The notes below the pieces were generated by a model. It did no database searches, was not told the DNA's origin, and saw only the letters and a program-made list of their open reading frames with translations. Source: Eubacteriales bacterium (GTDB lineage Bacteria > Bacillota > Clostridia > Oscillospirales > CAG-382). Taken from it: a stretch of DNA of 64,000 bases. Positions 1 through 64,000 of this stretch are shown in pieces; position 1 is the first letter of the stretch, and each line of letters begins with the position of its first letter. The stretch is taken from the NCBI GenBank assembly GCA_028705495.1, contig JAQWDK010000007.1, positions 1 through 64,000 on the forward strand. Reading direction: 5' to 3'. Made by a program: the position numbers and the translations under genes.

Positions 1-58
1 GGCGTACTATCCTCTTTTTGAACTCGTCTTCGTAATGTTTCTTTTTGTTTTGTTCCAT
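1..58 (-). CDS. IS3-family transposase OrfA, N-terminal fragment (runs off left edge)
   Basis: Only the first 19 codons are inside the window, read leftwards from an ATG at 56-58 with a GGGAG ribosome-binding site just upstream (about 68-72). The peptide begins MEQNKKKHYEDEFKKRIVR, the typical start of the OrfA helix-turn-helix protein of IS3-type insertion sequences (Y-x-E-F-K basic motif). OrfA normally binds the terminal inverted repeats and, by frameshifting, supplies the N-terminus of the active transposase. The rest of the element lies outside the window, so completeness cannot be judged. Similarity is judged by eye from a very short stretch. Confidence 0.55.
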   Translation of the reverse strand, partial: MEQNKKKHYEDEFKKRIVR

Positions 59-208
59 TGTATTTCTCCCTTTATAGTTATTATACTATATTAGGGTAAG
101 CTGTTACAACTTTATTATACCATGACATATTAGCGTGAAATTTAACTCAGATAAAGTATTCAATTAATTGAATTTCATGATTTTTTTGATCGGCCGCTTT
201 GCGGCAGA
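59..208. repeat. Intergenic AT-rich segment with dispersed hairpin repeat
   Basis: This segment should hold one end of the insertion sequence, though I could not place its terminal repeat. A possible minus-strand promoter (TTGTAA-18-TATAAT) reads into the transposase. On the right are an AATTGAATTTCATGATT motif (about 165-181) and the hairpin GCCGCTTTGCGGC (about 193-205), which also occurs immediately before ktrA at about 23464-23476. Related AATTGAATTT motifs occur at about 10589 and 23391. Confidence 0.4.
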
Positions 209-724
209 ATGGACATTATTATGAAACGAAAAAAGCTATTTAAAAAAATATTAATCATTTCTCTTGTTGTTTTGTTCATAACAGGTTCTACACTCGGGAT
301 AGTCTATTATGTGCAGGGCAAATCAAGTCTGGATTGGGCCGCATCAAGGATTGAAAAAGATTATAAAATGACTTCTTTATATAATTATCACAATATTTAC
401 CTTGTTTCATCAGACCTGATAGAATCATCCAATGAAATTAAAATTCTCAAAGAAGAACTTCTAATGACTGAAGATGAAGCATATAAATTTGCAGATGAAT
501 TTGTCAAAAAGTATAACATCAACGAAGGATGCGATTATAAAATACTGGTTAGAAAACGAGATACCTTTAATCTCGACCAATATGTTAAAGGTTCTTATTA
601 TACAATCTCCATAGATATTGATAAGTCATATCCGGATATAGTCTTAAATAAGTTCGCCAGACGAAAGTTCGTAGTTGAATTAGCCATTGATGATGATGGA
701 ATTCTATATGTTGGTTATTTTTAA
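209..724 (+). CDS. Hypothetical membrane-anchored protein
   Basis: I do not recognise a family. The 171-aa product has a basic N-terminus (KRKKLFKK) and one hydrophobic segment at about residues 13-35, followed by an extracytoplasmic domain of about 135 residues, so it is probably a signal-anchored surface protein. Two in-frame ATGs (209 and 221) compete as start; neither has a strong ribosome-binding site. The sequence before 221 (GAATGGA, 7 nt, ATGAAA) is nearly the same as that before ktrA at 23492, so a dispersed repeat seems to supply the translation start. It lies in an AT-rich accessory block next to an insertion sequence. Confidence 0.55.
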   Translation: MDIIMKRKKLFKKILIISLVVLFITGSTLGIVYYVQGKSSLDWAASRIEKDYKMTSLYNYHNIYLVSSDLIESSNEIKILKEELLMTEDEAYKFADEFVKKYNINEGCDYKILVRKRDTFNLDQYVKGSYYTISIDIDKSYPDIVLNKFARRKFVVELAIDDDGILYVGYF

Positions 725-803
725 CGAAAATTCAACCGATCAATACGAAAGCATAAATCGGTATAAATACAGTCGCTCCCTGTAATTAAGAAAGAGGTAA
801 ATT

Positions 804-1487
804 TTGAAGAAAATAATATATGCAATTTTAATTATTATGATTTTAACATTTCTCGCTGCTTGTAACGACGGCAAAAAACCTAGTGGAAATAACACCCTTA
901 CAGAAATTCGAGCTATTACAGAATATTATGGTTCAGGAAGATTGATGAAGCAAACAGATGAATATGCACATAATATTATCTACACAACCGAAAAAAATCC
1001 AGGCGAATCACAAGAAATGCAAGTGTTAAATGAAAAATGGAATTTAACATATGATAAAACCTCGTATTATCAGGTCGGCAGTTATAAAGTAAACAATTAT
1101 ATGATAGAGGGTTCGAAAAACGGTTCAGTATTATTAAACGAGGACGGAACAATTTTTGCAATATTGAACAAATCGATTACAAAACTGGATATTACTCCAA
1201 CCGATACTCCTGAAAAAGTTAGGGAAGCTCTCGAATCTGCTATCTCTGATTTAGTTGATTTTTCAAAATATGAGTATTGCAAAATAGGAAAATCAACCCC
1301 TGATGACAGTGAAAATTTCGGCATTTACAACTTTGTTTATTATAATTTAATAAACGGGTACTGTAATGGTTATATTACTGTCTCTGTAAATGAGGACGGC
1401 TCAGTTGATGCATTATGGAAGAAAGATGCAGGATTTCCATCATCCAAACTTATAAGTGATATAAACAAAAAAATGAAGAAGAGTTAA
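804..1487 (+). CDS. Putative lipoprotein of unknown function
   Basis: A 227-aa product with a lipoprotein signal peptide: a KK start, a hydrophobic run, then the lipobox LAAC near residue 20, so the mature protein should be lipid-anchored outside the membrane. The start is TTG at 804, chosen because AAAGAGGT sits just upstream and the signal peptide begins there. The remainder is an acidic soluble domain that I cannot assign. It is followed after 5 nt by another small gene and then by a second lipoprotein at 1750, suggesting a cluster of envelope proteins acquired together. Confidence 0.65.
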   Translation: MKKIIYAILIIMILTFLAACNDGKKPSGNNTLTEIRAITEYYGSGRLMKQTDEYAHNIIYTTEKNPGESQEMQVLNEKWNLTYDKTSYYQVGSYKVNNYMIEGSKNGSVLLNEDGTIFAILNKSITKLDITPTDTPEKVREALESAISDLVDFSKYEYCKIGKSTPDDSENFGIYNFVYYNLINGYCNGYITVSVNEDGSVDALWKKDAGFPSSKLISDINKKMKKS

Positions 1488-1492
1488 TTATA

Positions 1493-1696
1493 ATGAAGTT
1501 AAAAGATATGCTTAACGATGGCAACGAATACCTGGATCATGAAATTCATTTTTATCCGAATATAGTTTATTATGAAGACGAATTATGTGTTGAATATTCA
1601 ATAACAGGGCACGCAAAAAGCAAAGAATTAGATAACGATTTAGGATTTGCATGTCGTATTATCATCCCAATTCGATTGTTGACTAACAACTTTTAA
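1493..1696 (+). CDS. Small hypothetical protein, possibly a fragment
   Basis: A 67-aa reading frame starting 5 nt after the preceding stop, so it is probably translationally coupled to the lipoprotein gene upstream. No signal peptide or known motif is visible. The sequence ends abruptly in a hydrophobic IIIPIRLL stretch, which suggests a shortened version of a larger protein. Its coding status rests on position and AT-rich codon use like its neighbours. Confidence 0.35.
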   Translation: MKLKDMLNDGNEYLDHEIHFYPNIVYYEDELCVEYSITGHAKSKELDNDLGFACRIIIPIRLLTNNF

Positions 1697-1749
1697 TAAT
1701 AACATCCCCACCCCATCTCGACAATCACCATAAATAAAGGAGAAACATC

Positions 1750-2457
1750 ATGAAAAAATTATTAGTTGTAATTCTTGTGTTAATGTTGATTTTATCTGGA
1801 TGTCAGAAAGAGTTAACCCTTTCAACAGAAAGTAAAGATACATCCGTGCCTGTCACCAAACAACCACCCCCTTATTCAATCAACTTAAGAAGCCTTGAGC
1901 AATTAGAAGAAATGCGTAGAATGGCAGAATATAAGGATGGTGAAGAATTAAGTTTATATTTGAGAAGTGTTGAAGGCGGTGGTGCACATACTCGTGAGGA
2001 TTTAGTTGATTTTTTGGAGTTAATTGATTCTTTGCCTATCTTGAAGTTTTTCGATGGTACAGTTACTTTTATTTCGCATGAAACAGGAAACAGCATTGAT
2101 ACAGGGAAGCATTACAATGTTGTATATGTTACAACCGAAGCTGAAAACGGAGATTGGACCCGAGTAGAATATTTACTTTCGGTAGATGATGTTCCCGTAG
2201 AAATAGAAAAGAGAAAAGAAGAAGGCGAATTTTCCGATTCCTTATTTACAAATCCAATCCATATTAAAGACGAAAACATAACATTATATTGCGAAACAAG
2301 AGAAAAACACCCTTCGGGAAAAGGCGATGTAATAGGCTGGACTTTGAATGTAGATAGAATTTATACTCGTGTTGTTTATTACACAAACGATGTTGACAGC
2401 GTCAAAACGCAAAATGTATTTGATAATTTGAGCATTAAAAGTATATCGGATATGTGA
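1750..2457 (+). CDS. Putative lipoprotein of unknown function
   Basis: A 235-aa product with a clear lipoprotein signal (MKKLLVVILVLMLILSGC, lipobox LSGC, Cys18) and a good AAAGGAGAA ribosome-binding site. A Ser/Thr/Pro-rich linker (about residues 19-45) leads to a mixed soluble domain that I do not recognise. An intrinsic terminator follows at 2488. With the genes at 209 and 804 it forms a small AT-rich envelope-protein cluster whose codon use differs from the nearby housekeeping genes, consistent with horizontal acquisition. Confidence 0.65.
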   Translation: MKKLLVVILVLMLILSGCQKELTLSTESKDTSVPVTKQPPPYSINLRSLEQLEEMRRMAEYKDGEELSLYLRSVEGGGAHTREDLVDFLELIDSLPILKFFDGTVTFISHETGNSIDTGKHYNVVYVTTEAENGDWTRVEYLLSVDDVPVEIEKRKEEGEFSDSLFTNPIHIKDENITLYCETREKHPSGKGDVIGWTLNVDRIYTRVVYYTNDVDSVKTQNVFDNLSIKSISDM

Positions 2458-2487
2458 AAGTTCTAAAAAAATCTAATCGTTTATGCA

Positions 2488-2517
2488 AAGCAAGCGGATT
2501 CCGCTTGCTTCTTTTTT
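2488..2517 (+). terminator. Intrinsic terminator after the lipoprotein cluster
   Basis: Ten-bp perfect stem (AAGCAAGCGG at 2488-2497 with CCGCTTGCTT at 2501-2510), 3-nt loop, followed by CTTTTTT. Confidence 0.85.
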
Positions 2518-2580
2518 GCCTTCAAATCTAAAATTATCCTTCTTTTTTGGCAATCTTTTGCTGATAGCACGTTTGTTGTA

Positions 2581-2609
2581 TTGACAAAAACAAACAGCGG
2601 TGATAAAAT
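2581..2609 (+). promoter_or_regulatory. Sigma-A promoter of the minD-like gene
   Basis: TTGACA at 2581-2586, 17-bp spacer, TAAAAT at 2604-2609, about 40 bp before the minD-like coding region. Confidence 0.75.
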
Positions 2610-2646
2610 GTAGATTGAGTTATTACCGGAAAAGCGTTTTTGGGAG

Positions 2647-3489
2647 GTGGTGGCCCTGGATAGTGGCATTAAAAGAAGCAGTGGTGGAAGAATTATTTTT
2701 GTCACATCGTTTAAGGGCGGAGTCGGCAAAACCACCGTCACCGCGTCCCTTGCCGGCGCACTAAGCGCAAGGAAGATGAGAGTTCTCGTCGTGGACGGGG
2801 ATTTTGCAATGCGCTGTATGGACCTTGTACTCGGCTTCGAAAACGCTTCTGTTTTCGACTTCGGCGACATAATTTCGGGAAGATGCAGCTTTGACGGCGC
2901 GGCTGCCGTGAAGGATAAAAACAGCTACCTGCGCTTTCTCGCCGCACCTGCAATACCTGCAAATGGCGACTCCGAACTTGAAAACGATGTGAAAAAGTTT
3001 GCTTTCAAGAGGTTTTTTGACTCACTTAAAAACAAATTCGACTTTATTCTCATCGATTCAGGAGCAAACAGAGATTATCTCTATGACAGACTTCTCGGAT
3101 GTGCGGACGAGGCGCTGATTGTGTCCCTTCATCAGGCATCGTCGATACGCGCGGCGGAGCAGACCGCATCGGTCCTTGCGGCACTCGGTGTCGATAAAAC
3201 AAGGCTGATTGTGAACAGCTTCAAAGCGAAGGATGCCGAGAAGGACGAGCTACCAGGGATTGTAGACATCATCGACCGCAGTTCGGTCAGACTTATCGGT
3301 ATTATTCCCTATGACTCCAAACTGCCGCCCGACCAGGAAAAGGGTATAATAGCCCTGAGTGGGGGCAATATGAAAAAGCTCAAGATGTACGAAAAGGCCG
3401 CACTCAATATTGCGGACAGGCTCATTGGAGAAAAGGTGCCGCTGTTTAAAGGCATTTACAAAGCCTCTTTTAAGGCAAAAATGATGTGA
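2647..3489 (+). CDS. minD: MinD/ParA-type P-loop ATPase
   Basis: The 280-aa product carries the deviant Walker A motif KGGVGKTT near residues 24-31, the strand VLVVDGDF, and the switch/Walker B-like FILIDSGAN, so it belongs to the SIMIBI ATPases with MinD and ParA. MinD works with MinC and MinE to place the division septum, or with partners in positioning other complexes. In many clostridia minD lies close to minE, rodA and mgsA; here an mgsA-like gene follows 1.8 kb downstream, but no minE or minC is visible and a metallopeptidase gene sits between. The start is uncertain: GGGAGG at 2642-2647 overlaps the GTG at 2647, and GTG 2650 or a non-standard CTG at 2656 are alternatives. A divergent MinD homologue is as likely as true MinD. 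Confidence 0.7.
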   Translation: MVALDSGIKRSSGGRIIFVTSFKGGVGKTTVTASLAGALSARKMRVLVVDGDFAMRCMDLVLGFENASVFDFGDIISGRCSFDGAAAVKDKNSYLRFLAAPAIPANGDSELENDVKKFAFKRFFDSLKNKFDFILIDSGANRDYLYDRLLGCADEALIVSLHQASSIRAAEQTASVLAALGVDKTRLIVNSFKAKDAEKDELPGIVDIIDRSSVRLIGIIPYDSKLPPDQEKGIIALSGGNMKKLKMYEKAALNIADRLIGEKVPLFKGIYKASFKAKMM

Positions 3490-3508
3490 TTTTTTAAAGG
3501 ATGACAAC

Positions 3509-5125
3509 ATGAGTGAAATCAGGTTTCTTTCCTCCATGGTTATGGATGCGATTTGCACAATAAACAATATCGAAAATCACGATGAATGTAGCAATAGCGA
3601 TGCTCAAAAAAAGAAGCTCGAATTTCTTGATATACTAAAAAGTCAATCCGAAGGATTTTTCGTTCGTGGAGGGATGAGTTATTCTACTGTCTGTTTGGTT
3701 ATCTCAACCTATACCCAAAACGAGGGACTTGATACGATGTCGCTTGACGAGCTTTGTAATATTTTTACAAACATAGACAAGGTCGACAAGATCGTACGGG
3801 AACGCACAAAGTCTGAGTTTACCGCTTCATTTTTGTTTCCGACACTTGATGCACTTAAAACAGAATGGGCACAAATTTATATAACATATATCAAGAAGCT
3901 AAAAGAAATTGGATTTGAAACACTTTGGCGTGAATATGCTTATCCGCTTGAAAAAACACAGGCAGAAAAGCTGAAAGAAATGACAAAGGATGTTGACGTG
4001 GACGGGCTATTAGAGCTTGTTTCAGGACTGAAAAACGAACCGAAAAGAGTTCACACCACGACTTATATTTCCCTTATGTCCTATCCTGTTTCGTTCACAC
4101 TTTATGATGGTTCTTTTCTTGATGCTCTCAACTATTATGACGGGAACGAACCTTATCAATTTGCCTCTATTATCGCTCATGAGTTAATGCACGGTTTCGC
4201 TTCAAAAGAGCTGATTCGAATATATCTTGACTTTATGAAAACAAGCCGTTATCTTTCTTCAACTCATAAATCCCTGCTCGAAGAAATGGGTTCTGGAGAT
4301 GAAGAAGAATTCGTTATGGCGGCTGAGTATTACATCGTTTGGAAGCTTGGTATAGTATCAAAAGAAAAAATCATTACCGACAAATACAGCAGATACGCAG
4401 GAAGTGTTCCTCTCTCGTTGTTTGTTTTTGACTTGATGACTTTAGAAGGCAAAGATATAAAAGATTACAACAGTTTTCTTATAGAAACATTTAGTTCGGA
4501 GTTCTTTACATCGGAAAATGTTCTACAAACGCTCGACGATATGCTTCCCGTACCGAACAACTTGACTAACTTCTACAATTGCCTTTTTTCTCTCTTTAGA
4601 ACTTGTACCTACATTTTCAGAAAAGCACAGTTTGATGAGATCAAAGACTTTGAAGAAAAAGTCGAACAACTATTTGATGAAAGATTCTCGGAAAACCACG
4701 ATAGGAAAGTAAAATTCTCTTACGGAGAGCAGACAATTTCTGATAAAGTTAACCGAAAGACAATCGTCAAAAATGGGATAACGATAGACGTAGTAACATT
4801 TGAGACGAAAAAAGAAGCTTTAAAGTTCGATTTTAAATACGGTGGTGCAAACATTACACCATATAATATTGTTATCGATGGTGAAGATATTTCAAAGCCT
4901 TATATTGTAAACTGGCATGCGGAAAACAATTCGGTAAAAATAGAAATAGCCTTTGTTTGTAATACAACACGATATCTTCTAACTGCAGACTGCGCGGTAA
5001 CAGAAGAAATTGATTTTAGCAATGGAGATTGGTACAAAGATGATAATGCTAAAAATGTTTATTCTAAATCAATAAGAGCGCTCAGAAAATCTATGTTCGT
5101 GATACTACTGCTTGATAAAACATGA
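3509..5125 (+). CDS. Putative HEXXH zinc metallopeptidase, unassigned family
   Basis: A 538-aa protein without signal peptide or membrane segments. Residues 224-228 are HELMH, preceded by a hydrophobic helix (FASIIA), the zinc-binding HEXXH signature of metallopeptidases. About 37-45 residues later the acidic GDEEEF / AAEYY region (E265-E267, E273) could give the third ligand, as in gluzincins. The C-terminal ~100 residues look beta-rich. The start has a good AAAGGA site. It begins 19 nt after the minD-like gene, is more AT-rich than the genes on either side, and separates minD from the mgsA-like gene, so it may be an insertion in a conserved neighbourhood. Substrate unknown. Confidence 0.6.
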   Translation: MSEIRFLSSMVMDAICTINNIENHDECSNSDAQKKKLEFLDILKSQSEGFFVRGGMSYSTVCLVISTYTQNEGLDTMSLDELCNIFTNIDKVDKIVRERTKSEFTASFLFPTLDALKTEWAQIYITYIKKLKEIGFETLWREYAYPLEKTQAEKLKEMTKDVDVDGLLELVSGLKNEPKRVHTTTYISLMSYPVSFTLYDGSFLDALNYYDGNEPYQFASIIAHELMHGFASKELIRIYLDFMKTSRYLSSTHKSLLEEMGSGDEEEFVMAAEYYIVWKLGIVSKEKIITDKYSRYAGSVPLSLFVFDLMTLEGKDIKDYNSFLIETFSSEFFTSENVLQTLDDMLPVPNNLTNFYNCLFSLFRTCTYIFRKAQFDEIKDFEEKVEQLFDERFSENHDRKVKFSYGEQTISDKVNRKTIVKNGITIDVVTFETKKEALKFDFKYGGANITPYNIVIDGEDISKPYIVNWHAENNSVKIEIAFVCNTTRYLLTADCAVTEEIDFSNGDWYKDDNAKNVYSKSIRALRKSMFVILLLDKT

Positions 5126-5244
5126 CAATAATATAGAAAGAGCAAATAGTTTAATAATAAAACTTGCGAAGAAAGGAAGCCGCAGGACGGAAAGCGCATA
5201 GCCCAAAAGCGCAAAAAAACCGCTGCGGACGGGGGGAAAACAAA

Positions 5245-5658
5245 ATGGTAATCGCATTGATCGCAAGCGACAAAAAGAAAGAGCTGATGACGGAGCTCTG
5301 CATGGCGTACTGCGGAATACTAAGCCGACATACGCTCTGCGCTACCTCGATCACCGGAAAATACATCTCTGACGCTACCGGACTTCCGATAGAAAAGATG
5401 CTTCCCGGCGCTTCCGGAGGAATTCAGCAGATCGCATCCCGTGTCGCCTTCAACGAGGTGGATATACTCTTCTACTTCCGCGACACCTCATCAAATGCAG
5501 AATACTCCGACAGAGACGAAACAAATATGAATATCATGCGCCTTTGCGACTTGCACAATGTGCTTGTGGCGACTAATATCGCAACGGCTGAAGCGCTCGT
5601 TCTTGCACTTGACAGGGGCGACCTTGACTGGCGCAAAAATATCAAACGAAAGATATAG
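5245..5658 (+). CDS. Methylglyoxal-synthase-like protein with degenerate active-site positions
   Basis: The 137-aa product matches methylglyoxal synthase along its length (strand IALIASDKKK, ATxITG, VATNIATAEAL, C-terminal DLDWR). That enzyme converts dihydroxyacetone phosphate to methylglyoxal and phosphate. By hand alignment to E. coli MgsA, the catalytic Asp71 of GGDQQ is Ile (GGIQQ), His19 is Ser, His98 is Ser, and phosphate-site residues Thr47 and Ser65 are Ile and Pro; Asp20 and Asp101 remain, with a three-residue insertion near His98. It is therefore probably not an active synthase. The start at 5245 is chosen for the GGGGGG site and the family N-terminus. It sits directly upstream of hisS (14 nt). 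Confidence 0.7.
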   Translation: MVIALIASDKKKELMTELCMAYCGILSRHTLCATSITGKYISDATGLPIEKMLPGASGGIQQIASRVAFNEVDILFYFRDTSSNAEYSDRDETNMNIMRLCDLHNVLVATNIATAEALVLALDRGDLDWRKNIKRKI

Positions 5659-5672
5659 GAAAACCTTAATAT

Positions 5673-6935
5673 ATGAGTACAATACAAAGACCTTACGGCA
5701 CATTTGATATTCTGCCTGAAGAAGTCGGAACATGGCAGTATATTGAAAGCGTCGTAAGAGATACCGCAAAAAGATACGGCTTCGGGGAGATACGCTTTCC
5801 GACATTTGAAGCGACGGAGCTTTTTTCCCGCGGTGTCGGTGACACATCCGACATCGTACAAAAAGAGATGTACACCTTCAACGACCGTGACAAGCGCACG
5901 CTCACGCTGCGCCCGGAGGGTACTGCCTGCGTCGTCAGGAGCATAATCGAAAACGGGCTTGTTTTTGGCGCAATGCCCCTCAAGCTCTTTTATATAGCTA
6001 ACTTTTTCAGGCATGAAAAGGCGCAAAAGGGAAGGTCCCGCGAATTCTGGCAGTTTGGCTGTGAGATTTTCGGCTCCTCCGGCGCAGAAGCTGACGCAAC
6101 GGCAATTTTGCTTGCGAAAGCGGTCTTTGATAAGCTTGGAATAAAAGGCGTGGCACTGCATCTGAATTCCATCGGATGCCCGGAATGCCGTCCGGCATAT
6201 AGGGAAAAGCTTGTGGCTTATTTGAACGAAAATATCGCTTCACTCTGTCCGACCTGTGTGGAGAGGATGAAGACTAATCCACTTCGTGTGCTCGACTGCA
6301 AGAACGAGTCCTGCCGTGCCGTAAGCGAGAGGGCGCCTAAGTCTGCAGAACACCTTTGCGGCGAATGCGAAAGGCACTTCAGCGCACTGCGCGGACTGCT
6401 TGACGATAACGGTGCGGACTATATTGTCGATACAAGCATTGTTCGTGGGCTTGATTATTACACAAGGACTGTGTTTGAGTTTATTGACCCTACTATTGGC
6501 GCCCAGAGTACAATCTGCGGCGGTGGCAGATACAGCGGACTTGTGTCGGAGCTTGGCGGGCCGGAAACGGACGCTGTCGGCTTTGGTATGGGCATCACAA
6601 GGCTTATTGCCGCACTCGAAAACTCAGGCGTGCAGGTTCCGAAAAACGCTGTACCTGATATATATATCGCTCCACTTGGCGAAAAAGCTAAAATAAAGGC
6701 TTTTTCTTTAGCACAAAAACTTAGAGGTCTTGGTGTATACGCCGAAACCGACCTCTGCGGCCGCTCACTCAAGGCGCAGATGAAGTACGCCGACAAAATT
6801 GGCGCAAAACACAATCTTGTCATCGGCGACAACGAACTTGAAACAGGTCAGTCGTCACTCAAGAGCATGTCAGGCGGAGGAACGGTGCTGGTCGGACTTG
6901 ACGCTGATGAGGTCTTAAGGGCAGTGAAGGAATAG
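5673..6935 (+). CDS. hisS: Histidyl-tRNA synthetase
   Basis: A 420-aa class II aminoacyl-tRNA synthetase that charges tRNA-His. Visible signatures: the N-terminal QRPYGTFDILPEE, motif 2 (FRHEKAQKGRSREFWQFG), the histidine-specific loop RGLDYYTRTVFE, the glycine-rich CGGGRYSGL, motif 3 GFGMGITRL, and a C-terminal anticodon-binding domain from about residue 325. A zinc-finger-like Cys cluster (CPEC, CPTC, CGEC) occupies the insertion at about residues 170-235. Length is normal. It is followed by aspS, the usual Firmicute order, with a 72-bp repeat-containing spacer. Confidence 0.97.
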   Translation: MSTIQRPYGTFDILPEEVGTWQYIESVVRDTAKRYGFGEIRFPTFEATELFSRGVGDTSDIVQKEMYTFNDRDKRTLTLRPEGTACVVRSIIENGLVFGAMPLKLFYIANFFRHEKAQKGRSREFWQFGCEIFGSSGAEADATAILLAKAVFDKLGIKGVALHLNSIGCPECRPAYREKLVAYLNENIASLCPTCVERMKTNPLRVLDCKNESCRAVSERAPKSAEHLCGECERHFSALRGLLDDNGADYIVDTSIVRGLDYYTRTVFEFIDPTIGAQSTICGGGRYSGLVSELGGPETDAVGFGMGITRLIAALENSGVQVPKNAVPDIYIAPLGEKAKIKAFSLAQKLRGLGVYAETDLCGRSLKAQMKYADKIGAKHNLVIGDNELETGQSSLKSMSGGGTVLVGLDADEVLRAVKE

Positions 6936-7007
6936 TTATCAGTTATGAGTTATCAGTTGAGGAAGAATTTTCTGACGAAAATTCAATATTAATATAAAGG
7001 TGTATCT
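6936..7007. repeat. hisS-aspS spacer with dispersed hairpin repeat
   Basis: Contains a short direct repeat (GTTATCAGTTATGAGTTATCAGTT) and the hairpin GAATTTTC-tgac-GAAAATTC at 6965-6984. The same hairpin type occurs at 14586-14605 and, as AAGTTTTC/GAAAACTT, at 20327-20346, always between genes. Confidence 0.5.
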
Positions 7008-8783
7008 ATGAATTTTACGATAAAGCGGACGGAATATTGTGGTGAGGTACGTGGGACGGATGTCGGAGCAGAGGTTGCTGTTTGCGGTTGGGTGCAAAGG
7101 CGGAGAGACCTCGGCGGCATCACCTTTATCGACCTGCGTGACAGGACGGGCATAATACAGCTTGCATTTGACGAGAGCACTTCTCCCGAAGTCAAGGCTG
7201 TCGCAGATGCGGCAAGAAGCGAATTTGTGCTTGCGGCAAGGGGCGTTATACGCGAGCGCTCAAGCAAGAACTCTAAAATACCGACAGGCGATGTTGAACT
7301 TTTTGTAACAGCTCTCGAACAGCTCAGCGCTTCTGAAACACCGCCTTTTGAAATTGTCGAAGGCAGCAAAGCAAACGAAGAGCTTCGCATGAAGCACCGC
7401 TATCTCGACCTGCGCCGCCCTGATGTTATGAAAAACCTCATATTCCGCCACAAGGTTGCGAAGATAACAAGGGACTACTTTGATGAAAACGGCTTTGTCG
7501 AAATCGAAACGCCGATTCTTATAAAATCCACACCCGAAGGTGCGCGCGACTATCTTGTCCCCAGTCGCATCCACAAGGGTTCATTCTACGCACTACCCCA
7601 GTCGCCGCAGCTTTACAAACAGCTTTCTATGGTTGCGGGATTTGACAGGTATATGCAGATTGCCCGCTGTTTCCGCGACGAGGATTTACGCGCGGACAGA
7701 CAACCTGAATTTACTCAGATTGACTACGAGATGTCTTTTGTTGACGTTGAGGATGTACTTGCAATCGCAGAAGGCTATATATCAAGGCTTTTCAAAGAAG
7801 CGCTTAACATCGAAATACCCATGCCGCTGCCAAGGCTTACTTTCCGCGAAGCTATGGAGAGAGTCGGTTCCGATAAACCCGACCTCAGATACGGTATGGA
7901 GATTGTCAACATCAGCGAAACAGTCAAAGAAACCTCTTTCCCCGTTTTCGCTGACGCACTTGCAGGCGGCGGTTCAGTCAGAGCAATTAACGCAAAGGGA
8001 CTTTACGATAAGCTTACAAGAAAAGAAATCGACCGCTTAACTGAATTTGTCAAGGGTATAGGCGCAAAAGGCCTTGCCTGGATTAGACATGGCGACCAAG
8101 GTGTCAGCTCATCTTTCTCTAAGTTTATGACCGAAGATGAGATGGACAAAATCCTCTCCGCAACTGGCTGCGAACAGGGCGACGCTATTCTTATTTTAGC
8201 AGACACAAACAACTCCCATGTGCTTGACAGGCTCGGAAAGCTCAGAACAGAAGTCTCGAACAGAACCGGAATCGAGAAGAACGGCTTTAACTTCCTTTGG
8301 ATTGTTGAAATGCCCTTCTTTGAGCTTGATGAGGAAACGGGTGAATATGTCGCAATGCACCACCCCTTCACTGCCCCGATGGACGAATGCATCGATATGC
8401 TCGATACAGATAAAGCGAATGTGCGTGCAAAAGCTTATGACCTTGTACTCAACGGTGTTGAGCTCTCAAGCGGTTCAATAAGAATAACAGACCCGAAACT
8501 CCAAAGCAAGATTTTTTCCCTACTTGGACTGACCGAAGAAGAAGCGAAGATGAAGTTCGGCTACCTGCTTGACGCTTTCCGCTACGGCGCACCGCCTCAT
8601 GGAGGTATGGGACTCGGACTTGACAGACTTGTGATGCAGATGCTCGGATGTGAGTCGCTGCGTGATGTTGTCGCATACCCGAAAATGCAGAATGCTGCGG
8701 AGCTGATGACAAGTTGCCCGTCTGAAATACCCGAAAAAGCGCTATCTGAATTAGGATTATCCCTTAATGTGGATAAAAAATAG
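7008..8783 (+). CDS. aspS: Aspartyl-tRNA synthetase
   Basis: A 591-aa class IIb synthetase of the long bacterial type. The N-terminal OB-fold (CGWVQRRRDLGGITFIDLRD) binds the anticodon; the catalytic core shows FVEIETPIL, motif 2 ARCFRDEDLRADRQPEFTQ, the bacterial GAD insertion domain at about residues 285-410, and motif 3 GMGLGLDRL near the C-terminus. It charges tRNA-Asp (or tRNA-Asp and tRNA-Asn in non-discriminating forms; the sequence alone does not tell me which). It follows hisS and probably shares its transcript. Confidence 0.97.
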   Translation: MNFTIKRTEYCGEVRGTDVGAEVAVCGWVQRRRDLGGITFIDLRDRTGIIQLAFDESTSPEVKAVADAARSEFVLAARGVIRERSSKNSKIPTGDVELFVTALEQLSASETPPFEIVEGSKANEELRMKHRYLDLRRPDVMKNLIFRHKVAKITRDYFDENGFVEIETPILIKSTPEGARDYLVPSRIHKGSFYALPQSPQLYKQLSMVAGFDRYMQIARCFRDEDLRADRQPEFTQIDYEMSFVDVEDVLAIAEGYISRLFKEALNIEIPMPLPRLTFREAMERVGSDKPDLRYGMEIVNISETVKETSFPVFADALAGGGSVRAINAKGLYDKLTRKEIDRLTEFVKGIGAKGLAWIRHGDQGVSSSFSKFMTEDEMDKILSATGCEQGDAILILADTNNSHVLDRLGKLRTEVSNRTGIEKNGFNFLWIVEMPFFELDEETGEYVAMHHPFTAPMDECIDMLDTDKANVRAKAYDLVLNGVELSSGSIRITDPKLQSKIFSLLGLTEEEAKMKFGYLLDAFRYGAPPHGGMGLGLDRLVMQMLGCESLRDVVAYPKMQNAAELMTSCPSEIPEKALSELGLSLNVDKK

Positions 8784-8899
8784 AGAGATTCACGAAACTT
8801 TTTGCGTTTTTTCACATAGAACCCTTATATTTATGATAAAAATAAACGGTTGATACTCAAGACAATTACCCGCCGACTCAGGCGAAAGGAATTCTGAAG

Positions 8900-9880
8900 A
8901 TGATTGAAATTAAAAACCTCGTCAAAAACTACGGCGATAAGCAAGCAGTTCGCGGTATAACCTTTGACGTCAAGGAAGGCGAGATAATGGGCTTTCTCGG
9001 ACCTAACGGTGCGGGAAAATCTACAACCCTCAACATCCTGACAGGCTATTTGTCAGCTACGAGTGGTACAGCTGTCGTTGACGGCATCGACATTTTTGAT
9101 AACCCAATTGAGGCGAAGAAGCGCATTGGTTTCCTGCCGGAACTGCCGCCTCTTTATCTTGATATGACGGTCAAGGAGTACCTAAACTTCGTTTACAGCT
9201 TAAAGAAATGCAAATTTCCGAAGGCTCAACATCTCAAAGAAATCTGCGACGTCGTAAAAATCGGCGATGTTTACGACAGAATGATCAAAAACCTTTCAAA
9301 AGGCTACCGCCAGAGAGTGGGTATTGCTCAAGCTTTAATCGGCAACCCGAAGGTGCTGGTTTTTGACGAACCGACAATCGGACTTGACCCGAAACAGATT
9401 ATCGAAATCCGTAATCTGATAAGAACCCTTGGCAAAGAACACACAATAATCCTCAGCACACATATTCTGCCTGAAGTTCAGCAGATTTGTGACAGGATCG
9501 TCGTTATAAACAAAGGTAAAATAGTCGCCAACGAAAAGACTGAGGACCTGATTCTCGCTGTTGAAGGCTCTCGCAAACTCATGGCGAAAATTGTCGGCCC
9601 CGAGGCGGAAGTGCTCAAGGCACTCAAAAGCGTTGCAGGCATCAAGTTTTGTGAAGCCTTAGGCAAGCGTGACATGGACTCCATCAGCTATATGATAGAA
9701 TCCGAAGAAAATGTAGATATCAGAAAGCCGCTTTTTGCAACACTTTCAAGAAACGGCTGGCCGCTTATAGGTCTTGAAGGTATGGAGCTTAACCTTGAAG
9801 ACATCTTTATAAGGCTTGTGGACAAGCAGACTGAAAAGAAAAAATCCGATTCAAAGCTATTAGGAAAGGTGGTAAAATAA
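8900..9880 (+). CDS. ABC-2 transporter ATPase (Gld-type exporter)
   Basis: A 326-aa ATP-binding subunit: Walker A GPNGAGKST near residue 36, Q-loop, signature LSKGYRQRVGIAQAL, Walker B VLVFDEPTIGLDP and the switch His in STHILP, then a ~80-residue C-terminal extension. It is the first gene of a five-gene operon and overlaps the permease by one base (TAATG), so the two are translationally coupled. The set ATPase, ABC-2 permease, GldG-like protein and DUF4340 protein matches the GldAFG-type exporter first named in gliding Bacteroidetes but widespread in non-motile Clostridia, where the substrate is unknown. Confidence 0.9.
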   Translation: MIEIKNLVKNYGDKQAVRGITFDVKEGEIMGFLGPNGAGKSTTLNILTGYLSATSGTAVVDGIDIFDNPIEAKKRIGFLPELPPLYLDMTVKEYLNFVYSLKKCKFPKAQHLKEICDVVKIGDVYDRMIKNLSKGYRQRVGIAQALIGNPKVLVFDEPTIGLDPKQIIEIRNLIRTLGKEHTIILSTHILPEVQQICDRIVVINKGKIVANEKTEDLILAVEGSRKLMAKIVGPEAEVLKALKSVAGIKFCEALGKRDMDSISYMIESEENVDIRKPLFATLSRNGWPLIGLEGMELNLEDIFIRLVDKQTEKKKSDSKLLGKVVK

Positions 9881-10587
9881 TGGGTGCTATTTATACAAGA
9901 GAGCTAAAATCATATTTTACTACTCCTATCGGCTATATCTTCCTCGCTGTGTTCTTTGCGGTTACCGGATTTTGCTTTAGCTATACTACAATACTACAAG
10001 CAGAAAGCAGCAGCGTTTCAGCGTATTTTCTATTTATGATATTTATTTTAGCAATAATGCTTCCGATTTTGACGATGAAACTGTTCTCCGATGACAGAAG
10101 GTCAAAAACCGAACAGCTGCTTTTGACATCCCCCGTCGGTCTTCCCGGAATGGTGATGGCAAAATACCTTGCTGCGCTGACAATCTATGCATGCGCACTT
10201 GGAGTTTCATCTGTTTACTTTTTTATTCTTGGCTCATTCGGCACACCGCCGACTGCTATTATCATCGGTAATATAATCGCGCTTCTGTTCCTTGGCGCTG
10301 CATTTATTGCAATCGGTTCATTTATGTCAAGCCTTACGGAAAGTCAGCTGATTGCGGCGATTTCCTCGATGCTTGTAATTTTGCTGATTGTTATAACATC
10401 CGTCGTTTCAAACAGCATTCCTAACACATTTATCAGAACGATACTCAACTGGTTCTCCGTAATAAATCGTATGAGCACTTTTGCTGCCGGGCAGATAAAT
10501 TTAGGCTCACTGATTTATTTTGCTTCATTTACATTTATGTTCCTCTTTTTAACCGTACGAGTTTACGAAAAACGCCGCTGGTCCTAA
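9880..10587 (+). CDS. ABC-2 permease, GldF-like
   Basis: A 235-aa integral membrane protein with six predicted transmembrane segments and the ABC2 permease features of GldF/NatB relatives: the RELKSYFTTPIGYIFLAVF start and the FSDDRRSKTEQLLLTSPV cytoplasmic loop. It overlaps the ATPase gene by one base and should form the membrane channel of that transporter. A 140-bp gap with two inverted repeats separates it from the next gene. Confidence 0.88.
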   Translation: MGAIYTRELKSYFTTPIGYIFLAVFFAVTGFCFSYTTILQAESSSVSAYFLFMIFILAIMLPILTMKLFSDDRRSKTEQLLLTSPVGLPGMVMAKYLAALTIYACALGVSSVYFFILGSFGTPPTAIIIGNIIALLFLGAAFIAIGSFMSSLTESQLIAAISSMLVILLIVITSVVSNSIPNTFIRTILNWFSVINRMSTFAAGQINLGSLIYFASFTFMFLFLTVRVYEKRRWS

Positions 10588-10660
10588 ATTGAATTTTATG
10601 ATTCAATCTCGAAGTTTGTTTCTTTCGCACCGTAAGCATGGCGCGAACAAACTTCAGGGG
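10588..10660. repeat. Inverted repeats inside the Gld-type operon
   Basis: Two hairpins lie between permease and GldG-like genes: ATTGAAT/ATTCAAT (10588-10607) and a 10-bp stem GAAGTTTGTT (10611-10620) with AACAAACTTC (10646-10655) around a 25-nt loop. No T tract follows, so they may be a dispersed repeat or mRNA-processing structure rather than a terminator. Confidence 0.5.
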
Positions 10661-10727
10661 TAGCTAAAAAACTATCAATATAAAAAGAGCAGAGTACATT
10701 CAACGATCGAAAGGAAACTCAACGGGC

Positions 10728-12233
10728 ATGAAAAAAGAAATTAAAAAGTCAGTTAAATACGGCTCACTTTCCGCTGTATTTGTCGCGGTCGTACTTGCGG
10801 TGGTAGTGCTTATCAATGTAATGATAACACTTGTTCAAAAAAACACCTCCCTTTCCATCGACCTGACAAACACCGGAATTTATACTATATCTGAAGCTGC
10901 AAAGGAATTTATCAGCGATATAAACACACCGATTACAATTTATATTTGTAAAGAAAAAGACAGAACTCAGACTGACTCTACCACCTACCGTATGGTCTGG
11001 AACCTTATCGAAGAATTTGATAAAGAATATGACTATATCACAGTAGAATACATCGATATCGATAAAAATAAAGCGCTTGTCGATAAGTGGAATAAAGAGT
11101 CCGGCACAACCATCACCTCCAACAGCATAATTGTTTCGGGTGAACAAAGCGGACAGTTCAGACATCTGCTTCCACCCGCATTCTTCAGCACCGCATCTTC
11201 GACCGGTCTTCTCTATGCTTTTAAGGGTGAGATAACCCTTACGACCGCACTAATTCAGGTGTCGGGTGAGAACAGACCGAAAATCGCATTTACAACGGGT
11301 CACTCAGAGAACACAAACAATGCCGTTCTCAGAGCTACTTTTGATGAAGCGGGATTTGATGTAGTAACAGTTGACCTATCAAAAGAGGAAATACCTGAAG
11401 GCACAAAAATTATATTTATCTCTAATCCTCAGTACGACTTTTTAGGGCTTGCCGCTGAAGAAGCGGGTGAAATTGACGCCGAGTCGAACGAAATAGACAA
11501 GCTCGCAAAGTTTATGCTTGACTTCAACCATGTAATTGTAACGGTTGATCCGAGCACCCCGGAGCTTCCCGAACTCAAGGACTTCCTTTTGGAATACGGC
11601 CTCTACTGGACACCAAAAGCTCAGGTTATCGATACAAGCAAATCGCTTACAGGCGCTTTGACGAACGGCAGACGCATCATAGGTAAATTTGTAACCGATA
11701 ACACAGACAGCGCGGCTTATCAGGCACACAAATCCATCAGCACCCTCCAGTCGCCGCCCCGTGTTATATTTGAGAATGTCACACCCCTTGTGCTTGGCAA
11801 ACCCACAAAAAGCGGGTACAATGTATTCCCATCGATAACTTCTTACCCCTCGTCCCAGATTTATAGGGATGAGCTCCCGGATGCAGAAGGCGAATTCCCC
11901 CTTCTTGCCGTTTCGAGCAGCTCTAAATATATCGGCGAAGCCGGAGAGCAGGTTCTGATTTATTCCACTGTCACCTTGTCGGGTTCAACCGATTTTATTT
12001 CCGACAGCTATATAAACGAAAGATTTGGCAACAAAGAAATTATGTACTCGCTTGCAAGAATGATGGGTTCACGCAGAGTACCTAACGGACTTGATTTTAA
12101 AATACTGTTTGATGAAGCGCTCACAATAGACCAAACAACAGCAGAAACCCTGACGATAGTCCTCAGCGTTGTTGCTCCTACAATTGTCGCGATCATCGGT
12201 TTCGCGGTATTCCTCAAGAGGAGACATCTCTGA
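10728..12233 (+). CDS. GldG-like ABC transporter auxiliary protein
   Basis: A 501-aa protein with an N-terminal membrane anchor (about residues 13-38), a large extracytoplasmic region, and a C-terminal transmembrane segment (about 475-495) ending in KRRHL. The fold region beginning SIDLTNTGIYTISEAAKEFI is typical of the GldG / ABC_transp_aux family, which accompanies ABC-2 permeases. It overlaps the next gene at its stop (TGATG). Probably an essential accessory of the exporter complex on the outer face of the membrane. Confidence 0.85.
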   Translation: MKKEIKKSVKYGSLSAVFVAVVLAVVVLINVMITLVQKNTSLSIDLTNTGIYTISEAAKEFISDINTPITIYICKEKDRTQTDSTTYRMVWNLIEEFDKEYDYITVEYIDIDKNKALVDKWNKESGTTITSNSIIVSGEQSGQFRHLLPPAFFSTASSTGLLYAFKGEITLTTALIQVSGENRPKIAFTTGHSENTNNAVLRATFDEAGFDVVTVDLSKEEIPEGTKIIFISNPQYDFLGLAAEEAGEIDAESNEIDKLAKFMLDFNHVIVTVDPSTPELPELKDFLLEYGLYWTPKAQVIDTSKSLTGALTNGRRIIGKFVTDNTDSAAYQAHKSISTLQSPPRVIFENVTPLVLGKPTKSGYNVFPSITSYPSSQIYRDELPDAEGEFPLLAVSSSSKYIGEAGEQVLIYSTVTLSGSTDFISDSYINERFGNKEIMYSLARMMGSRRVPNGLDFKILFDEALTIDQTTAETLTIVLSVVAPTIVAIIGFAVFLKRRHL

Positions 12234-13720
12234 TGAAAGCAAAGAAAAAGGAACTAATAGTAGTCATATCATTTGCCGCCTTGGCAATACTTCTGCTTGC
12301 CACTTTTCTGATTCTAAAGCCGAAATTTGAAGGGGACACAAGCGAGACATCAAGAATCGAAAGAACCTTTGTGTTTGACAGACTTACAAGGGACGATATT
12401 GATTCACTTAAAGTTGTAAACTCAGAAGGCGGATTTGAGCTTTATAGAATCGAAAAGAAGCTGTATTTCAAAGGTGCGGAGTTTGTCATGTACAATGACG
12501 AAATGCTTGCAACTCTCGTTGTAAACTCAACTTATATGATTGTGACAAGAGAAGTCAACGATGTCGAGGATTACAGCCTTTACGGACTTGATGTTGAAAA
12601 GGACAACCCGCCTTACTTTGAGCTTAAAACCGTTGACGGACAGTATCACAAAGTCTATATCGGCGACCCAGTGCAGAACGAAATGGGGTATTATGTCAAG
12701 TACCATAATAAGGACACAGTCTATGTTGTGGACGGTTCACTTGGCTCCTCTCATCTGATAAAGCTCAACGAATATCTGATGCCCTTCGTTTCCATCCAGA
12801 TTTCTACGCCTACGGACTATGTTAAAATAAACGACTTCTACCTATCAAGGCGTGAGAACGACGAGGATGAGGAGATGTCAAGGCTTTTTAATATCCGCGC
12901 TAAAACAGCGGACGAAAAGCCTGCCAGCGGAGACACGCTTTTCCCCTACATCATCGCATATCCCAAAACTGAGTACAACGCCTCAACCGATGCTTTTTCC
13001 ACATTGCAAGGTCAGCTTGCAGCCATGATCGGAAACAAGGTTGTCGATTATGGTATAATACCGACAACAGAAGAGAAAGACCCCGAAGCTTACGCTGAAT
13101 ATATGAAAAAGCTTGAAAAGTGGGGGCTTGATAAGCCAAAGTATGAGATTCTTTACACCTATGGCGATGAGGATTTTCTGATTTCCTTCTCGAAAGTTAA
13201 TGAAGATGGGAATGTTTACGCTTATTCAATTAAAATGACCACAGTCGTGGAAATACCGCTCTCAAAAGTGCCATTCCTTGACTGGGGACTTAAAGACTAT
13301 ATCGACGCTCAAATTTTCTCCCATAATATCAACACCGTTGATAAAATCACTACAACAATCGACGGAAAGGACTATGTTTACGAGCTGTTTTCCGACGACA
13401 AGGGCATTGTCAACAAGGTGACGGTTGATGGCAAGGATTACAATGTCGACGCTTTCAGAAACTACTACTTGACGATGCTGCGAATGTCCGTTGTGGATTA
13501 CTCAGAAGCGCCTGAGGAAGGCAAAGAGCCGATCCTCACCTACACGGTGGAGGGCGATATGGGAAAACTCAAGTATGAGTTTTACAGAATCAAATCAAGA
13601 AGATGCTTTTTTACGATTAACGGTAAGGGTGAATTCTACACCGGCTATGATTTGGTTGAACGCATGATAAACCAGACCTATCAGCTGGAAAAAGGTGAAA
13701 TTTTACAGAAATATGATTAA
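12233..13720 (+). CDS. DUF4340 domain-containing membrane protein
   Basis: A 495-aa protein with one N-terminal transmembrane segment (about residues 8-27) and a long extracytoplasmic domain containing beta-repeat units such as YSLYGLDVEKDNPPYFELKTVDGQ..YIGDP, the hallmark of DUF4340. DUF4340 genes regularly follow GldG-type genes; the role is unknown. It overlaps the GldG-like gene by one base and the following lipoprotein gene by eight, so all are translationally coupled. Confidence 0.85.
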   Translation: MKAKKKELIVVISFAALAILLLATFLILKPKFEGDTSETSRIERTFVFDRLTRDDIDSLKVVNSEGGFELYRIEKKLYFKGAEFVMYNDEMLATLVVNSTYMIVTREVNDVEDYSLYGLDVEKDNPPYFELKTVDGQYHKVYIGDPVQNEMGYYVKYHNKDTVYVVDGSLGSSHLIKLNEYLMPFVSIQISTPTDYVKINDFYLSRRENDEDEEMSRLFNIRAKTADEKPASGDTLFPYIIAYPKTEYNASTDAFSTLQGQLAAMIGNKVVDYGIIPTTEEKDPEAYAEYMKKLEKWGLDKPKYEILYTYGDEDFLISFSKVNEDGNVYAYSIKMTTVVEIPLSKVPFLDWGLKDYIDAQIFSHNINTVDKITTTIDGKDYVYELFSDDKGIVNKVTVDGKDYNVDAFRNYYLTMLRMSVVDYSEAPEEGKEPILTYTVEGDMGKLKYEFYRIKSRRCFFTINGKGEFYTGYDLVERMINQTYQLEKGEILQKYD

Positions 13721-14540
13721 AGCAAAAAAGCTTTGCGCAGCTCTCCTCGCTGCTATCGCTGTTCTCACTGTATCCGGATGTAAAGGAAACGAGAGATACG
13801 GCGAGCTGACTGGTGCTGTGGAAAACACTAACGCTTACAAGAATTACGAAGTGTCTTTCTATATGAGCATAACATCTGAGACATTAGATATAACAAATAT
13901 GTTTGCCCAGGGGCAGATTTCTATCGATAAGAGCGATAAGCTCAAGATGAGCGGCGCAATGACGCAGTACGCCTTTGAGGAGACCGCCGCCGTCAACCTC
14001 TATTACGAGGGCGGAAAGTACTACACCGATATACCCGACCAGGATGTCAAAGCGTATACCGAAATCTCTGAAGATGTGCTCTTAGAGCAGTTTATATTTG
14101 CTGATGCATCTCTCTTTGATGCAAAACAGGTAAAAACTCTGAAGGTCACTGAGGAAAGCGGACTTACCACCTATGACTTCACAGTGAAGCCCGAAAGCGA
14201 CGAATTCGGCAGACTGCTGGGCGAAAACCTCTATCTGTTCTCCGGCGCAGGCAATCCCGACATAGATAAAACAGTGTTCGGTGATGCGGTTTGCTCTTAT
14301 GTTGTTAGAAACGACGAAAAACCCGTACTGCACAGTGTGAGCATCACCTTCCCGATTGCGGTGTATAACAAGATGCCCTATGTGCCGGGTGTTAAGTACA
14401 AAGAGGACGATTTCAGGGTTGATGTGACCGCAACGCTACGCATGAACTATAAAGCTTTCGGCGAAGCGACGAGCGTAAAGGTACCCGATGACCTTGACGA
14501 CTACATGCACGAGAGCGATATCACGATAGAACACGAGTAA
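13713..14540 (+). CDS. Lipoprotein of the Gld-type ABC operon
   Basis: A 275-aa predicted lipoprotein (signal ending VLTVSGC) that starts at ATG 13713 inside the end of the DUF4340 gene; a GTG at 13695 in the same frame is less likely because the signal peptide begins at 13713. The body resembles LppX/LolA-like folds in length and strand pattern, but I cannot name a family. It is the last gene of the operon, before a terminator at 14621. It may pick up or shield the cargo of the exporter. Confidence 0.75.
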   Translation: MIKAKKLCAALLAAIAVLTVSGCKGNERYGELTGAVENTNAYKNYEVSFYMSITSETLDITNMFAQGQISIDKSDKLKMSGAMTQYAFEETAAVNLYYEGGKYYTDIPDQDVKAYTEISEDVLLEQFIFADASLFDAKQVKTLKVTEESGLTTYDFTVKPESDEFGRLLGENLYLFSGAGNPDIDKTVFGDAVCSYVVRNDEKPVLHSVSITFPIAVYNKMPYVPGVKYKEDDFRVDVTATLRMNYKAFGEATSVKVPDDLDDYMHESDITIEHE

Positions 14541-14585
14541 TGGGTAAGTTAAGAGTGAAGAGTGAAGAAGCGAAGAGTTACGGAA

Positions 14586-14605
14586 GAATTTTCGTGCGAA
14601 AATTC
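14586..14605. repeat. Dispersed hairpin repeat
   Basis: GAATTTTCG-tg-CGAAAATTC, a 9-bp perfect stem preceded by GAGTGAAGAGTGAAGA-type direct repeats; same family as 6965-6984. Confidence 0.55.
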
Positions 14606-14620
14606 AATTAATTAAAAATA

Positions 14621-14660
14621 ACCGTTGCAAGGCATAAGCCAAGCAACGGTATTTTAATTT
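14621..14660. terminator. Bidirectional intrinsic terminator
   Basis: ACCGTTGC (14621-14628) pairs with GCAACGGT (14643-14650) with an inner GGC/GCC stem; T-rich tracts lie on both outer sides, so it can end both the Gld-type operon and the convergent gene at 14685. Confidence 0.8.
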
Positions 14661-14684
14661 GAAGCTTGAAAACAAAAATTTAGC

Positions 14685-16340
14685 TTATCTATCCATTAAT
14701 TTTTGATTATCTCCATTAAGATCCATAACTTTTATGATTGCAACCATAACGCTTGATTCCGGGTTCATTACATAATCCAATAACATGAGTTTGTTATCCA
14801 CAAGATTCATATAAATACCGTAAGAAACACTTGAAAACACTGTTTTTTCATCGCTACCATCCATTTTACAGCTCTTTATGGTATATTCGTACCCATATAA
14901 TGTATAGTTAAAGTCAGTGTCATATTCTGAAAAGAAAACTCTTCCGTTATATGCATTGACATTGTTAAGCGGTTTTCCCGTCGAGCTTCTTATCAGAGTA
15001 TTATTTTTTCCATCTAAATCACAGATATAAATATTGTGATTATTATCATTATAAACTATTTTTTCCCCGCTTAATACATAAGTTTTAACCACTCCAGTCA
15101 ATAACACTTGTGGTTCTGTTCCATCAGGTTTTGTCCTATACATATTACCTTGATTGTCGTAGTAATATAATTTGTCTTTATAGACAAGCGGTGATAATCC
15201 GTTTGGAAACAACATTTGTTTATTCTCGCCGTTTAAAGATGATCTGTTTATTGACATTGTTCCTTCGGAAGTTGAGCTACTTTGTATATAGTATAAGTAA
15301 TCGCCATATAAAAGCATACCATAACTATATTTGTCATTTATCTTTTCTACTTGAGAGCCATCCAGTTTCATCCTGAATAAATGGTAAGAACCATCTATTG
15401 CTGTGCCTTGGTTCCCTGAAAAGTACAACCAGTCATCGATTACGACCAAAGACCATCCAAATCCGTCAAAAATGGGTTTTAGATCTGTACCGTCTTTTTT
15501 TACTGAATAAATATGAGCTTTATCATTTTCGTCAAAGCAAGAATAGAAAACGTATTTATCAGTAGCAAAATAGTACTGCCCATTAAGGATATTACCCAAA
15601 TCTGACGATCGAACACCCAAGGAAACAATTGCAGAATTTTTGGCGTTAGTAGAGGTTTCTTCATTTATTGAAGTTTCGCTCTCTGTTTTTTTGTCTCTAA
15701 AGACATTTTGCAAAATGAAACCGATGCTGACCATTACACCAACAATCAAAACAGATATGAGGATTATCCCTAAAGAAGGAAGTTTCTTTTTTTGTTGTAA
15801 GGTTGTTGGTTGTCGCAAACTTATTCCACAAACAGGACAATTATTTTTAGGATTTAGTAAAACGGTTTTACATTTCGGGCAAACTTGTTCAGGCTTTACT
15901 TCAGTTTTGCTGTTATCTTCTTTTTCGATGAAAACTGGTGTATGGACAGGGGGGAACGAAGCGGTTTTCATGTCATTTGTTTTTTCATATTTAAACCCAC
16001 ACCCTGACGCAATAGCCGATATCATCTTTGAAATATAGCTGAGAGGTATAATGGCATCAGGGTCATCAGCTTTCGTATGCACGAAAATGTGACTATAATC
16101 CTGTTCTTCTGACAGCTCTACATCGCCATCCATAATCTTTTCGTAAACAAATACTGTGTTATTTTCTTGATTCAAAAAAAGAAAAGCGAAATAGAAAAGC
16201 GCGCTATCATTTTCTTTCTGTTCTTGCTTTCTTTTGAATGTTGCAGATATAATTATATCTGCCTGTTTGCCGATTTGGTAAGGAACATTAATCTCATCTA
16301 ACCGTTTTGAAACTTGATCGATAAAGAATTTTTTCTCCAT
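14685..16340 (-). CDS. Zinc-ribbon, single-pass membrane protein with DUF5050-type propeller
   Basis: A 551-aa protein. Residues about 1-140 form an unknown N-terminal domain; a zinc ribbon (CPKC..CPVCG) at about 155-180; a transmembrane segment at about 190-215; then an extracytoplasmic region of repeats with the pattern D-x-L-Y-Y / R-x-x-x-D-G-(S/T), typical of DUF5050-like beta-propellers. The start at 16340 is chosen for the AGGAGGG site just upstream. It is AT-rich compared with its neighbours and stands alone between terminators. Function unknown; a cell-envelope sensor is one possibility. Confidence 0.7.
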   Translation of the reverse strand: MEKKFFIDQVSKRLDEINVPYQIGKQADIIISATFKRKQEQKENDSALFYFAFLFLNQENNTVFVYEKIMDGDVELSEEQDYSHIFVHTKADDPDAIIPLSYISKMISAIASGCGFKYEKTNDMKTASFPPVHTPVFIEKEDNSKTEVKPEQVCPKCKTVLLNPKNNCPVCGISLRQPTTLQQKKKLPSLGIILISVLIVGVMVSIGFILQNVFRDKKTESETSINEETSTNAKNSAIVSLGVRSSDLGNILNGQYYFATDKYVFYSCFDENDKAHIYSVKKDGTDLKPIFDGFGWSLVVIDDWLYFSGNQGTAIDGSYHLFRMKLDGSQVEKINDKYSYGMLLYGDYLYYIQSSSTSEGTMSINRSSLNGENKQMLFPNGLSPLVYKDKLYYYDNQGNMYRTKPDGTEPQVLLTGVVKTYVLSGEKIVYNDNNHNIYICDLDGKNNTLIRSSTGKPLNNVNAYNGRVFFSEYDTDFNYTLYGYEYTIKSCKMDGSDEKTVFSSVSYGIYMNLVDNKLMLLDYVMNPESSVMVAIIKVMDLNGDNQKLMDR

Positions 16341-16704
16341 GTGTTTCCCTCCTAATCTTTCATTTGATATCAAGTATACGAATACTTTTCTATCATACTC
16401 GTTTCTAAAAAAATGTTTTTACTGTTTCTAAACCGATGCTTATGTTCAACTTTATTATACAATGAAAAATAAACAAAAAAAACCATCAAAATAAACAAAA
16501 TTAAAATATAATTTTATTAAATATATCCCAACCAAAAAACGGCTGTAGTGAGTGATTCACAGCAGCCGTTTGTTTTTGTATAGAGCCTAATGAATAAATC
16601 AATTGGAGTGAAGCTCAATATAATATAAATTTAAAGTTTTTGAAGTTCTTAGAAATTTTTTTCAAAAAGTTTCTAAGCTTTTTCTTTGCTTCCTCGTTCC
16701 ACTG
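16341..16704. other. AT-rich gap with terminators
   Basis: No gene seen. Contains a TATAAT-type -10 on the minus strand near 16453, the hairpin AAACGGCTG (16537-16545) with CAGCCGTTT (16563-16571) flanked by A and T tracts (a bidirectional terminator), and a second stem CTTAGAAA (16648-16655) with TTTCTAAG (16670-16677) just after the minus-strand gene at 16705. The second part resembles the aroB-aroA spacer at 48388-48565 (shared TTTAAA(T/G)TTTTTGAAGTT), suggesting a dispersed repeat. Confidence 0.6.
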
Positions 16705-18711
16705 TCACCACACCATGGGATTTGCAAAGCGGCTATAAACTTCCGGGAGGTTTGCGATTATTTCGCTGTTAAAGGACAAAAACACAGAGACAATTATTGT
16801 TGAAGCAAACAGCACCCACGAAACCACTCGAAAAACCTTACCGAATTTCGTCGCTGTCAACTCAAGCAGCACCATAACACCGACAAGCGCGAGCATTGGT
16901 GTGACATCCGCAGTGTATCTGACATGAGCACCGGCAAGGCAGAAGTCGAGAAATGCAACAACGAACGCGACTGCCACCATAATGACATAGAAAAGTCCAC
17001 GGTCGGGTTTCTTTTTGGAAAGCCTTGCTGGCGAGAAGCAGGCGGCGAGGGTTACGGGAAACATAAATGCACCGACATTGACCGAAATGTAAAACCACCT
17101 GTCGGCAGGGCCAAGGAGGTTGAAGTGTGAGATTGTTATAAAAGGAAAGCTGTCTTTGAAGACCGGTGTCTGAAGGAAAAAGTGGAATATTGACAGACCG
17201 AAATAACTAAAGTCAACGGTGTTTTTTGTGATATCGCTGACGGTGATCTGATATTTTACACCGAAATCAAAAGGTGAGGAGAAACGTGCTGCATTATACC
17301 ACATAATCGCAGCACCGCAGAGGATGACTACCGAGGCGAAAGAAGCGGCGCAGTACAGGCGTTTTGAAAGCGGCTGTGCCTTGTCAAACAGTAAGGCTAC
17401 AAAAATCGGCAGCATTGCGACAAGATAGAATACAATCGACGGACGGCTGGCGACGATTAGTCCGAAGCAAAGCCCGCAGAGAGCGAAAAGTATGTACCTT
17501 AAAGGGTATCTGCTGCACCTTGAGGCCCTGAAACCAAGGTAGAGAAATCCAAAAAGAAAGCAAAGTCCCGATATAACGGGCACGGTGTAGAAGTTGGAGC
17601 TTGATTGCAGGAGAAAGACCATACCTCCAAAAACTGCGGCGGTCATACCGCCAAGCAGAGTTAAAAGCTTTAGTTTAAGGTTGTAGTATATTACAATTTC
17701 TCTGATAAGCAGCAGTATAAAAGCTACCGCGTCAAGGGCGAACACAAAACAGGCTATTGCATCGGATGCAATTGTGCCTGTAAAGAAATAGAATGGCAGA
17801 TAGACGAGAACAACAGGCGCGACACCATAGTATGAATAAACCTTACCCTCATAAAAAGATCTGTCCCATAATTTTATTCGCCATCCTGGTTTTATATTAT
17901 CGGGGTTGTAGGGGTTTTCGACCTCAAGCATCTCTTCCGGGACTTCGATATCAAGGTTTAGCTGTCCTTTGATAAAGGCATCAGTTTGCTGAATATACGG
18001 ACTAATGCGATTTATGTCACCCTTTAGCGGATATTCATGAGGGAGTCCGTTTCCGCCTCCGTAAATACCAAGACCAGCAAGCGTAAAGGAAAAGGATGTT
18101 AAATATAGAAAAAGCGCAATAATGGCAAAATTATGTAATCTTTTTCTATGGTCAAAGACCTTTCCGATGAGTCTGTATGCAAAAACAACAGCAATGCCGC
18201 AAAGGGACACAGCAAAAAACAAAAACCTCAAAGCATTAAAATAAAAACTTCTGCCTGCGTTCAGTACAATTTCGGTCAGCTGAAATCCGGAAGCACCGTC
18301 TTCGAATATTATCTCAATCTTATCATCTTTTTTTGCGTGAACGGCGAACACAAGGGAATCCGGGTCTTTATATGCATAAAAATATCTGCCGAGCTTTTTG
18401 CCGTTCTTGTGTATTGTAAGCTCGGTTTTTTTTGATCCGCCCTCGCCCACTATTTTGATATACCTTGCTCCGCTTTCTGGGGCAAAGAATGAAACGCTGC
18501 TTTTAGCGGCAATTTTAGCTGATTTTATTTCACCGTCTTCTGTTAACAGCTGCACAGTCGGGGAGAAAGTCATATCAGCCAAAGCGACAGTTTCTGTTTT
18601 CATCCCCGGCAGTTTTGAGATGAAAAAAGATGAATTAAATAGGAAAAGCTCCGCCGCGAGAGCTAAAGCAAGCGCGGCGGAAAACAGTATAATTTTTTTA
18701 CTTCTTTTCAT
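16705..18711 (-). CDS. Polytopic membrane protein, probable GT-C-type glycosyltransferase
   Basis: A 668-aa protein with an N-terminal signal-anchor, an extracytoplasmic beta-rich domain at about residues 40-150, then about ten transmembrane segments, an architecture like lipid-linked-sugar (GT-C) glycosyltransferases; an NPYNPDN stretch with nearby acidic residues sits in the large loop at about 265. I see no definitive catalytic signature. It is the last gene of a minus-strand operon with gtrA and an FAD oxidoreductase, overlapping the latter by 14 bp. The operon suggests a role in modifying a cell-surface polymer. Confidence 0.6.
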
Positions 18712-20269
18712 GGTACTCGCCTTCGGTATTTACGTTCCAGACAGCTTCTTTTGTGCTCTTTCCGTTGACTGCCCTTACCGCTTCGAAAGCTGTAAGCATC
18801 GAGTGGTCCATATTGTTGTATCTGTGCTGTCCGTTGCGGCCGATACAGTAAAGGTTGTCGAATCCGTCGAGGAATTCCTTGACCTTGCCGAACTCGGAGT
18901 ATGTGCCGAAGTAGGCGGGATATGCTTTTTTAACGCGTATGCGCACGCTATCGCGGACATCCTCACGATCGATTATCTTGATCTTTACAAGCTCGCTTAT
19001 CGCTTTTTCGATAAAGTCAGCATCTGACATAGACCAGAGCTCATCACCTTCGCTGCAGAAGTATTCAAGACCGATCCAAACCTTGTTGTCAGCATCCTCC
19101 ACCATATAAGGCGACCAGTTGTTGAAAATCTGAATTCTGCCGAGTTTGACATCCCTCTCCTGAACATAAATCCAGCAGTCGGGAACGATATTACCGAGCG
19201 TCTTCATCTTTGTTTTGTTTTCTATAAGAAGTTTATCGACCAATAGTCCGACAGTGATAAAGTCGCGGTAGGGAAGAGCCTTTGCAATCCTTGCTACATC
19301 ATCTGGAACAGGCGCGTCGATGGCTGCAATTAAGTCCTTAACAGGCATTGTTGAGAAGAAAAGGTCCGCAGGAAGTGTTGCTTTTACACCGTCTGCACCT
19401 TCAACATCGACGGCTTTGATTTTACTGCCTTCGCATTTAATACCGGTGACTTTTGTATTTTTAACGATTCTACCGCCAAGTCTTTCAACCTCGGAAGCAA
19501 GGGTTTCCCAAAGCTGACCGGGTCCTTTTTTCGGATAGTAAAACTCTTCGATAAGGGATGTTTCAACCTTGTCGGTGTTTTTTCTGAATGGCTTTGAGAT
19601 AATAGACCAAACAGCTTTCATTAGAGAAAGACCTTTGACCCTCTGTGCGCCCCAGTCGGCAGAAATTTTACTCGGGCTTATACCCCAGACTTTTTCGGTG
19701 TAGTCCTCGAAAAACATCTTGTAAAGCGGAACGCCGAAGCGGTTTATGTAGAAATCTTCAAGAGAATTTTCTTTGCGCTTGAAAACAGCCGCGCGGATAT
19801 AGCCAAAGCCTGCTTTGACGGTGTTGCCGAATCCGAGCGAGCGGATTGTTTCGGGTTTTATACTGATGGGATAGTCGAAGAATTTTCGCATATAGAAGAT
19901 ACGGGAAACGCGGCGCCTAACAAGGAACACCCTGTCCTCAGTCTCCGGGTCGGGACCGTCTTCGGTGAGAGGCTTGTCTATGCCGAGTTTTTTGTCGTCA
20001 TAGGCGGGTTTTCCTTGAAGTGGCATGAGGTCGGTCCAAAAATTCATAACCTCATCGCTTTTGGAAAAAAACCTGTGACCGCCGATATCCATACGGTTGC
20101 CATTATGTACGGCAGTGCGGGAAATACCGCCAAAAAAATCCTCTTCTTCAATGACAACGGGGATGTAATCCGTCTCCGTGAGCAGCTTGTATGCCGCTGT
20201 CAGACCTGCCGGTCCGCCGCCGATGATGATAGCGTATTTTTCTTTATCTTGCATTTCTCCCACAACCAT
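18698..20269 (-). CDS. FAD-dependent oxidoreductase (UDP-galactopyranose-mutase/amine-oxidase-like)
   Basis: About 523 aa. The N-terminus has the dinucleotide-binding motif [16 protein letters not shown], then [13 protein letters not shown] and [14 protein letters not shown], typical of NAD(P)/FAD-dependent oxidoreductases near UDP-galactopyranose mutase and protoporphyrinogen oxidase. The C-terminus has the second FAD-contacting motif [19 protein letters not shown]. The start is ambiguous: ATG 20269 or ATG 20254 (the latter only 2 nt after GGGAG); the frame is open further upstream. It is the middle gene of the gtrA operon; the substrate is probably a lipid- or nucleotide-linked sugar. Confidence 0.75.
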
Positions 20270-20326
20270 CCGCAAATATGCAGACAGTCTCCCTTTCGAT
20301 AATTTTAATAACAAATAATAGCGGAA

Positions 20327-20346
20327 AAGTTTTCTAACGAAAACTT
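20327..20346. repeat. Dispersed hairpin repeat variant
   Basis: AAGTTTTC-taac-GAAAACTT, 8-bp stem between gtrA and the FAD oxidoreductase gene, a variant of the 6965 and 14586 hairpins. Confidence 0.45.
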
Positions 20347-20356
20347 ATTGTTTGAA

Positions 20357-20833
20357 TCATTTTTCGTCTTTCTTAAATATAATAACTTTCCTTGCGAGGT
20401 AGTTCCAGATAAGGACTATACCTGCAGCGATTATATTTGCAATCCATGGTGTAAAAAACAGCCAATCAAGCTGGATGTACATCAAAAGCTGTTTTAAGAA
20501 GTAGCCGATGACACCAATTACCGCAAAAATGGTAAAGGCACGAGCGTTCTTGCCCTGTTTCTGCTGTTTCTTTGAAGTGAACACCCAAAGCATAGATAAG
20601 ACATAGTTGACTATAAGTCCGACGATGAAGCCTACAGTTATAGAAAAGAAATGTTCGAATGAATAACTTTCCATATATTCTCTGCCGAATTTAGGCACAA
20701 AAACAAGCTCTACAAGTCCTATGTATGCCGCGGTATCGAAAATAAAAGCTGTTCCACCTACGACGCAGTATCTGATAAATTCAAGTATCAGCGTTTTATT
20801 GTTTTGGTAAAGGAGCTTTATTTTTTCCATCAT
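20357..20833 (-). CDS. GtrA-family membrane protein
   Basis: A 158-aa protein with four transmembrane segments and the GtrA signature LEFIRYCVVGGTAFIFD and VNYVLSMLWVF. GtrA-like proteins are thought to move undecaprenyl-phosphate-linked sugars across the membrane or support glycosyltransferases. It is the first gene of the minus-strand operon with the FAD oxidoreductase and the large membrane protein, with a perfect sigma-A promoter upstream at 20887-20915. The start is the first of two adjacent ATGs behind an AGGAAAA site. Confidence 0.88.
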   Translation of the reverse strand: MMEKIKLLYQNNKTLILEFIRYCVVGGTAFIFDTAAYIGLVELVFVPKFGREYMESYSFEHFFSITVGFIVGLIVNYVLSMLWVFTSKKQQKQGKNARAFTIFAVIGVIGYFLKQLLMYIQLDWLFFTPWIANIIAAGIVLIWNYLARKVIIFKKDEK

Positions 20834-20886
20834 TTGCTTTTTTCCTGCTGTTTTTTCGTAAAATCTTGCAAAAATATGACAACGAT

Positions 20887-20915
20887 ATTATACAACGCAA
20901 GCGGCGTATTGTCAA
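20887..20915 (-). promoter_or_regulatory. Consensus sigma-A promoter of the gtrA operon
   Basis: On the minus strand TTGACA (20915-20910), 17-bp spacer, TATAAT (20892-20887); both hexamers are exact consensus. Confidence 0.88.
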
Positions 20916-21012
20916 GCACAGGGATTTTTCAACCGTTACCGTCACGAAGAAGCGGGGAGGATAATATAATATATCAGCCGATAAAAATTAAAGCGATAAA
21001 GGAAAGAGCGTT

Positions 21013-21894
21013 ATGATTATACATATAGTTAAAGCCGGGGAAACAATGTCGTCCATTTCACGTGATTACGGGGTTTCGCTCGATTGGCTTCTGACAAACA
21101 ATATGGTTCCGAATCCCGACAACCTCCTCGTAGGGCAGTCGATTGTCATCATGTACCCTATAACGATACATATTGTACGTCCGGGGGATACTTTGACGAC
21201 GATAGCGAGAAGCTACGGGATCACATCGAATGAAATCTTCCGCAACAATATCACTCTATATGGAAACCCCGACATCTACCCCGGTCTCGCTCTTGTGATC
21301 GCATACGAAGGAACGTCGCCTTATTCTTTTTATGTCGGCGGTTATGCCTATCCTTATATCGACAAGAAACTGCTTAATCAGTCGCTGCCGTTTATGAGCC
21401 ATCTAATGCCATTTACTTATGGGTTTAAGTCGGACGGATCTCTTGTTATGCTCAACGATGAGGAACTTTTAGCGGCTGCGTTCGAATATGGTTCATCGCC
21501 TTATATGCATTTGTCCACCCTCAATGAAGAAGGGAACTTTGACAGCGAGCTTGCGACATCAATGTTGAACAATCTTGAGGCACAAAATGTACTGCTTCAA
21601 AATGTCCTTGATGTGATGATAGCAAAAAACTATGCAGGGCTTGACATAGACTTTGAATTTATCGGCGGTGAAAACGCACAGGAGTATATAGTATTTATAA
21701 ATAAAGCGACAAAGCTGATGAATTCCCAGGGTTATCCCGTTATTACCGCACTTGCGCCGAAAACATCGGATTCACAGCCGGGTATTCTTTACGAAGGTCA
21801 TGAATATGCGGGCATCGGCGGGGTTTCAAATTTTGTGCTCTTGATGACTTACGAATGGGGATATACATTTCCCCATACTTCTTACTGCCAATAA
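21013..21894 (+). CDS. LysM-GH18 spore peptidoglycan hydrolase, 5' part (interrupted gene)
   Basis: Two LysM peptidoglycan-binding modules (about residues 2-46 and 52-97) are followed by a glycoside hydrolase 18 barrel with the catalytic DxDxE signature at D211, D213 and E215. This is the layout of YaaH/SleL, N-acetylglucosaminidases of the spore coat/cortex made in the mother cell. The barrel breaks off after MTYEWGYT; the last eight codons (FPHTSYCQ) come from inserted DNA. The missing part lies at 27481-27902, and joining the two across the shared core gives a continuous 425-aa protein, the usual length. AAAGGA precedes the ATG. As it stands the product is truncated in its barrel and probably inactive. 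Confidence 0.85.
   Translation: MIIHIVKAGETMSSISRDYGVSLDWLLTNNMVPNPDNLLVGQSIVIMYPITIHIVRPGDTLTTIARSYGITSNEIFRNNITLYGNPDIYPGLALVIAYEGTSPYSFYVGGYAYPYIDKKLLNQSLPFMSHLMPFTYGFKSDGSLVMLNDEELLAAAFEYGSSPYMHLSTLNEEGNFDSELATSMLNNLEAQNVLLQNVLDVMIAKNYAGLDIDFEFIGGENAQEYIVFINKATKLMNSQGYPVITALAPKTSDSQPGILYEGHEYAGIGGVSNFVLLMTYEWGYTFPHTSYCQ
21850..21884. mobile_element. attL junction of the intervening element
   Basis: Host gene sequence ends and element sequence begins at the core ATATACAT (21861-21868). The element-side arm holds CTTCTTA (21878-21884), which mirrors TAAGAAG at 27459-27465 when the attP site is rebuilt; both lie 11 nt from the central AC (21865-21866). Confidence 0.8.
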
Positions 21895-21899
21895 AACAC

Positions 21900-21930
21900 T
21901 TGAGAGTATCGAAAGGTGCTCTATTTTTTT
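21900..21930 (+). terminator. Probable terminator at the left end of the element
   Basis: An imperfect GAG...CTC hairpin (about 21902-21921) followed by TATTTTTTT (21922-21930) would stop transcription arriving from the truncated GH18 gene. Confidence 0.5.
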
Positions 21931-21942
21931 GTGATGGGTATC

Positions 21943-21971
21943 TTGTTTTATTTTTCAAACAGTGGTACAAT
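21943..21971 (+). promoter_or_regulatory. Sigma-A-like promoter of ktrB
   Basis: TTGTTT at 21943-21948, 17-bp spacer, TACAAT at 21966-21971, about 24 nt before the AAGGAG ribosome-binding site of ktrB; the cargo therefore has its own promoter inside the element. Confidence 0.65.
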
Positions 21972-22009
21972 AACGCATCAGGAAATCATATAGGAAGGAG
22001 AGTATTTTA

Positions 22010-23332
22010 ATAAAAAATCACTTTTCTTTAAATTCGTTTCAAATTATAGCGCTTGGCTTTGCCGGGGTTATCTTAATCGGCGCTTTAATCTTAATGCTGC
22101 CGATTTCATCCTCAGCCGGAGTTGTAACACCTTTTACTGACGCTTTATTCACTTCAACGACCTCGGTTTGTGTTACTGGACTTGTTGTTAAGGACACCGG
22201 AACATATTGGTCTACATTCGGGCACAGCGTAATTCTGCTGTTGATTCAAATAGGCGGTTTAGGTGTCGTTACAGTTGCCGCATCATTTGCCTTAATCGCA
22301 GGGCGGCGCATAGGGCTTTTTCAGCGGAGCGCAATGCAAGAAGCGGTTGCAGCACCTAAAATAAGCGGAATTGTCAAGCTCACCACATTTATTCTCAAAG
22401 TCACATTTACAGTCGAGCTTATCGGCGCTGTTATTATGGCGCCAACTTTTATAAAAGATTTTGGATGGGGTCGGGGCATTTGGATGTCCTTCTTCCATTC
22501 CATTTCGGCGTTCTGCAACGCTGGTATCGACCTGATGGGTCAAAGAGAGCCTTTTTCATCAATGATAAGTTATGTCGGAAATCCGGCAATTAATATTGCG
22601 ATTATGGGTTTGATAATAATCGGCGGCATAGGCTTTCTGACTTGGGACGATATACGCAGTCACGGTATCCATATAAGAAAATACTGTATGCAAAGCAAAG
22701 TAATCCTTGTAATGACAGGCATTCTTATAATTGTTCCGACAACTTGCTTCTTCTTCCTCGAATTTGCCGATATGCCTTTTTGGGACAGGCTTTTAGCTTC
22801 CTTCTTTCAGGCTGTTACACCGAGAACTGCAGGTTTTAACACAGTTAATTTAGCGGCTATGAGCGAGCCGGGTCAGATGGCAATGGTTTTTCTGATGCTG
22901 GTTGGCGGCTCCCCCGGTTCTACTGCAGGCGGTATGAAAACGACCACCTTTGCGGTCCTTATCGCTTGCGCGGTCTCTATATTCCGTAAACGTGACAGCG
23001 CACAGTTTTTAGGTAGACGAATCGCACACGAGGTAATTTTAACCGCATCAACCATAACTCTGATGTATGTCAGCCTTTGTGTGGGAGGGGCGATGATAAT
23101 AAGCTATTATGAGGGACTGCCAATCCTGACTTGTATGTATGAAACCGCATCTGCTGTGGGCACTGTCGGACTGACGCTCGGCATCACACCTGAGCTTGGC
23201 ACCCTTTCAAGGTGGATACTTATACTGCTTATGTATATCGGCCGTATTGGCGGGCTAACACTTATTTATGCAACGTTATCGGGCAAAACTCAAATGGGTA
23301 AGTTTCCTCTGGAAAAAATAACAGTCGGATAG
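22010..23332 (+). CDS. ktrB: KtrB/TrkH-type potassium-transporting subunit
   Basis: Membrane subunit of a Ktr K+ (Na+-dependent) uptake system. The four pore-loop filters are visible: TTSVCVTGLVV, FCNAGIDLMG, TPRTAGFNT and SAVGTVGLTLG, each with its conserved glycine. Family homology starts well before the first ATG (22094): the residues FQIIALGFAGVILIGALILMLPI are encoded from 22034 onward. Between the upstream in-frame stop (21971-21973) and 22094 there is no ATG, GTG or TTG; AAGGAG at 21995-22000 lies 9 nt before an ATA codon at 22010. I therefore give 22010 as the likely non-standard start (440 aa, the usual KtrB length). It pairs with ktrA downstream. Confidence 0.85.
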   Translation: MKNHFSLNSFQIIALGFAGVILIGALILMLPISSSAGVVTPFTDALFTSTTSVCVTGLVVKDTGTYWSTFGHSVILLLIQIGGLGVVTVAASFALIAGRRIGLFQRSAMQEAVAAPKISGIVKLTTFILKVTFTVELIGAVIMAPTFIKDFGWGRGIWMSFFHSISAFCNAGIDLMGQREPFSSMISYVGNPAINIAIMGLIIIGGIGFLTWDDIRSHGIHIRKYCMQSKVILVMTGILIIVPTTCFFFLEFADMPFWDRLLASFFQAVTPRTAGFNTVNLAAMSEPGQMAMVFLMLVGGSPGSTAGGMKTTTFAVLIACAVSIFRKRDSAQFLGRRIAHEVILTASTITLMYVSLCVGGAMIISYYEGLPILTCMYETASAVGTVGLTLGITPELGTLSRWILILLMYIGRIGGLTLIYATLSGKTQMGKFPLEKITVG

Positions 23333-23476
23333 CGTGAATTATAGCTTAAGCTATTTCCGGCTACAGGCTATTCACGCATTGAAATTCAATTTCATTGAAT
23401 TTCCGAACGTTCAACAAAGCTATTTCCAGCTACAGATTATTCACGCAGACTATTCAAGAATGTGCCGCTTTGCGGC
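23333..23476. repeat. Repeat cluster between ktrB and ktrA
   Basis: Two 31-bp direct repeats (23348-23378 and 23417-23447) start AAGCTATTTCC and end TATTCACGCA; between them is an AATTCAATTTCATTGAATTT dyad (about 23383-23402). A GCCGCTTTGCGGC hairpin (23464-23476) follows and is shared with the segment before the gene at 209. Looks like a dispersed non-coding repeat that landed between the two subunit genes. Confidence 0.6.
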
Positions 23477-23491
23477 GGAATGGAATTTAAT

Positions 23492-24139
23492 ATGAAATCG
23501 ATTTTATTAATAGGACTTGGCAGATTTGGCAGACATATCGCCATTCAACTAAACCAGCTCGGACATCAGGTGATGGCGGTTGACCACGATGAAGAACGAG
23601 TAAACGATATTATGGGGGTTGTCACAAACGCACAAATCGGCGATAGCACAAACGAAGCGTTTCTCTCTTCCCTTGGTGTAAAGAATTTTGATGTATGTAT
23701 TGTTGCAATCGCAAATGATTTTCAAAGCTCCCTTGAAACGACTTCACTACTCAAAGAATTAGGAGCAAAAATGGTGGTTTCGAGAGCGGAACGGGACGGA
23801 CAAGCTAAACTGCTACTCCGCAACGGAGCTGATGAGGTTGTATATCCCGAAAAGCAGGTCGCAAAATGGGCGGCAATACGGTACAGCGCGGACCATATCC
23901 TCGACTATATCGAGCTTGATGAAACACATTCTATTTTTGAAGTTGCTGTACCTGAGGAATGGGTAGGTAAAACTGTCGGTCAAATTGATATCCGTAAAAA
24001 ATACAACGTCAATATAATGGCAGTAAAGCAAAACGAAAAAATGAATATGGAGGTTACACCGAACACAGTTTTAACAAATGATAAAACCCTATTGGTGCTC
24101 GGCGAGTATAAAGCTTTGCAAAAGTGCTTTAGGATATGA
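23492..24139 (+). CDS. ktrA: KtrA/TrkA-type RCK regulatory subunit
   Basis: A 215-aa cytoplasmic protein with an N-terminal RCK Rossmann domain (IGLGRFGRHIAIQLNQLGH, then VMAVDHDEERV) and a C-terminal RCK_C domain (VGQIDIRKKYNVNIMAV ... LLVLGEYKAL). Such subunits form octameric rings that gate KtrB by binding ATP/ADP, and c-di-AMP in many Firmicutes. The start at 23492 follows the family N-terminus (MKSILLIGLG); in-frame ATG 23480 and the open frame from 23462 would only add repeat-derived residues. It lies 159 bp after ktrB, separated by repeats. Its stop is embedded in the first of two long hairpins. Confidence 0.9.
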   Translation: MKSILLIGLGRFGRHIAIQLNQLGHQVMAVDHDEERVNDIMGVVTNAQIGDSTNEAFLSSLGVKNFDVCIVAIANDFQSSLETTSLLKELGAKMVVSRAERDGQAKLLLRNGADEVVYPEKQVAKWAAIRYSADHILDYIELDETHSIFEVAVPEEWVGKTVGQIDIRKKYNVNIMAVKQNEKMNMEVTPNTVLTNDKTLLVLGEYKALQKCFRI

Positions 24140-24211
24140 CATTCTGAATTAAAATTCCGAATGTCATATCCTCGAAATATTATTGAAATATAAAAATTTC
24201 AATAATATTTC
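24131..24211 (+). repeat. Two consecutive perfect hairpins after ktrA
   Basis: A 14-bp perfect stem, AGGATATGACATTC (24131-24144) with 24159-24172, contains the ktrA stop codon; a 16-bp perfect stem, GAAATATTATTGAAAT (24174-24189) with 24196-24211, follows with a 6-nt loop. No long T tract follows, so they may terminate weakly or stabilise the ktr mRNA end. Confidence 0.7.
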
Positions 24212-24297
24212 TGTTGTATTCCTTACCAAAATAAAATTCTGTATAATTATTTTTCCCTCTTTCTTTGCATGGAAATACAAATAAAAGTGGAGAAAAA

Positions 24298-25617
24298 TTG
24301 ATTTTAGCATTAATAATTTTTATTATTACTTATGTCCTGATGCTCGTTTTACAAAAATACAGACCTTGGATTGCGCTAAGCAGTGCGGCGGTATTTATTG
24401 CGCTTGGACTTTTTGGAGTGTATAATTTTACAATCTTCACCGCGCTGAATGCGGTCGATTACAATGTCCTTATGATGATCGGCGGAACAATGGGAATTGT
24501 CACACTTTTTATAGAAAGCAAAATGCCGGCAAGGCTTGCAGAAATGCTGATTTCAAAAGTGCCGAATGTAAAATGGGCAGTCACGGTATTGGCTTTATTC
24601 GCCGGAGTTGTAAGTGCATTTGTCGACAATGTTGCAACTGTTTTAATGGTAGCGCCAATCGGCTTGGCTATTTCAAAAAAACTAAAGGTATCTCCTGTTC
24701 CAGTGCTTATCGCAATTGCTGTTTCTTCGAATCTTCAAGGCGCTGCGACATTGGTCGGAGACACCACAAGCATACTGCTTGGCGGCTATGCTGAGATGAA
24801 TTTCCTCGATTTCTTCTGGATGAAGGGGAAACCGGGCATATTCTGGGGTGTTGAACTCGGCGCTATAGCATCTATTTTTGTACTTCTCTTTTTGTTCCGA
24901 AAAGAAAATCAAGGCGTATCAGCAGAGGTTGAAACAGAAGTTACCGACTACTTCCCGTCCTTTCTGATGATTGGCACGGTAGTGCTCTTAATTATAGCCT
25001 CCTTTTTACCTGAGCCGACAAGTGCGGTATTGCAGACAATTTATAGCCTCAGAAGCGGTTTAATCTGTCTTATTCTTTGTTTAATAGGCATCATCCGCTC
25101 ATGTATTATAAAGAAATCAGGCGAAACCTTTAAGCAAGTATGGGACGAATTAGATAAAGACACATTGCTGCTTCTCTTTGGATTATTTATTGTGATAGAA
25201 GGCATCAAAACAGCTGGTGTTATCGATGCGGTCGCAGATTTATTCTATAAGGTATCAGGGGACAACCCTTTCCTTCTTTACACTCTCATTGTCTTTGCTT
25301 CGGTTATATTATCGGCATTTATCGACAATATCCCGTATGTTGCCACAATGCTTCCGGTTGTTTCAAGCATAGCAGCGCTAATGAATGGCGGTGCAGGAAT
25401 GGAGCCTTATGTGTTCTATTTTGGTCTTCTTACCGGTGCAACCCTTGGCGGTAACTTGACACCGATAGGAGCATCTGCAAATATAGCCGCTATCGGTATA
25501 CTCCGCAAAAACGGAGAGACTGTCAGCTTAAAGGACTTTTTAAGAATCGGTGTGCCGTTTACATTATTTGCCGTTTTAGTAGGATATGTTTTTATATGGC
25601 TGGTCTGGGGAATGTAA
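24298..25617 (+). CDS. Ion-transporter-superfamily permease (ArsB/NhaD/SLC13-like)
   Basis: A 439-aa membrane protein with about 11 transmembrane segments in two inverted repeats; each repeat carries the family's hairpin motif (FVDNVATVLMVAP and FIDNIPYVATMLP), as in ArsB, NhaD and related anion or Na+/H+ carriers. The substrate cannot be told from sequence. TTG at 24298 is chosen as start because GTGGAG lies 5 nt upstream and the hydrophobic N-terminus begins there. A terminator follows at 25643. Its place after ktrAB suggests a shared job in K+/Na+ or osmotic balance. Confidence 0.82.
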   Translation: MILALIIFIITYVLMLVLQKYRPWIALSSAAVFIALGLFGVYNFTIFTALNAVDYNVLMMIGGTMGIVTLFIESKMPARLAEMLISKVPNVKWAVTVLALFAGVVSAFVDNVATVLMVAPIGLAISKKLKVSPVPVLIAIAVSSNLQGAATLVGDTTSILLGGYAEMNFLDFFWMKGKPGIFWGVELGAIASIFVLLFLFRKENQGVSAEVETEVTDYFPSFLMIGTVVLLIIASFLPEPTSAVLQTIYSLRSGLICLILCLIGIIRSCIIKKSGETFKQVWDELDKDTLLLLFGLFIVIEGIKTAGVIDAVADLFYKVSGDNPFLLYTLIVFASVILSAFIDNIPYVATMLPVVSSIAALMNGGAGMEPYVFYFGLLTGATLGGNLTPIGASANIAAIGILRKNGETVSLKDFLRIGVPFTLFAVLVGYVFIWLVWGM

Positions 25618-25642
25618 AACAAAAAGACAATAATAAATTAAT

Positions 25643-25681
25643 TAAGCCGTGCAACCTTTTCGGGTCGCGCGGCTTATTTTT
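25643..25681 (+). terminator. Intrinsic terminator after the transporter gene
   Basis: TAAGCCGTGC (25643-25652) pairs with GCGCGGCTTA (25667-25676), with an inner ACC/GGT stem, followed by TTTTT. It separates the cargo genes from the recombinase operon. Confidence 0.85.
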
Positions 25682-25703
25682 AACTTGTTATAAAGGCATA
25701 CAA
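25674..25703 (+). promoter_or_regulatory. Possible sporulation (sigma-E-like) promoter of the recombinase operon
   Basis: CATACAA at 25697-25703 resembles the sigma-E -10 (CATACAnT); TTATTTTT at 25674-25681, about 15 bp upstream, resembles its -35 loosely and overlaps the terminator's T tract. No good sigma-A promoter was seen before 25737. Weak evidence. Confidence 0.25.
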
Positions 25704-25736
25704 GGCCTCATATATTAGAAAAAAGGGGGGCTTGTA

Positions 25737-25904
25737 ATGGCGATAATAAAAGTAGTGGAGTTCGGAAGCTGTGTAGTTGAAATATATGACGACTACATAA
25801 CAAATGAAAGCTTAGAAAAGATAAAGCGGCAACTGTCGGAAATCCTTAGCAGAGAACTGTCAAAAAACCCTGAGTTTTACGATGAAATTAGAAAAACCGA
25901 ATAG
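25737..25904 (+). CDS. 55-aa protein upstream of the recombinase; candidate directionality factor
   Basis: A short gene (ATG 25737, TAG 25902-25904) with a strong GGGGGG site 6 nt upstream. The product begins MAIIKVVEFGSCVVEIYDDY and continues as a charged, probably helical segment ending EIRKTE. I do not recognise a family. It ends 12 nt before the recombinase start, so the two are almost certainly cotranscribed. Recombination directionality factors of serine integrases are often this small (SprB of SPbeta is about this size) and unrelated to each other in sequence, so this is an inferred candidate only. An antitoxin-like or regulatory role is also possible. Confidence 0.65.
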   Translation: MAIIKVVEFGSCVVEIYDDYITNESLEKIKRQLSEILSRELSKNPEFYDEIRKTE

Positions 25905-25916
25905 AGCGAGGTTCAA

Positions 25917-27461
25917 ATGGAGCGATATGCGATTTATTTAAGAAAGTCAAGAGCAGATTTGGAACTTGAAAAGTACGGCGAAACGGAAACCCTTGCGAGG
26001 CACGAAAAAACACTAATTGAGCTTGCAGAGAAAAAGAAACTTTATATAGCTGGAATATACAAAGAAGTTGTATCAGGTGAAACAATCAGCGCAAGACCCG
26101 AGGTGCAAAAGCTCTTAACGGATGTAGAAGGCGGACAATACACCGGCGTGATAGTGATGGAGATTGAAAGGCTTGCAAGGGGCGATACAATTGATCAGGG
26201 TATAATCGCAAAAACCTTCAAAGAAAGCTCAACAAAAATAGTAACTCCTTCAAAAATATACGATCCGGACAACGAATTTGATGAAGAGTATTTCGAATTC
26301 GGCTTATTTATGAGCCGGCGGGAATACAAAACTATAAACCGCCGCATCCAGAGGGGACGAATAGCTTCTGCCAAAGAGGGTAAAGCAATTATGTCAACTG
26401 CGCCTTACGGATATGATAAAGTAAAAATTAAAAACGGAAAAGGTTTTACCCTAAAACCTAATAAAGAAGCAAAAATCGTAAAACTTATATACAGTCTTTA
26501 CAACTGTGGCGATGGTGCGAACTCTATTGCAAAAAAGCTTGATGAGATGAAAGTAGGGCCGAGAAAAGGTGATAAATGGAGCAAATCGACAATAACCGAC
26601 ATTCTCAAAAACCCAGTGTATATGGGAATGGTCAGATGGGGGTACGAAAAAGAAAAGAAGAAAATTACCCAAGGAACTGAAAGAACCGTAAGAGAAAAAA
26701 GAGATGAATATATTTATGTAATAGGTTTACACCCTGCAATAATAACGAAAGAAACATTTGAAAAAGCTCAAAAAAGAAGAAAGCACAACACACATAAATG
26801 CACTACACTCAGCAACGAATTAAAAAACCCGCTTGCAGGGCTTATATACTGTCAAAAATGCGGCAGTTTGATGTCGAGATTGGGCTGCAATCGAAAGAAC
26901 AAATACGATTCAATTATTTGCCTAAACAGAGATTGTGATAATGTGTCAACTCCTTTATTCCTTCTCGAAAACGCAGTTATTAAAGCATTGGAAGAATGCA
27001 TCGGAAAATTAGAAATAAATATTGAGCTTAAGAAAGATTATGTACTTGGAGCGGTAGAAGAAGATGCCGCAAAGGAGTTAAATAAATCATTAGCGACAAC
27101 CGAAAAACAGCTGTCGCAAACATACGATTTCTTGGAGCAGGGGTTGTATAGTCCCGAGGTTTTCAAGCAAAGAAATAGCGAGCTTCAAACGAGAAAAATA
27201 GAAACTGAACAGGCGATAATAAAGATAATTGAGGAAGATAAAAATAGAAATTGCGCTATTTTACGCATACCACAAGCAAAAAACTTTTTTAAAGTCTATC
27301 ACAAAATCCCTACCGCAGAAGGAAAGAATCAATCTCTGAAAATTATAATAAACAAAGTAGAATACCTAAAAGAAAGAGCCAATACAAAAGGGAGCGGTAT
27401 GAAGGAAAATTTTAAGGTTAAAATCTATCCCAACTTTGATATGAAAAACGATTACATATAA
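25917..27461 (+). CDS. Large serine recombinase (site-specific integrase/excisionase)
   Basis: A 514-aa large serine recombinase. The catalytic domain has the nucleophile in YLRKSRAD (Ser11), VSGETISARP, and MEIERLARGD with active-site arginines; the recombinase domain (about 150-265) includes RRIQRGRIASAKEGKA and SIAKKLDEMKVGPRKGDKWSKSTI; a zinc ribbon (CQKCGS...CLNRDC) lies near 305-340, then a coiled-coil (about 350-440). All parts needed for activity appear present. It should cut both strands at the central dinucleotide of the att sites, here AC. Its TAA stop (27459-27461) is part of the TAAGAAG arm of attR. GCGAGG precedes the ATG. Confidence 0.95.
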   Translation: MERYAIYLRKSRADLELEKYGETETLARHEKTLIELAEKKKLYIAGIYKEVVSGETISARPEVQKLLTDVEGGQYTGVIVMEIERLARGDTIDQGIIAKTFKESSTKIVTPSKIYDPDNEFDEEYFEFGLFMSRREYKTINRRIQRGRIASAKEGKAIMSTAPYGYDKVKIKNGKGFTLKPNKEAKIVKLIYSLYNCGDGANSIAKKLDEMKVGPRKGDKWSKSTITDILKNPVYMGMVRWGYEKEKKKITQGTERTVREKRDEYIYVIGLHPAIITKETFEKAQKRRKHNTHKCTTLSNELKNPLAGLIYCQKCGSLMSRLGCNRKNKYDSIICLNRDCDNVSTPLFLLENAVIKALEECIGKLEINIELKKDYVLGAVEEDAAKELNKSLATTEKQLSQTYDFLEQGLYSPEVFKQRNSELQTRKIETEQAIIKIIEEDKNRNCAILRIPQAKNFFKVYHKIPTAEGKNQSLKIIINKVEYLKERANTKGSGMKENFKVKIYPNFDMKNDYI

Positions 27462-27495
27462 GAAGAACACGCATATACATATGGCCCCCCGATGC
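27455..27495. mobile_element. attR junction of the intervening element
   Basis: Core ATATACAT at 27473-27480 with central AC at 27477-27478. Left of it, TAAGAAG (27459-27465) is the element arm; right of it host GH18 coding sequence resumes with ATGGCCCCCC. Confidence 0.8.
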
Positions 27496-27902
27496 CGGTG
27501 TCGCCAATACCGTCCATAAGAGCGGTCCTCGACTATGCAGTCACGAGAATTCCACGGGAAAAAATATATTTAGGAATCTCGAATTACGGCTATAACTGGA
27601 CTCTTCCGTTTGTTCCGGGAAAATCAAAGGCAGATTCCATTTCAACCTATGAAGCGCTGGAAATTGCGGCACGAAATAACGCTGTCATACAGTACGACAG
27701 CGATGCGGAAGCGCCGTTCTTTGTGTATAACGAATTCGGAGTCAACCATATTGTATGGTTTGAGGACGCTCGCAGCATCAACGCAAAGCTCGGGCTTGTC
27801 AACGAATATAGATTCCACGGCGCACTGTACTGGAACTTGATGCGCGCGAACCCGCAGAACCTGCTTGTCCTCAACGCACAGGTTAATATAAGAAGATTTT
27901 AG
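27481..27902 (+). pseudogene. LysM-GH18 hydrolase, 3' part (separated from its 5' part)
   Basis: Continuation of the gene at 21013: read in frame from the core it gives GPPMPVSPIPSIRAVLDYAV, then YLGISNYGYNWTLPF and WFEDARSINAKLGLVNEYRFHGALYWNL, the last third of the GH18 barrel as found in YaaH/SleL. Alone it would start at ATG 27492 without a ribosome-binding site and would lack the catalytic residues, so it is probably not expressed as such. 21013-21868 plus 27481-27902 is 1,278 nt, 425 codons and a stop. No frameshift or stop is seen in either half, which suggests selection still acts on the joined gene. Confidence 0.88.
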
Positions 27903-27913
27903 ACAAAACATAG

Positions 27914-27945
27914 CGCATTGAGGGTTTCCCGTCAATGCGTTTGTA
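27914..27945. terminator. Terminator between the GH18 gene and mnmA
   Basis: CGCATTGA (27914-27921) pairs with TCAATGCG (27932-27939), then TTTGTATTT. Confidence 0.75.
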
Positions 27946-27946
27946 T

Positions 27947-29017
27947 TTAGATTATCGTTCCGCCGCCAATAACATAGTCGCCGTCGTAGAGAACGACCGC
28001 TTGGCCTTTTGTAACTGCTTTCTGGGGTTTATCGAACTCAATATGGAGCTTGTTGTCGGCTATTTGTTCGACCGTTGCATCCTGTTCAGTATGACGATAT
28101 CTTATTTTTGCCTTAAGCTGAGTCGGGGCATTAATCTTGTCGTAGGCAATCAGATTTATATCGGTAGCAGTCAGTGATTTGGTATACAGCTCGTCCTCTT
28201 TGCCGAGGACGATTTTATTTTCCGCGGCATCAATTTTTGTGACAAAAAGCCTTGTTTCAGCAGGTACACCAAGACCTCTGCGCTGACCGGTTGTGTAGCG
28301 TGTAATGCCGCGGTGTCTGCCGAGCACCTTGCCGTCAGAGGTGATAAAGTCGCCTTCGGGGAAGGTTTTGCCCGTCGCTCTTTCGATGAATGTGCCGTAA
28401 TCTCCGTCGGGAGCGAAGCATATATCAAAGCTGTCACGCTTTTTAGCATTGGTCAGGTTGTTTTCGAGTGCGATTTCTCTGACTTGCGCCTTTGTCATAC
28501 CGCCTAAGGGGAACAGCGTGTAGGAGAGCTGCTTTTGGGTCAGAGAATAGAGGACATAGCTCTGGTCCTTTGTCGGGTCGACGGACTTTTTCAAAAGAAA
28601 TCTACCAGAAGGGGATTTTTCGATTATCGAGTAGTGGCCTGTCGCAACATAGTCAAAGCCCAGTAGCTCCGCACGCGAGATGAGCTTGCCGAACTTTACA
28701 TATCTATTGCAGTCGATACAGGGGTTGGGCGTTTCACCGCGGGAATAAGCATCGACAAAACGGTCGATAACCTGCTCCTTGAAGTTTTCGGTGAAATTCA
28801 GGACATAGTAAGGAAACCCGAGCGCGAGAGCTACCGAGCGTGCGTCCTCAACATCGTCGAGGGAACAGCAGGTAGAGCCCTTCTCAAGCCCGAGATCGTC
28901 GTTTGTATAGAGCTTCAGTGTAACACCTGTCACATCATAGCCCATGTTTTTTAAAAGGAGCGCGGTGACGGAGCTGTCAACTCCGCCACTCATCGCCGCC
29001 ATAACTTTTTTAGTCAT
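27947..29017 (-). CDS. mnmA: tRNA-specific 2-thiouridylase MnmA
   Basis: A 356-aa PP-loop enzyme that 2-thiolates U34 of tRNA-Lys, -Glu and -Gln. ATP-binding SGGVDSS lies at residues 10-16; the catalytic cysteines are in TPNPCIDCNRYVKF and SFDICFAPDGDY; the C-terminal beta-barrel includes LAKGQAVVLYDG-like TKGQAVVLYDGD. ATG 29017 is chosen because GGAG sits 6 nt upstream and the family begins there. It is convergent with the GH18 gene and stands alone. Confidence 0.96.
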   Translation of the reverse strand: MTKKVMAAMSGGVDSSVTALLLKNMGYDVTGVTLKLYTNDDLGLEKGSTCCSLDDVEDARSVALALGFPYYVLNFTENFKEQVIDRFVDAYSRGETPNPCIDCNRYVKFGKLISRAELLGFDYVATGHYSIIEKSPSGRFLLKKSVDPTKDQSYVLYSLTQKQLSYTLFPLGGMTKAQVREIALENNLTNAKKRDSFDICFAPDGDYGTFIERATGKTFPEGDFITSDGKVLGRHRGITRYTTGQRRGLGVPAETRLFVTKIDAAENKIVLGKEDELYTKSLTATDINLIAYDKINAPTQLKAKIRYRHTEQDATVEQIADNKLHIEFDKPQKAVTKGQAVVLYDGDYVIGGGTII

Positions 29018-29129
29018 CTTTGCTCCGTAAATAATGTACAATAATCAATTATATCTATATTCTATCATTTCCCTATGAAATGTCAAGTTCTAATTCATGG
29101 GAGAGGTAATTAAACAATGTATTAAAATT

Positions 29130-29966
29130 CTAAAGATAAGATTTACCACTTCTTGATTCACAGTAATACACAAATGCGTTTGGTCGTTTTATCATTTCTG
29201 TTGTTATTGCAAGAAGCGCAATGAATGAAGGATTGGGAATGAAATTATAAATTATTTTGGTAGCGTCATCTAACTCTATTTCAGTTTCTTTTATAAGAGC
29301 GAAAGATTTTAGCTCATCTAAAATCTGTTTCGCGCGGTCCTCGGTTATTTTCAACTTGTCTTCAAGCAGTTTGGGAGTGAACGGTTTGTTTTCTCTTTCG
29401 TACAACAAAAACAAGCAATTCATTATGTCTCTATCACCGAGTAACTTGAAAAACTTTTCGTATCTCTCTTTTTCAAAAAGTCCGTTTTTCCATCCAAGTG
29501 ACGGTTCAGGTAAAATAAAAAAGTATGGAAGTTTTTTCATAAGAGAAAAGGTACTAAATCCGCTTTGGAAAATCATTTGTGAGTGTTGATAGCCATCGTC
29601 AATAATATCTAAATCCTCTTTCAATGTCTTTTCACTGCCGATTGCACCTCCCAGTGCTTTTCCGATGATCCAACAATATTCCATTGCAATTTCAAATCGT
29701 TTTTCTTGATCAAAAGATGCAATAATCCTTGCAAGAGCATTTTTTAAATCGTCATAATCTTCTATATGACGAGAAAAAAGTGTATCGATAGATACATTGA
29801 AAAAGTCTGCAATCCTTGGTAACAGTTCGCAGTCAGGCATACCGCCGTTTTCCCATTTTGAAACAGCTTGTGTTGATACGCCAACAAAGTTTGCAAGCTC
29901 TTCTTGCTTTACATTTTTACTTTTCCTAAGATTTGCGATGGTTATACCGATTGATGGTGTGTTCAT
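29130..29966 (-). CDS. XRE-family transcriptional regulator with unknown C-terminal domain
   Basis: A 278-aa protein with an N-terminal Cro/CI helix-turn-helix (about residues 8-62: ANLRKSKNVKQEELANFVGVSTQAVSKWENG) and a long C-terminal part with a second possible winged-helix region at about 205-240. AT-rich compared with its neighbours. The promoter region holds TCAAC-CAATA-GTTGA (30016-30030) inside the spacer of its own promoter, suggesting autorepression. No obvious target operon lies next to it, since both neighbours look like housekeeping genes. Confidence 0.8.
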   Translation of the reverse strand: MNTPSIGITIANLRKSKNVKQEELANFVGVSTQAVSKWENGGMPDCELLPRIADFFNVSIDTLFSRHIEDYDDLKNALARIIASFDQEKRFEIAMEYCWIIGKALGGAIGSEKTLKEDLDIIDDGYQHSQMIFQSGFSTFSLMKKLPYFFILPEPSLGWKNGLFEKERYEKFFKLLGDRDIMNCLFLLYERENKPFTPKLLEDKLKITEDRAKQILDELKSFALIKETEIELDDATKIIYNFIPNPSFIALLAITTEMIKRPNAFVYYCESRSGKSYL

Positions 29967-30007
29967 TTTTTGCCTCCATTTTTTATTGTAGGAACTTTTG
30001 TGACTAT

Positions 30008-30036
30008 ATTATACATCAACCAATAGTTGAATACAA
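30008..30036 (-). promoter_or_regulatory. Promoter and palindromic operator of the XRE gene
   Basis: On the minus strand TTGTAT (30036-30031), 17-bp spacer, TATAAT (30013-30008). The 15-bp palindrome TCAAC-N5-GTTGA (30016-30030) fills almost the whole spacer, the classic place for a repressor that blocks polymerase. Confidence 0.65.
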
Positions 30037-30056
30037 CGGAGGCTATTTTGACAAAA

Positions 30057-30956
30057 TCAAACGTAGGTTGAATTTATATGAGGAACAACGCTCTCAAGCA
30101 GCCCTTCGGGATAATCGGGTACAGCTTCAAGCTTTGTTACTACAAAATCGCTTAAAGTTACCGCTCTTTCAAGATATTTTTGGATATCGGCACCGCTTTG
30201 TATATTGCAAAGAAAACAAGCGGAGAAGCTGTCGCCTGCTCCGACAGCGGAGACAAGAGTATTTTTTGGTGTTTGTGATCGGTAAAACATTTTTGTTCGG
30301 CAGTCAAAAGCAAAAGCGCCGTCCTTGTCAAGCGTGATGAGGACAAGCTTCAAATTCGGATAAACCAAAGCAAGCTTTTCGCAAAGTTCCTCATGCGGTA
30401 TATCGCCGAGACCGAGAAACGCCGTTTCCTCTCGGCTTGCTTTAAGTATAGTCGCCTTTTTCAGACAGCGGTCTAAAAGATTCGGCGGGCAAAAGTTGTT
30501 TCTGATATTCACATCAAAAAGCACCTCGTCGAAACTAAAACGGTCTATCATATCAAATAGTGTTTTTCTGTTATGCTCTTCACGGAGGGCAAGCAAACCA
30601 AAACAAAGCGCGTCGAAATCACCGCTGACGGATGCGGTGTCGATATAATCATAAGCGGTGTTGTCGGCAAGGCGATAGTGGGGATTGCCCCCGTCAAGCG
30701 TAACCGCACAAAACCCCGTCGGTTTATCGGACAGGAAAATAAAATCAGTGTGAACTCCGGCTTTTTTCGCTTCTGCGAGAGCTTTTTCACCGAGCGCATC
30801 ATCGCCGACTGCGGATACAAGAAAAGCATCTGCTCCGAGCTTTGCTGCATGAGCGGCAAGATTATAAGGTGCGCCGCCGATTTTTTCGGTTGTTCCATCA
30901 CTGCTTATAAAAATATCCCACAGTATTTCGCCGAAAATCAGTATTTTATGCTTCAT
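30057..30956 (-). CDS. PfkB-family carbohydrate kinase, probably fructokinase
   Basis: A 299-aa sugar kinase of the ribokinase/PfkB family: GEILWDIF near the start, GGAPYNLAAHAAKLGAD sugar-binding region, and the C-terminal anion-hole and catalytic motif VSAVGAGDSFSACFL. The GGAPYNLA form is closest to fructokinases, but substrate is not certain. ATG 30956 is chosen from the family N-terminus (MKHKILIFGE), which makes it overlap the CNNM gene by 11 bp, so the two are probably cotranscribed from the promoter at 32508. Confidence 0.85.
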   Translation of the reverse strand: MKHKILIFGEILWDIFISSDGTTEKIGGAPYNLAAHAAKLGADAFLVSAVGDDALGEKALAEAKKAGVHTDFIFLSDKPTGFCAVTLDGGNPHYRLADNTAYDYIDTASVSGDFDALCFGLLALREEHNRKTLFDMIDRFSFDEVLFDVNIRNNFCPPNLLDRCLKKATILKASREETAFLGLGDIPHEELCEKLALVYPNLKLVLITLDKDGAFAFDCRTKMFYRSQTPKNTLVSAVGAGDSFSACFLCNIQSGADIQKYLERAVTLSDFVVTKLEAVPDYPEGLLESVVPHINSTYV

Positions 30957-32301
30957 TTTTTGTTTTCTCATTTTTAGATTCTTCCGGCTCAGGGTCGTTA
31001 AGACAAACAATTGTACGTTCAATTCGATGCTCTTTGACTTCCGTTATTAGAATTGAAAGCTTGTCGTTTTCAACGCTGAGCTCAGTGCCGTCCTCAGGAA
31101 TCGATCCAAGAAGGCTCAGCACATAACCTCCGAATGTTTCGCAGTCCTCGCATTCAAGCCCTGCTTGGAGCACCTTTTCTACATCCTTTAGAGGTGCGCC
31201 GCCAAGAATTTTCCATGTTTTTGAGTCGATAGCTTCAATTTCAGCGCAGGGCTCTTCATCTTCGCCGTCGTAGTCTATTTCTCCAACAATGCATTCGAGA
31301 AGGTCAGCAAGTGTGACGATACCGCTCATGCCGCCGTATTCGTCGAGAACAATTGCAAAGAAGTCCCTCTTTTGTTTCATATTTCGGAAAAGAACATCAG
31401 CTTTGACCGTTTCTGGTACAAAATAAGCGGGTCTTATAGCTTCTCTAAGCACGTTTTCACGGCTCTTGTCTGTAAGCCTAAAATAATCTTTTGCATTGAG
31501 AACACCGATGATATTATCGACAGTTTCGTCACAGACGGGGTAGTGAGTGTGACGGCTCTCGTGTATTGTTTTCTCCCACTGTTCGGGGCTTTCATCCATC
31601 CATAAAAGCGAGATTTCTGTTCTATGTGTTGAAATCTCATTTGCTGAGAGGTCATCGAACTCAAAGACATTTTGTATGAGTTCTTTTTCGTCCTCGTCTA
31701 TTATACCCTTTTCACTTCCTGCATCCACAAGCATTCGAATCTCTTCTTCGGAGATGTTGTCCTCTTTTGCGTTCGGGTCAATGCCAAAAAGCCTCAAAAT
31801 ACCGTTTGTTGAAGCCGTTAGGAGAGAAACAATTGGCGCAAATAGCTTTGAGATAAAGGTAATCAGGGAAGACATACCTAACGCCATCTTTTCGGCGTTC
31901 TTCATAGCGATACGCTTTGGAACAAGCTCGCCTAAAACAAGGGTGAAATAAGAGAGAATTATTGTGATGAGTATAACTGAAATAGTATCGAGAGTAGTTA
32001 CTGATATTCCCAAATTGAGCTTCTTCAGCGAAGCGACAAGATAATCAGAGAAGTTATCGGCTGCAAATGCACTTCCGAGAAATCCAGACAGTGTTATCGC
32101 AACCTGAATTGTCGCAAGAAATCTTGCCGGTTGACTTGTGAGCCTCGCGAGCCTGACTGCGCGCTTATCACCTTTTGCGGCAAGCTGTGCGAGCTTGTTG
32201 TCGTTGAAGGAGATTACCGCAATTTCAGCAGCGGCAAAAACAGCATTGAGCATAATCAAAATAAGCTGAAGAAGAATCTGAGATAAAATAGGATCGTCCA
32301 T
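30946..32301 (-). CDS. CNNM/CorC (HlyC-type) transport protein with CBS pair
   Basis: A 451-aa membrane protein: an N-terminal DUF21 domain with four hydrophobic segments (about residues 1-190), a CBS pair (about 205-335; STHRTEISLLWMDE, YGGMSGIVTLADLLE) and a C-terminal CorC_HlyC domain (about 355-435). This family is implicated in Mg2+ or other divalent-metal export. ATG 32301 is chosen over GTG 32319 because GGAGGA overlaps the latter. It lies behind a ~200-nt structured leader with a terminator-like hairpin, so it may be controlled by a riboswitch. Confidence 0.9.
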   Translation of the reverse strand: MDDPILSQILLQLILIMLNAVFAAAEIAVISFNDNKLAQLAAKGDKRAVRLARLTSQPARFLATIQVAITLSGFLGSAFAADNFSDYLVASLKKLNLGISVTTLDTISVILITIILSYFTLVLGELVPKRIAMKNAEKMALGMSSLITFISKLFAPIVSLLTASTNGILRLFGIDPNAKEDNISEEEIRMLVDAGSEKGIIDEDEKELIQNVFEFDDLSANEISTHRTEISLLWMDESPEQWEKTIHESRHTHYPVCDETVDNIIGVLNAKDYFRLTDKSRENVLREAIRPAYFVPETVKADVLFRNMKQKRDFFAIVLDEYGGMSGIVTLADLLECIVGEIDYDGEDEEPCAEIEAIDSKTWKILGGAPLKDVEKVLQAGLECEDCETFGGYVLSLLGSIPEDGTELSVENDKLSILITEVKEHRIERTIVCLNDPEPEESKNEKTKNEA

Positions 32302-32365
32302 CGGGAATAGTTCCTCCACTCAAGTTTTACGGACGGGGAAATGGGCTGATTTCAAAATAAAATGC

Positions 32366-32507
32366 AAAAAGGACTTAACCTGTGTCACTTTAACTCAGGT
32401 TATGCCCTTTTAATTAATATTTTTGAATAGTGCCCTCTACTTCGGTCGGGTCCGTCGTTATCCATCATATCTCCGGTCCGTTTTTGTTGTGATAGCTATT
32501 AAAATTA
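32366..32507 (-). ncRNA. Structured 5' leader with terminator; candidate riboswitch for the CNNM gene
   Basis: Read on the minus strand from the consensus promoter, the leader has a closing helix AATAG/CTATT enclosing about 70 nt (with CGGACCGGAGATATGATGG, then CGG-ACCCGA-CCG and GTAGAGGGCA), followed by a long hairpin (about 32412-32366: AAAAGG..TAACCTG / CAGGTTA..CCTTTT) ending in TTTTT. Aptamer-then-terminator is the standard layout of a transcriptional riboswitch. I could not match it to a class I know: M-box, yybP-ykoY, NiCo and T-box consensus elements are not seen. Confidence 0.5.
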
Positions 32508-32536
32508 ATTATAACACCACCTTAGAGTTTTGTCAA
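32508..32536 (-). promoter_or_regulatory. Consensus sigma-A promoter of the CNNM-pfkB operon
   Basis: Minus strand TTGACA (32536-32531), 17-bp spacer, TATAAT (32513-32508); exact consensus. Confidence 0.88.
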
Positions 32537-32544
32537 CGAAAAAT

Positions 32545-32594
32545 GATATAGTTTTTATATCAGTACTGTTATATCGATAAAGGAATATCGATAT
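32545..32594 (+). promoter_or_regulatory. Inverted repeats upstream of adhE
   Basis: GATATA-gtttt-TATATC (32545-32561) and ATATCGAT (32571-32578) with ATCGATAT (32587-32594). The second hairpin's loop holds AAAGGA, the ribosome-binding site of a short upstream frame. They may be operator or translational control sites; neither is a clear Rex site. Confidence 0.4.
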
Positions 32595-32709
32595 GCACAA
32601 TAAGCATTTCCCAAAAAAGAGCTTTCGTGATATCCTTTTAATGCAGAAAAAAACTCTCAAGAGCAAACAAGAAAAGGAGAAGCTTAATGAAACAATACAA
32701 AAAGATTGA
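32593..32709 (+). CDS. Possible 38-codon upstream reading frame overlapping adhE
   Basis: ATG 32593, 8 nt after AAAGGA (32579-32584), runs 38 codons (MHNKHFPKKSFRD...) to TGA 32707, overlapping the adhE start by 23 bp in another frame. The product is basic and resembles nothing known. Could be a regulatory upstream frame or chance. Confidence 0.25.
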   Translation: MHNKHFPKKSFRDILLMQKKTLKSKQEKEKLNETIQKD

Positions 32710-35299
32710 AACAACAGAAGAGCTTAATAATGCTTTCGCTGATATAAGACAGTCGCAAAGAGAATTTGCGACATATTCTCAAGAAAAAGTGGACAAAATT
32801 TTCCTTGCTGCAGCTTCCGCCGCGGATAAGGAGAGACTTCCCCTTGCGAAATTAGCAGTAGAAGAAACAGGAATGGGCGTTGTAGAAGATAAGGTCATTA
32901 AGAACCATTTCGCATCAGAATATATATATAACGCTTATAGAAATGTAAAAACCTGCGGTGTTATCGAAGAAGATAAATCCTATGGCATCAAGAAGATTGC
33001 GGAACCTGTCGGTGTTATCGCAGCCGTTATACCCACAACAAACCCCACATCTACCGCTATTTTCAAGACGCTTATCGCTCTCAAGACAAGGAATGCGATA
33101 ATCATCAGTCCCCATCCGAGAGCGAAGAAAAGCACAATCGCAGCTGCAAAAGTTGTTCTTGAAGCAGCGGTTACCGCAGGAGCTCCCGAAGGCATAATCA
33201 AGTGGATTGACACTCCGAGCCTTGAGCTGACTAATCTCGTTATGAAGGAGTCCGACATCATCCTTGCAACCGGTGGCCCCGGTATGGTTAAAGCGGCATA
33301 TTCGAGCGGTAAACCCGCTGTCGGTGTCGGTGCCGGTAACACACCTGCGATAATCGATGAAACAGCTGATATTGTCCTTGCCGTCAACTCCATCATCCAC
33401 TCAAAGACTTTCGACAACGGTATGATATGCGCATCAGAACAATCTGTAATCGTACTTGAAAAAATATACCGCAAGGTAAAAAAGGAATTCGCCGACAGAG
33501 GTTGCTATTTCCTTAACGAAGAAGAAACGGAAAAAGTCAGAAAGACAATTTTGGTAAACGGCGCACTTAACGCTAAAATCGTGGGGCAGAAAGCCAACAC
33601 AATCGCCACACTCGCAGGAATTATCGTTCCCGAGGACACAAAGATTCTCATCGGTGAGGTAGAAAGTGTTGAACTTTCAGAAGAATTCGCTCACGAAAAG
33701 CTGTCCCCCGTTCTCGCCTTGTATAAAGCAGATGATATAAACGACGCATTTGACAAAGCTGAAAAGCTTGTCGCTGACGGCGGTTACGGTCACACCTCGG
33801 CAATTTACCTCAACGAGATTACCGAAAAAGAAAAGGTTGCGCAGTTCGCTTCCCGTATGAAGACCTGCCGTATTCTTGTCAACACTCCTTCCTCCCATGG
33901 TGGAATCGGCGACCTTTACAACTTTGCTCTCGCACCGTCTTTGACACTCGGTTGCGGTTCATGGGGCGGAAACTCAGTTTCCGAAAACGTAGGTGTAAAA
34001 CACCTGCTTAATATAAAAACCGTCGCTGAGAGGAGAGAAAATATGCTTTGGTTCCGTGCTCCCGAAAAGATTTATCTGAAAAAAGGCTGTCTGCCTGTTG
34101 CACTTTCAGAACTGAAAGATGTTATGAATAAGAAGAAAGCTTTTGTCGTAACCGACAGCTTCCTTTACAGCAGCGGTCATATTAAACCGATAATAGATAA
34201 GCTTGACGAGATGGGTATTCGTCACACCTGCTTCTACAATGTTGAACCCGACCCGACACTCGCTTGCGCCGAAGAAGGTGCAGCACAGATGAGAAGCTTT
34301 GAACCCGATGTTATCATAGCAGTAGGCGGCGGCTCAGCAATGGACGCGGCGAAGATCATGTGGGTAATGTACGAGCATCCCGATGCTGTATTCGCGGACA
34401 TGGCAATGAGATTCTCCGATATCCGAAAGAGAATATACACCTTCCCGAAGATGGGTCAGAAGGCTTACTTTGTCGCAATTTCAACCTCAGCAGGTACCGG
34501 TTCAGAAGTTACACCTTTTGCGGTTATAACTGACCAGAACACAGGTGTAAAATATCCCCTTGCAGACTACGAACTGATGCCCAATATGGCGATAATTGAT
34601 GCTGATTTGCATATGACAGCACCTAAAGGACTTACTGCCTCATCTGGTATAGATGCGCTGACTCACGCCCTTGAAGCATACGCTTCAATGCTTGCAACCG
34701 ACTACACCGATGCCCTTGCGCTCCGCAGCCTGAAGATGATATTCGAATATCTGCCCGCTGCTTACGAGAACGGTTTGACCGACCCGAGGGCGAGGGAGAA
34801 GATGGCTGATGCTGCGACAATTGCGGGTATGGCTTTTGCAAACTCCTTCCTTGGCATTTGCCACTCTATGGCACACAAGCTCGGTGCGTTCCACCACCTG
34901 CCCCACGGCGTTGCAAATGCGCTGATGATCGAGGAAACAATGCGCTTCAACGCTTCTGAAAAGCCGGTGAAGATGGGAACATTCTCACAGTACGCTTATC
35001 CCCACACAAGAGCAAGATATGCTGAAATTGCTGACTCACTCGGACTCGGTGGCAAGAACGAAGAAGAAAAACTTGAAAACCTTATCTCTGCTGTAAACGC
35101 ACTCAAAGAGAAAGTCGGCATCAAAAAGACAATCAAAGATTATGGTGTTGATGAAGCGGATTTTCTTGCAAGGCTTAATGATATGACAGAGCAAGCATTT
35201 GATGACCAGTGTACAGGCGCAAACCCTCGATATCCTCTTATGAGCGAGATTAAACAGATGTACCTGAACGCATACAGCGGTGAGCGTAAGGAAATATAA
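32687..35299 (+). CDS. adhE: Bifunctional aldehyde/alcohol dehydrogenase AdhE
   Basis: An 870-aa fusion that reduces acetyl-CoA to acetaldehyde and then ethanol, reoxidising two NADH. The N-terminal CoA-acylating aldehyde dehydrogenase (about 1-440) has the NAD-binding TGGPGMVKAAYSSGKPAVGVG and the nucleophile Cys in DNGMICASEQSV; the C-terminal iron alcohol dehydrogenase (about 450-865) has VGGGSAMDAAKIMW, SAGTGSEVTPFAV and metal-ligand His in LGICHSMAHKLGAFHHLPHG. Length is normal and AAGGAG precedes the ATG. It lies beside the hydrogenase cluster and rex, so it is likely controlled by NADH/NAD+ through Rex. Confidence 0.98.
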   Translation: MKQYKKIETTEELNNAFADIRQSQREFATYSQEKVDKIFLAAASAADKERLPLAKLAVEETGMGVVEDKVIKNHFASEYIYNAYRNVKTCGVIEEDKSYGIKKIAEPVGVIAAVIPTTNPTSTAIFKTLIALKTRNAIIISPHPRAKKSTIAAAKVVLEAAVTAGAPEGIIKWIDTPSLELTNLVMKESDIILATGGPGMVKAAYSSGKPAVGVGAGNTPAIIDETADIVLAVNSIIHSKTFDNGMICASEQSVIVLEKIYRKVKKEFADRGCYFLNEEETEKVRKTILVNGALNAKIVGQKANTIATLAGIIVPEDTKILIGEVESVELSEEFAHEKLSPVLALYKADDINDAFDKAEKLVADGGYGHTSAIYLNEITEKEKVAQFASRMKTCRILVNTPSSHGGIGDLYNFALAPSLTLGCGSWGGNSVSENVGVKHLLNIKTVAERRENMLWFRAPEKIYLKKGCLPVALSELKDVMNKKKAFVVTDSFLYSSGHIKPIIDKLDEMGIRHTCFYNVEPDPTLACAEEGAAQMRSFEPDVIIAVGGGSAMDAAKIMWVMYEHPDAVFADMAMRFSDIRKRIYTFPKMGQKAYFVAISTSAGTGSEVTPFAVITDQNTGVKYPLADYELMPNMAIIDADLHMTAPKGLTASSGIDALTHALEAYASMLATDYTDALALRSLKMIFEYLPAAYENGLTDPRAREKMADAATIAGMAFANSFLGICHSMAHKLGAFHHLPHGVANALMIEETMRFNASEKPVKMGTFSQYAYPHTRARYAEIADSLGLGGKNEEEKLENLISAVNALKEKVGIKKTIKDYGVDEADFLARLNDMTEQAFDDQCTGANPRYPLMSEIKQMYLNAYSGERKEI

Positions 35300-35338
35300 G
35301 CATAACTGCGATATCAAAGATGCATAACTTAAAAAATG

Positions 35339-35351
35339 TTGTGTTAAACAA
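35339..35351 (+). promoter_or_regulatory. Possible weak Rex-like dyad before the hydrogenase operon
   Basis: TTGTGTTAAACAA (35339-35351) is a dyad TTGT-N5-ACAA, about 50 bp before the sensory hydrogenase gene. It partly resembles Rex sites (TTGTTAA-N4-TTAACAA) but is 5 nt too short; the nearby rex gene is the only reason to mention it. Confidence 0.2.
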
Positions 35352-35403
35352 ACATTTACCAGAACTTAATTAATTAAGTGTACAGTAAGATTGGAAAGAT
35401 GAT

Positions 35404-37080
35404 ATGGAAGAGTACCTGAAGCTGAAAAAGTCGAACTGCAAAAACTGCTACAAATGTATCAGAAGCTGCTCAGTGAAATCAATCCGCTTTTCCGATAACC
35501 AAGCAAATATAATTTCCGATGATTGTGTGCTTTGCGGTCACTGCTTTACAGTATGTCCGCAAAACGCAAAGGAAATAAGAAGCGATATCGACCAGGCAAA
35601 GACGCTAATCGAAAACTATCCCGTATATGTAAGCCTTGCTCCTTCATTTGTCTCAAGCTTCCGTGGCATGACACTGGAAGCTATGGACAAAGCACTCCGC
35701 GAACTTGGTTTCGCGGAGGCTGAGGAGACGGCGACGGGAGCGGAGAGGGTAGCAAGGGAATACGAGAAGTTAGTAGCCGAAGGGCGCAGAGATATTATTA
35801 TTTCTACCTGCTGTCAGACGGTAAATTTGCTTGTTCAAAAATATTATCCCGAACTTATTCACTGCTTAGCACCCGTTATTTCTCCGATGCAAGCTCACTG
35901 CCGTGACTTAAAAAACCGTAATCCCGGGGCAAAGACTGTGTTTATCGGGCCTTGTATTTCGAAAAAACAAGAAGTCGAAGTTTGTTCAGGGGATGTCGAT
36001 CTTGTGCTGACCTTTGAGGAGCTGTCTCTCTGGCTTGAAGGTGAACACAAAATGCCCGATCCAAATGAAGGTAAAACTAAACCCTTTAAAGCAAGGATGT
36101 TCCCGACATCTGGCGGTATCTTGGGGACAATGACTGCAAGGGACCCAAGTTATTCTTACATAGCCGTTGACGGGATTGAAAGCTGTATCGAAGCGCTCGG
36201 GGACATAAAAAGCGGGGAACTGCACAACTGTTTTATCGAGATGTCCGCTTGCCGCGGTAGCTGTATCAACGGGCCTGCAAAAATCGGAAACAAGAAAACA
36301 CCGCTTAAAGACTACATAACAGTGGCTCATTTTTCTGGTGAGGAGGAGTTTTACGATTCTTCTGAAAGACCGGAGTTTGGACTCGAGAAAAGCTTTTGCT
36401 CTCTATCTCAGAAAAAAGCAGCCTACACCGATTCCGCAATAACCGAAGTGCTAAGGAAGATAGGCAAAACAAAGCCCGAACATGAGCTGAACTGCGGTTC
36501 ATGCGGCTACAATACATGCCGTGAAAAAGCCGCGGCGGTACTTGAAGGAAAAGCGAATCTGACGATGTGTCTGCCGTTTCTAAAAGAGAAAGCGGAGAGC
36601 TTTTCCGATACGATTATAGGCCATACACCGAATGCGATTCTTGTTGTCAACGAGAACTACGAGGTTCAGATGGCGAACAAATCCGCTTGTGAGCTGCTGA
36701 GAATCAAGCTGTTTGACGAAATTAAGGGAGAACAGGTTGTTCGAGTCCTTGACCCGACACCGTTTATCGATGCCTGCCGTGATGGGAAAAACACCTATGG
36801 TAAAAAGGTGTTTCTCGCGGAGTACCGAAAACATGTTGAAATGACCGTTATATACGATAAAAAATACCATATTATAATTTGTCTGATGCGTGATGTGACA
36901 GAGGAGACCTTACAAGTGCAAAGCCGCAGAGAGCTCTCGCAAAAGACGATTGAAATAACCGATAAAGTTATCGAAAAACAGATGCGGACGGTTCAGGAAA
37001 TCGCCTCACTATTAGGTGAGACAACTGCTGAAACAAAAGTCGCGCTGACAAAGCTCAAGGAGTCGCTCAGAGATGGATGA
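35404..37080 (+). CDS. Sensory [FeFe]-hydrogenase (HydS-type) with PAS domain
   Basis: A 558-aa multi-cluster sensor. Domains: two-cluster ferredoxin (CKNCYKCIRSC, CVLCGHCFTVC, about 1-60); a divergent H-cluster domain (about 75-330) whose three motifs are STCCQT (instead of TSCCP), IGPCISKKQE and EMSACRGSC; a 4Fe-4S cluster (CGSCGYNTC...C, about 362-395); and a PAS domain (about 400-505) with a helical tail. This matches group C hydrogenases thought to sense H2 or redox state. It overlaps by 8 bp a SpoIIE-type phosphatase gene and lies directly upstream of hydCBA. Confidence 0.88.
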   Translation: MEEYLKLKKSNCKNCYKCIRSCSVKSIRFSDNQANIISDDCVLCGHCFTVCPQNAKEIRSDIDQAKTLIENYPVYVSLAPSFVSSFRGMTLEAMDKALRELGFAEAEETATGAERVAREYEKLVAEGRRDIIISTCCQTVNLLVQKYYPELIHCLAPVISPMQAHCRDLKNRNPGAKTVFIGPCISKKQEVEVCSGDVDLVLTFEELSLWLEGEHKMPDPNEGKTKPFKARMFPTSGGILGTMTARDPSYSYIAVDGIESCIEALGDIKSGELHNCFIEMSACRGSCINGPAKIGNKKTPLKDYITVAHFSGEEEFYDSSERPEFGLEKSFCSLSQKKAAYTDSAITEVLRKIGKTKPEHELNCGSCGYNTCREKAAAVLEGKANLTMCLPFLKEKAESFSDTIIGHTPNAILVVNENYEVQMANKSACELLRIKLFDEIKGEQVVRVLDPTPFIDACRDGKNTYGKKVFLAEYRKHVEMTVIYDKKYHIIICLMRDVTEETLQVQSRRELSQKTIEITDKVIEKQMRTVQEIASLLGETTAETKVALTKLKESLRDG

Positions 37081-38248
37081 ATACTGCGTTGATACCGGAT
37101 ACATATCGCTAAACAAATCCGGCGAACTGCTCTGTGGCGACCATATCGAAGAAACCACGGATGAATTTTCACCGTCTACAATTGTTCTCGCAGACGGTAT
37201 GGGCAGCGGTGTTAAGGCTTGCATACTCTCAACCCTTACCTCGAAGATACTTTCGACGATGATATCGAATGCGATGCCAACACAAGAGTGCATAGAAACA
37301 GTCGCATCAACCCTTCCGATATGTAAAACCCTCGGCGTTGCATATTCGACATTTACCGTCATTAGAATAACAGAACGACGAACAGCGGAGATAATACAGT
37401 ACGACAACCCGAAGGTTATTATGATAAGGGAAGGAAAAAGCTGTGACTATCCTGTAATAACCGAAACGGTTGCCGGGAAACAGATACTAAAATCAAAGAT
37501 TGAACTCAAGGAAAACGACCTATTTGTCGCAATGAGTGACGGTGCGGTCCATGCAGGTGTCGGTGGTAAGCTCAATTTCGGCTGGAGCAGGGAGGATATA
37601 ATCAGTTTCCTCGAAAGCGTCTATGACAGCTCATTTACCGCAAAAACGCTAAGTACGATACTTGCCGAACAATGCTCTGAGCTTTATGGCGGAGAACCGG
37701 GTGACGACACAACCATCTGCAGTATAAAAATCCGAAAGAGAAGACAGGTGAACCTCCTTATCGGTCCACCGGAAAAACCTTCGGATGTCGACAAGATGAT
37801 GTCGCTGTTCTTCTCAAAAGAGGGCAAGCGCATTGTCTGCGGAGGTACAACATCCACACTTGCCGCCGACTACCTGAACAAACCGCTTATATCCGCGCTG
37901 CCGCTTTATGTAGATCCGGAAATACCGCCAACGGCTGCAATCGAAGGCGTTGACCTTGTGACTGAGGGAGTTATTACAATTAGCCGCGTTGTCGAATACG
38001 CAAGGGACTATATCTCTGAGAACCGCCGTTATGCGCAGTGGAGCTACGGCAAGGACGGCGCCTCCCTTGTGGCGAGGATGTTATTTGAAGAAGCGACCGA
38101 CATCAATTTCTTTGTCGGCAAAGCGATGAACCCAGCGCATCAGAACCCTAAGCTGCCCGAAGGTTTTAATATAAAAACAAGATTAATCTCAGAGCTATCC
38201 GTTTGTCTTGAAAAGATGGGAAAGAAGACTAAGGTGAGTTATTTTTAA
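37073..38248 (+). CDS. SpoIIE-type PP2C serine phosphatase with C-terminal extension
   Basis: A 391-aa cytosolic protein. Residues about 1-225 form a PP2C/SpoIIE phosphatase (LADGMGSGVKA, FVAMSDGAVHAGVG, GDDTTICSIKI carry the metal-binding aspartates). The C-terminal ~165 residues (LLIGPPEKPSDVDKMM..., GGTTSTLAADYL) are an extension found with hydrogenase-linked phosphatases. It is translationally coupled to the sensory hydrogenase, so it probably passes that signal on by dephosphorylating a protein partner, perhaps to control hydrogenase expression. The partner is not visible here. Confidence 0.85.
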   Translation: MDEYCVDTGYISLNKSGELLCGDHIEETTDEFSPSTIVLADGMGSGVKACILSTLTSKILSTMISNAMPTQECIETVASTLPICKTLGVAYSTFTVIRITERRTAEIIQYDNPKVIMIREGKSCDYPVITETVAGKQILKSKIELKENDLFVAMSDGAVHAGVGGKLNFGWSREDIISFLESVYDSSFTAKTLSTILAEQCSELYGGEPGDDTTICSIKIRKRRQVNLLIGPPEKPSDVDKMMSLFFSKEGKRIVCGGTTSTLAADYLNKPLISALPLYVDPEIPPTAAIEGVDLVTEGVITISRVVEYARDYISENRRYAQWSYGKDGASLVARMLFEEATDINFFVGKAMNPAHQNPKLPEGFNIKTRLISELSVCLEKMGKKTKVSYF

Positions 38249-38311
38249 TGGAAAGTTGAAAGTATTAAAATAGGCTATTTGAGTGATAAAAATAAAAAAT
38301 TGGAGAGTAGT

Positions 38312-38788
38312 ATGAATCAAAGTTTTGACATGAAGAAAGTCGACGAAATTATCGACTCCTACGGGGCTTCCCAAAGCTCCGTAATTGCTGTTCTGCAGGA
38401 GATACAGGAGCATTACCGTTATCTTCCTAAGGAAGTGTTCTCCCGGATTGCCAAAAGACTCGGCGTGAGCGAAGCGCGCGTTTACAGCGTTGCGACCTTT
38501 TATGAAAATTTCTCTCTTGAGCCTAAGGGCAAGTTCATCATCAAAGTGTGCGATGGTACAGCTTGCCATGTTCGCAAGAGCATCCCGATTCTTGAGCGCC
38601 TGCGCTCCGAGCTGAAACTCACCGACAAGAAGAAAACAACCGATGACTTAGGTTTTACCGTCGAAACAGTTTCATGCCTTGGCGCTTGCGGACTTGCACC
38701 TGTTATAACGGTAAACGATAAGGTTTATCCCGCAATGACACCGGATAAGGTGACGGAGTTATTAGAGCAGTTAAAAGAACAGAAATAA
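38312..38788 (+). CDS. hydC: Electron-bifurcating hydrogenase subunit HydC (NuoE-like)
   Basis: A 158-aa thioredoxin-like [2Fe-2S] protein of the NuoE family. The ligands appear as CDGTACHVRKS and CLGACGLAP; the N-terminal helical part (IIDSYGASQSSVIAVLQEIQEHYRYLP, cut here) is typical. In HydABC it passes electrons with the NuoF-like subunit. ATG 38312 is chosen because GGAGAG is 6 nt upstream; ATG/GTG at 38279 has no site. It is followed by hydB after 23 nt. Confidence 0.93.
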   Translation: MNQSFDMKKVDEIIDSYGASQSSVIAVLQEIQEHYRYLPKEVFSRIAKRLGVSEARVYSVATFYENFSLEPKGKFIIKVCDGTACHVRKSIPILERLRSELKLTDKKKTTDDLGFTVETVSCLGACGLAPVITVNDKVYPAMTPDKVTELLEQLKEQK

Positions 38789-38811
38789 TAATCGGGAAGG
38801 AACAAAAATCT

Positions 38812-40716
38812 ATGATAAAAACAAGACAGGAACTGCAAAACTTGCGTGACAAGTACATAAAAGCAGGGGCTGCCCAAAAAAGTAAAATCCTCATCTGTGC
38901 CGGAACGGGCTGTGTTTCGGGCGGTTCTCTTGAGATATTCGATAAACTAAGCGAAATTATGGAAAAACGCGGTGTTCCGTGCTCACTCGAACTTGTGCAT
39001 GAAGACGAGGGCGACATATCCCTCTGCTGTGACGGTAAGGAACATATAGGGCTAAAAAAGAGCGGTTGTCACGGTTTTTGCGAGATGGGACCACTTGTGA
39101 GAATAGAACCACAGGGTTGGCTCTATGTTAAAGTTGGACTTGATGACTGTGAAGAAATCATCGATGAAACAATTATCGCAGGCAGACATATTGCAAGACT
39201 TGCATATAAGCAAGGGGATGGCAGCGTTTGCAAAAAGCAGGACGACATACCTTTCTACAAAAAACAGACAAGAATGATACTCCAAGACTGCGGACATATC
39301 GATGCGACATCAATAAACGAATATTTTGCGATCGGCGGTTATTCAGCTTTTGAAAAAGCACTTTTTGATATGACACAGGATGAAATCATAAATGAAGTGA
39401 CCGAAGCTAATCTAAGAGGCAGGGGCGGCGGCGGATTCCCGGCAGGCCGTAAATGGGGGCAGGTTAAAAGACAGAAAGAAAAGAAGAGATATGTCGTCTG
39501 TAACGGTGATGAGGGCGACCCCGGCGCATTCATGGACAGGAGCATAATGGAAGGCGATCCCCATAGAATGCTTGAAGGCATGATGATTGCGGCACTCGCT
39601 TCCGGTTCGGACGAAGGTTACATATATGTCAGAGCGGAATATCCCCTTGCTGTCAGCCGTCTTAGAACAGCGATAGCGCAAGCGGAAAAGGTTGGACTCC
39701 TCGGCGACAATATCCTCGGCACAGATTTCAGTTTCAACCTTCACATCAGCAGAGGTGCAGGCGCATTTGTCTGCGGAGAGGGTTCCGCTCTCACAGCTTC
39801 AATCGAAGGCAAGCGTGGTATGCCGCGAGTAAAGCCTCCGAGAACCGTAGAAAACGGACTTTTTGATAAACCGACGGTGCTGAATAATGTCGAAACTTAC
39901 GCGAATGTACCGCTTATTATCGAAAAAGGCGCATCTTGGTACAAGAGCATAGGTACAGAAGGCAGTCCCGGCACAAAAGCATTTGCACTCACCGGCAATA
40001 TTGTCAACACCGGCCTTATCGAAGTTCCTATGGGAACAACGCTCAGAGAGGTTATTTTCGATATTGGCGGCGGTATGAGGGGCGGTAGAAAGTTCAAGGG
40101 CGTCCAAATCGGCGGCCCGTCGGGCGGATGTCTGACAGAAAAAGACCTCGACCTACCACTTGACTTTGACTCGCTCAAAAAAGCGGGTGCAATGATTGGC
40201 TCCGGCGGTCTTGTTGTTATGGATGACAGCTCATGCATGGTTGAAGTTGCGAGGTTCTTTATGAGTTTTACCCAGAACGAATCCTGCGGTAAATGTGTTC
40301 CCTGCAGAGAGGGCACAAAGCGTATGCTTGCGATACTTGAGCGCATAACCGAAGGCGAAGGCAGAGAGGGCGACATCGAACTCCTTGAGGAACTTGCTGA
40401 CACAATTTCAGCCACAGCACTCTGCGGTCTTGGTAAAACGGCTGCTTTCCCGGTTGTCAGTACAATTAAAAACTTTAGAGATGAATATGAGGCTCATGTA
40501 TGTGATAAACGCTGTCCTGCCGGAGCTTGTCAGAAGCTAAAACAGATTGTGATCGATGCAGCGCTTTGCAAGGGCTGTTCAAAATGCATGAGAAGCTGTC
40601 CTGTAGGCGCTATTAGCGGTAAGGTTAAAGAGCCGTTTGTTATAGATTCGGAAAAATGCATCAAATGCGGTGCTTGTCTTACAACATGTCCGTTCCATGC
40701 GATAACCGAAAGCTGA
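38812..40716 (+). CDS. hydB: Electron-bifurcating hydrogenase subunit HydB (NuoF-like)
   Basis: A 634-aa flavoprotein. Order: N-terminal thioredoxin-like [2Fe-2S] domain (CAGTGC, CHGFC), NuoF core with NADH/FMN sites (RGRGGGGFPAGRKW, CNGDEGDPGAFMDR), SLBB, the 4Fe-4S motif ESCGKCVPCREGTKRM, and a C-terminal two-cluster ferredoxin (CKGCSKCMRSCP, CIKCGACLTTCP). It oxidises NADH at FMN, and in the complex couples NADH and reduced ferredoxin oxidation to H2 formation. Length and order are normal. Confidence 0.95.
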   Translation: MIKTRQELQNLRDKYIKAGAAQKSKILICAGTGCVSGGSLEIFDKLSEIMEKRGVPCSLELVHEDEGDISLCCDGKEHIGLKKSGCHGFCEMGPLVRIEPQGWLYVKVGLDDCEEIIDETIIAGRHIARLAYKQGDGSVCKKQDDIPFYKKQTRMILQDCGHIDATSINEYFAIGGYSAFEKALFDMTQDEIINEVTEANLRGRGGGGFPAGRKWGQVKRQKEKKRYVVCNGDEGDPGAFMDRSIMEGDPHRMLEGMMIAALASGSDEGYIYVRAEYPLAVSRLRTAIAQAEKVGLLGDNILGTDFSFNLHISRGAGAFVCGEGSALTASIEGKRGMPRVKPPRTVENGLFDKPTVLNNVETYANVPLIIEKGASWYKSIGTEGSPGTKAFALTGNIVNTGLIEVPMGTTLREVIFDIGGGMRGGRKFKGVQIGGPSGGCLTEKDLDLPLDFDSLKKAGAMIGSGGLVVMDDSSCMVEVARFFMSFTQNESCGKCVPCREGTKRMLAILERITEGEGREGDIELLEELADTISATALCGLGKTAAFPVVSTIKNFRDEYEAHVCDKRCPAGACQKLKQIVIDAALCKGCSKCMRSCPVGAISGKVKEPFVIDSEKCIKCGACLTTCPFHAITES

Positions 40717-40738
40717 CGAAGAAAGGAAGAAGCCCTTT

Positions 40739-42445
40739 ATGGAAAACAGAAAAAATTATATGATTATAGACGGGATTCCCGTTGAAATAGAAGGCGAAAA
40801 GAATGTCCTTGAGCTCATACGCAAAGTGAATATCAAGCTACCGACATTTTGCTACCATTCCGAGCTTTCAATCTATGGAGCTTGCCGTATGTGTATGGTC
40901 GAGAACCAGTGGGGCGGACTTGATGCCGCTTGCTCGACGATACCTAAAGCGGGCATGGAGATAAAGACAAACACAGTCAGACTCCGCAAATACCGTAAAA
41001 ACATCCTCGAGCTGCTTCTTGCTAACCACTGCCGCGACTGCACGACATGTAACAACAACGGAAAATGTAAGCTTCAGGATTTAGCTATGAGGTTCGGAAT
41101 TGACCGCGTTCGCTTCCCAAACACCGCCGAACATCCGAAAATCGACGATTCTTCGGTTTGTATCACAAGGGATGCTGCTAAGTGCATACTTTGCGGCGAC
41201 TGTGTCAGAGTTTGCGACGAGATACAGAATGTAGGCGCGATTGATTTCGCTCATCGTGGCTCACAAATGACAATAAGCTGCGCTTTTGACCGTCCGATTG
41301 CAGAATCCAATTGTGTCGGCTGCGGACAGTGCGCTGCAGTTTGTCCGACGGGTGCGATTATTGTCAAGAACGACACACAAAAAGTATGGAACGCTCTCGA
41401 CGACAAGGACACGAAGGTGACTGTTCAGATAGCCCCGGCTGTTCGTGTAGCGATGGGAAAAGAGCTGGGTGTGCCGGAGGGTGAAAACTCGATGGGTAAA
41501 ATCGTCGCCACACTCCGCCGTATGGGATTTGACGAGGTTTACGACACCTCTGTCGGCGCTGACCTTACTGTTCTTGAAGAATCAAACGAATTTTTAAAGA
41601 AGCTTGAAGAAGGCGCAGATATGCCGCTGTTCACCTCCTGCTGTCCTGCTTGGGTTCAGTATTGTGAAAAGCACTACCCGGAGATGTTAGGCAATGTTTC
41701 GACCTGCCGTTCTCCGATGGAGATGTTCGCTTCAGTCATACACGAACAAAATAAAGCATCTACAAGAAAGCATTTTCATGTTGCGGTAATGCCCTGTACA
41801 GCTAAGAAATACGAATCCATCAGAGAGGAATTCGTCCTTGACGGTAAGAATCCTGTTGATGCGGTTATCACAACACAGGAATTTATCCAGATGATAAAGG
41901 AATCGGGCATTGTGTTCACAGAAATAGAGCCTGAAGCTGTCGATATGCCCTTCGGCGCATCTTCCGGCGCAGGAGTCATATTCGGTGTAACGGGCGGTGT
42001 TACCGAAGCGGTGCTTCGCAGAGTGTCTACCGACAAGTCCAAAACCTCGCTGTCCTCGATAATTTACCAAGGTGTTCGCGGTATGAACGGCGTTAAAGAA
42101 ACGACGGTTAAGTACGGGAATCGTGAACTCAGAATAGGAATTGTCAGCGGTCTTAAAAACGCAAGCGATTTGATTGAGAAAATCAAAGGCGGAGAACATT
42201 TCGATTTTGTCGAGGTTATGGCATGCCCGGGCGGCTGTATCAGCGGTGCGGGACAGCCGTATGTAAACTCCGATCTAAAGAAAAACCGCGGTGAGGGGCT
42301 TTATGCTTCTGATAAGCTCTGCAGTATCAAGCGCAGTGAAGAAAACCCTCTGATGATCGAGCTTTACAGCGGACTGCTCAAGGGTAGGGTTCATCATCTG
42401 CTACACACGGATTACCGTGTTACAGCTGATGTAAGTAAGAAATAA
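40739..42445 (+). CDS. hydA: [FeFe]-hydrogenase catalytic subunit HydA
   Basis: A 568-aa hydrogenase that makes or oxidises H2. N-terminal [2Fe-2S] domain (CYHSELSIYGACRMC), a His-Cys3 cluster (HCRDCTTCNNNGKC), two 4Fe-4S clusters (CILCGDCVRVC, CVGCGQCAAVC), and the full H-cluster signatures TSCCPAWV, MPCTAKKYE and MACPGGCISG. All catalytic residues are in place, unlike in the sensory hydrogenase upstream. Together with HydB and HydC it forms the bifurcating complex using NADH and ferredoxin. Confidence 0.97.
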   Translation: MENRKNYMIIDGIPVEIEGEKNVLELIRKVNIKLPTFCYHSELSIYGACRMCMVENQWGGLDAACSTIPKAGMEIKTNTVRLRKYRKNILELLLANHCRDCTTCNNNGKCKLQDLAMRFGIDRVRFPNTAEHPKIDDSSVCITRDAAKCILCGDCVRVCDEIQNVGAIDFAHRGSQMTISCAFDRPIAESNCVGCGQCAAVCPTGAIIVKNDTQKVWNALDDKDTKVTVQIAPAVRVAMGKELGVPEGENSMGKIVATLRRMGFDEVYDTSVGADLTVLEESNEFLKKLEEGADMPLFTSCCPAWVQYCEKHYPEMLGNVSTCRSPMEMFASVIHEQNKASTRKHFHVAVMPCTAKKYESIREEFVLDGKNPVDAVITTQEFIQMIKESGIVFTEIEPEAVDMPFGASSGAGVIFGVTGGVTEAVLRRVSTDKSKTSLSSIIYQGVRGMNGVKETTVKYGNRELRIGIVSGLKNASDLIEKIKGGEHFDFVEVMACPGGCISGAGQPYVNSDLKKNRGEGLYASDKLCSIKRSEENPLMIELYSGLLKGRVHHLLHTDYRVTADVSKK

Positions 42446-42520
42446 ATATATTGCACTTGAAAATCTTCACATTCCAATCTATAATAGACTTAACGAAAAA
42501 TCCATAGGAGAACGGACTTA

Positions 42521-42784
42521 ATGATTGAACTCAGCGTATGCGTAGGCTCCTCGTGCCATCTCAAGGGCTCATACAATGTCATTCAGACCTTCCAACAGCT
42601 GATTGAGGAATATAAACTCCACGACAAAATCAGCTTCAAAGCGGGGTTCTGTATGAAGAGTTGCGACCGTGAGGGTGTTGCGGTTTCGTTTTGCGGTGAA
42701 AAATACAGCGTTAAGCCGGAAGACGCGAGGGTGTTTTTCAAAAACACCATAGCAAAGGGATGTGAAGGTTTTCATGACAAATAA
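42521..42784 (+). CDS. Small [2Fe-2S] thioredoxin-like ferredoxin
   Basis: An 87-aa protein with four cysteines in a NuoE-like spacing (CVGSSCHLKGS and CMKSC), i.e. a minimal thioredoxin-like [2Fe-2S] ferredoxin. It probably serves as electron carrier or accessory for the hydrogenase encoded just upstream. A 75-bp gap separates it from hydA, and its end overlaps the aroQ start by 11 bp. Confidence 0.8.
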   Translation: MIELSVCVGSSCHLKGSYNVIQTFQQLIEEYKLHDKISFKAGFCMKSCDREGVAVSFCGEKYSVKPEDARVFFKNTIAKGCEGFHDK

Positions 42785-43223
42785 AATTCTTGTTATAAAC
42801 GGTCCAAATATTAATTTGCTCGGTGTTCGCGAGCCGGAGATTTACGGTGGGAAAACATATACCGACCTTGTGTCGTTCATCGAAAAATCAGCGGCGGAAT
42901 ACGGATTGTCTGTGGAGTGCTTTCAGTCCAACCACGAGGGCGCAATTGTTGACAAAATCCAGTCTGTACTTTTCGGGGACGAAAAATTATGCGGAATCAT
43001 CATCAACCCTGCAGCATATAGCCATACAAGTATCGCAATTCTAGACGCTCTAAAAGCGGTGTCGCTGCCGACGGTGGAGGTACATATATCCGAAATCTCG
43101 AAAAGAGAGGATTTTCGTCAGGTTTCTTATGTCAGACAGGCATGTGTTGCAACTTTTGCCGGATATGGATTTGACAGTTACAGAATGGCGATAGAAAAGC
43201 TTGCTAAAATCCTTGACTTATAG
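42774..43223 (+). CDS. aroQ: Type II 3-dehydroquinate dehydratase
   Basis: A 149-aa type II dehydroquinase, step 3 of the shikimate pathway. Signatures: VINGPNINLLGVREPEIYG with the catalytic Tyr, FQSNHEGAIVDKIQ, IINPAAYSHTSIAILDAL and VEVHISEISKREDFRQ. ATG 42774 follows GAAGG and the family N-terminus. It is the only shikimate step missing from the aromatic operon at 45477-53315; it sits 2.3 kb upstream, overlapping a ferredoxin gene, so it is probably transcribed with the hydrogenase genes and escapes the Tyr/Phe attenuator. Confidence 0.95.
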   Translation: MTNKILVINGPNINLLGVREPEIYGGKTYTDLVSFIEKSAAEYGLSVECFQSNHEGAIVDKIQSVLFGDEKLCGIIINPAAYSHTSIAILDALKAVSLPTVEVHISEISKREDFRQVSYVRQACVATFAGYGFDSYRMAIEKLAKILDL

Positions 43224-43288
43224 GAATAAACGGGTATAATGGAATTAACAATTTCAGAAAACAACACAAGACAGGGAAGGCAAAGAAA

Positions 43289-43579
43289 ATGATTCATATC
43301 GTCGCAAAGAATTTTGTCAAAGAGGGCAAAGTACGCGAATTTCTAAAGCTCGCGAAACTTCTTGAGAAGGAAACAAACGAAAAGGACGAGGGCTGTATCA
43401 AATATGTCCTTGTGCGTGACAAAAACAACCCGAACACATTCGCTTATATAGAAGAATGGACTTCACAAGAAGCTCTTGACGCTCATATTGCAGCTCCCCA
43501 CTCAAAAGAAATAGGTTCGAAACTTGGTGAATTTCTTTCAAAGCCCGGCGAAGTTACATTCTTCGTCGATGTAGAATAA
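43289..43579 (+). CDS. ABM-domain protein (putative quinol monooxygenase)
   Basis: A 96-aa dimeric alpha/beta-barrel (ABM, YgiN-like) protein: IHIVAKNFVKEGKVREF, a central EKDEGCIKYVLV, and YIEEWTSQEALDAHIAAPHS with the conserved His. Such proteins are annotated as quinol or antibiotic monooxygenases but many have no proven reaction. A ribosome-binding site (AGGGAAGG) precedes the ATG, and a terminator follows. Confidence 0.85.
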   Translation: MIHIVAKNFVKEGKVREFLKLAKLLEKETNEKDEGCIKYVLVRDKNNPNTFAYIEEWTSQEALDAHIAAPHSKEIGSKLGEFLSKPGEVTFFVDVE

Positions 43580-43601
43580 CCCTTCTCCAAAAGCCGCAAT
43601 A

Positions 43602-43637
43602 AGCCGCCGGTTCCCCAGAGTCCGGCGGTTATTATAT
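43602..43637 (+). terminator. Intrinsic terminator before rex
   Basis: CCGCCGG (43604-43610) pairs with CCGGCGG (43622-43628), extended by A-T and G-T pairs, followed by TTATTATATT. Confidence 0.7.
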
Positions 43638-43646
43638 TAATAAAAC

Positions 43647-43675
43647 TTGACAAATGTAAATATAAAAGCTATAAT
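43647..43675 (+). promoter_or_regulatory. Consensus sigma-A promoter of rex
   Basis: TTGACA (43647-43652), 17-bp spacer, TATAAT (43670-43675). A TTAACAA half-site just downstream (about 43679) could allow autoregulation. Confidence 0.85.
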
Positions 43676-43724
43676 GCCTTAACAAGACAAAAATAACCAA
43701 AACATAGAAAGGGATGATAACGTT

Positions 43725-44363
43725 TTGAGCGTGGATATATCAAAACAGGCTATTAAGCGTATCCCTGTTTATCTTCACTACCTAAAAGAACAAAAAAACA
43801 GCGGTGCTAAAATTATCTCGGCTCCCTTCGTAGCGGCCGCACTGAACTTAAATGAGGTTCAGGTCAGGAAGGATTTTGCCGCAATGAGTACAACGCGCGG
43901 TAAGCCCAAGACGGGATTTATTCTTGACGAATTAATTGACAATATGGAAGTTATAGCCGGTTACAACAACGCTAACGAAGCGATCCTTGTCGGAGCGGGC
44001 TCTTTAGGAAAAGCGCTTCTTTCCTATCGTGGATTTGAGGAGTACGGGCTCGATATTGTAGCCGCATTCGATAATGATGAAAAGATTGTAGGAAATATAA
44101 TCGGCGGGAAACAAATTTTAGCTTTGTCGGAAATAGAGAAGTTTTGTAAGGAAAATAAGGTCAATATCGGTATCATAACCGTACCTGCACAAGCGGCGCA
44201 AGATGTTTGCGATGTACTGGTTGACAGCGGTATCCGTGCTGTATGGAACTTCGCTCCCGCAAACTTAACCGTTCCCCCCGGAATACTTGTCCAAAACGAA
44301 AATATGGCTGCCTCTCTTGCCTTGTTATCGAAGCATTTGAGAGAGCAGATTAAGAAGCAGTAA
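43725..44363 (+). CDS. rex: Redox-sensing transcriptional repressor Rex
   Basis: A 212-aa repressor. N-terminal winged helix (about 1-80: KRIPVYLHYLKEQ, VQVRKDFAAMSTTRGKPKTGF) and a C-terminal Rossmann NAD(H)-binding domain (ILVGAGSLGKALLSYRGF, AAFDNDEKIVG). High NADH releases it from DNA, derepressing fermentative genes; in this window adhE and hydCBA are the natural candidates. The start is TTG 43725 behind AAAGGG. Confidence 0.95.
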   Translation: MSVDISKQAIKRIPVYLHYLKEQKNSGAKIISAPFVAAALNLNEVQVRKDFAAMSTTRGKPKTGFILDELIDNMEVIAGYNNANEAILVGAGSLGKALLSYRGFEEYGLDIVAAFDNDEKIVGNIIGGKQILALSEIEKFCKENKVNIGIITVPAQAAQDVCDVLVDSGIRAVWNFAPANLTVPPGILVQNENMAASLALLSKHLREQIKKQ

Positions 44364-44393
44364 TTTTTCTTTGTGTCAACGAGAGTGGTCATC

Positions 44394-45134
44394 ATGAAAA
44401 ATCAGCAACCGATAAACGATGAGAATAAAATCCGAGTAGCAAAAATTCATGCAGATCGTAAAAACAGCATCATAAAGCTTTTTCTCGAAGCACCTGAAAG
44501 CACAATGAGCGACACACAGCTTCTTGTGCTGCTGCTTTCGTATGCGATGCCGCACGCAGACCCCTGTATTATAGCGCATAATCTTCTTGAAACCTTTGGC
44601 TCAATTTCGGATATATTAAACGCAAGAATAGAGCATCTTCAAAAGGTTGATGGAGTGGATGAAAAAGCGGCTATACTAATAAAGCTTATACCGACGCTTA
44701 TGCGCAGGTATAATTTACAAAACAGCAAATGTTTACCTAATATAAACTCCCTCGATGAGGTCGGAAGATATTTAATAGACTGCTTCGCTTATGAAGAAAC
44801 CGAAGTTGCGATGCTGGTTTTGGTAAACAAGAACAGAAAAGTCATGTCTACCCATAGGCTAAAATTTATGTTCAATAAAAATGGTGACAGCGCCATTGAT
44901 GAGATACTCTCAATATGCATCAGTGCGAAACCTCACACAGCCATATTCGCTCATCTGCATCCCGCCGGCTGTGAAACACCTTCTCAATCCGACAGAATGT
45001 TCACCTTAAACCTGAGAAACACCCTTGACGCCCTCCGAATTATCTTGATGGAGCATTTTGTTATCACACATAACAGTTATACAAGAATTATAAATTCAAT
45101 CGATTATAATCTTAAAGACACCTTAGGACTATAA
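44394..45134 (+). CDS. radC: RadC-type JAB-domain protein
   Basis: A 246-aa protein with an N-terminal helix-hairpin-helix region (about 45-100: LLVLLLSYAM..., VDGVDEKAAILIKLI) and a C-terminal RadC/JAMM domain with AHLHPAGCETPSQSD, which keeps the His-x-His-Pro and Ser/Asp metal ligands but has Leu where Asn is common. Despite the name, a role in repair is unproven. ATG 44394 is chosen over the open frame from 44373. It lies 30 nt after rex and probably shares its transcript. Confidence 0.85.
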   Translation: MKNQQPINDENKIRVAKIHADRKNSIIKLFLEAPESTMSDTQLLVLLLSYAMPHADPCIIAHNLLETFGSISDILNARIEHLQKVDGVDEKAAILIKLIPTLMRRYNLQNSKCLPNINSLDEVGRYLIDCFAYEETEVAMLVLVNKNRKVMSTHRLKFMFNKNGDSAIDEILSICISAKPHTAIFAHLHPAGCETPSQSDRMFTLNLRNTLDALRIILMEHFVITHNSYTRIINSIDYNLKDTLGL

Positions 45135-45159
45135 AAGGGGTAAAAATAAAAAATACCAC

Positions 45160-45188
45160 TTGACAAACATTCTCAGAGGGTGTAACAT
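45160..45188 (+). promoter_or_regulatory. Sigma-A promoter of the aromatic amino-acid operon leader
   Basis: TTGACA (45160-45165), 17-bp spacer, TAACAT (45183-45188), about 65 bp before the leader-peptide ATG. Confidence 0.75.
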
Positions 45189-45254
45189 ATCATACAATAA
45201 GCAGAAATTGAAAGATTTATCTTTCGATAATCAGCGGAAGGAACTTCCATAGCT

Positions 45255-45368
45255 ATGAAAAGTATCACACTTAGCAAAACCTATTTTTATTATTACTTTA
45301 GCTTTGCCTTTTATTTTGGTAAGGCTTTTTCGGGTTTTGCTGCAAGTCAGTGTGATGTCGCTTCATAG
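45255..45368 (+). CDS. Tyr/Phe-rich leader peptide of the aromatic operon
   Basis: ATG 45255 to TAG 45366-45368, 37 codons. Residues 10-21 are YFYYYFSFAFYF, followed by Phe25 and Phe28: 5 Tyr and 7 Phe in total. AAGGA lies about 12 nt upstream, inside a small GGAAG/CTTCC hairpin. The bases around codons 4-6 (ATCACACT, 45264-45271) can pair with AGTGTGAT (45349-45356) near the end of the peptide, putting the Tyr/Phe codons in the loop. Downstream is a terminator and then aroF. This is the design of pheA/trp-type attenuator leaders: scarce charged tRNA-Tyr or tRNA-Phe stalls the ribosome and alters RNA folding. Confidence 0.88.
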   Translation: MKSITLSKTYFYYYFSFAFYFGKAFSGFAASQCDVAS

Positions 45369-45403
45369 GTAAAAGTGTAAGCGAAATAATCATTAAAAGA
45401 CTT

Positions 45404-45439
45404 TGAACCGCAGTGAAACTCACTGCGGTTCATTTTTTT
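45404..45439 (+). terminator. Attenuator terminator before aroF
   Basis: TGAACCGCAGTG (45404-45415) pairs perfectly over 12 bp with CACTGCGGTTCA (45421-45432), 5-nt loop, then seven T. It lies between the leader peptide and aroF in the same transcription unit, so it must be conditional. A candidate competing pairing is 45344-45356 (AAGTC, GTGAT) with 45389-45403 (ATCAT, GACTT). Confidence 0.9.
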
Positions 45440-45476
45440 ACAATAACAACAGTTTTACGAAAGAAGGAAAAACAAG

Positions 45477-46490
45477 ATGGTAGTACTGCTTAAGAAAAAT
45501 ATCGACGAAAAACAGCTGAATAGACTTATAAACTGGCTCGAGGACTTCAATATCGAAATTCATATGAGCCAAGGTATGAACACAACAATTATGGGACTTA
45601 TCGGCGACACAAGCGTTGTCGACATTGACCTGCTCAAAGCTCTTGACATTGTCGAGGATGTAAAAAGAATTCAGGAACCATATAAAAACGCGAACAGAAA
45701 ATTCCACCCTGCTAACACTGTTGTAAATATCGGCGGTGTCAAAGTGGGCGGCGGTGACTTTGCGCTGATTGCAGGGCCTTGCTCGGTGGAATCCCTTGAC
45801 CAGATGAAGCAGATAGCGAAGGATGTCAAGAGCGGCGGCGCAAATATGCTGCGCGGCGGAGCGTTCAAACCCAGAACATCACCATACGCATTCCAGGGAA
45901 TGAGGGAACAGGGTATTGAAGTGATGATGGAAGCGCGTGCGGTGAGCGGACTGCCGATTGTTTCGGAGGTAATGGACCCGTCGCAGCTGAAATTCTTCGA
46001 AGATGTTGACCTTATACAAGTCGGCGCAAGGAATATGCAGAACTTTGAGCTGCTTAAGGAGCTGGGAAAGCTGCGTAAGCCTGTTCTTTTGAAAAGGGGA
46101 CTTGCAAACACACTTCAAGAATGGCTAATGAGCGCGGAATATATTATGGCGGGCGGCAACGAACAGGTAATCCTTTGCGAAAGAGGTATAAGAACCTTTG
46201 AAACGGCTACAAGAAATACCCTCGACATCTCCGCAGTTCCGATGCTTAAGTCACTAACTCATCTTCCGATAATCGTAGACCCAAGCCACGGGGTAGGTAT
46301 TGCAAAAATGGTGCCGCCTCTCGCACTTGCAGCAACAGCGGCAGGCGCGGATGGACTTATAATCGAGGTGCATAACGACCCGCCCCACGCTATGAGCGAC
46401 GGTGCACAGTCGCTGACACCTGAGGCATTCGCGGAGCTTGTGACGGCGATTAGGAACATCCTCCCCTTCGCTTACAAATCAAACGAATAG
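45477..46490 (+). CDS. aroF: DAHP synthase, type I-beta with N-terminal regulatory domain
   Basis: A 337-aa 3-deoxy-D-arabino-heptulosonate-7-phosphate synthase, joining PEP and erythrose-4-phosphate. An N-terminal ferredoxin-like (FL) domain (about 1-70) precedes the barrel with AGPCSVES, LRGGAFKPRTSPYAFQG, VLLKRGLANTLQEW, IILDPSHG-like IIVDPSHGVG and the metal-binding His/Glu in IIEVHNDP. In T. maritima the FL domain mediates Tyr/Phe feedback, so this enzyme would add feedback control to the attenuator upstream. First gene of the operon, with AAGGA before the ATG. Confidence 0.95.
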   Translation: MVVLLKKNIDEKQLNRLINWLEDFNIEIHMSQGMNTTIMGLIGDTSVVDIDLLKALDIVEDVKRIQEPYKNANRKFHPANTVVNIGGVKVGGGDFALIAGPCSVESLDQMKQIAKDVKSGGANMLRGGAFKPRTSPYAFQGMREQGIEVMMEARAVSGLPIVSEVMDPSQLKFFEDVDLIQVGARNMQNFELLKELGKLRKPVLLKRGLANTLQEWLMSAEYIMAGGNEQVILCERGIRTFETATRNTLDISAVPMLKSLTHLPIIVDPSHGVGIAKMVPPLALAATAAGADGLIIEVHNDPPHAMSDGAQSLTPEAFAELVTAIRNILPFAYKSNE

Positions 46491-46501
46491 GACTTTGACG
46501 G

Positions 46502-47341
46502 ATGAATATATTTATTGCCGGACTCGGACTTATCGGCGCATCTTTTTCAAAAGCGATAAAACAAAAAACACCTCATAAAGTTTTCGGCATGGATATTAAC
46601 GCTGAGACGGTGGAAAAAGCCTTGCTTTGCGGTGCTGTGGACTTTGCGGCGACAGAGGTCGAAACTGAGAAGCTACAGGAATGTGATCTTGTTATTGTCG
46701 CACTAAATTTTGATAAAGCGATCGCTTTTGTAGAAAAGAACGCAGAAAATATTAAAAAAGGTGCTGTGGTTTTAGATATTTGCGGTGTTAAACGCGCGGT
46801 ATGTGAAACTCTTGAGAATATCGCCCACAAGTATGATTTTATCTTCCTCGGTGGACATCCGATGGCAGGTAGGGAAGTTTCGGGGTTTGAAAACTCCTTG
46901 CCCACGCTGTTTTCCGGTGCATCGATGCTGCTTTCACCGTTGAGCGGTAAAGCGAAAAGAGCTGCTGAAAAGCTTTTCCCGCTGTTTGAGCTTCTTGGTT
47001 TTGCGAGAAGCATTATCACGACACCGGAGGAACATGACAAAATCATCGCCTATACCTCACAGTTGGCGCATATCGCATCAAATGCATATATCAAGAGCCC
47101 GACAGCAGAGAAACACAGAGGTTTTTCTGCAGGGAGTTTTCGTGACCTGACGAGGGTTGCGTATCTTGATGAGGACATGTGGAGCGACCTGTTCCTCGCC
47201 AATGCCGACAACCTTTCATCCGAGCTTGATTTTTATATAGAAAAGCTCTGTGAATACCGAGAAGCACTTAAAAAGAAAGACAGAGAACAGCTAAAACTAC
47301 TGCTAAAAGACGGTAAAGAAAGAAAGATAAAATCATTATGA
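46502..47341 (+). CDS. tyrA: Prephenate dehydrogenase
   Basis: A 279-aa enzyme converting prephenate to 4-hydroxyphenylpyruvate, the tyrosine branch. The NAD-binding motif IAGLGLIGASFSKAI starts the protein; further signatures are VVLDICGVKRAV, GGHPMAGREVSGFENS, and YTSQLAHIASNAY with the catalytic His. No C-terminal ACT domain, so feedback must come from elsewhere. Its stop overlaps the aroB start (ATGA). Confidence 0.94.
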   Translation: MNIFIAGLGLIGASFSKAIKQKTPHKVFGMDINAETVEKALLCGAVDFAATEVETEKLQECDLVIVALNFDKAIAFVEKNAENIKKGAVVLDICGVKRAVCETLENIAHKYDFIFLGGHPMAGREVSGFENSLPTLFSGASMLLSPLSGKAKRAAEKLFPLFELLGFARSIITTPEEHDKIIAYTSQLAHIASNAYIKSPTAEKHRGFSAGSFRDLTRVAYLDEDMWSDLFLANADNLSSELDFYIEKLCEYREALKKKDREQLKLLLKDGKERKIKSL

Positions 47342-48387
47342 CAACAATAACCGTAAATGCATCAAGAAAATACAATATAAACATCGGCGATGGACTGCTT
47401 GCAAATTGCGGGGAGCTCATTTTAAAGGTAAAAAAGCCATGTATTGCTGCTGTTGTTGCAGATGATGTTACAGATGCTCTTTACGGTAAAACGGTCAAGA
47501 AATCACTTGAAAACAGCGGTTTTACGGTTGTGAGCTTCGTTTTCCAAAACGGTGAACGGTCGAAAAACCTTGAAACATATTCGAGCCTTCTCGGCTTTCT
47601 TGCCGACTCCGGTTTAACAAGAACCGACCTTGCAGTCGCACTCGGCGGCGGTGTGGTAGGCGATCTGACGGGTTTTGCTGCAGCGACATATCTGCGGGGC
47701 ATTGACTTTGTTCAAATTCCGACGACGCTGCTTGCTGCTGTTGACTCTTCTGTCGGAGGAAAAACTGGTATCGATTTACCTCAGGGCAAGAACCAGGTCG
47801 GTGCATTCCATCAGCCACTCGCCGTCATCTGCGACACTTCTACTCTTGACACCCTGCACGACAATATCTTCGCAGACGGCGTTTCGGAAGCGATCAAAAG
47901 CGGAATAATCGGTGACAAGGGGCTGTTTGAATTGCTTGAGAGCGGAGAAGCGAGAGCAAAAAAGGGAAAAATCATCGAAGCGTCCGTAAGGGTGAAAGCT
48001 GCAATAGTTGAAGAAGACGAAAAGGAAAGCGGTGTTCGTGCGCTCCTCAATCTCGGACACACATTCGGGCATGCTGTCGAGCTGCTCAGTGAATTTTCGG
48101 TTTCGCACGGCAGCGCCGTTGCTATCGGGATGGTAATCGCCGCAGAAATTGCTGAGAAGCTTGGAATCGCAGAAAGACCAGTTGCAGGTAGAATAAAAAA
48201 CGTACTTGAAGCTAACGGCTTACCAACCGAATGCAGTTATACTGCTGCACAAATTGCAAATGCCGCAATGAGCGACAAGAAGCGAAGCGGTGGTACAATT
48301 AACCTGATATTACCTAAAAAAATTGGCGAGTGCGTGATATATAAAGTAAAAACCGCCGAGCTTAAATATATAATCGGAGAACGATAG
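47338..48387 (+). CDS. aroB: 3-dehydroquinate synthase
   Basis: A 349-aa enzyme for step 2 of the shikimate pathway. Visible: NGERSKNLETYS, ALGGGVVGDLTGFAAATYLRG NAD-binding loop, QIPTTLLAAVDSSVGGKTGID, and the metal-ligand region LNLGHTFGHAVELLS with SHGSAVAIGM. Normal length; four-base overlap with tyrA. Followed by a repeat-containing spacer before aroA. Confidence 0.96.
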   Translation: MTTITVNASRKYNINIGDGLLANCGELILKVKKPCIAAVVADDVTDALYGKTVKKSLENSGFTVVSFVFQNGERSKNLETYSSLLGFLADSGLTRTDLAVALGGGVVGDLTGFAAATYLRGIDFVQIPTTLLAAVDSSVGGKTGIDLPQGKNQVGAFHQPLAVICDTSTLDTLHDNIFADGVSEAIKSGIIGDKGLFELLESGEARAKKGKIIEASVRVKAAIVEEDEKESGVRALLNLGHTFGHAVELLSEFSVSHGSAVAIGMVIAAEIAEKLGIAERPVAGRIKNVLEANGLPTECSYTAAQIANAAMSDKKRSGGTINLILPKKIGECVIYKVKTAELKYIIGER

Positions 48388-48565
48388 GTTACGACCGAAA
48401 ACCTTTTTTGAAAAAAAGGTTTTGGATTCCAAAAAACTTTTAATTTAATGGCAATTACTTCAATTATAATATTTTTCCAATTTAAATTTTTGAAGTTTTC
48501 AAAAACGGCTTGGGGCGGAAGCCCCAACATATCATACAATCAATGTTCTTCCAATGGGGGTTCAA
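48388..48565. repeat. Repeat-containing aroB-aroA spacer
   Basis: Holds a hairpin AAAACC-ttttttgaaaaaa-GGTTTT (about 48401-48425), TTTAAATTTTTGAAG, and a GGGGC-ggaa-GCCCC hairpin (about 48513-48526). No terminator with a strong T tract is clear, so the operon probably continues. The TTTAAA/TTTTTGAAGTT part is shared with the gap at 16630-16680. Confidence 0.5.
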
Positions 48566-49825
48566 ATGCTTAAAATAGGTGGAGAGATACGCGCTGTTTC
48601 GTCTAAATCGGATGTTCACAGGCTGATAATCGCCTCAGCGCTTTGTGACAGGGCTGTAAAAATCGGAGTGAACGGCATATCGGAAGATATACTTGCGACT
48701 ACAGGATGTATAGGTGCTTTAGGCGGCGAAGTGAAGGTTGAAAACGGTCAAAACGGTTTTGAAAACACCATTACCGTAAACCCCATATCTGTCTCGAACG
48801 GCTGCCCGGAGCTTGATTTTCGCGAGAGCGGAACAACTGCAAGGCTTCTTGTACCGGTGAGCGCGGCACTGTTCGGTCGCGTAAAATACAGCGGTAGCGG
48901 CAGGCTCCCGGAACGCCCCTTCACTCAGCTTTTTTCCGCAATGGAGGAAAACGGCTGCAGTTTTTCATCCCACAAACTCCCGGCAACGCATAAAGGCAAA
49001 CTTAAAAGCGGTGTTTTTGAGCTTGATGGCAATATCAGCTCACAGTATATCAGCGGGCTGCTGTTTGCGCTTCCGATGCTTGATGGCGACAGCGAAATTA
49101 GACTAAGAACAAAGCTTGAGTCAGCGGCTTATGTTGACATGACATTAAACACCCTTTCTTTCTTTGGAATTAAAATTGAAAAAACAGATTACGGATTCTT
49201 TGTAGAGGGTAGACAGCGGTATATTTCACCGTCTGATTTTATCGCCGCTGACGGCGACTGGTCGAATGGCGCATTTTGGCTTGCAGCAGGAATAGCGAGC
49301 GAAACGGGGGTTACCGTCACAGGCCTTGATACATCTTCCGCTCAGGGAGATAAGGCAGTAATCGAAATACTAAAAAGATTCGGAGCGAAAATAACTACCG
49401 AAAAAGGAAAAATCACAGTTTCCAAAGGTCAGCTCCACAGCACTGTGATTGACGCGGCGGAAATACCCGACCTTGTACCCATCCTTTCCGTTGTCGGAGC
49501 GGTCGCAAAGGGTGAAACCGTTATCAAAAACGCAAGTCGACTTCGTATTAAAGAGAGTGACAGGCTGAAAACGACGGCCGCGATGATAAATGCGCTTGGC
49601 GGTGATGTTACAGAAACCCAAGATGGGCTAATTATAAAAGGCAGAGAAAACCTTAACGGCGGAGTATGTGACGGAGCTGGGGACCACAGAATAGTTATGT
49701 CGGCTGCGGTGGCTTCGCTGTTTTGCAGTGGTAAGGTTAAAATTTTAGGCAAAGAAGCGGCAAATAAATCATATCCGGACTTTTTTAGGGATTTTAGGTT
49801 ATTAACGGGCGGAGAGGAGTTTTGA
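48566..49825 (+). CDS. aroA: 3-phosphoshikimate 1-carboxyvinyltransferase (EPSP synthase)
   Basis: A 419-aa EPSP synthase, step 6, adding the enolpyruvyl group of PEP to shikimate-3-phosphate. Signatures: AVSSKSDVHRLIIASAL, LDFRESGTTARLLVPVSA, LPERPFTQL, DGDWSNGAFWLAA and RIKESDRLKTTA. ATG 48566 is chosen over ATG 48554 because GGGGG lies 6 nt upstream. Its stop overlaps the region before aroC by a few bases. Confidence 0.95.
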   Translation: MLKIGGEIRAVSSKSDVHRLIIASALCDRAVKIGVNGISEDILATTGCIGALGGEVKVENGQNGFENTITVNPISVSNGCPELDFRESGTTARLLVPVSAALFGRVKYSGSGRLPERPFTQLFSAMEENGCSFSSHKLPATHKGKLKSGVFELDGNISSQYISGLLFALPMLDGDSEIRLRTKLESAAYVDMTLNTLSFFGIKIEKTDYGFFVEGRQRYISPSDFIAADGDWSNGAFWLAAGIASETGVTVTGLDTSSAQGDKAVIEILKRFGAKITTEKGKITVSKGQLHSTVIDAAEIPDLVPILSVVGAVAKGETVIKNASRLRIKESDRLKTTAAMINALGGDVTETQDGLIIKGRENLNGGVCDGAGDHRIVMSAAVASLFCSGKVKILGKEAANKSYPDFFRDFRLLTGGEEF

Positions 49826-49827
49826 CT

Positions 49828-50895
49828 ATGTTCAGCTTCGGTGAAAAAATTAAGATACAGATTTTCGGGCAGTCTCATTCGGACTCTATCGGAGTGGTTA
49901 TCGATGGACTTCCGGCAGGTGAAAAGATTGATATGGATGCGCTGTCGGCATTCCTCAAAAGGCGTGCGCCGGGTAGGAACGAGCATTCGACGATGAGAAA
50001 AGAACCAGATATTCCTGATTTTATTTCAGGTCTTGTGGACGGCAAAACCTGTGGCGCACCTGTTTGTGCTGTGATACAAAACAAAGACACACGAAGCGGA
50101 GATTATACTTTTCTCGCAGATATACCTCGCCCGGGCCATTCGGATTATCCCGCGTTTGTAAAATACGGCGGTCACAACGACATAAGGGGTGGCGGGCAAT
50201 TTTCGGCAAGACTTACAGCAGCTCTTTGTATTGCGGGTGGGATTTTCGCACAGCTTCTTGAAAAGAAGGGGATTTATGCAGGAGCTCATATACAAGAGAT
50301 ACATGGTATTAAGGACGAAAGTTTTAATCCGGTAAGTGTTAGCAAAGACATACTTAAAACAGTTACTGCAAAAGATTTTCCTGTAATCGATGACGAAAAA
50401 GGTAAGCTCATGCGCCGCGAGATACTTTCAGCTCAGGAGATAAGGGACTCGGTCGGCGGCATAATCGAGCTTGCAGTGGTTGGTCTGCCTGTTGGAGTTG
50501 GTTCGCATATGTTCGGCGGCATCGAAAACCGCATTGCAGCGGCAATGTTTGCCGTCCCGGCAGTCAAGGGAATTGAGTTCGGCGCAGGCTTTTCCGCCGC
50601 TAATCTCTATGGCTCGGAAAATAACGACAGCTACTATTTTGACGGGGGCATTAAAACAAAGACGAACAACAGCGGCGGAGTGCTTGGCGGCATGACAACG
50701 GGCATGCCACTTCTGATGCGTGTCGCATTCAAACCGACACCATCCATTGCGGCAAAACAAGAATCTGTGAGTTTGTCGGAGAAAAAGAACGCGGTTCTTG
50801 AGATTGTCGGCAGGCATGACCCATGTGTTGTGCCGAGAGCGGTACCATGCGCCGAATCGGCGGCACTGATTGCATTGGGTGATATGATATTATAG
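49828..50895 (+). CDS. aroC: Chorismate synthase
   Basis: A 355-aa FMN-dependent enzyme, the last common step to chorismate. Signatures: GQSHSDSIGVVIDGLPAG, the RRAPGRNEHSTMRKEPD region, GHNDIRGGGQFSARLTA and RHDPCVVPRAVPCAES. ATG 49828 is chosen over TTG 49822 on spacing from GAGGAG (49813-49818). Two bases separate it from aroA. Confidence 0.95.
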   Translation: MFSFGEKIKIQIFGQSHSDSIGVVIDGLPAGEKIDMDALSAFLKRRAPGRNEHSTMRKEPDIPDFISGLVDGKTCGAPVCAVIQNKDTRSGDYTFLADIPRPGHSDYPAFVKYGGHNDIRGGGQFSARLTAALCIAGGIFAQLLEKKGIYAGAHIQEIHGIKDESFNPVSVSKDILKTVTAKDFPVIDDEKGKLMRREILSAQEIRDSVGGIIELAVVGLPVGVGSHMFGGIENRIAAAMFAVPAVKGIEFGAGFSAANLYGSENNDSYYFDGGIKTKTNNSGGVLGGMTTGMPLLMRVAFKPTPSIAAKQESVSLSEKKNAVLEIVGRHDPCVVPRAVPCAESAALIALGDMIL

Positions 50896-50915
50896 ACATT
50901 AAGGAGTACTAAACC

Positions 50916-52055
50916 ATGGAACTTGATAAATACAGACAAGAGATTGACCAAACAGATGACAAGATAAAGCAGCTTTTTGAGGAGCGAATGGATATCGCTG
51001 TAAAGATTGCGGAATATAAAAAAACAAACGGGCTCCCTGTGTTAAACCGCACAAGGGAGAGGGAAATTATCGGCCGTGTGACAGCAGGCGAAAGCGATGA
51101 GCTTGCCGGTTACACAAAACTGCTCTTTACAACGCTGTTCGACTTAAGCCGTTCCTATCAGAGCCGTCATGTGACAAAAGACGGAATCCTTGCAAAGAAA
51201 ATCAGAGAAGCGATCGCGAATACCCCGAACACATTTCCGAAAAGCGCGGCTGTGGCATGTCAGGGTGTTGAAGGCGCATATTCACAGATTACTGCTGACA
51301 AGCTTTTCGCAAGACCGTCCATTATTTTCGTCAACTCCTTTGAAGGTGTTTTCAAGGCGGTCGATAAGGAGCTATGTGATTACGGTATTTTACCTCTTGA
51401 GAACAGCCTCCACGGGTCGGTTACAGAGGTTTATGACTTAATGAACAAGTATAAGTTCCATATCTCAAAAGCGGTAAAACTTCAGATAAACCACTCTCTT
51501 CTCGCGCTTCCCGGCACGAAGCTCTCCGATATAAAAGAAATTGTATCTCACGAACAGGCAATTGGGCAAAGTGAAGCTTTCCTTGAAACACTCAGCAGTG
51601 TCAAGATAACAGTATGTGAGAACACTGCAAAAGCCGCAAAAACCGTCGCTGAGTCAGGCAGAAAAGACCTTGCCGCGATTTCGTCTAAGAGCTGCGCCGA
51701 ACTTTACGGGCTAAATTCCCTTAAAGAGGATGTTCAGGACAGCCATAACAATCACACAAGATTTATCTGTATCTCAAAAAAGCTTGAGATTTATCCCGGT
51801 TCGAACAAAACGAGCTTGATGCTGACCCTGCCCCACCGTCCGGGTTCGCTCTACAATATGATGGCGAAGTTCGCAGCGATGGGACTTAATTTAACAAAAA
51901 TAGAAAGCCGTCCTATACCGGGCAGTGACTTTGAATTTATGTTCTACTTCGATATGGAAGCGTCGATTTACACCGAAGAGGTCATCACCTTATTGTCGGA
52001 GCTTGAAGCATCCCCCGAACAATTCGTGTTCCTCGGCAGCTATTCAGAGGCATAG
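50916..52055 (+). CDS. pheA: Chorismate mutase/prephenate dehydratase (P-protein)
   Basis: A 379-aa fusion leading to phenylpyruvate, the phenylalanine branch. Residues 1-85 are an AroQ-class chorismate mutase (ELDKYRQEIDQTDDKIKQL, EYKKTNGLPVLNRTRE); about 110-285 the dehydratase (GVEGAYSQI, FEGVFKAVDKELCDYGILPLENS, the TRF motif as HTRFICIS); about 295-375 an ACT domain with ESRP, the usual Phe-binding motif. It should be feedback-inhibited by Phe. Confidence 0.95.
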   Translation: MELDKYRQEIDQTDDKIKQLFEERMDIAVKIAEYKKTNGLPVLNRTREREIIGRVTAGESDELAGYTKLLFTTLFDLSRSYQSRHVTKDGILAKKIREAIANTPNTFPKSAAVACQGVEGAYSQITADKLFARPSIIFVNSFEGVFKAVDKELCDYGILPLENSLHGSVTEVYDLMNKYKFHISKAVKLQINHSLLALPGTKLSDIKEIVSHEQAIGQSEAFLETLSSVKITVCENTAKAAKTVAESGRKDLAAISSKSCAELYGLNSLKEDVQDSHNNHTRFICISKKLEIYPGSNKTSLMLTLPHRPGSLYNMMAKFAAMGLNLTKIESRPIPGSDFEFMFYFDMEASIYTEEVITLLSELEASPEQFVFLGSYSEA

Positions 52056-52076
52056 ATTGAAAGGATATTCATAAAA

Positions 52077-53315
52077 ATGACGGCAAAATACGGAGTTTTG
52101 GGCATGCCTCTCGGGCACAGCTATTCCGAGTGCATCCATCAGCTATTAGGAAACGACGACTACAAAAAGTTAGAGCTTAGCGAAGCGGAGCTTGAGCGCT
52201 TTTTGAAAAAACGCGAATTTTCAGGCTATAATGTTACAATCCCCTATAAGAAGACTGTAATGCCCTACTGCGACAATTTAGGTGAGGGAGCCGCAAAAAT
52301 CGGAAGTGTAAACACCCTTATCTGTCGTGACGGAAAACTTACGGGAGAAAACACCGACTTTTACGGATTAGGTTATGCAGCAGACAGAGCGGATATTAAG
52401 TTTGAAGGTAAAAAGATTCTGATACTCGGCGCAGGCGGAACAAGCTTAGCGGCAAGGGCGGCCGCTCAGTCACGAAATGCAGCAGCCATTACAGTTATGG
52501 GTCATGCGGAAATTGCCAAAGGCGATTTTTCTGCAGTTTCTGATAGTGAGATTGTCATCAACACCACACCTGTTGGAATGTGGCCGAATAGCGGGAGTTC
52601 ACCGGTTGATTTAAGTGTTTTTAAAAACTGCAAAGGTGTAATCGATGCGGTATATAATCCGCTTTACACAAGATTTTTAATTCAGGCGAGGGAGCTTGGA
52701 ATTCCCCACACAGGAGGACTTCCTATGCTTGTCGCACAGGCTGCGATGGCGGACTGCCTATTCTTTGATAAAAGCGAGCCGAATAAAGATCAAATCGAAA
52801 AAATAATAAAAAAACTCAGCCTTGGGGTTTCTAATATTGTGCTTATCGGTATGGCTGGCAGCGGAAAAACCACTGTCGGTGAAGCGGTAGCAAAAATGAC
52901 GGGGCGGAGTTTTGCAGACACTGACAAGATTGTGACTGAGCTTGCCGAGATGTCAATACCGCAGATATTCGCAGAGCAGGGCGAAGATGCATTCAGAAAG
53001 CTTGAAGCGGATGTTGTCAAAGAAATCAGCAGAACAAAGGGCGCGGTTATCGCCACAGGCGGCGGCGTTGTAAAGAATATCGAAAACTGTCGGGAACTAA
53101 GACAAAACGGTATTATAGTCTGGCTTGACCGTCCACCAGAGGCGCTTGAGCTTTCAGGCCGGCCTCTGATGCAAAACAGAGCAGTAGCTGAAAAGCTTTA
53201 CAACGAAAGAAAACCGCTTTACAAAAGTTTTGCGGATTACCGCATTGATTGCGGGGGAAAAGGACTTTCGGAAGTCATTTCAAAGTTACTGTTAATAATT
53301 GATGATGAACGATAA
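52077..53315 (+). CDS. aroE-aroK: Shikimate dehydrogenase-shikimate kinase fusion
   Basis: A 412-aa two-domain enzyme covering steps 4 and 5. Residues 1-250 are AroE (YGVLGMPLGHSYSECIH, GYNVTIPYKK, GENTDFYGL, LILGAGGTSLAARAA, NTTPVGMWPN, HTGGLPMLVAQAA); about 258-412 are AroK (LIGMAGSGKTTVGEAVAKM, FADTDKIV, FRKLEADVV, ATGGGVV, RPLMQNR). The catalytic Lys of AroE (PYKK) and the P-loop of AroK are intact. The fusion would channel shikimate between steps. Last gene of the operon, followed by a terminator. Confidence 0.95.
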   Translation: MTAKYGVLGMPLGHSYSECIHQLLGNDDYKKLELSEAELERFLKKREFSGYNVTIPYKKTVMPYCDNLGEGAAKIGSVNTLICRDGKLTGENTDFYGLGYAADRADIKFEGKKILILGAGGTSLAARAAAQSRNAAAITVMGHAEIAKGDFSAVSDSEIVINTTPVGMWPNSGSSPVDLSVFKNCKGVIDAVYNPLYTRFLIQARELGIPHTGGLPMLVAQAAMADCLFFDKSEPNKDQIEKIIKKLSLGVSNIVLIGMAGSGKTTVGEAVAKMTGRSFADTDKIVTELAEMSIPQIFAEQGEDAFRKLEADVVKEISRTKGAVIATGGGVVKNIENCRELRQNGIIVWLDRPPEALELSGRPLMQNRAVAEKLYNERKPLYKSFADYRIDCGGKGLSEVISKLLLIIDDER

Positions 53316-53325
53316 TAAAACAATA

Positions 53326-53358
53326 AGAGAGCTGTCAAAACGACAGTTCTCTTTTTTA
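53326..53358 (+). terminator. Intrinsic terminator of the aromatic operon
   Basis: GAGAGCTGTC (53327-53336) pairs with GACAGTTCTC (53342-53351) with one G-T pair, followed by TTTTTT. Confidence 0.88.
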
Positions 53359-53391
53359 CGGCGTGGCAACCTTTGTTTTATAAATGTTTTC

Positions 53392-53420
53392 TTGCAAAAA
53401 TGGCTATAATGCTTTATAAT
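53392..53420 (+). promoter_or_regulatory. Sigma-A promoter of queT
   Basis: TTGCAA (53392-53397), 17-bp spacer, TATAAT (53415-53420). Confidence 0.7.
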
Positions 53421-53473
53421 ATAGAAAGATACACAAAGACCTAAAAAATCAAAAAAATCCCTGAAAGTTCAAG

Positions 53474-53992
53474 ATGAAAACCAATACGAAAACAAGAAAA
53501 ACAATAAGAGACATAACTATTTCCGCAATGATTGCGGCGGTGTATATAGCCGTAACATCAGCCGTTGCTCCGTTTGGGTTTGAAGCCATCCAATTTAGGG
53601 TCTCGGAAGCTCTGACGGTACTTCCGTTTATTTTTCCCCAAAGTATAATGGGAATTTTTATCGGATGCCTAATTTCCAATCTTTTATCGCCCTTTGGCGC
53701 GCTTGATATTATCCTCGGAAGCCTTGCAAGTCTAATCGCTGCAATTTGGACAAGCCGTATGAAGAGCAAATACCTCGCTCCGCTTCCACCTGTTGTCGTT
53801 AACGCGGTTGTTGTCGGATTTTTGATAGCTTTTTCTGCAAGCGGGAATAATTTTAGCGGATTCAATATGGCAATATTCTACACAAATGTCGCTACGGTCG
53901 GTTTAAGTCAAGCTGTAGTCTGCTACGGGCTTGGTCTACCGCTGATTACGGTGATGCAAAAACTATTCAGTAAGTTAAAGAGGGAAATATAA
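53474..53992 (+). CDS. queT: QueT-family ECF transporter substrate-binding subunit
   Basis: A 172-aa membrane protein with five or six transmembrane segments. The QueT signature is visible: AVYIAVTSAVAPFGFEAIQFRVSEALTVLPF (here split by helices) and GCLISNLLSPFGALDIILGSLAS. QueT proteins bind queuosine precursors for import by the shared ECF energising module, which is not encoded in this window. The leader lacks a recognisable preQ1 riboswitch. It may be cotranscribed with the lipoprotein gene one base downstream. Confidence 0.85.
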   Translation: MKTNTKTRKTIRDITISAMIAAVYIAVTSAVAPFGFEAIQFRVSEALTVLPFIFPQSIMGIFIGCLISNLLSPFGALDIILGSLASLIAAIWTSRMKSKYLAPLPPVVVNAVVVGFLIAFSASGNNFSGFNMAIFYTNVATVGLSQAVVCYGLGLPLITVMQKLFSKLKREI

Positions 53993-53993
53993 A

Positions 53994-54704
53994 GTGAAAA
54001 ATAATAAAACTAAAATCTTATGCGCTTTTCTTTCTTTGTTTATACTGACAGCTTTTTCAAGCTGTGGCGCTGAGATAAAAAACTTTAGAAAGCTCAGCGA
54101 CGGTAGACTTTGGGACAGGTCCACCGACACCTATTACACACCCTGCTCCGTAAGTCTCAGAGCTTATGAGCTTGGCGATATATACGCCAAAAACGAGACT
54201 TATAACTACTATAAAGTAAATTGGGAACTTCCTGAAAGATTCGTCGCTGATGAGGACACCGTACTTGGCGGTGTTTATAGAAACTCAGAGATACCCGAGA
54301 TAAATATATCAAACTTCGGTGCAGTGGCGGCGAAAATATATGTGACGGGCGAGATTCGCCAGCTTGTCGACGAGCTGCTCGCATCCCCCGATATCATCGG
54401 TGATGTATCGCGCTTCACTCATTACGAGGACGGTACGGAGCGTGTCAACGCGGTTGTCGATGCGATGATAAGTGGTGAGGAGAAGCCCATACCTGTCAAT
54501 ATCGATGAGGACAGAGTTTTTGAGATAGGGCTTTTATCGGCGGACTATCCTGGACTTGTCTATACGGTTATATTTATGCTTGATATAAACGGTGATGCAT
54601 ACCTTTATGACCGTTCCGACAAAAAGTGCGTCGCTTGTCCCGTTATGATAAAAGATTATATGCTCGGCACGAGTTCCGAAACATCTGAAGATATATCAAA
54701 ATGA
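53994..54704 (+). CDS. Putative lipoprotein of unknown function
   Basis: A 236-aa protein starting at GTG 53994 behind AGAGGGAAA. The signal peptide ends in the lipobox-like FSSC, so it is probably lipid-anchored outside. The body (KLSDGRLWDRSTDTYYTPCSV...) seems to be an intact soluble domain that I cannot assign. Its stop overlaps the rimI start (ATGA), so the two are translationally coupled, although no functional link is obvious. Confidence 0.7.
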   Translation: MKNNKTKILCAFLSLFILTAFSSCGAEIKNFRKLSDGRLWDRSTDTYYTPCSVSLRAYELGDIYAKNETYNYYKVNWELPERFVADEDTVLGGVYRNSEIPEINISNFGAVAAKIYVTGEIRQLVDELLASPDIIGDVSRFTHYEDGTERVNAVVDAMISGEEKPIPVNIDEDRVFEIGLLSADYPGLVYTVIFMLDINGDAYLYDRSDKKCVACPVMIKDYMLGTSSETSEDISK

Positions 54705-55135
54705 TAAAAATAGAAAAGCTAATAGCAGAGCGGGTGGGTGCTGCAGTCGCTCTCGAAAAAGAGAGCCTAAAAACCGCGTGGAGTGAAAAGTCGATTGAAA
54801 GCTGTATCGGCAGCGAATCACTTCGATACATTACCGCGGCGGTTGACGAAGTTTTAGCTGGCATCTGCAGCTACAGCCTTGTGTGTGGTGAAGGACAGCT
54901 GATAAACCTTGCTGTTGCTGAGCGATTTAGAAGGCGCAAAATCGGCGGGGCACTGCTTGATGCAGCGATAGCTGATGCAGTTGAAAGCGGAGCGGAGGTC
55001 TTTACCCTCGAGGTAGAGCCTGACAACAAAGGAGCAATAGCCTTGTACGAATCCTTTGGGTTTGAAACTGTGGGAAGAAGAAAAAACTTCTATCCCAATG
55101 GTTCCGACGCAATATGTATGATGAAGAAACTGTAA
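54701..55135 (+). CDS. rimI: Ribosomal-protein S18 alanine N-acetyltransferase RimI-type
   Basis: A 144-aa GNAT acetyltransferase. The acetyl-CoA-binding strand and loop LINLAVAERFRRRKIGGALL and the C-terminal VEPDNKGAIALYESFGFETVGRRKNFY are typical of RimI. In Firmicutes it regularly lies beside tsaD, as here, where it starts inside the preceding gene's stop and ends 23 bp before tsaD. Confidence 0.9.
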   Translation: MIKIEKLIAERVGAAVALEKESLKTAWSEKSIESCIGSESLRYITAAVDEVLAGICSYSLVCGEGQLINLAVAERFRRRKIGGALLDAAIADAVESGAEVFTLEVEPDNKGAIALYESFGFETVGRRKNFYPNGSDAICMMKKL

Positions 55136-55158
55136 GGAAAGGTATTCCATCCTAAAAT

Positions 55159-56190
55159 ATGAAAATTATCGCAATAGAAACTTCCTGCGACGAAACCTCT
55201 GCGGCAGTCGTCGAAGACGGCAGGCATTTGCTGTCTAATATAGTAGCCTCTCAAGTTGAGATACACGCAAGATACGGCGGTGTTGTCCCTGAAATCGCCT
55301 CCCGCGCCCATACGGAAGCCCTCAGCGGAACAGTTTTACAAGCGCTAAGTCAAGCGCAGTGCACTCTCGATGATATTGAAGCTATCGCTGTGACAAACAC
55401 CCCCGGACTAATCGGCGCTCTCCTTACCGGAGTTTCATTCGCAAAAGGACTTGCATATTCCTCCGGCAAACCACTCGTTGCCGTCCATCATATACGTTCC
55501 CATGTCGCCGCAAATTACCTTGCCCATCCGACACTCGAACCGCCGTTTTACGCGCTTGTGGTCTCCGGCGGCCATACCTCGATTCTCGCAGTGGACAGCT
55601 ACACAAGCTACCGTACAATCGGTGTTACCCGTGACGACGCGGCAGGCGAAGCGCTCGACAAAGCCGCGCGTGTTCTCGGTTTGCCATATCCGGGCGGTGC
55701 ATCGATGGACAAGCTCGCATTTGAAGGTGATTCCAACGCAATTTCCTTTCCCGAAGCTCATGTGAGCGGCGCGCCTTTTGACTTTTCGTTTTCCGGTATG
55801 AAAACAGCCGTTATAAACTACACCCATAAGCTCGAAAGCAGAAAAGTCGAAATTGACGACAAGCTAAGAGCTGATATTGCAGCATCTTATATGCGCACAC
55901 TCTCTGCAACGGTTGCCGATAGACTTGAAGCGCTAATAAAACAAAACGAAAAGAGAAACATCGTCCTTGCAGGCGGTGTAGCAGCATCAAAATACCTCAG
56001 AAATGTACTAGCTGAGGTCTGTGAGAGGGGCGGGGTGGGCTTCTATTACCCGCCTATAAAGCTTTGCGGAGACAATGCCGCAATGGTGGCATCGCAAGCT
56101 TATTATGAATGCATAGCCGGTTCAAGAGCAGGAATGAATTTGAACGCTTATGCAACATCGGAGGCAGATTTAAGCTTCAAAAATGAATGA
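55159..56190 (+). CDS. tsaD: tRNA N6-threonylcarbamoyladenosine transferase TsaD
   Basis: A 343-aa ASKHA-fold enzyme that, with TsaB and TsaE, transfers threonylcarbamoyl to A37 of ANN-decoding tRNAs. Metal-binding HHIRSH, nucleotide-binding ALVVSGGHTSI, TRDDAAGEALDK, FSFSGMKTAV and GGVAASKYLR are all present. Normal length. The region just downstream holds a DnaA-box cluster. Confidence 0.97.
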   Translation: MKIIAIETSCDETSAAVVEDGRHLLSNIVASQVEIHARYGGVVPEIASRAHTEALSGTVLQALSQAQCTLDDIEAIAVTNTPGLIGALLTGVSFAKGLAYSSGKPLVAVHHIRSHVAANYLAHPTLEPPFYALVVSGGHTSILAVDSYTSYRTIGVTRDDAAGEALDKAARVLGLPYPGGASMDKLAFEGDSNAISFPEAHVSGAPFDFSFSGMKTAVINYTHKLESRKVEIDDKLRADIAASYMRTLSATVADRLEALIKQNEKRNIVLAGGVAASKYLRNVLAEVCERGGVGFYYPPIKLCGDNAAMVASQAYYECIAGSRAGMNLNAYATSEADLSFKNE

Positions 56191-56250
56191 AGAAAAATCG
56201 AATCCTGCAAAAATAAGTTTTCTAAAACCATAATTCAATCGACATAATAC

Positions 56251-56367
56251 TTATTCACAGGCTGTGGAAAAGGTTGTGGAAAACTTTGTGGTTTTGCACA
56301 TAAAACCGCAAAAATCGGGAAATAGCTTGTTTTAGGCTGTGGATAACCCTGTGGAAACGGTGGATAA
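56251..56367. other. DnaA-box cluster; possible oriC or DnaA-titration site
   Basis: In the 326-bp gap between tsaD and the next gene lie one exact box (TGTGGATAA, 56338-56346, minus) and near matches to TTATCCACA: TTATTCACA 56251, TGTGGAAAA 56263 and 56275, TTTTGCACA 56292, TGTGGAAAC 56350, GGTGGATAA 56359. Starts at 56263, 56275 and (weak TGTGGTTTT) 56287 are 12 bp apart, as are 56338 and 56350. An A/T-only run follows (56364-56380). No dnaA or dnaN is in the window. The remainder to 56516 shows nothing else. Confidence 0.65.
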
Positions 56368-56516
56368 ATAATATTTATTACGAAAACCTGCAGGGAAATA
56401 TGTAAACCTAATTACTTAAACTATGCACATGCATATGAAAAACAGCAGTCATTTTTGATATACAACTGATGCTTTATTGCAAAAAATAACCAGTAGCAAG
56501 AAAGGTAGAATTACAC

Positions 56517-57698
56517 ATGACAGTAAAAGACTACACAAACGAGATCGAGAATGCAGCGAATCACTTCCGCAAACTGCTCAAAGCACAGCTTGAAAGAGCC
56601 GATGCGATAAAATCAGGAGCTGATTTTACGGATTATGAAAAACTTGAGAAGCTTAGAATCGGCGTATGCGGCGGTGACGGTATCGGCCCGAGCATAACAG
56701 CCGTAACTCAAACTGTGCTTGAGAATCTTTTGGCTGATGAAGTCAGAAGCGGTAAAATTGAATTTGTTACGATAGACGGGCTGACGATAGAGAACCGTAT
56801 CGCGGTTATGAAAGCGATACCTGACGATGTGCTTGAAGAGCTCAAAAGCTGTCATGTTATACTCAAAGGACCGACGACTACACCCCAAGCAGGTGACGGC
56901 AGACCCAATATCGAGAGCGCGAATGTCGCAATGAGAAAAGCGCTTGATTTGTTTGCCAATGTTAGGCCGGTAAAAATCCCTTCGCAAGGCATCGACTGGA
57001 CCTTCTTCCGTGAAAACACCGAAGGCTCATACGCTGTTGGTTCACAGGGAATCAATGTCAACCCCGAACTTGCGCTTGACTTTACAGTTACTACAACCGA
57101 AGGTACGGAAAGAATTGCAAAACTCGCTTATGAGTTCGCTCGCAAGAATAATAAGGATAGAGTTTCTATTGTCACTAAAGCGAATGTTATTAAGACAACC
57201 GACGGCAAGTTTTTGAATATATGTAAAGAGATTTCCAAAGACTATCCGGAAATCACTACCGATGAATGGTATATTGACATAATGACAGCTAAGCTTATTG
57301 ACGAGAAACGCCGCCGCGACTTCAAGGTTGTCGTACTCCCGAACCTCTATGGCGATATAATAACCGACGAAGCCGCTGAATTCCAGGGCGGTGTCGGCAC
57401 TGCCGGTTCTGCGAACATAGGTAAACGCTATGCTATGTTTGAAGCAATCCACGGTTCGGCGCCGAGAATGGTTGACGAGGGAAGGGATATATACGCAGAC
57501 CCCTGTTCGATGCTCCGTGCAGGAGTTATGCTACTTGAACATATCGGTTGCGCAGATAAAGCTGAAGCTCTGACAAAAGCACTTGACTTTTGTATGTTTG
57601 AAGACAAAAAGTTTGTCATAACCGGAAGAGATACCGGAGCGACAACAAAGCAGTTCGGCGAATATGTACTTGAAACGACTAAAAGCCTTTTGAAATAA
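56517..57698 (+). CDS. Isocitrate/isopropylmalate dehydrogenase family protein
   Basis: A 393-aa beta-decarboxylating dehydrogenase, probably NAD-dependent isocitrate dehydrogenase. Signatures: RIGVCGGDGIGPSITAVTQ, FFRENTEGSYAV (the ENTEG form is typical of isocitrate rather than isopropylmalate enzymes), VTKANVIKTTDG, LYGDIITDEAAEFQGGVGTAGSANIG (cut) and EAIHGSAPRMVDEG. No leuC/leuD or aconitase gene is adjacent. It would make 2-oxoglutarate for glutamate synthesis in an anaerobe. An N-terminal helical extension of about 45 residues precedes the core. Confidence 0.85.
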   Translation: MTVKDYTNEIENAANHFRKLLKAQLERADAIKSGADFTDYEKLEKLRIGVCGGDGIGPSITAVTQTVLENLLADEVRSGKIEFVTIDGLTIENRIAVMKAIPDDVLEELKSCHVILKGPTTTPQAGDGRPNIESANVAMRKALDLFANVRPVKIPSQGIDWTFFRENTEGSYAVGSQGINVNPELALDFTVTTTEGTERIAKLAYEFARKNNKDRVSIVTKANVIKTTDGKFLNICKEISKDYPEITTDEWYIDIMTAKLIDEKRRRDFKVVVLPNLYGDIITDEAAEFQGGVGTAGSANIGKRYAMFEAIHGSAPRMVDEGRDIYADPCSMLRAGVMLLEHIGCADKAEALTKALDFCMFEDKKFVITGRDTGATTKQFGEYVLETTKSLLK

Positions 57699-57828
57699 CC
57701 TCAAGCGGGAGTTAGTCATTAATAAGCATATTATTTCGTATAATAAGATTGAAAGAATGATCTCTGTAGCAAGAAAGAAGTTGTCATACAAACGAATTAA
57801 ATGCTTATCATGCGCGAGGTAATGATTT

Positions 57829-58692
57829 ATGATTGAGCTTAAAAATGAACCACTTGCAAAATACTGCACCTTTAAAATAGGCGGAGAGGCAACAATCTTG
57901 TTTCCCGAAACATTGTCGGAGCTCGCGCTCTTGATAGCTGATTTCGCTGCAAGCAAAAAGCCGTACCACATCTTCGGTAACTGCTCTAATGTGCTTTTCC
58001 CAGACAGTGGTGTCGGTTTTACGGCGGTTATTACTACAAAACTCAAAACTGTTCTAGTACATGAGCGCAAGATAACAGCTGAATGCGGAGCAAGCCTTAA
58101 CAGCCTTGCTATCGCCGCAAGAGATGCGGGACTTACGGGACTGGAGTTCGCCTACGGCATACCCGGGACTGTGGGTGGCGGATTATTTATGAACGCCGGA
58201 GCATACGGCGGTCAGTTGTCGGATGTGGTCTGCGGATGTACTGCGGTGACAAAGGACGGATTAGTCCAAATGCTCACAGCCGATGAGATGGAATTAGGCT
58301 ACCGCGAATCGGTATTCCAGAAAAGCGGCTTAATAGTTCTTGAGGTATATTTTACATTAAGAGAAGGAGATAAAGAGCAAATTGGAGCTTTGATGTCTTC
58401 TTATATGGACAGAAGAAAGAAAAGCCAGCCTCTTGAATACCCGAGCGCGGGCAGTGTTTTTAAGCGTCCTGTCGGTCATTTCGCAGGCGCGCTTATTGAG
58501 TGCGCAAATCTTAAGGGGCTGAATGTCGGCGGTGCGCAGGTTTCGCAAAAACATGCGGGTTTTATCGTTAATAAAGGGAATGCTACTGCAAGGGATGTCA
58601 GGGAACTCATCAACCTTGTGAAAGAGCATGTGAAAGAGAACTCCGGTGTCGTCCTCGAGAGCGAGATAAGAATAATCGAAGAAACGGAATAA
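57829..58692 (+). CDS. murB: UDP-N-acetylenolpyruvoylglucosamine reductase MurB
   Basis: A 287-aa FAD enzyme making UDP-MurNAc for peptidoglycan. FAD-binding FGNCSNVLFPDSG, substrate region EFAYGIPGTVGGGLFMNAGAYGG (cut), and the catalytic Ser in YPSAGSVFKRP with Glu near the C-terminus (VVLESEIRII) are all present; type II by its short form. GAGGTAATG precedes the ATG. In many Firmicutes murB is followed by rapZ, yvcK and whiA; here rapZ and yvcK are missing and an acetyltransferase remnant lies between. Confidence 0.95.
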   Translation: MIELKNEPLAKYCTFKIGGEATILFPETLSELALLIADFAASKKPYHIFGNCSNVLFPDSGVGFTAVITTKLKTVLVHERKITAECGASLNSLAIAARDAGLTGLEFAYGIPGTVGGGLFMNAGAYGGQLSDVVCGCTAVTKDGLVQMLTADEMELGYRESVFQKSGLIVLEVYFTLREGDKEQIGALMSSYMDRRKKSQPLEYPSAGSVFKRPVGHFAGALIECANLKGLNVGGAQVSQKHAGFIVNKGNATARDVRELINLVKEHVKENSGVVLESEIRIIEETE

Positions 58693-58723
58693 ATAATGGA
58701 CCTAAACGAAATTTTGTAAACGG

Positions 58724-59008
58724 ATGCAGGATGGAAGGCTTTATTATCCGACCGACCCGGATTCCAGGAGAAAGCAAGCGCAGTACAACCTACCGGTCCG
58801 CGTCGGCAACAAAATCAGGATAGGTGCGGGCGCGATAATTCTGCCCGGTGTGACTATTGGCTATAACTTCGTTATCGGTGCTGTCAGTGTTGTGACAAAG
58901 GATGTACCAGCAAATGCTGTCGCTGTCGGAAACCCATGTAGGGTGCTTCGCGAGATTTCCGAAGAGGACAAGCTCTATTATAGAAAAGGCGAAATATCGG
59001 ATTTGTAA
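58724..59008 (+). pseudogene. C-terminal remnant of a hexapeptide-repeat O-acetyltransferase
   Basis: The 94-aa frame matches only the last half of maltose/galactoside-type acetyltransferases (usual length about 185-200): PTDPDSRRKQAQYN, VRVGNKIRIGAGAIILPGVT, VIGAVSVVTKDVPANAVAVG, NPCRVLREI. The N-terminal helices and the first hexapeptide turns with the catalytic His are absent, a stop lies just upstream in frame, and no ribosome-binding site precedes the ATG. It is wedged between murB and whiA, where rapZ and yvcK usually lie. Confidence 0.75.
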
Positions 59009-59034
59009 TTTTCATCATGCGGGAGGTTTGGGAG

Positions 59035-59886
59035 ATGTCTTTTTCGTCGGATGTAAAAAAACAGCTTTGCGCCATCAAAGAACGCAAGGAATGCTGTCGT
59101 ATGGCGCTACTGTACGGAATGCTCCTTACGGCAAAGCACGAACACGACGGTGTGAAATTTATCTCCTCATCCGAAGAAGCCGCGGCACTCTGTGTGTCGC
59201 TGACGGAAAAGAGCCCGGCAAGAGCGGCGACAGTACCCTATGCTACGGGATTTGAAACATATATCAGCGAGGAAATTTATTTGGTTTTACCGCTGATTTC
59301 GGAGAAACTTGATTTAACACCGATTGTATGCGAAAGATGCAGAAACAGCTTTTTCAGGGGGCTTTTTATCGCTTGCGGTAGTGTTACAGCACCTGAAAAG
59401 GGCTACCATCTTGAGCTTGCCGCAACTGGAGCGAGAACAGAGGGAATTGCTTCTTTTGCTGCCGAAAACGGATTTAACTTTCGTGAAGTGGTCAGAGGAG
59501 CTGAAAGGTCCCTTTACATAAAAGACAGCGAAGAAATAGAAGATTTTCTTGCATTTATCGGAGCTGCAAAGGCTTCACTTGATTTTATGAACGCTAAAAT
59601 CTCAAAAGAAGTGCGCAACGACATCAACAGAATCACCAATTTTGAGACGGCAAACATCGACAAGGCTGCAACTGCCGCTGCAGCACAACTCGAAGCGATA
59701 AGAGCTTTGGTGAACAGCGGAGAAATTGACACTTTGCCACAAGAACTGCGAGAGACGGCAAAAGTCCGGGTTGAGAACCCAGAGATGAGCCTTGGTGAGC
59801 TAAGAAAGCTATTTGATCCGCCAATAAGCAAGTCTGGACTACACCACAGGCTCAGAAAAGTGACGGAGCGAGCAGGGATTGTTTGA
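59035..59886 (+). CDS. whiA: DNA-binding protein WhiA
   Basis: A 283-aa protein with an N-terminal degenerate LAGLIDADG-like fold (SFSSDVKKQLC, CERCRNSFFRGLFIACGSVT) and a C-terminal helix-turn-helix (MSLGELRKLFDPPISKSGLHHRLRKV, cut). WhiA is linked to sporulation in actinomycetes and to cell division in Bacillus. ATG 59035 is chosen because GGGAGG lies 8 nt upstream. Confidence 0.93.
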   Translation: MSFSSDVKKQLCAIKERKECCRMALLYGMLLTAKHEHDGVKFISSSEEAAALCVSLTEKSPARAATVPYATGFETYISEEIYLVLPLISEKLDLTPIVCERCRNSFFRGLFIACGSVTAPEKGYHLELAATGARTEGIASFAAENGFNFREVVRGAERSLYIKDSEEIEDFLAFIGAAKASLDFMNAKISKEVRNDINRITNFETANIDKAATAAAAQLEAIRALVNSGEIDTLPQELRETAKVRVENPEMSLGELRKLFDPPISKSGLHHRLRKVTERAGIV

Positions 59887-59951
59887 CAACAGCATTGTTA
59901 CGGTATATAATTAAGTGAAATGGCTCTAAATAACTAACAAAGGATATGTCC

Positions 59952-60785
59952 ATGAAGACTGTAATAGGAATTGATGTAGGCGGAAGTACGACGAAAATTG
60001 TAGGATTTCAGGGCGAGGAGCTTTTATCTCCACTTTTTGTCAAAGCAAACGACCCGATCGCCTCTGTGTACGGTGCATTCGGTAAATTTACTACCGTCAA
60101 CAAAATACCTCTTGATAAAATCGATAGAGTTATGATAACAGGTGTCGGATCATCGTTTATAAACGAGGAGATATTCGGAATTCCGACAACCCATGTAACT
60201 GAATTTGAGGCGACTGGAAGAGGTGGGCTTTACATATCCGGTCTTGACGAAGCTATCATTGTAAGTATGGGAACCGGTACCGCAATTGTCCATGCTAAAG
60301 AAGGACAGATTACCTATATGGGCGGTACAGGTGTAGGCGGCGGTACAATATCTGGGCTTTCAAGAAAGATACTCGGAATTACTACGATTGACCATGTGAT
60401 AGAGCTTGCGAAAAACGGCGACTTATCGAAAATCGACCTCACTGTTGCTGATATCACAAGTAAAAATATACTACCTTCTCTGCCTCCCGAAATCACAGCA
60501 GCAAACTTCGGAAAGCTCAGCGATGTGGCGACTGATTCAGATGTCGCTCTGGGTATTATCAACCTTGTCTGTGAGACAATCGCTATGATGACGATTTTCG
60601 CCGCAAGACAGAGAGGGCTGCACGATATCGTTATGACAGGGAACCTTACCTCCCTTCCTCAAGGCAAAGAAATTTATTCAAAGCTTGGCACTATGTTCGG
60701 TTATAACTTCAGAATATCTGAAAATTCGCAGTTCGGTACAGTAATTGGCGCAGCTCTAACATATTTTATAAAGGATAAAGATTGA
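59952..60785 (+). CDS. coaW: Type II pantothenate kinase
   Basis: A 277-aa ASKHA-fold kinase of the eukaryote-like type II group: phosphate-1 motif GIDVGGSTTKIVGF, VMITGVGSSFINEE, SMGTGTAIVHA and GGTGVGGGTISGLSR. It phosphorylates pantothenate, the first step to coenzyme A. ATG 59952 fits AAGGA spacing better than ATG 59946. A small hairpin (ATTGAAAGATAAATCTTTCAAT) follows the stop. Confidence 0.9.
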   Translation: MKTVIGIDVGGSTTKIVGFQGEELLSPLFVKANDPIASVYGAFGKFTTVNKIPLDKIDRVMITGVGSSFINEEIFGIPTTHVTEFEATGRGGLYISGLDEAIIVSMGTGTAIVHAKEGQITYMGGTGVGGGTISGLSRKILGITTIDHVIELAKNGDLSKIDLTVADITSKNILPSLPPEITAANFGKLSDVATDSDVALGIINLVCETIAMMTIFAARQRGLHDIVMTGNLTSLPQGKEIYSKLGTMFGYNFRISENSQFGTVIGAALTYFIKDKD

Positions 60786-60827
60786 AAGATAAATCTTTCA
60801 ATCCAAAGAAAGGAATGGACATATAAA

Positions 60828-61391
60828 ATGAAAAAAATCTTTATTCTAATCCTCACAGTACTTATCTTCTCCCTTGTAGCAGTTTCTTGTGACGAAAAGA
60901 AGACGGAATCAGATTTTTCCAGGGATGTTTCCGAAGCTCCCGCTCCGACTTCAAGAGAGATTCTTTCAAAGGTAATCGATGTAACCGGTGATGAAGGTAT
61001 AATTGTTTATGATTTTGGGAAAAAAGAAGATACATCGACAACTGACGAATTAATCGACAATTCGTTCCTTTCTGATATGTACGGAACTCTTGAAACTACG
61101 GTTGATCCGGAAAAGTTCGAATCTCTCTCGGTGTTTTTACCTGAAGCACAAGAAGCAAACGAGGTGCATATCGCAAAACCAAAATCATCTTCCGATATAG
61201 CAGAAGTTAAAGGCTATCTTGAAAAAAGGCTCAGCAGACTCAAAGAGATGTTTGTGGGCTATCTTCCCGAACAGGCGGGAATCGCCAACAAGGGTAAGCT
61301 TACGGAGTATAAGGGATATGTCTTTTTAGTGGTGACATCCGACAAGAACGACGAAATTATAAATGCGATAAAAGATTATATAGATAAATAA
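60828..61391 (+). CDS. DUF4358-type lipoprotein
   Basis: A 187-aa predicted lipoprotein (signal ending VAVSC, Cys21) with a Ser/Pro linker and a DUF4358-like domain (about 60-185: EKFESLSVFLPEAQEANEVHIAKPK, cut; VKGYLEKRLSRLKEMF; YVFLVVTSDKNDEIINAI). The family is common in Clostridia, often near cell-envelope genes; function unknown. AAAGGAATGG precedes the ATG. Confidence 0.75.
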   Translation: MKKIFILILTVLIFSLVAVSCDEKKTESDFSRDVSEAPAPTSREILSKVIDVTGDEGIIVYDFGKKEDTSTTDELIDNSFLSDMYGTLETTVDPEKFESLSVFLPEAQEANEVHIAKPKSSSDIAEVKGYLEKRLSRLKEMFVGYLPEQAGIANKGKLTEYKGYVFLVVTSDKNDEIINAIKDYIDK

Positions 61392-61409
61392 AAGGAATTT
61401 TCTATCAGT

Positions 61410-61835
61410 ATGGCTGACAGTACAAGTTTTTCAAAAAGAATATTCGCGATGCTGCTTGAGAAGGGGAAGGGCGACAGAAGCTGGCGGCAGTTTTCGATTG
61501 ACTGTGACATAAGTTATGTTCAGATGCGAAAGCTCGCTCAGGAAAATCAGGAGAACCCACCCAGACCTAAGCTTATTAAAAAGATAGCTGACGGCAGTTA
61601 TGGTGTTTTGCTCGAGGACTATATGTTCGCCATCGGGGTTCAACCCGGTGACAGCAGAAGAATCGGAGCAATACCAGCTGAAAACGATGCGGCAAATCCG
61701 AAAGCGAACGCCGCGAAAAAATCCGCCTCTGCAGCAGGTACGCTCGAGAGCTACAAAGCGCTGACCTTGAAACAGAGACGGATGGTTGACGAATTCTGTG
61801 AATTCTTAAAAAGCCGTAACGAAGAAAATAAGTAA
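61410..61835 (+). CDS. Hypothetical protein with N-terminal helix-turn-helix-like region
   Basis: A 141-aa protein. Residues 5-65 look like a lambda-repressor-type fold (MLLEKGKGDRSWRQFSIDCDISYVQMRKLAQ, cut; LIKKIADGSYG), followed by an Ala/Pro/Lys-rich linker and a C-terminal helix (YKALTLKQRRMVDEFCEFLKSR). Probably a DNA-binding regulator, but the family is not certain. It ends 2 bp before the stop of a convergent gene. Confidence 0.6.
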   Translation: MADSTSFSKRIFAMLLEKGKGDRSWRQFSIDCDISYVQMRKLAQENQENPPRPKLIKKIADGSYGVLLEDYMFAIGVQPGDSRRIGAIPAENDAANPKANAAKKSASAAGTLESYKALTLKQRRMVDEFCEFLKSRNEENK

Positions 61836-61837
61836 AA

Positions 61838-62185
61838 TTAGGTTAAGAGCAGTACCAGCAAGATAACAAGAAGGTCGTTGCCTTCGTTGTTGTCAGTTAG
61901 TAGGTATAACGTCAAACCGATAAGTATAAGATCGTCAAAGCTCCAGTTACCTAAAATCCCGCCGAACAAATTGCCCAAAAGTCCCCCAGCGGGCTTTGCG
62001 ACAGCAGGCACTTCTGCCGGTGGCGCAGGAGCAGTCGCAACCGAATAACCGGCTTCTAATTCTTTATCCTTCTCATCTGAGAGGGAGTCGAAGGTCAGGT
62101 CCTTAAGCAGCTCGCGTTCGCGTTCTTTTTGCATTTTGAGGAGCTGACCATCTGTTTCAAACCTTCTGAAATTTCTTGTATACAT
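61838..62185 (-). CDS. Hypothetical small membrane protein
   Basis: A 115-aa protein: charged N-terminal half (RNFRRFETDGQLLKMQKERERELL), a Pro/Ala-rich linker (about 50-65), a glycine-rich GGLLGNLFGGILGN segment and a C-terminal hydrophobic hairpin (LILIGLTLYLLTD, LLVILLVLLL). Not recognised. It is the last of three short minus-strand genes that share Ala/Gly/Pro-rich composition and may act together, perhaps at the membrane or spore surface. Confidence 0.6.
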   Translation of the reverse strand: MYTRNFRRFETDGQLLKMQKERERELLKDLTFDSLSDEKDKELEAGYSVATAPAPPAEVPAVAKPAGGLLGNLFGGILGNWSFDDLILIGLTLYLLTDNNEGNDLLVILLVLLLT

Positions 62186-62220
62186 TCCCTATCACCTTTC
62201 GATCGGAATTTAACAAAAGA

Positions 62221-62688
62221 TCATACATTCCTCATTTTACCTAAAGCGGAGCTTATAGTAATTGCCGAGAGGACATTGTCGACTTTTTTCTGTTTTCCGT
62301 CTTTCATAAACGGTTTTAGTGCCCTTAGCAGTGCAACCCTCTTGTCAGCTCCGGTGTCACCTGATCCGCCTCCAAGCAGTCCGCTTATCGCTGAGAGGGA
62401 ACCGAGCCCTCCACCGCCGGACAGCATGGATGCAAGAGATGAAAGACCACTGCCTTCGCTTTTCGGTAAAGCAGATGTCGGGGCAGCTTGTGGTACAGGT
62501 TTCGGTTGCGGCGCAGGCTGTGGTATATCGCTGAATGTGGCAGTCTGGACAGCAGCAGGCTCGGGATTTGGAACTGCAGTATTGGCAGCTGGCGCTCCGA
62601 GTCCGAGACTCTGAGCTATCTTCATTATCTGAGCTAACGCTTCAGGATTCGAGAGTAGGTCGTTGACCTTTTCTGAGAAATCGGACAT
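62221..62688 (-). CDS. Hypothetical low-complexity protein
   Basis: A 155-aa protein with a short helical start (SDFSEKVNDLLSNPEALAQIMKIAQSLG), a Pro/Ala/Gln-rich middle and a Gly/Ser-rich segment (SMLSGGGGLGSLSAISGLLGGG, cut) before a helical end (ALLRALKPFMKDGKQKKVDNVLSAI). The start and end resemble small proteins found next to spore genes in Ruminococcaceae, but I cannot name a family. 35 bp precede the next gene. Confidence 0.6.
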   Translation of the reverse strand: MSDFSEKVNDLLSNPEALAQIMKIAQSLGLGAPAANTAVPNPEPAAVQTATFSDIPQPAPQPKPVPQAAPTSALPKSEGSGLSSLASMLSGGGGLGSLSAISGLLGGGSGDTGADKRVALLRALKPFMKDGKQKKVDNVLSAITISSALGKMRNV

Positions 62689-62704
62689 CGGTATTCCTCC
62701 TTTT

Positions 62705-62950
62705 TCAGATCTTGTTTTGGATATCTTTAAGTATGCTGTCGGCGCGGTCCTGTCCTACTTTGTTAAGGAGCTGCTGAGCTTCTTGCGGAGTCATATCGGC
62801 AAGCATCTCTTTAATTCTGCCGGAGTCCTGCAGGAACATAGCGGTCTTCATAGGGTCAGCACCTGCCGCTGCGGCAATTTCTCCGACGAGTTTCTTAAAA
62901 GTTTGGTCGTCGAGGCTGGTTATCTTGTTTAGCATTTCCTTGTCTATCAT
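62705..62950 (-). CDS. Hypothetical small helical protein
   Basis: An 81-aa all-helical protein (DKEMLNKITSLDDQTFKKLV, IKEMLADMTPQEAQQLLNKV). First of the three-gene minus-strand set with 62221 and 61838; good AAAGGATAA site. No known motif. Confidence 0.65.
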   Translation of the reverse strand: MIDKEMLNKITSLDDQTFKKLVGEIAAAAGADPMKTAMFLQDSGRIKEMLADMTPQEAQQLLNKVGQDRADSILKDIQNKI

Positions 62951-63032
62951 ATTGGTTTATCCTTTCAAATAGTTATTCTGTATAATTATATGATGCAAAG
63001 TCGAATATATATACGTTAAGGGTTGAATTGAA

Positions 63033-63536
63033 ATGATTTTATGCAAACCGGAGAGAAATGCGCAAAAAGCTGTTACAATGCTAATCGTCTATTCCCTCGT
63101 CAGCATCTCGCTGTCGATTTTCTCCTCGTCCTTTCCAAATTTACAGCCAGTGTTCGCGGTTTTGTTTTTCAGCGCTACCGCCATCCTGATAATGCTTTTG
63201 TATAGGTATGTATTTTCTCAGTACATATATCAGCTTACTATAACGGAACTTGTGGTAATACGGAGTGTCGGAAGACGAAGCACAACGGTCGGCTCTCTTT
63301 CTCTTGAGGACTCAAAACTTCTAATATCAAAAGAAATGTTTTTCAAGAACGGGCATGACAAAGACTTCTTCAACTTGCGTGAAACACTCGACTGCTGTCA
63401 AAACCTTGCATCCTCTTGCTATTACTATATATGCGGAGAGGACGGTAAAGAATGCCTGTTGAAATTTGAGCCGAATGAGGTTTTTGTTCGTGCGATGAAT
63501 GAGAACATCAGCAACCTCAAGCACGGCGATAAATGA
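63033..63536 (+). CDS. Hypothetical membrane protein
   Basis: A 167-aa protein with two N-terminal transmembrane segments (about 14-36 and 40-60) and a cytosolic, PH-like C-terminal part (YIYQLTITELVVIRSVGRRSTTVGSL, cut; NEVFVRAMNENI). The composition suggests a bPH-type membrane domain, but this is a guess. It converges on the next gene; the two stops flank a GATAAA/TTTATC hairpin at 63528-63542. Confidence 0.6.
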   Translation: MILCKPERNAQKAVTMLIVYSLVSISLSIFSSSFPNLQPVFAVLFFSATAILIMLLYRYVFSQYIYQLTITELVVIRSVGRRSTTVGSLSLEDSKLLISKEMFFKNGHDKDFFNLRETLDCCQNLASSCYYYICGEDGKECLLKFEPNEVFVRAMNENISNLKHGDK

Positions 63537-63537
63537 T

Positions 63538-64000
63538 TTATCTCTTTTTGATTTCTTGCCAGAGCCGTTCCCAGGTTCTGCGGTCCGCTCTGCCCGTTGG
63601 CAGGAGATCGAATTTTCTCTGTGCGCGGATTAGAGATATTTCTGTATCCTTGTCAAAACGGCAACTATAGTCTGTGATTATGATTGACGGTATAAATTTC
63701 TTCAGAAAAAGGAGCATGCTCTTGAGCCTTTTTACATCGGAGCATTTTGCCTCTATCCCGAGCTCATACCCAGGATAGTCAAACAGCCATCCATTGTCGA
63801 TCGATTTAACTGTTGCGGATATCTTTTCCCATGTTACGCTGTCAACATGGCCTGTGGAGGGAAGCTCACAATATTTTTGAAATGCCTCGACCGATGTTTT
63901 CAGCGCCTCATCAAAACTGCCTTTTGGGGGGATTGCAGGCACAAAAGCTATATTTCTCGATATTTTATTGATGTTATTTCTTAGCACCATAACGAAGACG
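63538..64000 (-). CDS. Peptidoglycan-binding-domain protein, C-terminal part (runs off right edge)
   Basis: At least 150 aa; the frame is open to the window's end, so the true start is probably outside. Two PG_binding_1-type modules are visible: FDEALKTSVEAFQKYCELPSTGHVDSVTWEKI (cut) at the left and TEISLIRAQRKFDLLPTGRADRRTWERLW (cut) at the end, each with the typical helix, T-G-x-(V/A)-D and W. These modules anchor cortex- or wall-modifying enzymes; the catalytic part would lie upstream. Confidence 0.75.
   Translation of the reverse strand, partial: VFVMVLRNNINKISRNIAFVPAIPPKGSFDEALKTSVEAFQKYCELPSTGHVDSVTWEKISATVKSIDNGWLFDYPGYELGIEAKCSDVKRLKSMLLFLKKFIPSIIITDYSCRFDKDTEISLIRAQRKFDLLPTGRADRRTWERLWQEIKKR

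Follow-up and report, generated by a model that had tools for sequence, protein, structure and literature searches.

A dyad centered on an AC dinucleotide as the predicted crossover site of a large serine recombinase element in a LysM-GH18 gene

Introduction

Sporulation genes interrupted by serine-recombinase elements are known from several bacteria. In Bacillus subtilis, the SPbeta prophage lies in spsM, a spore gene that is rebuilt upon excision (PMC4191935). Regulated excision has been demonstrated for gin, an element in gerE of Bacillus cereus that acts with GirC and GirX (PMC5595907), and excision has also been demonstrated for skin in sigK and yin in yabG (PMC5025042, PMC10747680). On a broader scale, the available portion of the large serine recombinase (LSR) catalog of Durrant et al. 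describes distantly related LSRs that converge on one conserved coding site; the convergent targets named there are a Mg-chelatase/ATP-dependent protease and a prolyl isomerase, and in that portion the word sporulation is confined to the reference list (PMC10083194).

Here we examine an integrated element of 5.6 kb in a contig of a Eubacteriales bacterium; the whole stretch of 64,000 nucleotides that was analyzed is called the window. The window system resembles SPbeta in that a serine recombinase broadly related to SprA/YokA sits in a probable spore gene, but SPbeta is an active prophage with another target gene, whereas the window element carries transporter cargo and its excision in sporulation is a prediction. 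Like gin, which has a common core of 9 bp, it is a non-phage element with a serine recombinase in a sporulation gene; unlike it, gin spans 28.6 kb and encodes three recombinases. Skin and yin are likewise serine-recombinase elements in sporulation genes, with different target genes.

Results

An element with a large serine recombinase splits a LysM-GH18 gene

The element and the two halves of the gene around it comprise the following features:

21013..21868, forward strand: 5' half of a LysM(x2)-GH18 gene, YaaH/SleL-like (Pfam LysM, partial GH18)
22004..23332, forward strand: TrkH-family K+ transporter, cargo, probable ATT start (PF02386; TIGR00933 below the curated cut-off)
23492..24139, forward strand: TrkA-type K+ channel regulator, cargo (PF02254, PF02080)
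24298..25617, forward strand: CitMHS/ArsB-like ion transporter, cargo (PF03600)
25737..25904, forward strand: 55-aa open reading frame just upstream of the recombinase (no family match)
25917..27461, forward strand: large serine recombinase, 514 aa, with a YLRKS catalytic motif (PF00239, PF07508, PF13408)
27481..27902, forward strand: 3' half of the GH18 gene (PF00704 C-terminal part; tblastn with the rejoined protein)

The reading frame of the 5' half continues into the element as far as a stop at 21894. With the element removed, the halves are in frame and encode a 425-aa protein, to which an intact homolog from the same genus is 75% identical. Kinship of the interrupted gene to yaaH is suggested by its domain layout, and yaaH of B. 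subtilis is listed under sigE (PMC10653849). The GH18 gene is probably needed for spore germination, and the window's genome encodes Spo0A and SpoIVA.

The sole recombinase in the element has Resolvase, Recombinase and Zn ribbon domains, all above their cut-offs, and the nearest solved structure is that of SPbeta YokA/SprA (9dxh, E 7e-45). The cargo consists of ion transporters, with no phage genes. By position, the 55-aa frame is a candidate directionality factor; a family search returned no match for it, its hits elsewhere were all weak, and no directionality factor was identified. A sigE-like promoter match upstream of the recombinase was weak, reaching a level attained by 4% of shuffles, and matching to spore-sigma promoters was set aside for this weakness.

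The rebuilt attP is symmetric about AC

The ends of the element are marked by a direct repeat, ATATACAT, which has exactly two copies in the window. The proposed sites are:

21861..21868, forward strand: attL core ATATACAT, with the proposed crossover AC at 21865-21866
21867..21884, forward strand: attP right arm, on the element side of attL, with CTTCTTA at 21878-21884
27459..27476, forward strand: attP left arm, on the element side of attR, with TAAGAAG at 27459-27465
27473..27480, forward strand: attR core ATATACAT, with AC at 27477-27478

Rejoining the element ends gives an attP of TAAGAAG-AACACGC-ATATACAT-TTCCCCATA-CTTCTTA, with its left TAAGAAG overlapping the recombinase stop codon. A reading made from the letters of the window alone (the sequence-only reading) had reported that the arms are symmetric about AC, and we reproduced its counts exactly: outward from AC, 12 of 18 positions match, including 7 of 7 at positions 12-18. 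Symmetry weakens past position 18, to 13 of 24 overall, and one-arm shuffling over these 24 positions gave p = 0.003. As a control, pairs of equal 8-mers lying 4-8 kb apart in the window were rejoined in the same way and scored at the best center within the 8-mer; 17 of 6,894 such junctions had at least 12 matches (p ~0.0025). Taken alone, the dyad is thus suggestive, not decisive.

The rebuilt attB reads GGGG-ATAT-AC-ATAT-GGCC, in which AC forms the first two bases of a Thr codon within the peptide TYEWGYTYGPP. The earlier description of AC between two copies of ATAT is therefore correct as sequence, but the flanks do not stand as a feature of the site: they are the codons TAT ACA TAT (Tyr-Thr-Tyr), and because most intact GH18 homologs lack them (e.g. 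GGG TAC ACC TAC), they cannot be a site requirement. Such coding origins, together with the roughly 0.25% of random junctions that equal the attP score, would be the basis for supposing that the symmetry arose by chance or from codons and marks no recombination site at all. We give this idea almost no credence, as the symmetry recurs in three AC-, five GA- and two TA-centered elements of the same gene and in 21 of the 23 Mn-catalase-gene elements, both described below.

Other elements enter the same gene at nearly the same codon

When 394 genomes of the order were searched with the rejoined protein, about 117 had a clear ortholog, and in 12 of them, not counting the window's, the gene was split near residues 280-287. 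Two more cases, reached through relatives of the recombinase (L009, L010), bring the total to 14 further genomes, all split at nearly the same codon by elements of several LSR lineages. For ten of these insertions both junctions were readable and attP and attB could be rebuilt, and in all ten the best dyad center in the scanned range is a dinucleotide common to both ends.

In three of the ten, the center is the very AC, in the Thr codon, that is used in the window, with 18 (G387), 20 (G415, L010) and 15 (G414, L009) matches over 24 positions, so that the window's attP has the weakest symmetry of the four. The recombinases of these three share 41%, 47% and 49% identity with that of the window. 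Five more (G096, G307, G292, G213 and G405; 12-21 matches) center on the GA of a Glu codon that precedes the Thr by four codons, and two (G321, 13 matches; G351a, 16 matches), whose recombinases form a separate clade, on TA of the Tyr codon preceding that Glu. Each of the three dinucleotides occupies positions 1 and 2 of the codon for a well-conserved residue, which is where a coding target varies least. The sequence-only reading had proposed aligning att sites from related copies and had named different ends in such copies as evidence against it. Some relatives do agree with the window to the base at AC; in the others, each with a dyad of its own, the center is another dinucleotide that lies four or five codons upstream.

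These comparisons also bear on where within the repeat the strands are exchanged. The crossover could lie elsewhere in ATATACAT, the symmetry about AC being accidental, since a direct repeat cannot separate positions within its 8 bp and the symmetry close to the center is imperfect. We regard this as improbable: alternative centers in or near the core reach at most 8 of 18 matches, and the three other AC-centered elements share different stretches with the target (ATACATAT in G387, others in G415 and G414) yet have the same AC center. No excised circle or empty site was seen in the window's genome, and the attP pattern was absent from the viral contigs searched; because no excised circle was found, the crossover position in the window is one that we infer from symmetry. 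We conclude, with a probability of about 0.9, that the 5.6-kb integrated element carries a large serine recombinase whose attP is this dyad, with crossover at AC. The predicted crossover at this dinucleotide gains support from three other elements.

In a quick recombinase tree, of which we use the placements only, as the target labels are too crude, the window's enzyme groups with those of G414 and G415 while that of G387 lies elsewhere; AC specificity may therefore have arisen more than once. The closest recombinase in a relative (G005, 54-55% identical) was considered and set aside: it is not in a GH18 gene but follows a jag homolog, with an intact GH18 gene nearby.

Three further observations concern individual sites. 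The gene of G351 contains two insertions (L159, L160), at residues ~282 and ~322, with recombinases from different clades; no clear dyad center was found within the core of the second. The TA-centered elements of G321 (L152) and G351a (L159) have their recombinases in opposite orientations with respect to the target gene. A palindromic dinucleotide would permit this, a reading that is only suggestive because the two enzymes are 55% identical. In G189, two contigs (L163, L164) break in the GH18 gene at AC, the N part ending in GGGGATATAC and the C part starting with ACCTACGG, possibly reflecting a mixed population of integrated and excised forms.

attP and attB differ by the 5-bp offset of LSR sites

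In Listeria LSR sites, an outer zinc-domain motif lies 5 bp closer to the center in attB than in attP (PMC3783163). The A118/LI integrase of Listeria resembles the window system in this shifted motif and in the dyad about a central dinucleotide, and differs from it in sequence motifs and target (PMC3783163). We scored attP positions 15-23 against attB at each offset from 0 to 10. Agreement peaked at offset 5 across the 11 GH18 sites (38%, against 18-30% at other offsets; permutation p = 0.0004), in the window alone (56%, against 14-33%) and in the 23 Mn-catalase-gene elements (55% vs 12-35%); G414 taken alone had no clear peak there. The offset supports the identification of these sequences as LSR sites. 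It is nearly independent of the center chosen and so cannot place the crossover; the center rests on the dyads.

The split gene may remain in use

Whether such insertions simply destroy the gene can be judged best in G213 and G405, two species that carry the same element (L155, L156, L157, L158), with recombinases 95% identical. At synonymous sites the recombinase (0.48) and the two gene halves (0.47 and 0.52) are equally diverged, and dN/dS values of 0.08 and 0.03 show that both halves are under strong purifying selection. These figures are most simply explained if the element has been in place since the species diverged and the gene is still used, including the half that would be untranslatable within the whole protein without excision; this one pair is the case for vertical inheritance. 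For G242, no copy of a recombinase of the G213/G405 type is assembled, and its short element end seems nearer to that of G405 than the host gene is. The window's copy retains all 60 columns that are invariant in 29 intact homologs and shows no acceleration relative to G001, an appearance that a recent insertion would also give. In the split GH18 genes examined, no stop codon precedes the junction.

The opposing view is that the LSR insertion is real but merely inactivating, leaving a dead GH18 gene with no restoration in sporulation. It draws on the failure to identify a regulated recombinase or directionality factor, on the weakness of the sigE-like match, whose level 4% of shuffles attain, and on cargo of ion transporters rather than phage genes; against it stand the intact frames ahead of the junctions, the substitution pattern of G213 and G405 and the unaccelerated copy in the window. 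We lean against inactivation, while considering it a serious possibility. The window element interrupts a putative spore gene, assigned by its yaaH-like domain layout, in a spore former and restores the frame when removed; it thus fits a skin-like sporulation gene-intervening element, whose developmental excision we predict by analogy.

Related recombinases enter a second probable spore gene

Among 80 loci with recombinases 40-49% identical to the window's, 66 have half of a Mn-catalase-family gene (CotJC-like, PF05067) with foreign sequence at the break. Most of the recombinases that are 46-49% identical break this gene at GTEELAHLE (L011-L084; e.g. L015:6536-7003 and L015:9986-11545). Where both element ends were available, a dyad lies about GA of a Glu codon in 21 of 23. 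The name CotJC-like was assigned by family and by neighboring genes that we take to be CotJB-like, rather than by a dedicated model. Related recombinases also adjoin a shortened asparagine synthase gene starting at DEIFGGYPWY (L063, L068, L148), an apparent third target.

Discussion

LSR recombination proceeds by cutting, rotation and pairing, and the window system may be pictured in these terms. Two recombinase protomers would bind attP, on its two arms, and another two would bind attB within the GH18 gene; all four strands would be cut at AC, leaving 2-nt overhangs; the pairs would rotate, and ligation would need AC to pair, fixing the orientation and giving attL (21861-21868) and attR (27473-27480). 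Excision, in which a directionality factor presumably takes part, would restore the YaaH/SleL-like gene exactly in frame, and may be timed to sporulation as for skin or SPbeta. Intact orthologs without the element, rejoining in frame, the common AC center and the 5-bp offset are what we observe.

The site has textbook LSR architecture and its mechanism is ordinary LSR biology. Less expected is the choice of target: spore genes are hit repeatedly by related recombinases, which suggests that excision may mend the gene in sporulation. A symmetry seen by eye has become a tested prediction of the crossover. The GH18 and Mn-catalase spore genes were not among the targets of intervening elements that we found in the literature, and here many related recombinases of uncultured gut bacteria hit them. 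If the elements do leave in sporulation, routine mending of spore genes by excision in gut Clostridia becomes testable, and the paired att sites are candidate LSR substrates.

Taking these targets together, we tentatively propose, at slightly less than even odds, that a broad LSR clade of gut Clostridia and some Bacilli has specialized in late spore genes (GH18, Mn catalase and possibly asparagine synthase), which it enters at conserved codons, its elements persisting because excision takes place in the mother cell, a cell that will die in any case. If so, reconstitution of genes in sporulation would be widespread and repeatedly evolved, beyond a few Bacillus and Clostridioides oddities.

Two further homologs were also noted. 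The window's genome has a second recombinase (L145:5102-6148, contig C6), 53% identical, which gives no att pair because its N-terminal part has been lost beside a gene that we take to be an IS30-like transposase. A 79% homolog of the CitMHS-like cargo gene lies in G072 (L223:5194-6516), outside any element and with no TrkH, TrkA or recombinase gene beside it, so the cargo may be a chromosomal capture.

Follow-up and report, generated by a model that had tools for sequence, protein, structure and literature searches.

A small gene upstream of a large serine recombinase encodes a candidate recombination directionality factor in an element that splits a sleL-type gene

The question raised by this locus is whether a gene of only 55 aa, located directly upstream of a large serine recombinase within an element that splits a sporulation-type gene, specifies the recombination directionality factor (RDF) for that recombinase. 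For a large serine recombinase, such a factor is one that attL x attR excision requires, that counteracts attP x attB integration and that binds the recombinase in its coiled coil / zinc ribbon region. In SPbeta, in the gin element and in the skin element of C. difficile, a small factor allows excision (PMC4191935, PMC5595907, PMC5025042). Published RDFs are described as lacking significant similarity to one another in sequence (PMC5025042), and consequently each of them had to be found singly.

The element spans positions 21861-27472 (5.6 kb) of the window, by which we mean the entire 64-kb stretch of DNA that was analysed, and it interrupts a gene with LysM and GH18 domains at the 8-bp repeat ATATACAT (Table 1). 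The domains of this gene were assigned by family search and its name, SleL/YaaH, is one that we presume to apply; SleL/YaaH-type genes are sporulation genes. The 5' half ends in LMTYEWGYT, the 3' half resumes with YGPPMPVSPI downstream of the recombinase, and joining of the flanks in silico at ATATACAT gives a single intact frame of 425 aa. The 3' half is not decayed, as judged by a pN of 0.10 versus a pS of 0.90 against the uninterrupted copy (75% identity) of G001, a genome of the same genus. A sleL-type match is present in 17 of the 30 genomes searched, our own included, and it crosses the insertion site in 15 of the 29 other genomes (the match of G017 then reaches a contig end); the insertion-site sequence was displayed for 12 of the uninterrupted copies. 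The locus thus has the features of an intervening element, namely a sporulation-type gene that is split at a short direct repeat and restored in frame by precise excision, and a site-specific recombinase of its own. No phage genes were recognised in the 5.6 kb. The cargo (22094-25617) is composed solely of ion transport genes, which is unusual among the intervening elements in the cited literature, and two near-copies resembling GCTATTTCCGGCTACAGGCTATTCACGCA were noted by eye between trkH and trkA (23340-23460). Additionally, the sleL-type gene of G040 (L220, contig C18) breaks exactly at the ATATACAT core on a contig without a recombinase of this clade.

Table 1. Coordinates of the element, its genes and associated sequence features in the window.
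Feature	Position	Strand	Basis
5' part of split LysM+GH18 gene	21013..21868	+	domain matches; uninterrupted copies in relatives
Left core copy ATATACAT (attL)	21861..21868	+	
Cargo: TrkH potassium transporter	22094..23332	+	family match
Cargo: TrkA-type regulatory protein	23489..24139	+	TrkA_N/TrkA_C match
Cargo: CitMHS/ArsB-type ion transporter	24265..25617	+	family match
Hairpin then U-rich stretch, likely terminator of transporter operon	25643..25676	+	-21.9 kcal/mol, z -5.3
CATATATTA, possible mother-cell type -10 element (weak), 19 nt before ATG	25709..25717	+	sequence reading
Ribosome-binding site GGGGGG, ends 6 nt 5' of the ATG of the 55-aa ORF	25725..25730	+	sequence reading
Candidate RDF gene, 55 aa, ATG start	25737..25904	+	ORF list, family profile, fold prediction
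Large serine recombinase, 514 aa	25917..27461	+	Pfam Resolvase, Recombinase, Zn_ribbon_recom; structure alignable to SPbeta SprA
Right core copy ATATACAT (attR)	27473..27480	+	
3' part of split LysM+GH18 gene	27481..27902	+	domain match, junction joining

The window contains 415 open stretches of at least 55 codons from stop to stop, so the length of the 55-aa ORF alone is no proof of a gene. What places this ORF above chance is its family homology together with the fixed company that it keeps with the recombinase elsewhere, and on these sequence grounds we regard it as a genuine gene. The original prediction gave it a strong ribosome-binding site and a stop 12 nt before the recombinase start and called it the only unassigned gene of the element. 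All three descriptions were confirmed: GGGGGG lies at the expected place, the gap to the recombinase ATG is 12 nt and the remaining genes match TrkH, TrkA_N/TrkA_C, CitMHS/ArsB and Resolvase/Recombinase/Zn_ribbon_recom. The encoded protein is acidic, with a calculated pI of about 4.7 (family median 4.9), and its predicted fold begins with two strands and continues with helices (mean pLDDT 72.5). The stability of the hairpin that precedes the gene is matched by none of 200 shuffles, and a dedicated terminator scan listed nothing at this hairpin. Since this hairpin and its U-rich tail lie between the last transporter gene and the 55-aa gene, the latter probably opens an operon of its own in which the recombinase gene follows.

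Upstream of the recombinases of relatives, a small protein with a KFYDDYI-like motif was found repeatedly, and later profiles recovered more divergent family members on either strand. Scored against a profile of 16 members from which it had been left out, the 55-aa protein reached 20.0 bits (E 5.7e-4 over 20,594 frames), which none of 9,874 scored shuffles attained (best 17.5 bits) and which is similar to the scores of other left-out members (L018, 19.6 bits; L095, 18.6 bits). Its profile-profile score was 37.9 against the profile lacking it, and the best of 208 unrelated ORFs scored 17.4 against the profile that includes it. A small protein encoded on viral contig L191 is 33% identical over 36 residues, and the recombinase adjoining it is 43% identical. 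These comparisons identify the 55-aa protein as a weak, divergent member of the small-protein family. Pfam, NCBIfam and PHROG gave no credible family match for it, tblastn in phages gave no match, the viral-contig scan with this protein gave none that was confirmed, a PDB sequence search returned nothing below E 0.16, and structure comparison of the model found no chain with a Z of at least 2 (16 aligned). The host genome has PF07508 at 15 places, and the small family occurs only at this element and as one fragment (L142:5576-5701, contig C47) that has no start and no recombinase nearby.

The association of the small gene with the recombinase was measured in 391 genomes of the class, which were searched by each protein separately; these searches are out of sample, G058 excepted. 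The small protein was found in 16 genomes and the recombinase (E 1e-90) in 27, our own included in both counts. With our own genome excluded, the recombinase is present in 14 of 15 genomes that have the small gene versus 12 of 375 others (Fisher 8e-18), and in 13 of the 15 the two lie within about 7.3 kb of one another by search coordinates. Several observations run against an RDF: the small gene of G095 is about 155 kb from the recombinase, G419 has the small gene and no recombinase of the clade, and 12 of the 26 other recombinase-bearing genomes of the class have no family member at the cut-off, some of these being at contig ends and some having weak candidates (e.g. L170, L173). A recombinase scan of the genome collection yielded 80 relative loci, and a family member occurs in 66 of them, a count that is in-sample as profile A2 was built partly from those 80 loci. 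In 52 of the 66 the small gene is upstream on the same strand within 400 nt, in 2 it is divergent within 400 nt and in 12 it is elsewhere. Among the 14 loci without a member, 8 have at most 105 nt of upstream sequence, and the other six have 1.0 kb (L019), 4.4 kb (L072) or about 8 kb (L078, L082, L096, L097). Absence of the gene beside close recombinase homologues had been named as evidence that would speak against an RDF, and the outcome supports the prediction, since a member is present at 66 of the 80 loci. Against it, the 20-kb locus of the closest recombinase found (L103, 54-55% identity) lacks the small gene. Viral loci have the small gene in 6 of 10 cases, several of which duplicate training members exactly or nearly so. 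The element that carries the recombinase also encodes the small protein, as expected of an RDF, and pairwise distances of the two proteins correlate across 37 pairs (r=0.65, with none of 5000 permutations as high).

The recombinase part of a model in which the small protein and recombinase were fused in one chain aligns to SPbeta SprA structures with Z 17-21 and, since the domains are hinged, an rmsd of 18-30; the small part has low confidence (pLDDT 45-72) and yields no information on its contacts. This model was built on an alignment of the window with 13 in-frame stretches taken from loci of relatives, 18 recombinases on their own and two small proteins on their own. With Mn_catalase, Asn_synthase and spore_sigmaK as target families, half of a tested host gene lies no more than 800 nt from the recombinase end in 74 of 109 loci, a set that includes a few duplicates (e.g. 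L072/L171, L077/L107). These halves are of sporulation-type genes and belong to manganese catalases that we take to be CotJC (64 loci), asparagine synthase (asnB, 4), sigK (3) and sleL (3), and the remaining 35 loci have no host half within 800 nt. A large group of the clade (L018-L097, L104-L182) sits at CotJC-type halves, for the most part in gut Clostridia, and occurs in either orientation. A second sleL element, L170, measures about 3.8 kb, has the same core and orientation as in the window, and carries a weak member of the small-protein family plus a HicA-type gene. At L019:1017-3455 a relative occupies the identical sleL core in the opposite orientation, with the recombinase end toward the 5' half of the gene. 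The recombinase at L103:8428-9972 stands alone beside a gene that we presume to be jag-type, at a distance of 4.7 kb from an intact sleL, and we interpret this recombinase as a remnant or domesticated copy. The host genome also has a truncated relative (53% identity; L110:7900-10148, contig C6) with a transposase, presumably IS30-type, at its broken end. Our literature search found no report that intervening elements in Clostridia repeatedly target cotJC or sleL.

Among known systems, the closest precedent by analogy is skr-spoIVCA of the skin element in B. subtilis sigK, a better one than SprA/SprB, as here too a small RDF ORF directly precedes the recombinase gene in an element that splits a sporulation gene; Skr differs in being 64 aa and in overlapping spoIVCA by 101 nt (PMC6957869). 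SPbeta in spsM (L098) shares a recombinase of the same fold, a small acidic factor and restoration of a sporulation gene, but SPbeta is a phage and SprB is encoded at the other end of the prophage (PMC4191935). The C. difficile skin element likewise couples a large serine recombinase (CD1231) with a small acidic RDF (CD1234, acidic as is SprB) in a split sporulation gene, although CD1234 is 72 aa and a separate unit controlled by sigE and SpoIIID (PMC5025042). The gin element in gerE is also non-phage, interrupts a sporulation gene and has a recombinase (GirC) with a small RDF (GirX, 42 aa), but is 28.6 kb with three recombinases (PMC5595907). Homology of the 55-aa protein to SprB was considered and rejected, as profile comparisons gave no sequence relation. 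The initial expectation that RDFs of different systems are non-homologous fails within this clade, where one family spans several targets and some phages. For the phage phi3T, inserted in kamA (PMC6957869), we took phi3T_200 as the RDF from its position. It scores 21.1 against the family profile, which none of 150 column shuffles reaches, but the match covers just 21 columns and its probability is only 21%. Compared as a single sequence it scores 19.5, and the highest score among 208 unrelated ORFs is 17.4. These scores do no more than suggest a relationship between phi3T_200 and the family.

We consider it likely that the 55-aa gene encodes the RDF of the adjoining recombinase, as argued by its conserved company, size, charge and precedent; the proposal made from place and size is strengthened by family membership, conserved pairing with the recombinase, the location of the clade's recombinases at halves of sporulation-type genes, the intact gene that excision would restore and the gene order of skr-spoIVCA. 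By itself, the recombinase would integrate the circular element at ATATACAT of the sleL-type gene; with the small protein bound, the reaction would switch to recombination between the left and right ends, thereby releasing the element and restoring the 425-aa gene in frame. Binding by the small protein, the switch in direction and mother-cell timing are steps that we infer. It is unlikely that the small protein instead regulates the element without switching direction, either by repressing or activating the recombinase gene or by only blocking re-integration. As with regulators, its gene frequently lies just upstream of the recombinase gene or diverges from it, but the protein matches no known DNA-binding family, the company with the recombinase is kept from kilobases away and on either strand, and divergence of the small protein tracks that of the recombinase. 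Co-inheritance alone could produce this last correlation, and a passenger with an unrelated role (e.g. an antitoxin or anti-phage peptide), linked only by shared transmission, would fit with cargo that varies between elements, such as the HicA-type gene of L170; yet such a passenger is quite improbable, given that the small family is conserved while other cargo is not, and that it is present in phages and, as a weak match, in the 3.8-kb element. A chance open frame, for which the abundance of frames of this length and the lack of a curated family match might be cited, is dismissed as very improbable by a family score above all scored shuffles, the L191 pair and the ribosome-binding site.

The sequence TAGGACAA, which resembles what we take to be the SpoIIID consensus, precedes the small gene in 6 of 32 relatives outside the main cotJC group (mean 0.13 and maximum 2 in 200 shuffles) and none of 112 recombinase genes. 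Four of the six boxes are 44-46 nt 5' of the annotated ATG, and the other two are farther away because of the start chosen. No such box precedes the small gene of the window, which counts against the RDF assignment, and CATAAATTTTAAAGAGG, recurrent upstream in the co-directional cotJC group, is also absent in the window. The weak CATATATTA was recognised from what we presume to be the mother-cell -10 consensus, and a sigma-70 promoter scan found none in this region. A relaxed motif, WWRRACAR, was dismissed as a sign of SpoIIID control because it is equally common before recombinase genes (47 of 112) and small genes (12 of 32); a literature search found no paper giving this motif. CD1234 is controlled by sigE and SpoIIID (PMC5025042). 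With neither TAGGACAA nor CATAAATTTTAAAGAGG and only CATATATTA in the window, mother-cell timing of this element during sporulation is plausible by analogy.

The system is of a known kind, and as far as our searches reach the family and its targets are new, with Skr, CD1234 and GirX compared by description only. More tentatively, and with rather less confidence than we place in the RDF itself, one RDF family that possibly extends to the phi3T factor may drive sporulation-timed excision across the recombinase clade in sleL-, cotJC-, sigK- and asnB-type genes. In the present case sporulation would cost the mother cell its K+ uptake genes along with another ion transporter, and would give it back a cortex-lytic enzyme. 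The loci described here indicate that cotJC and sleL are repeatedly hit by intervening elements in Clostridia. A family that tracks one recombinase clade across its targets would allow RDFs to be predicted for many recombinases, which would be useful for sporulation biology as well as for reversible DNA-integration tools.
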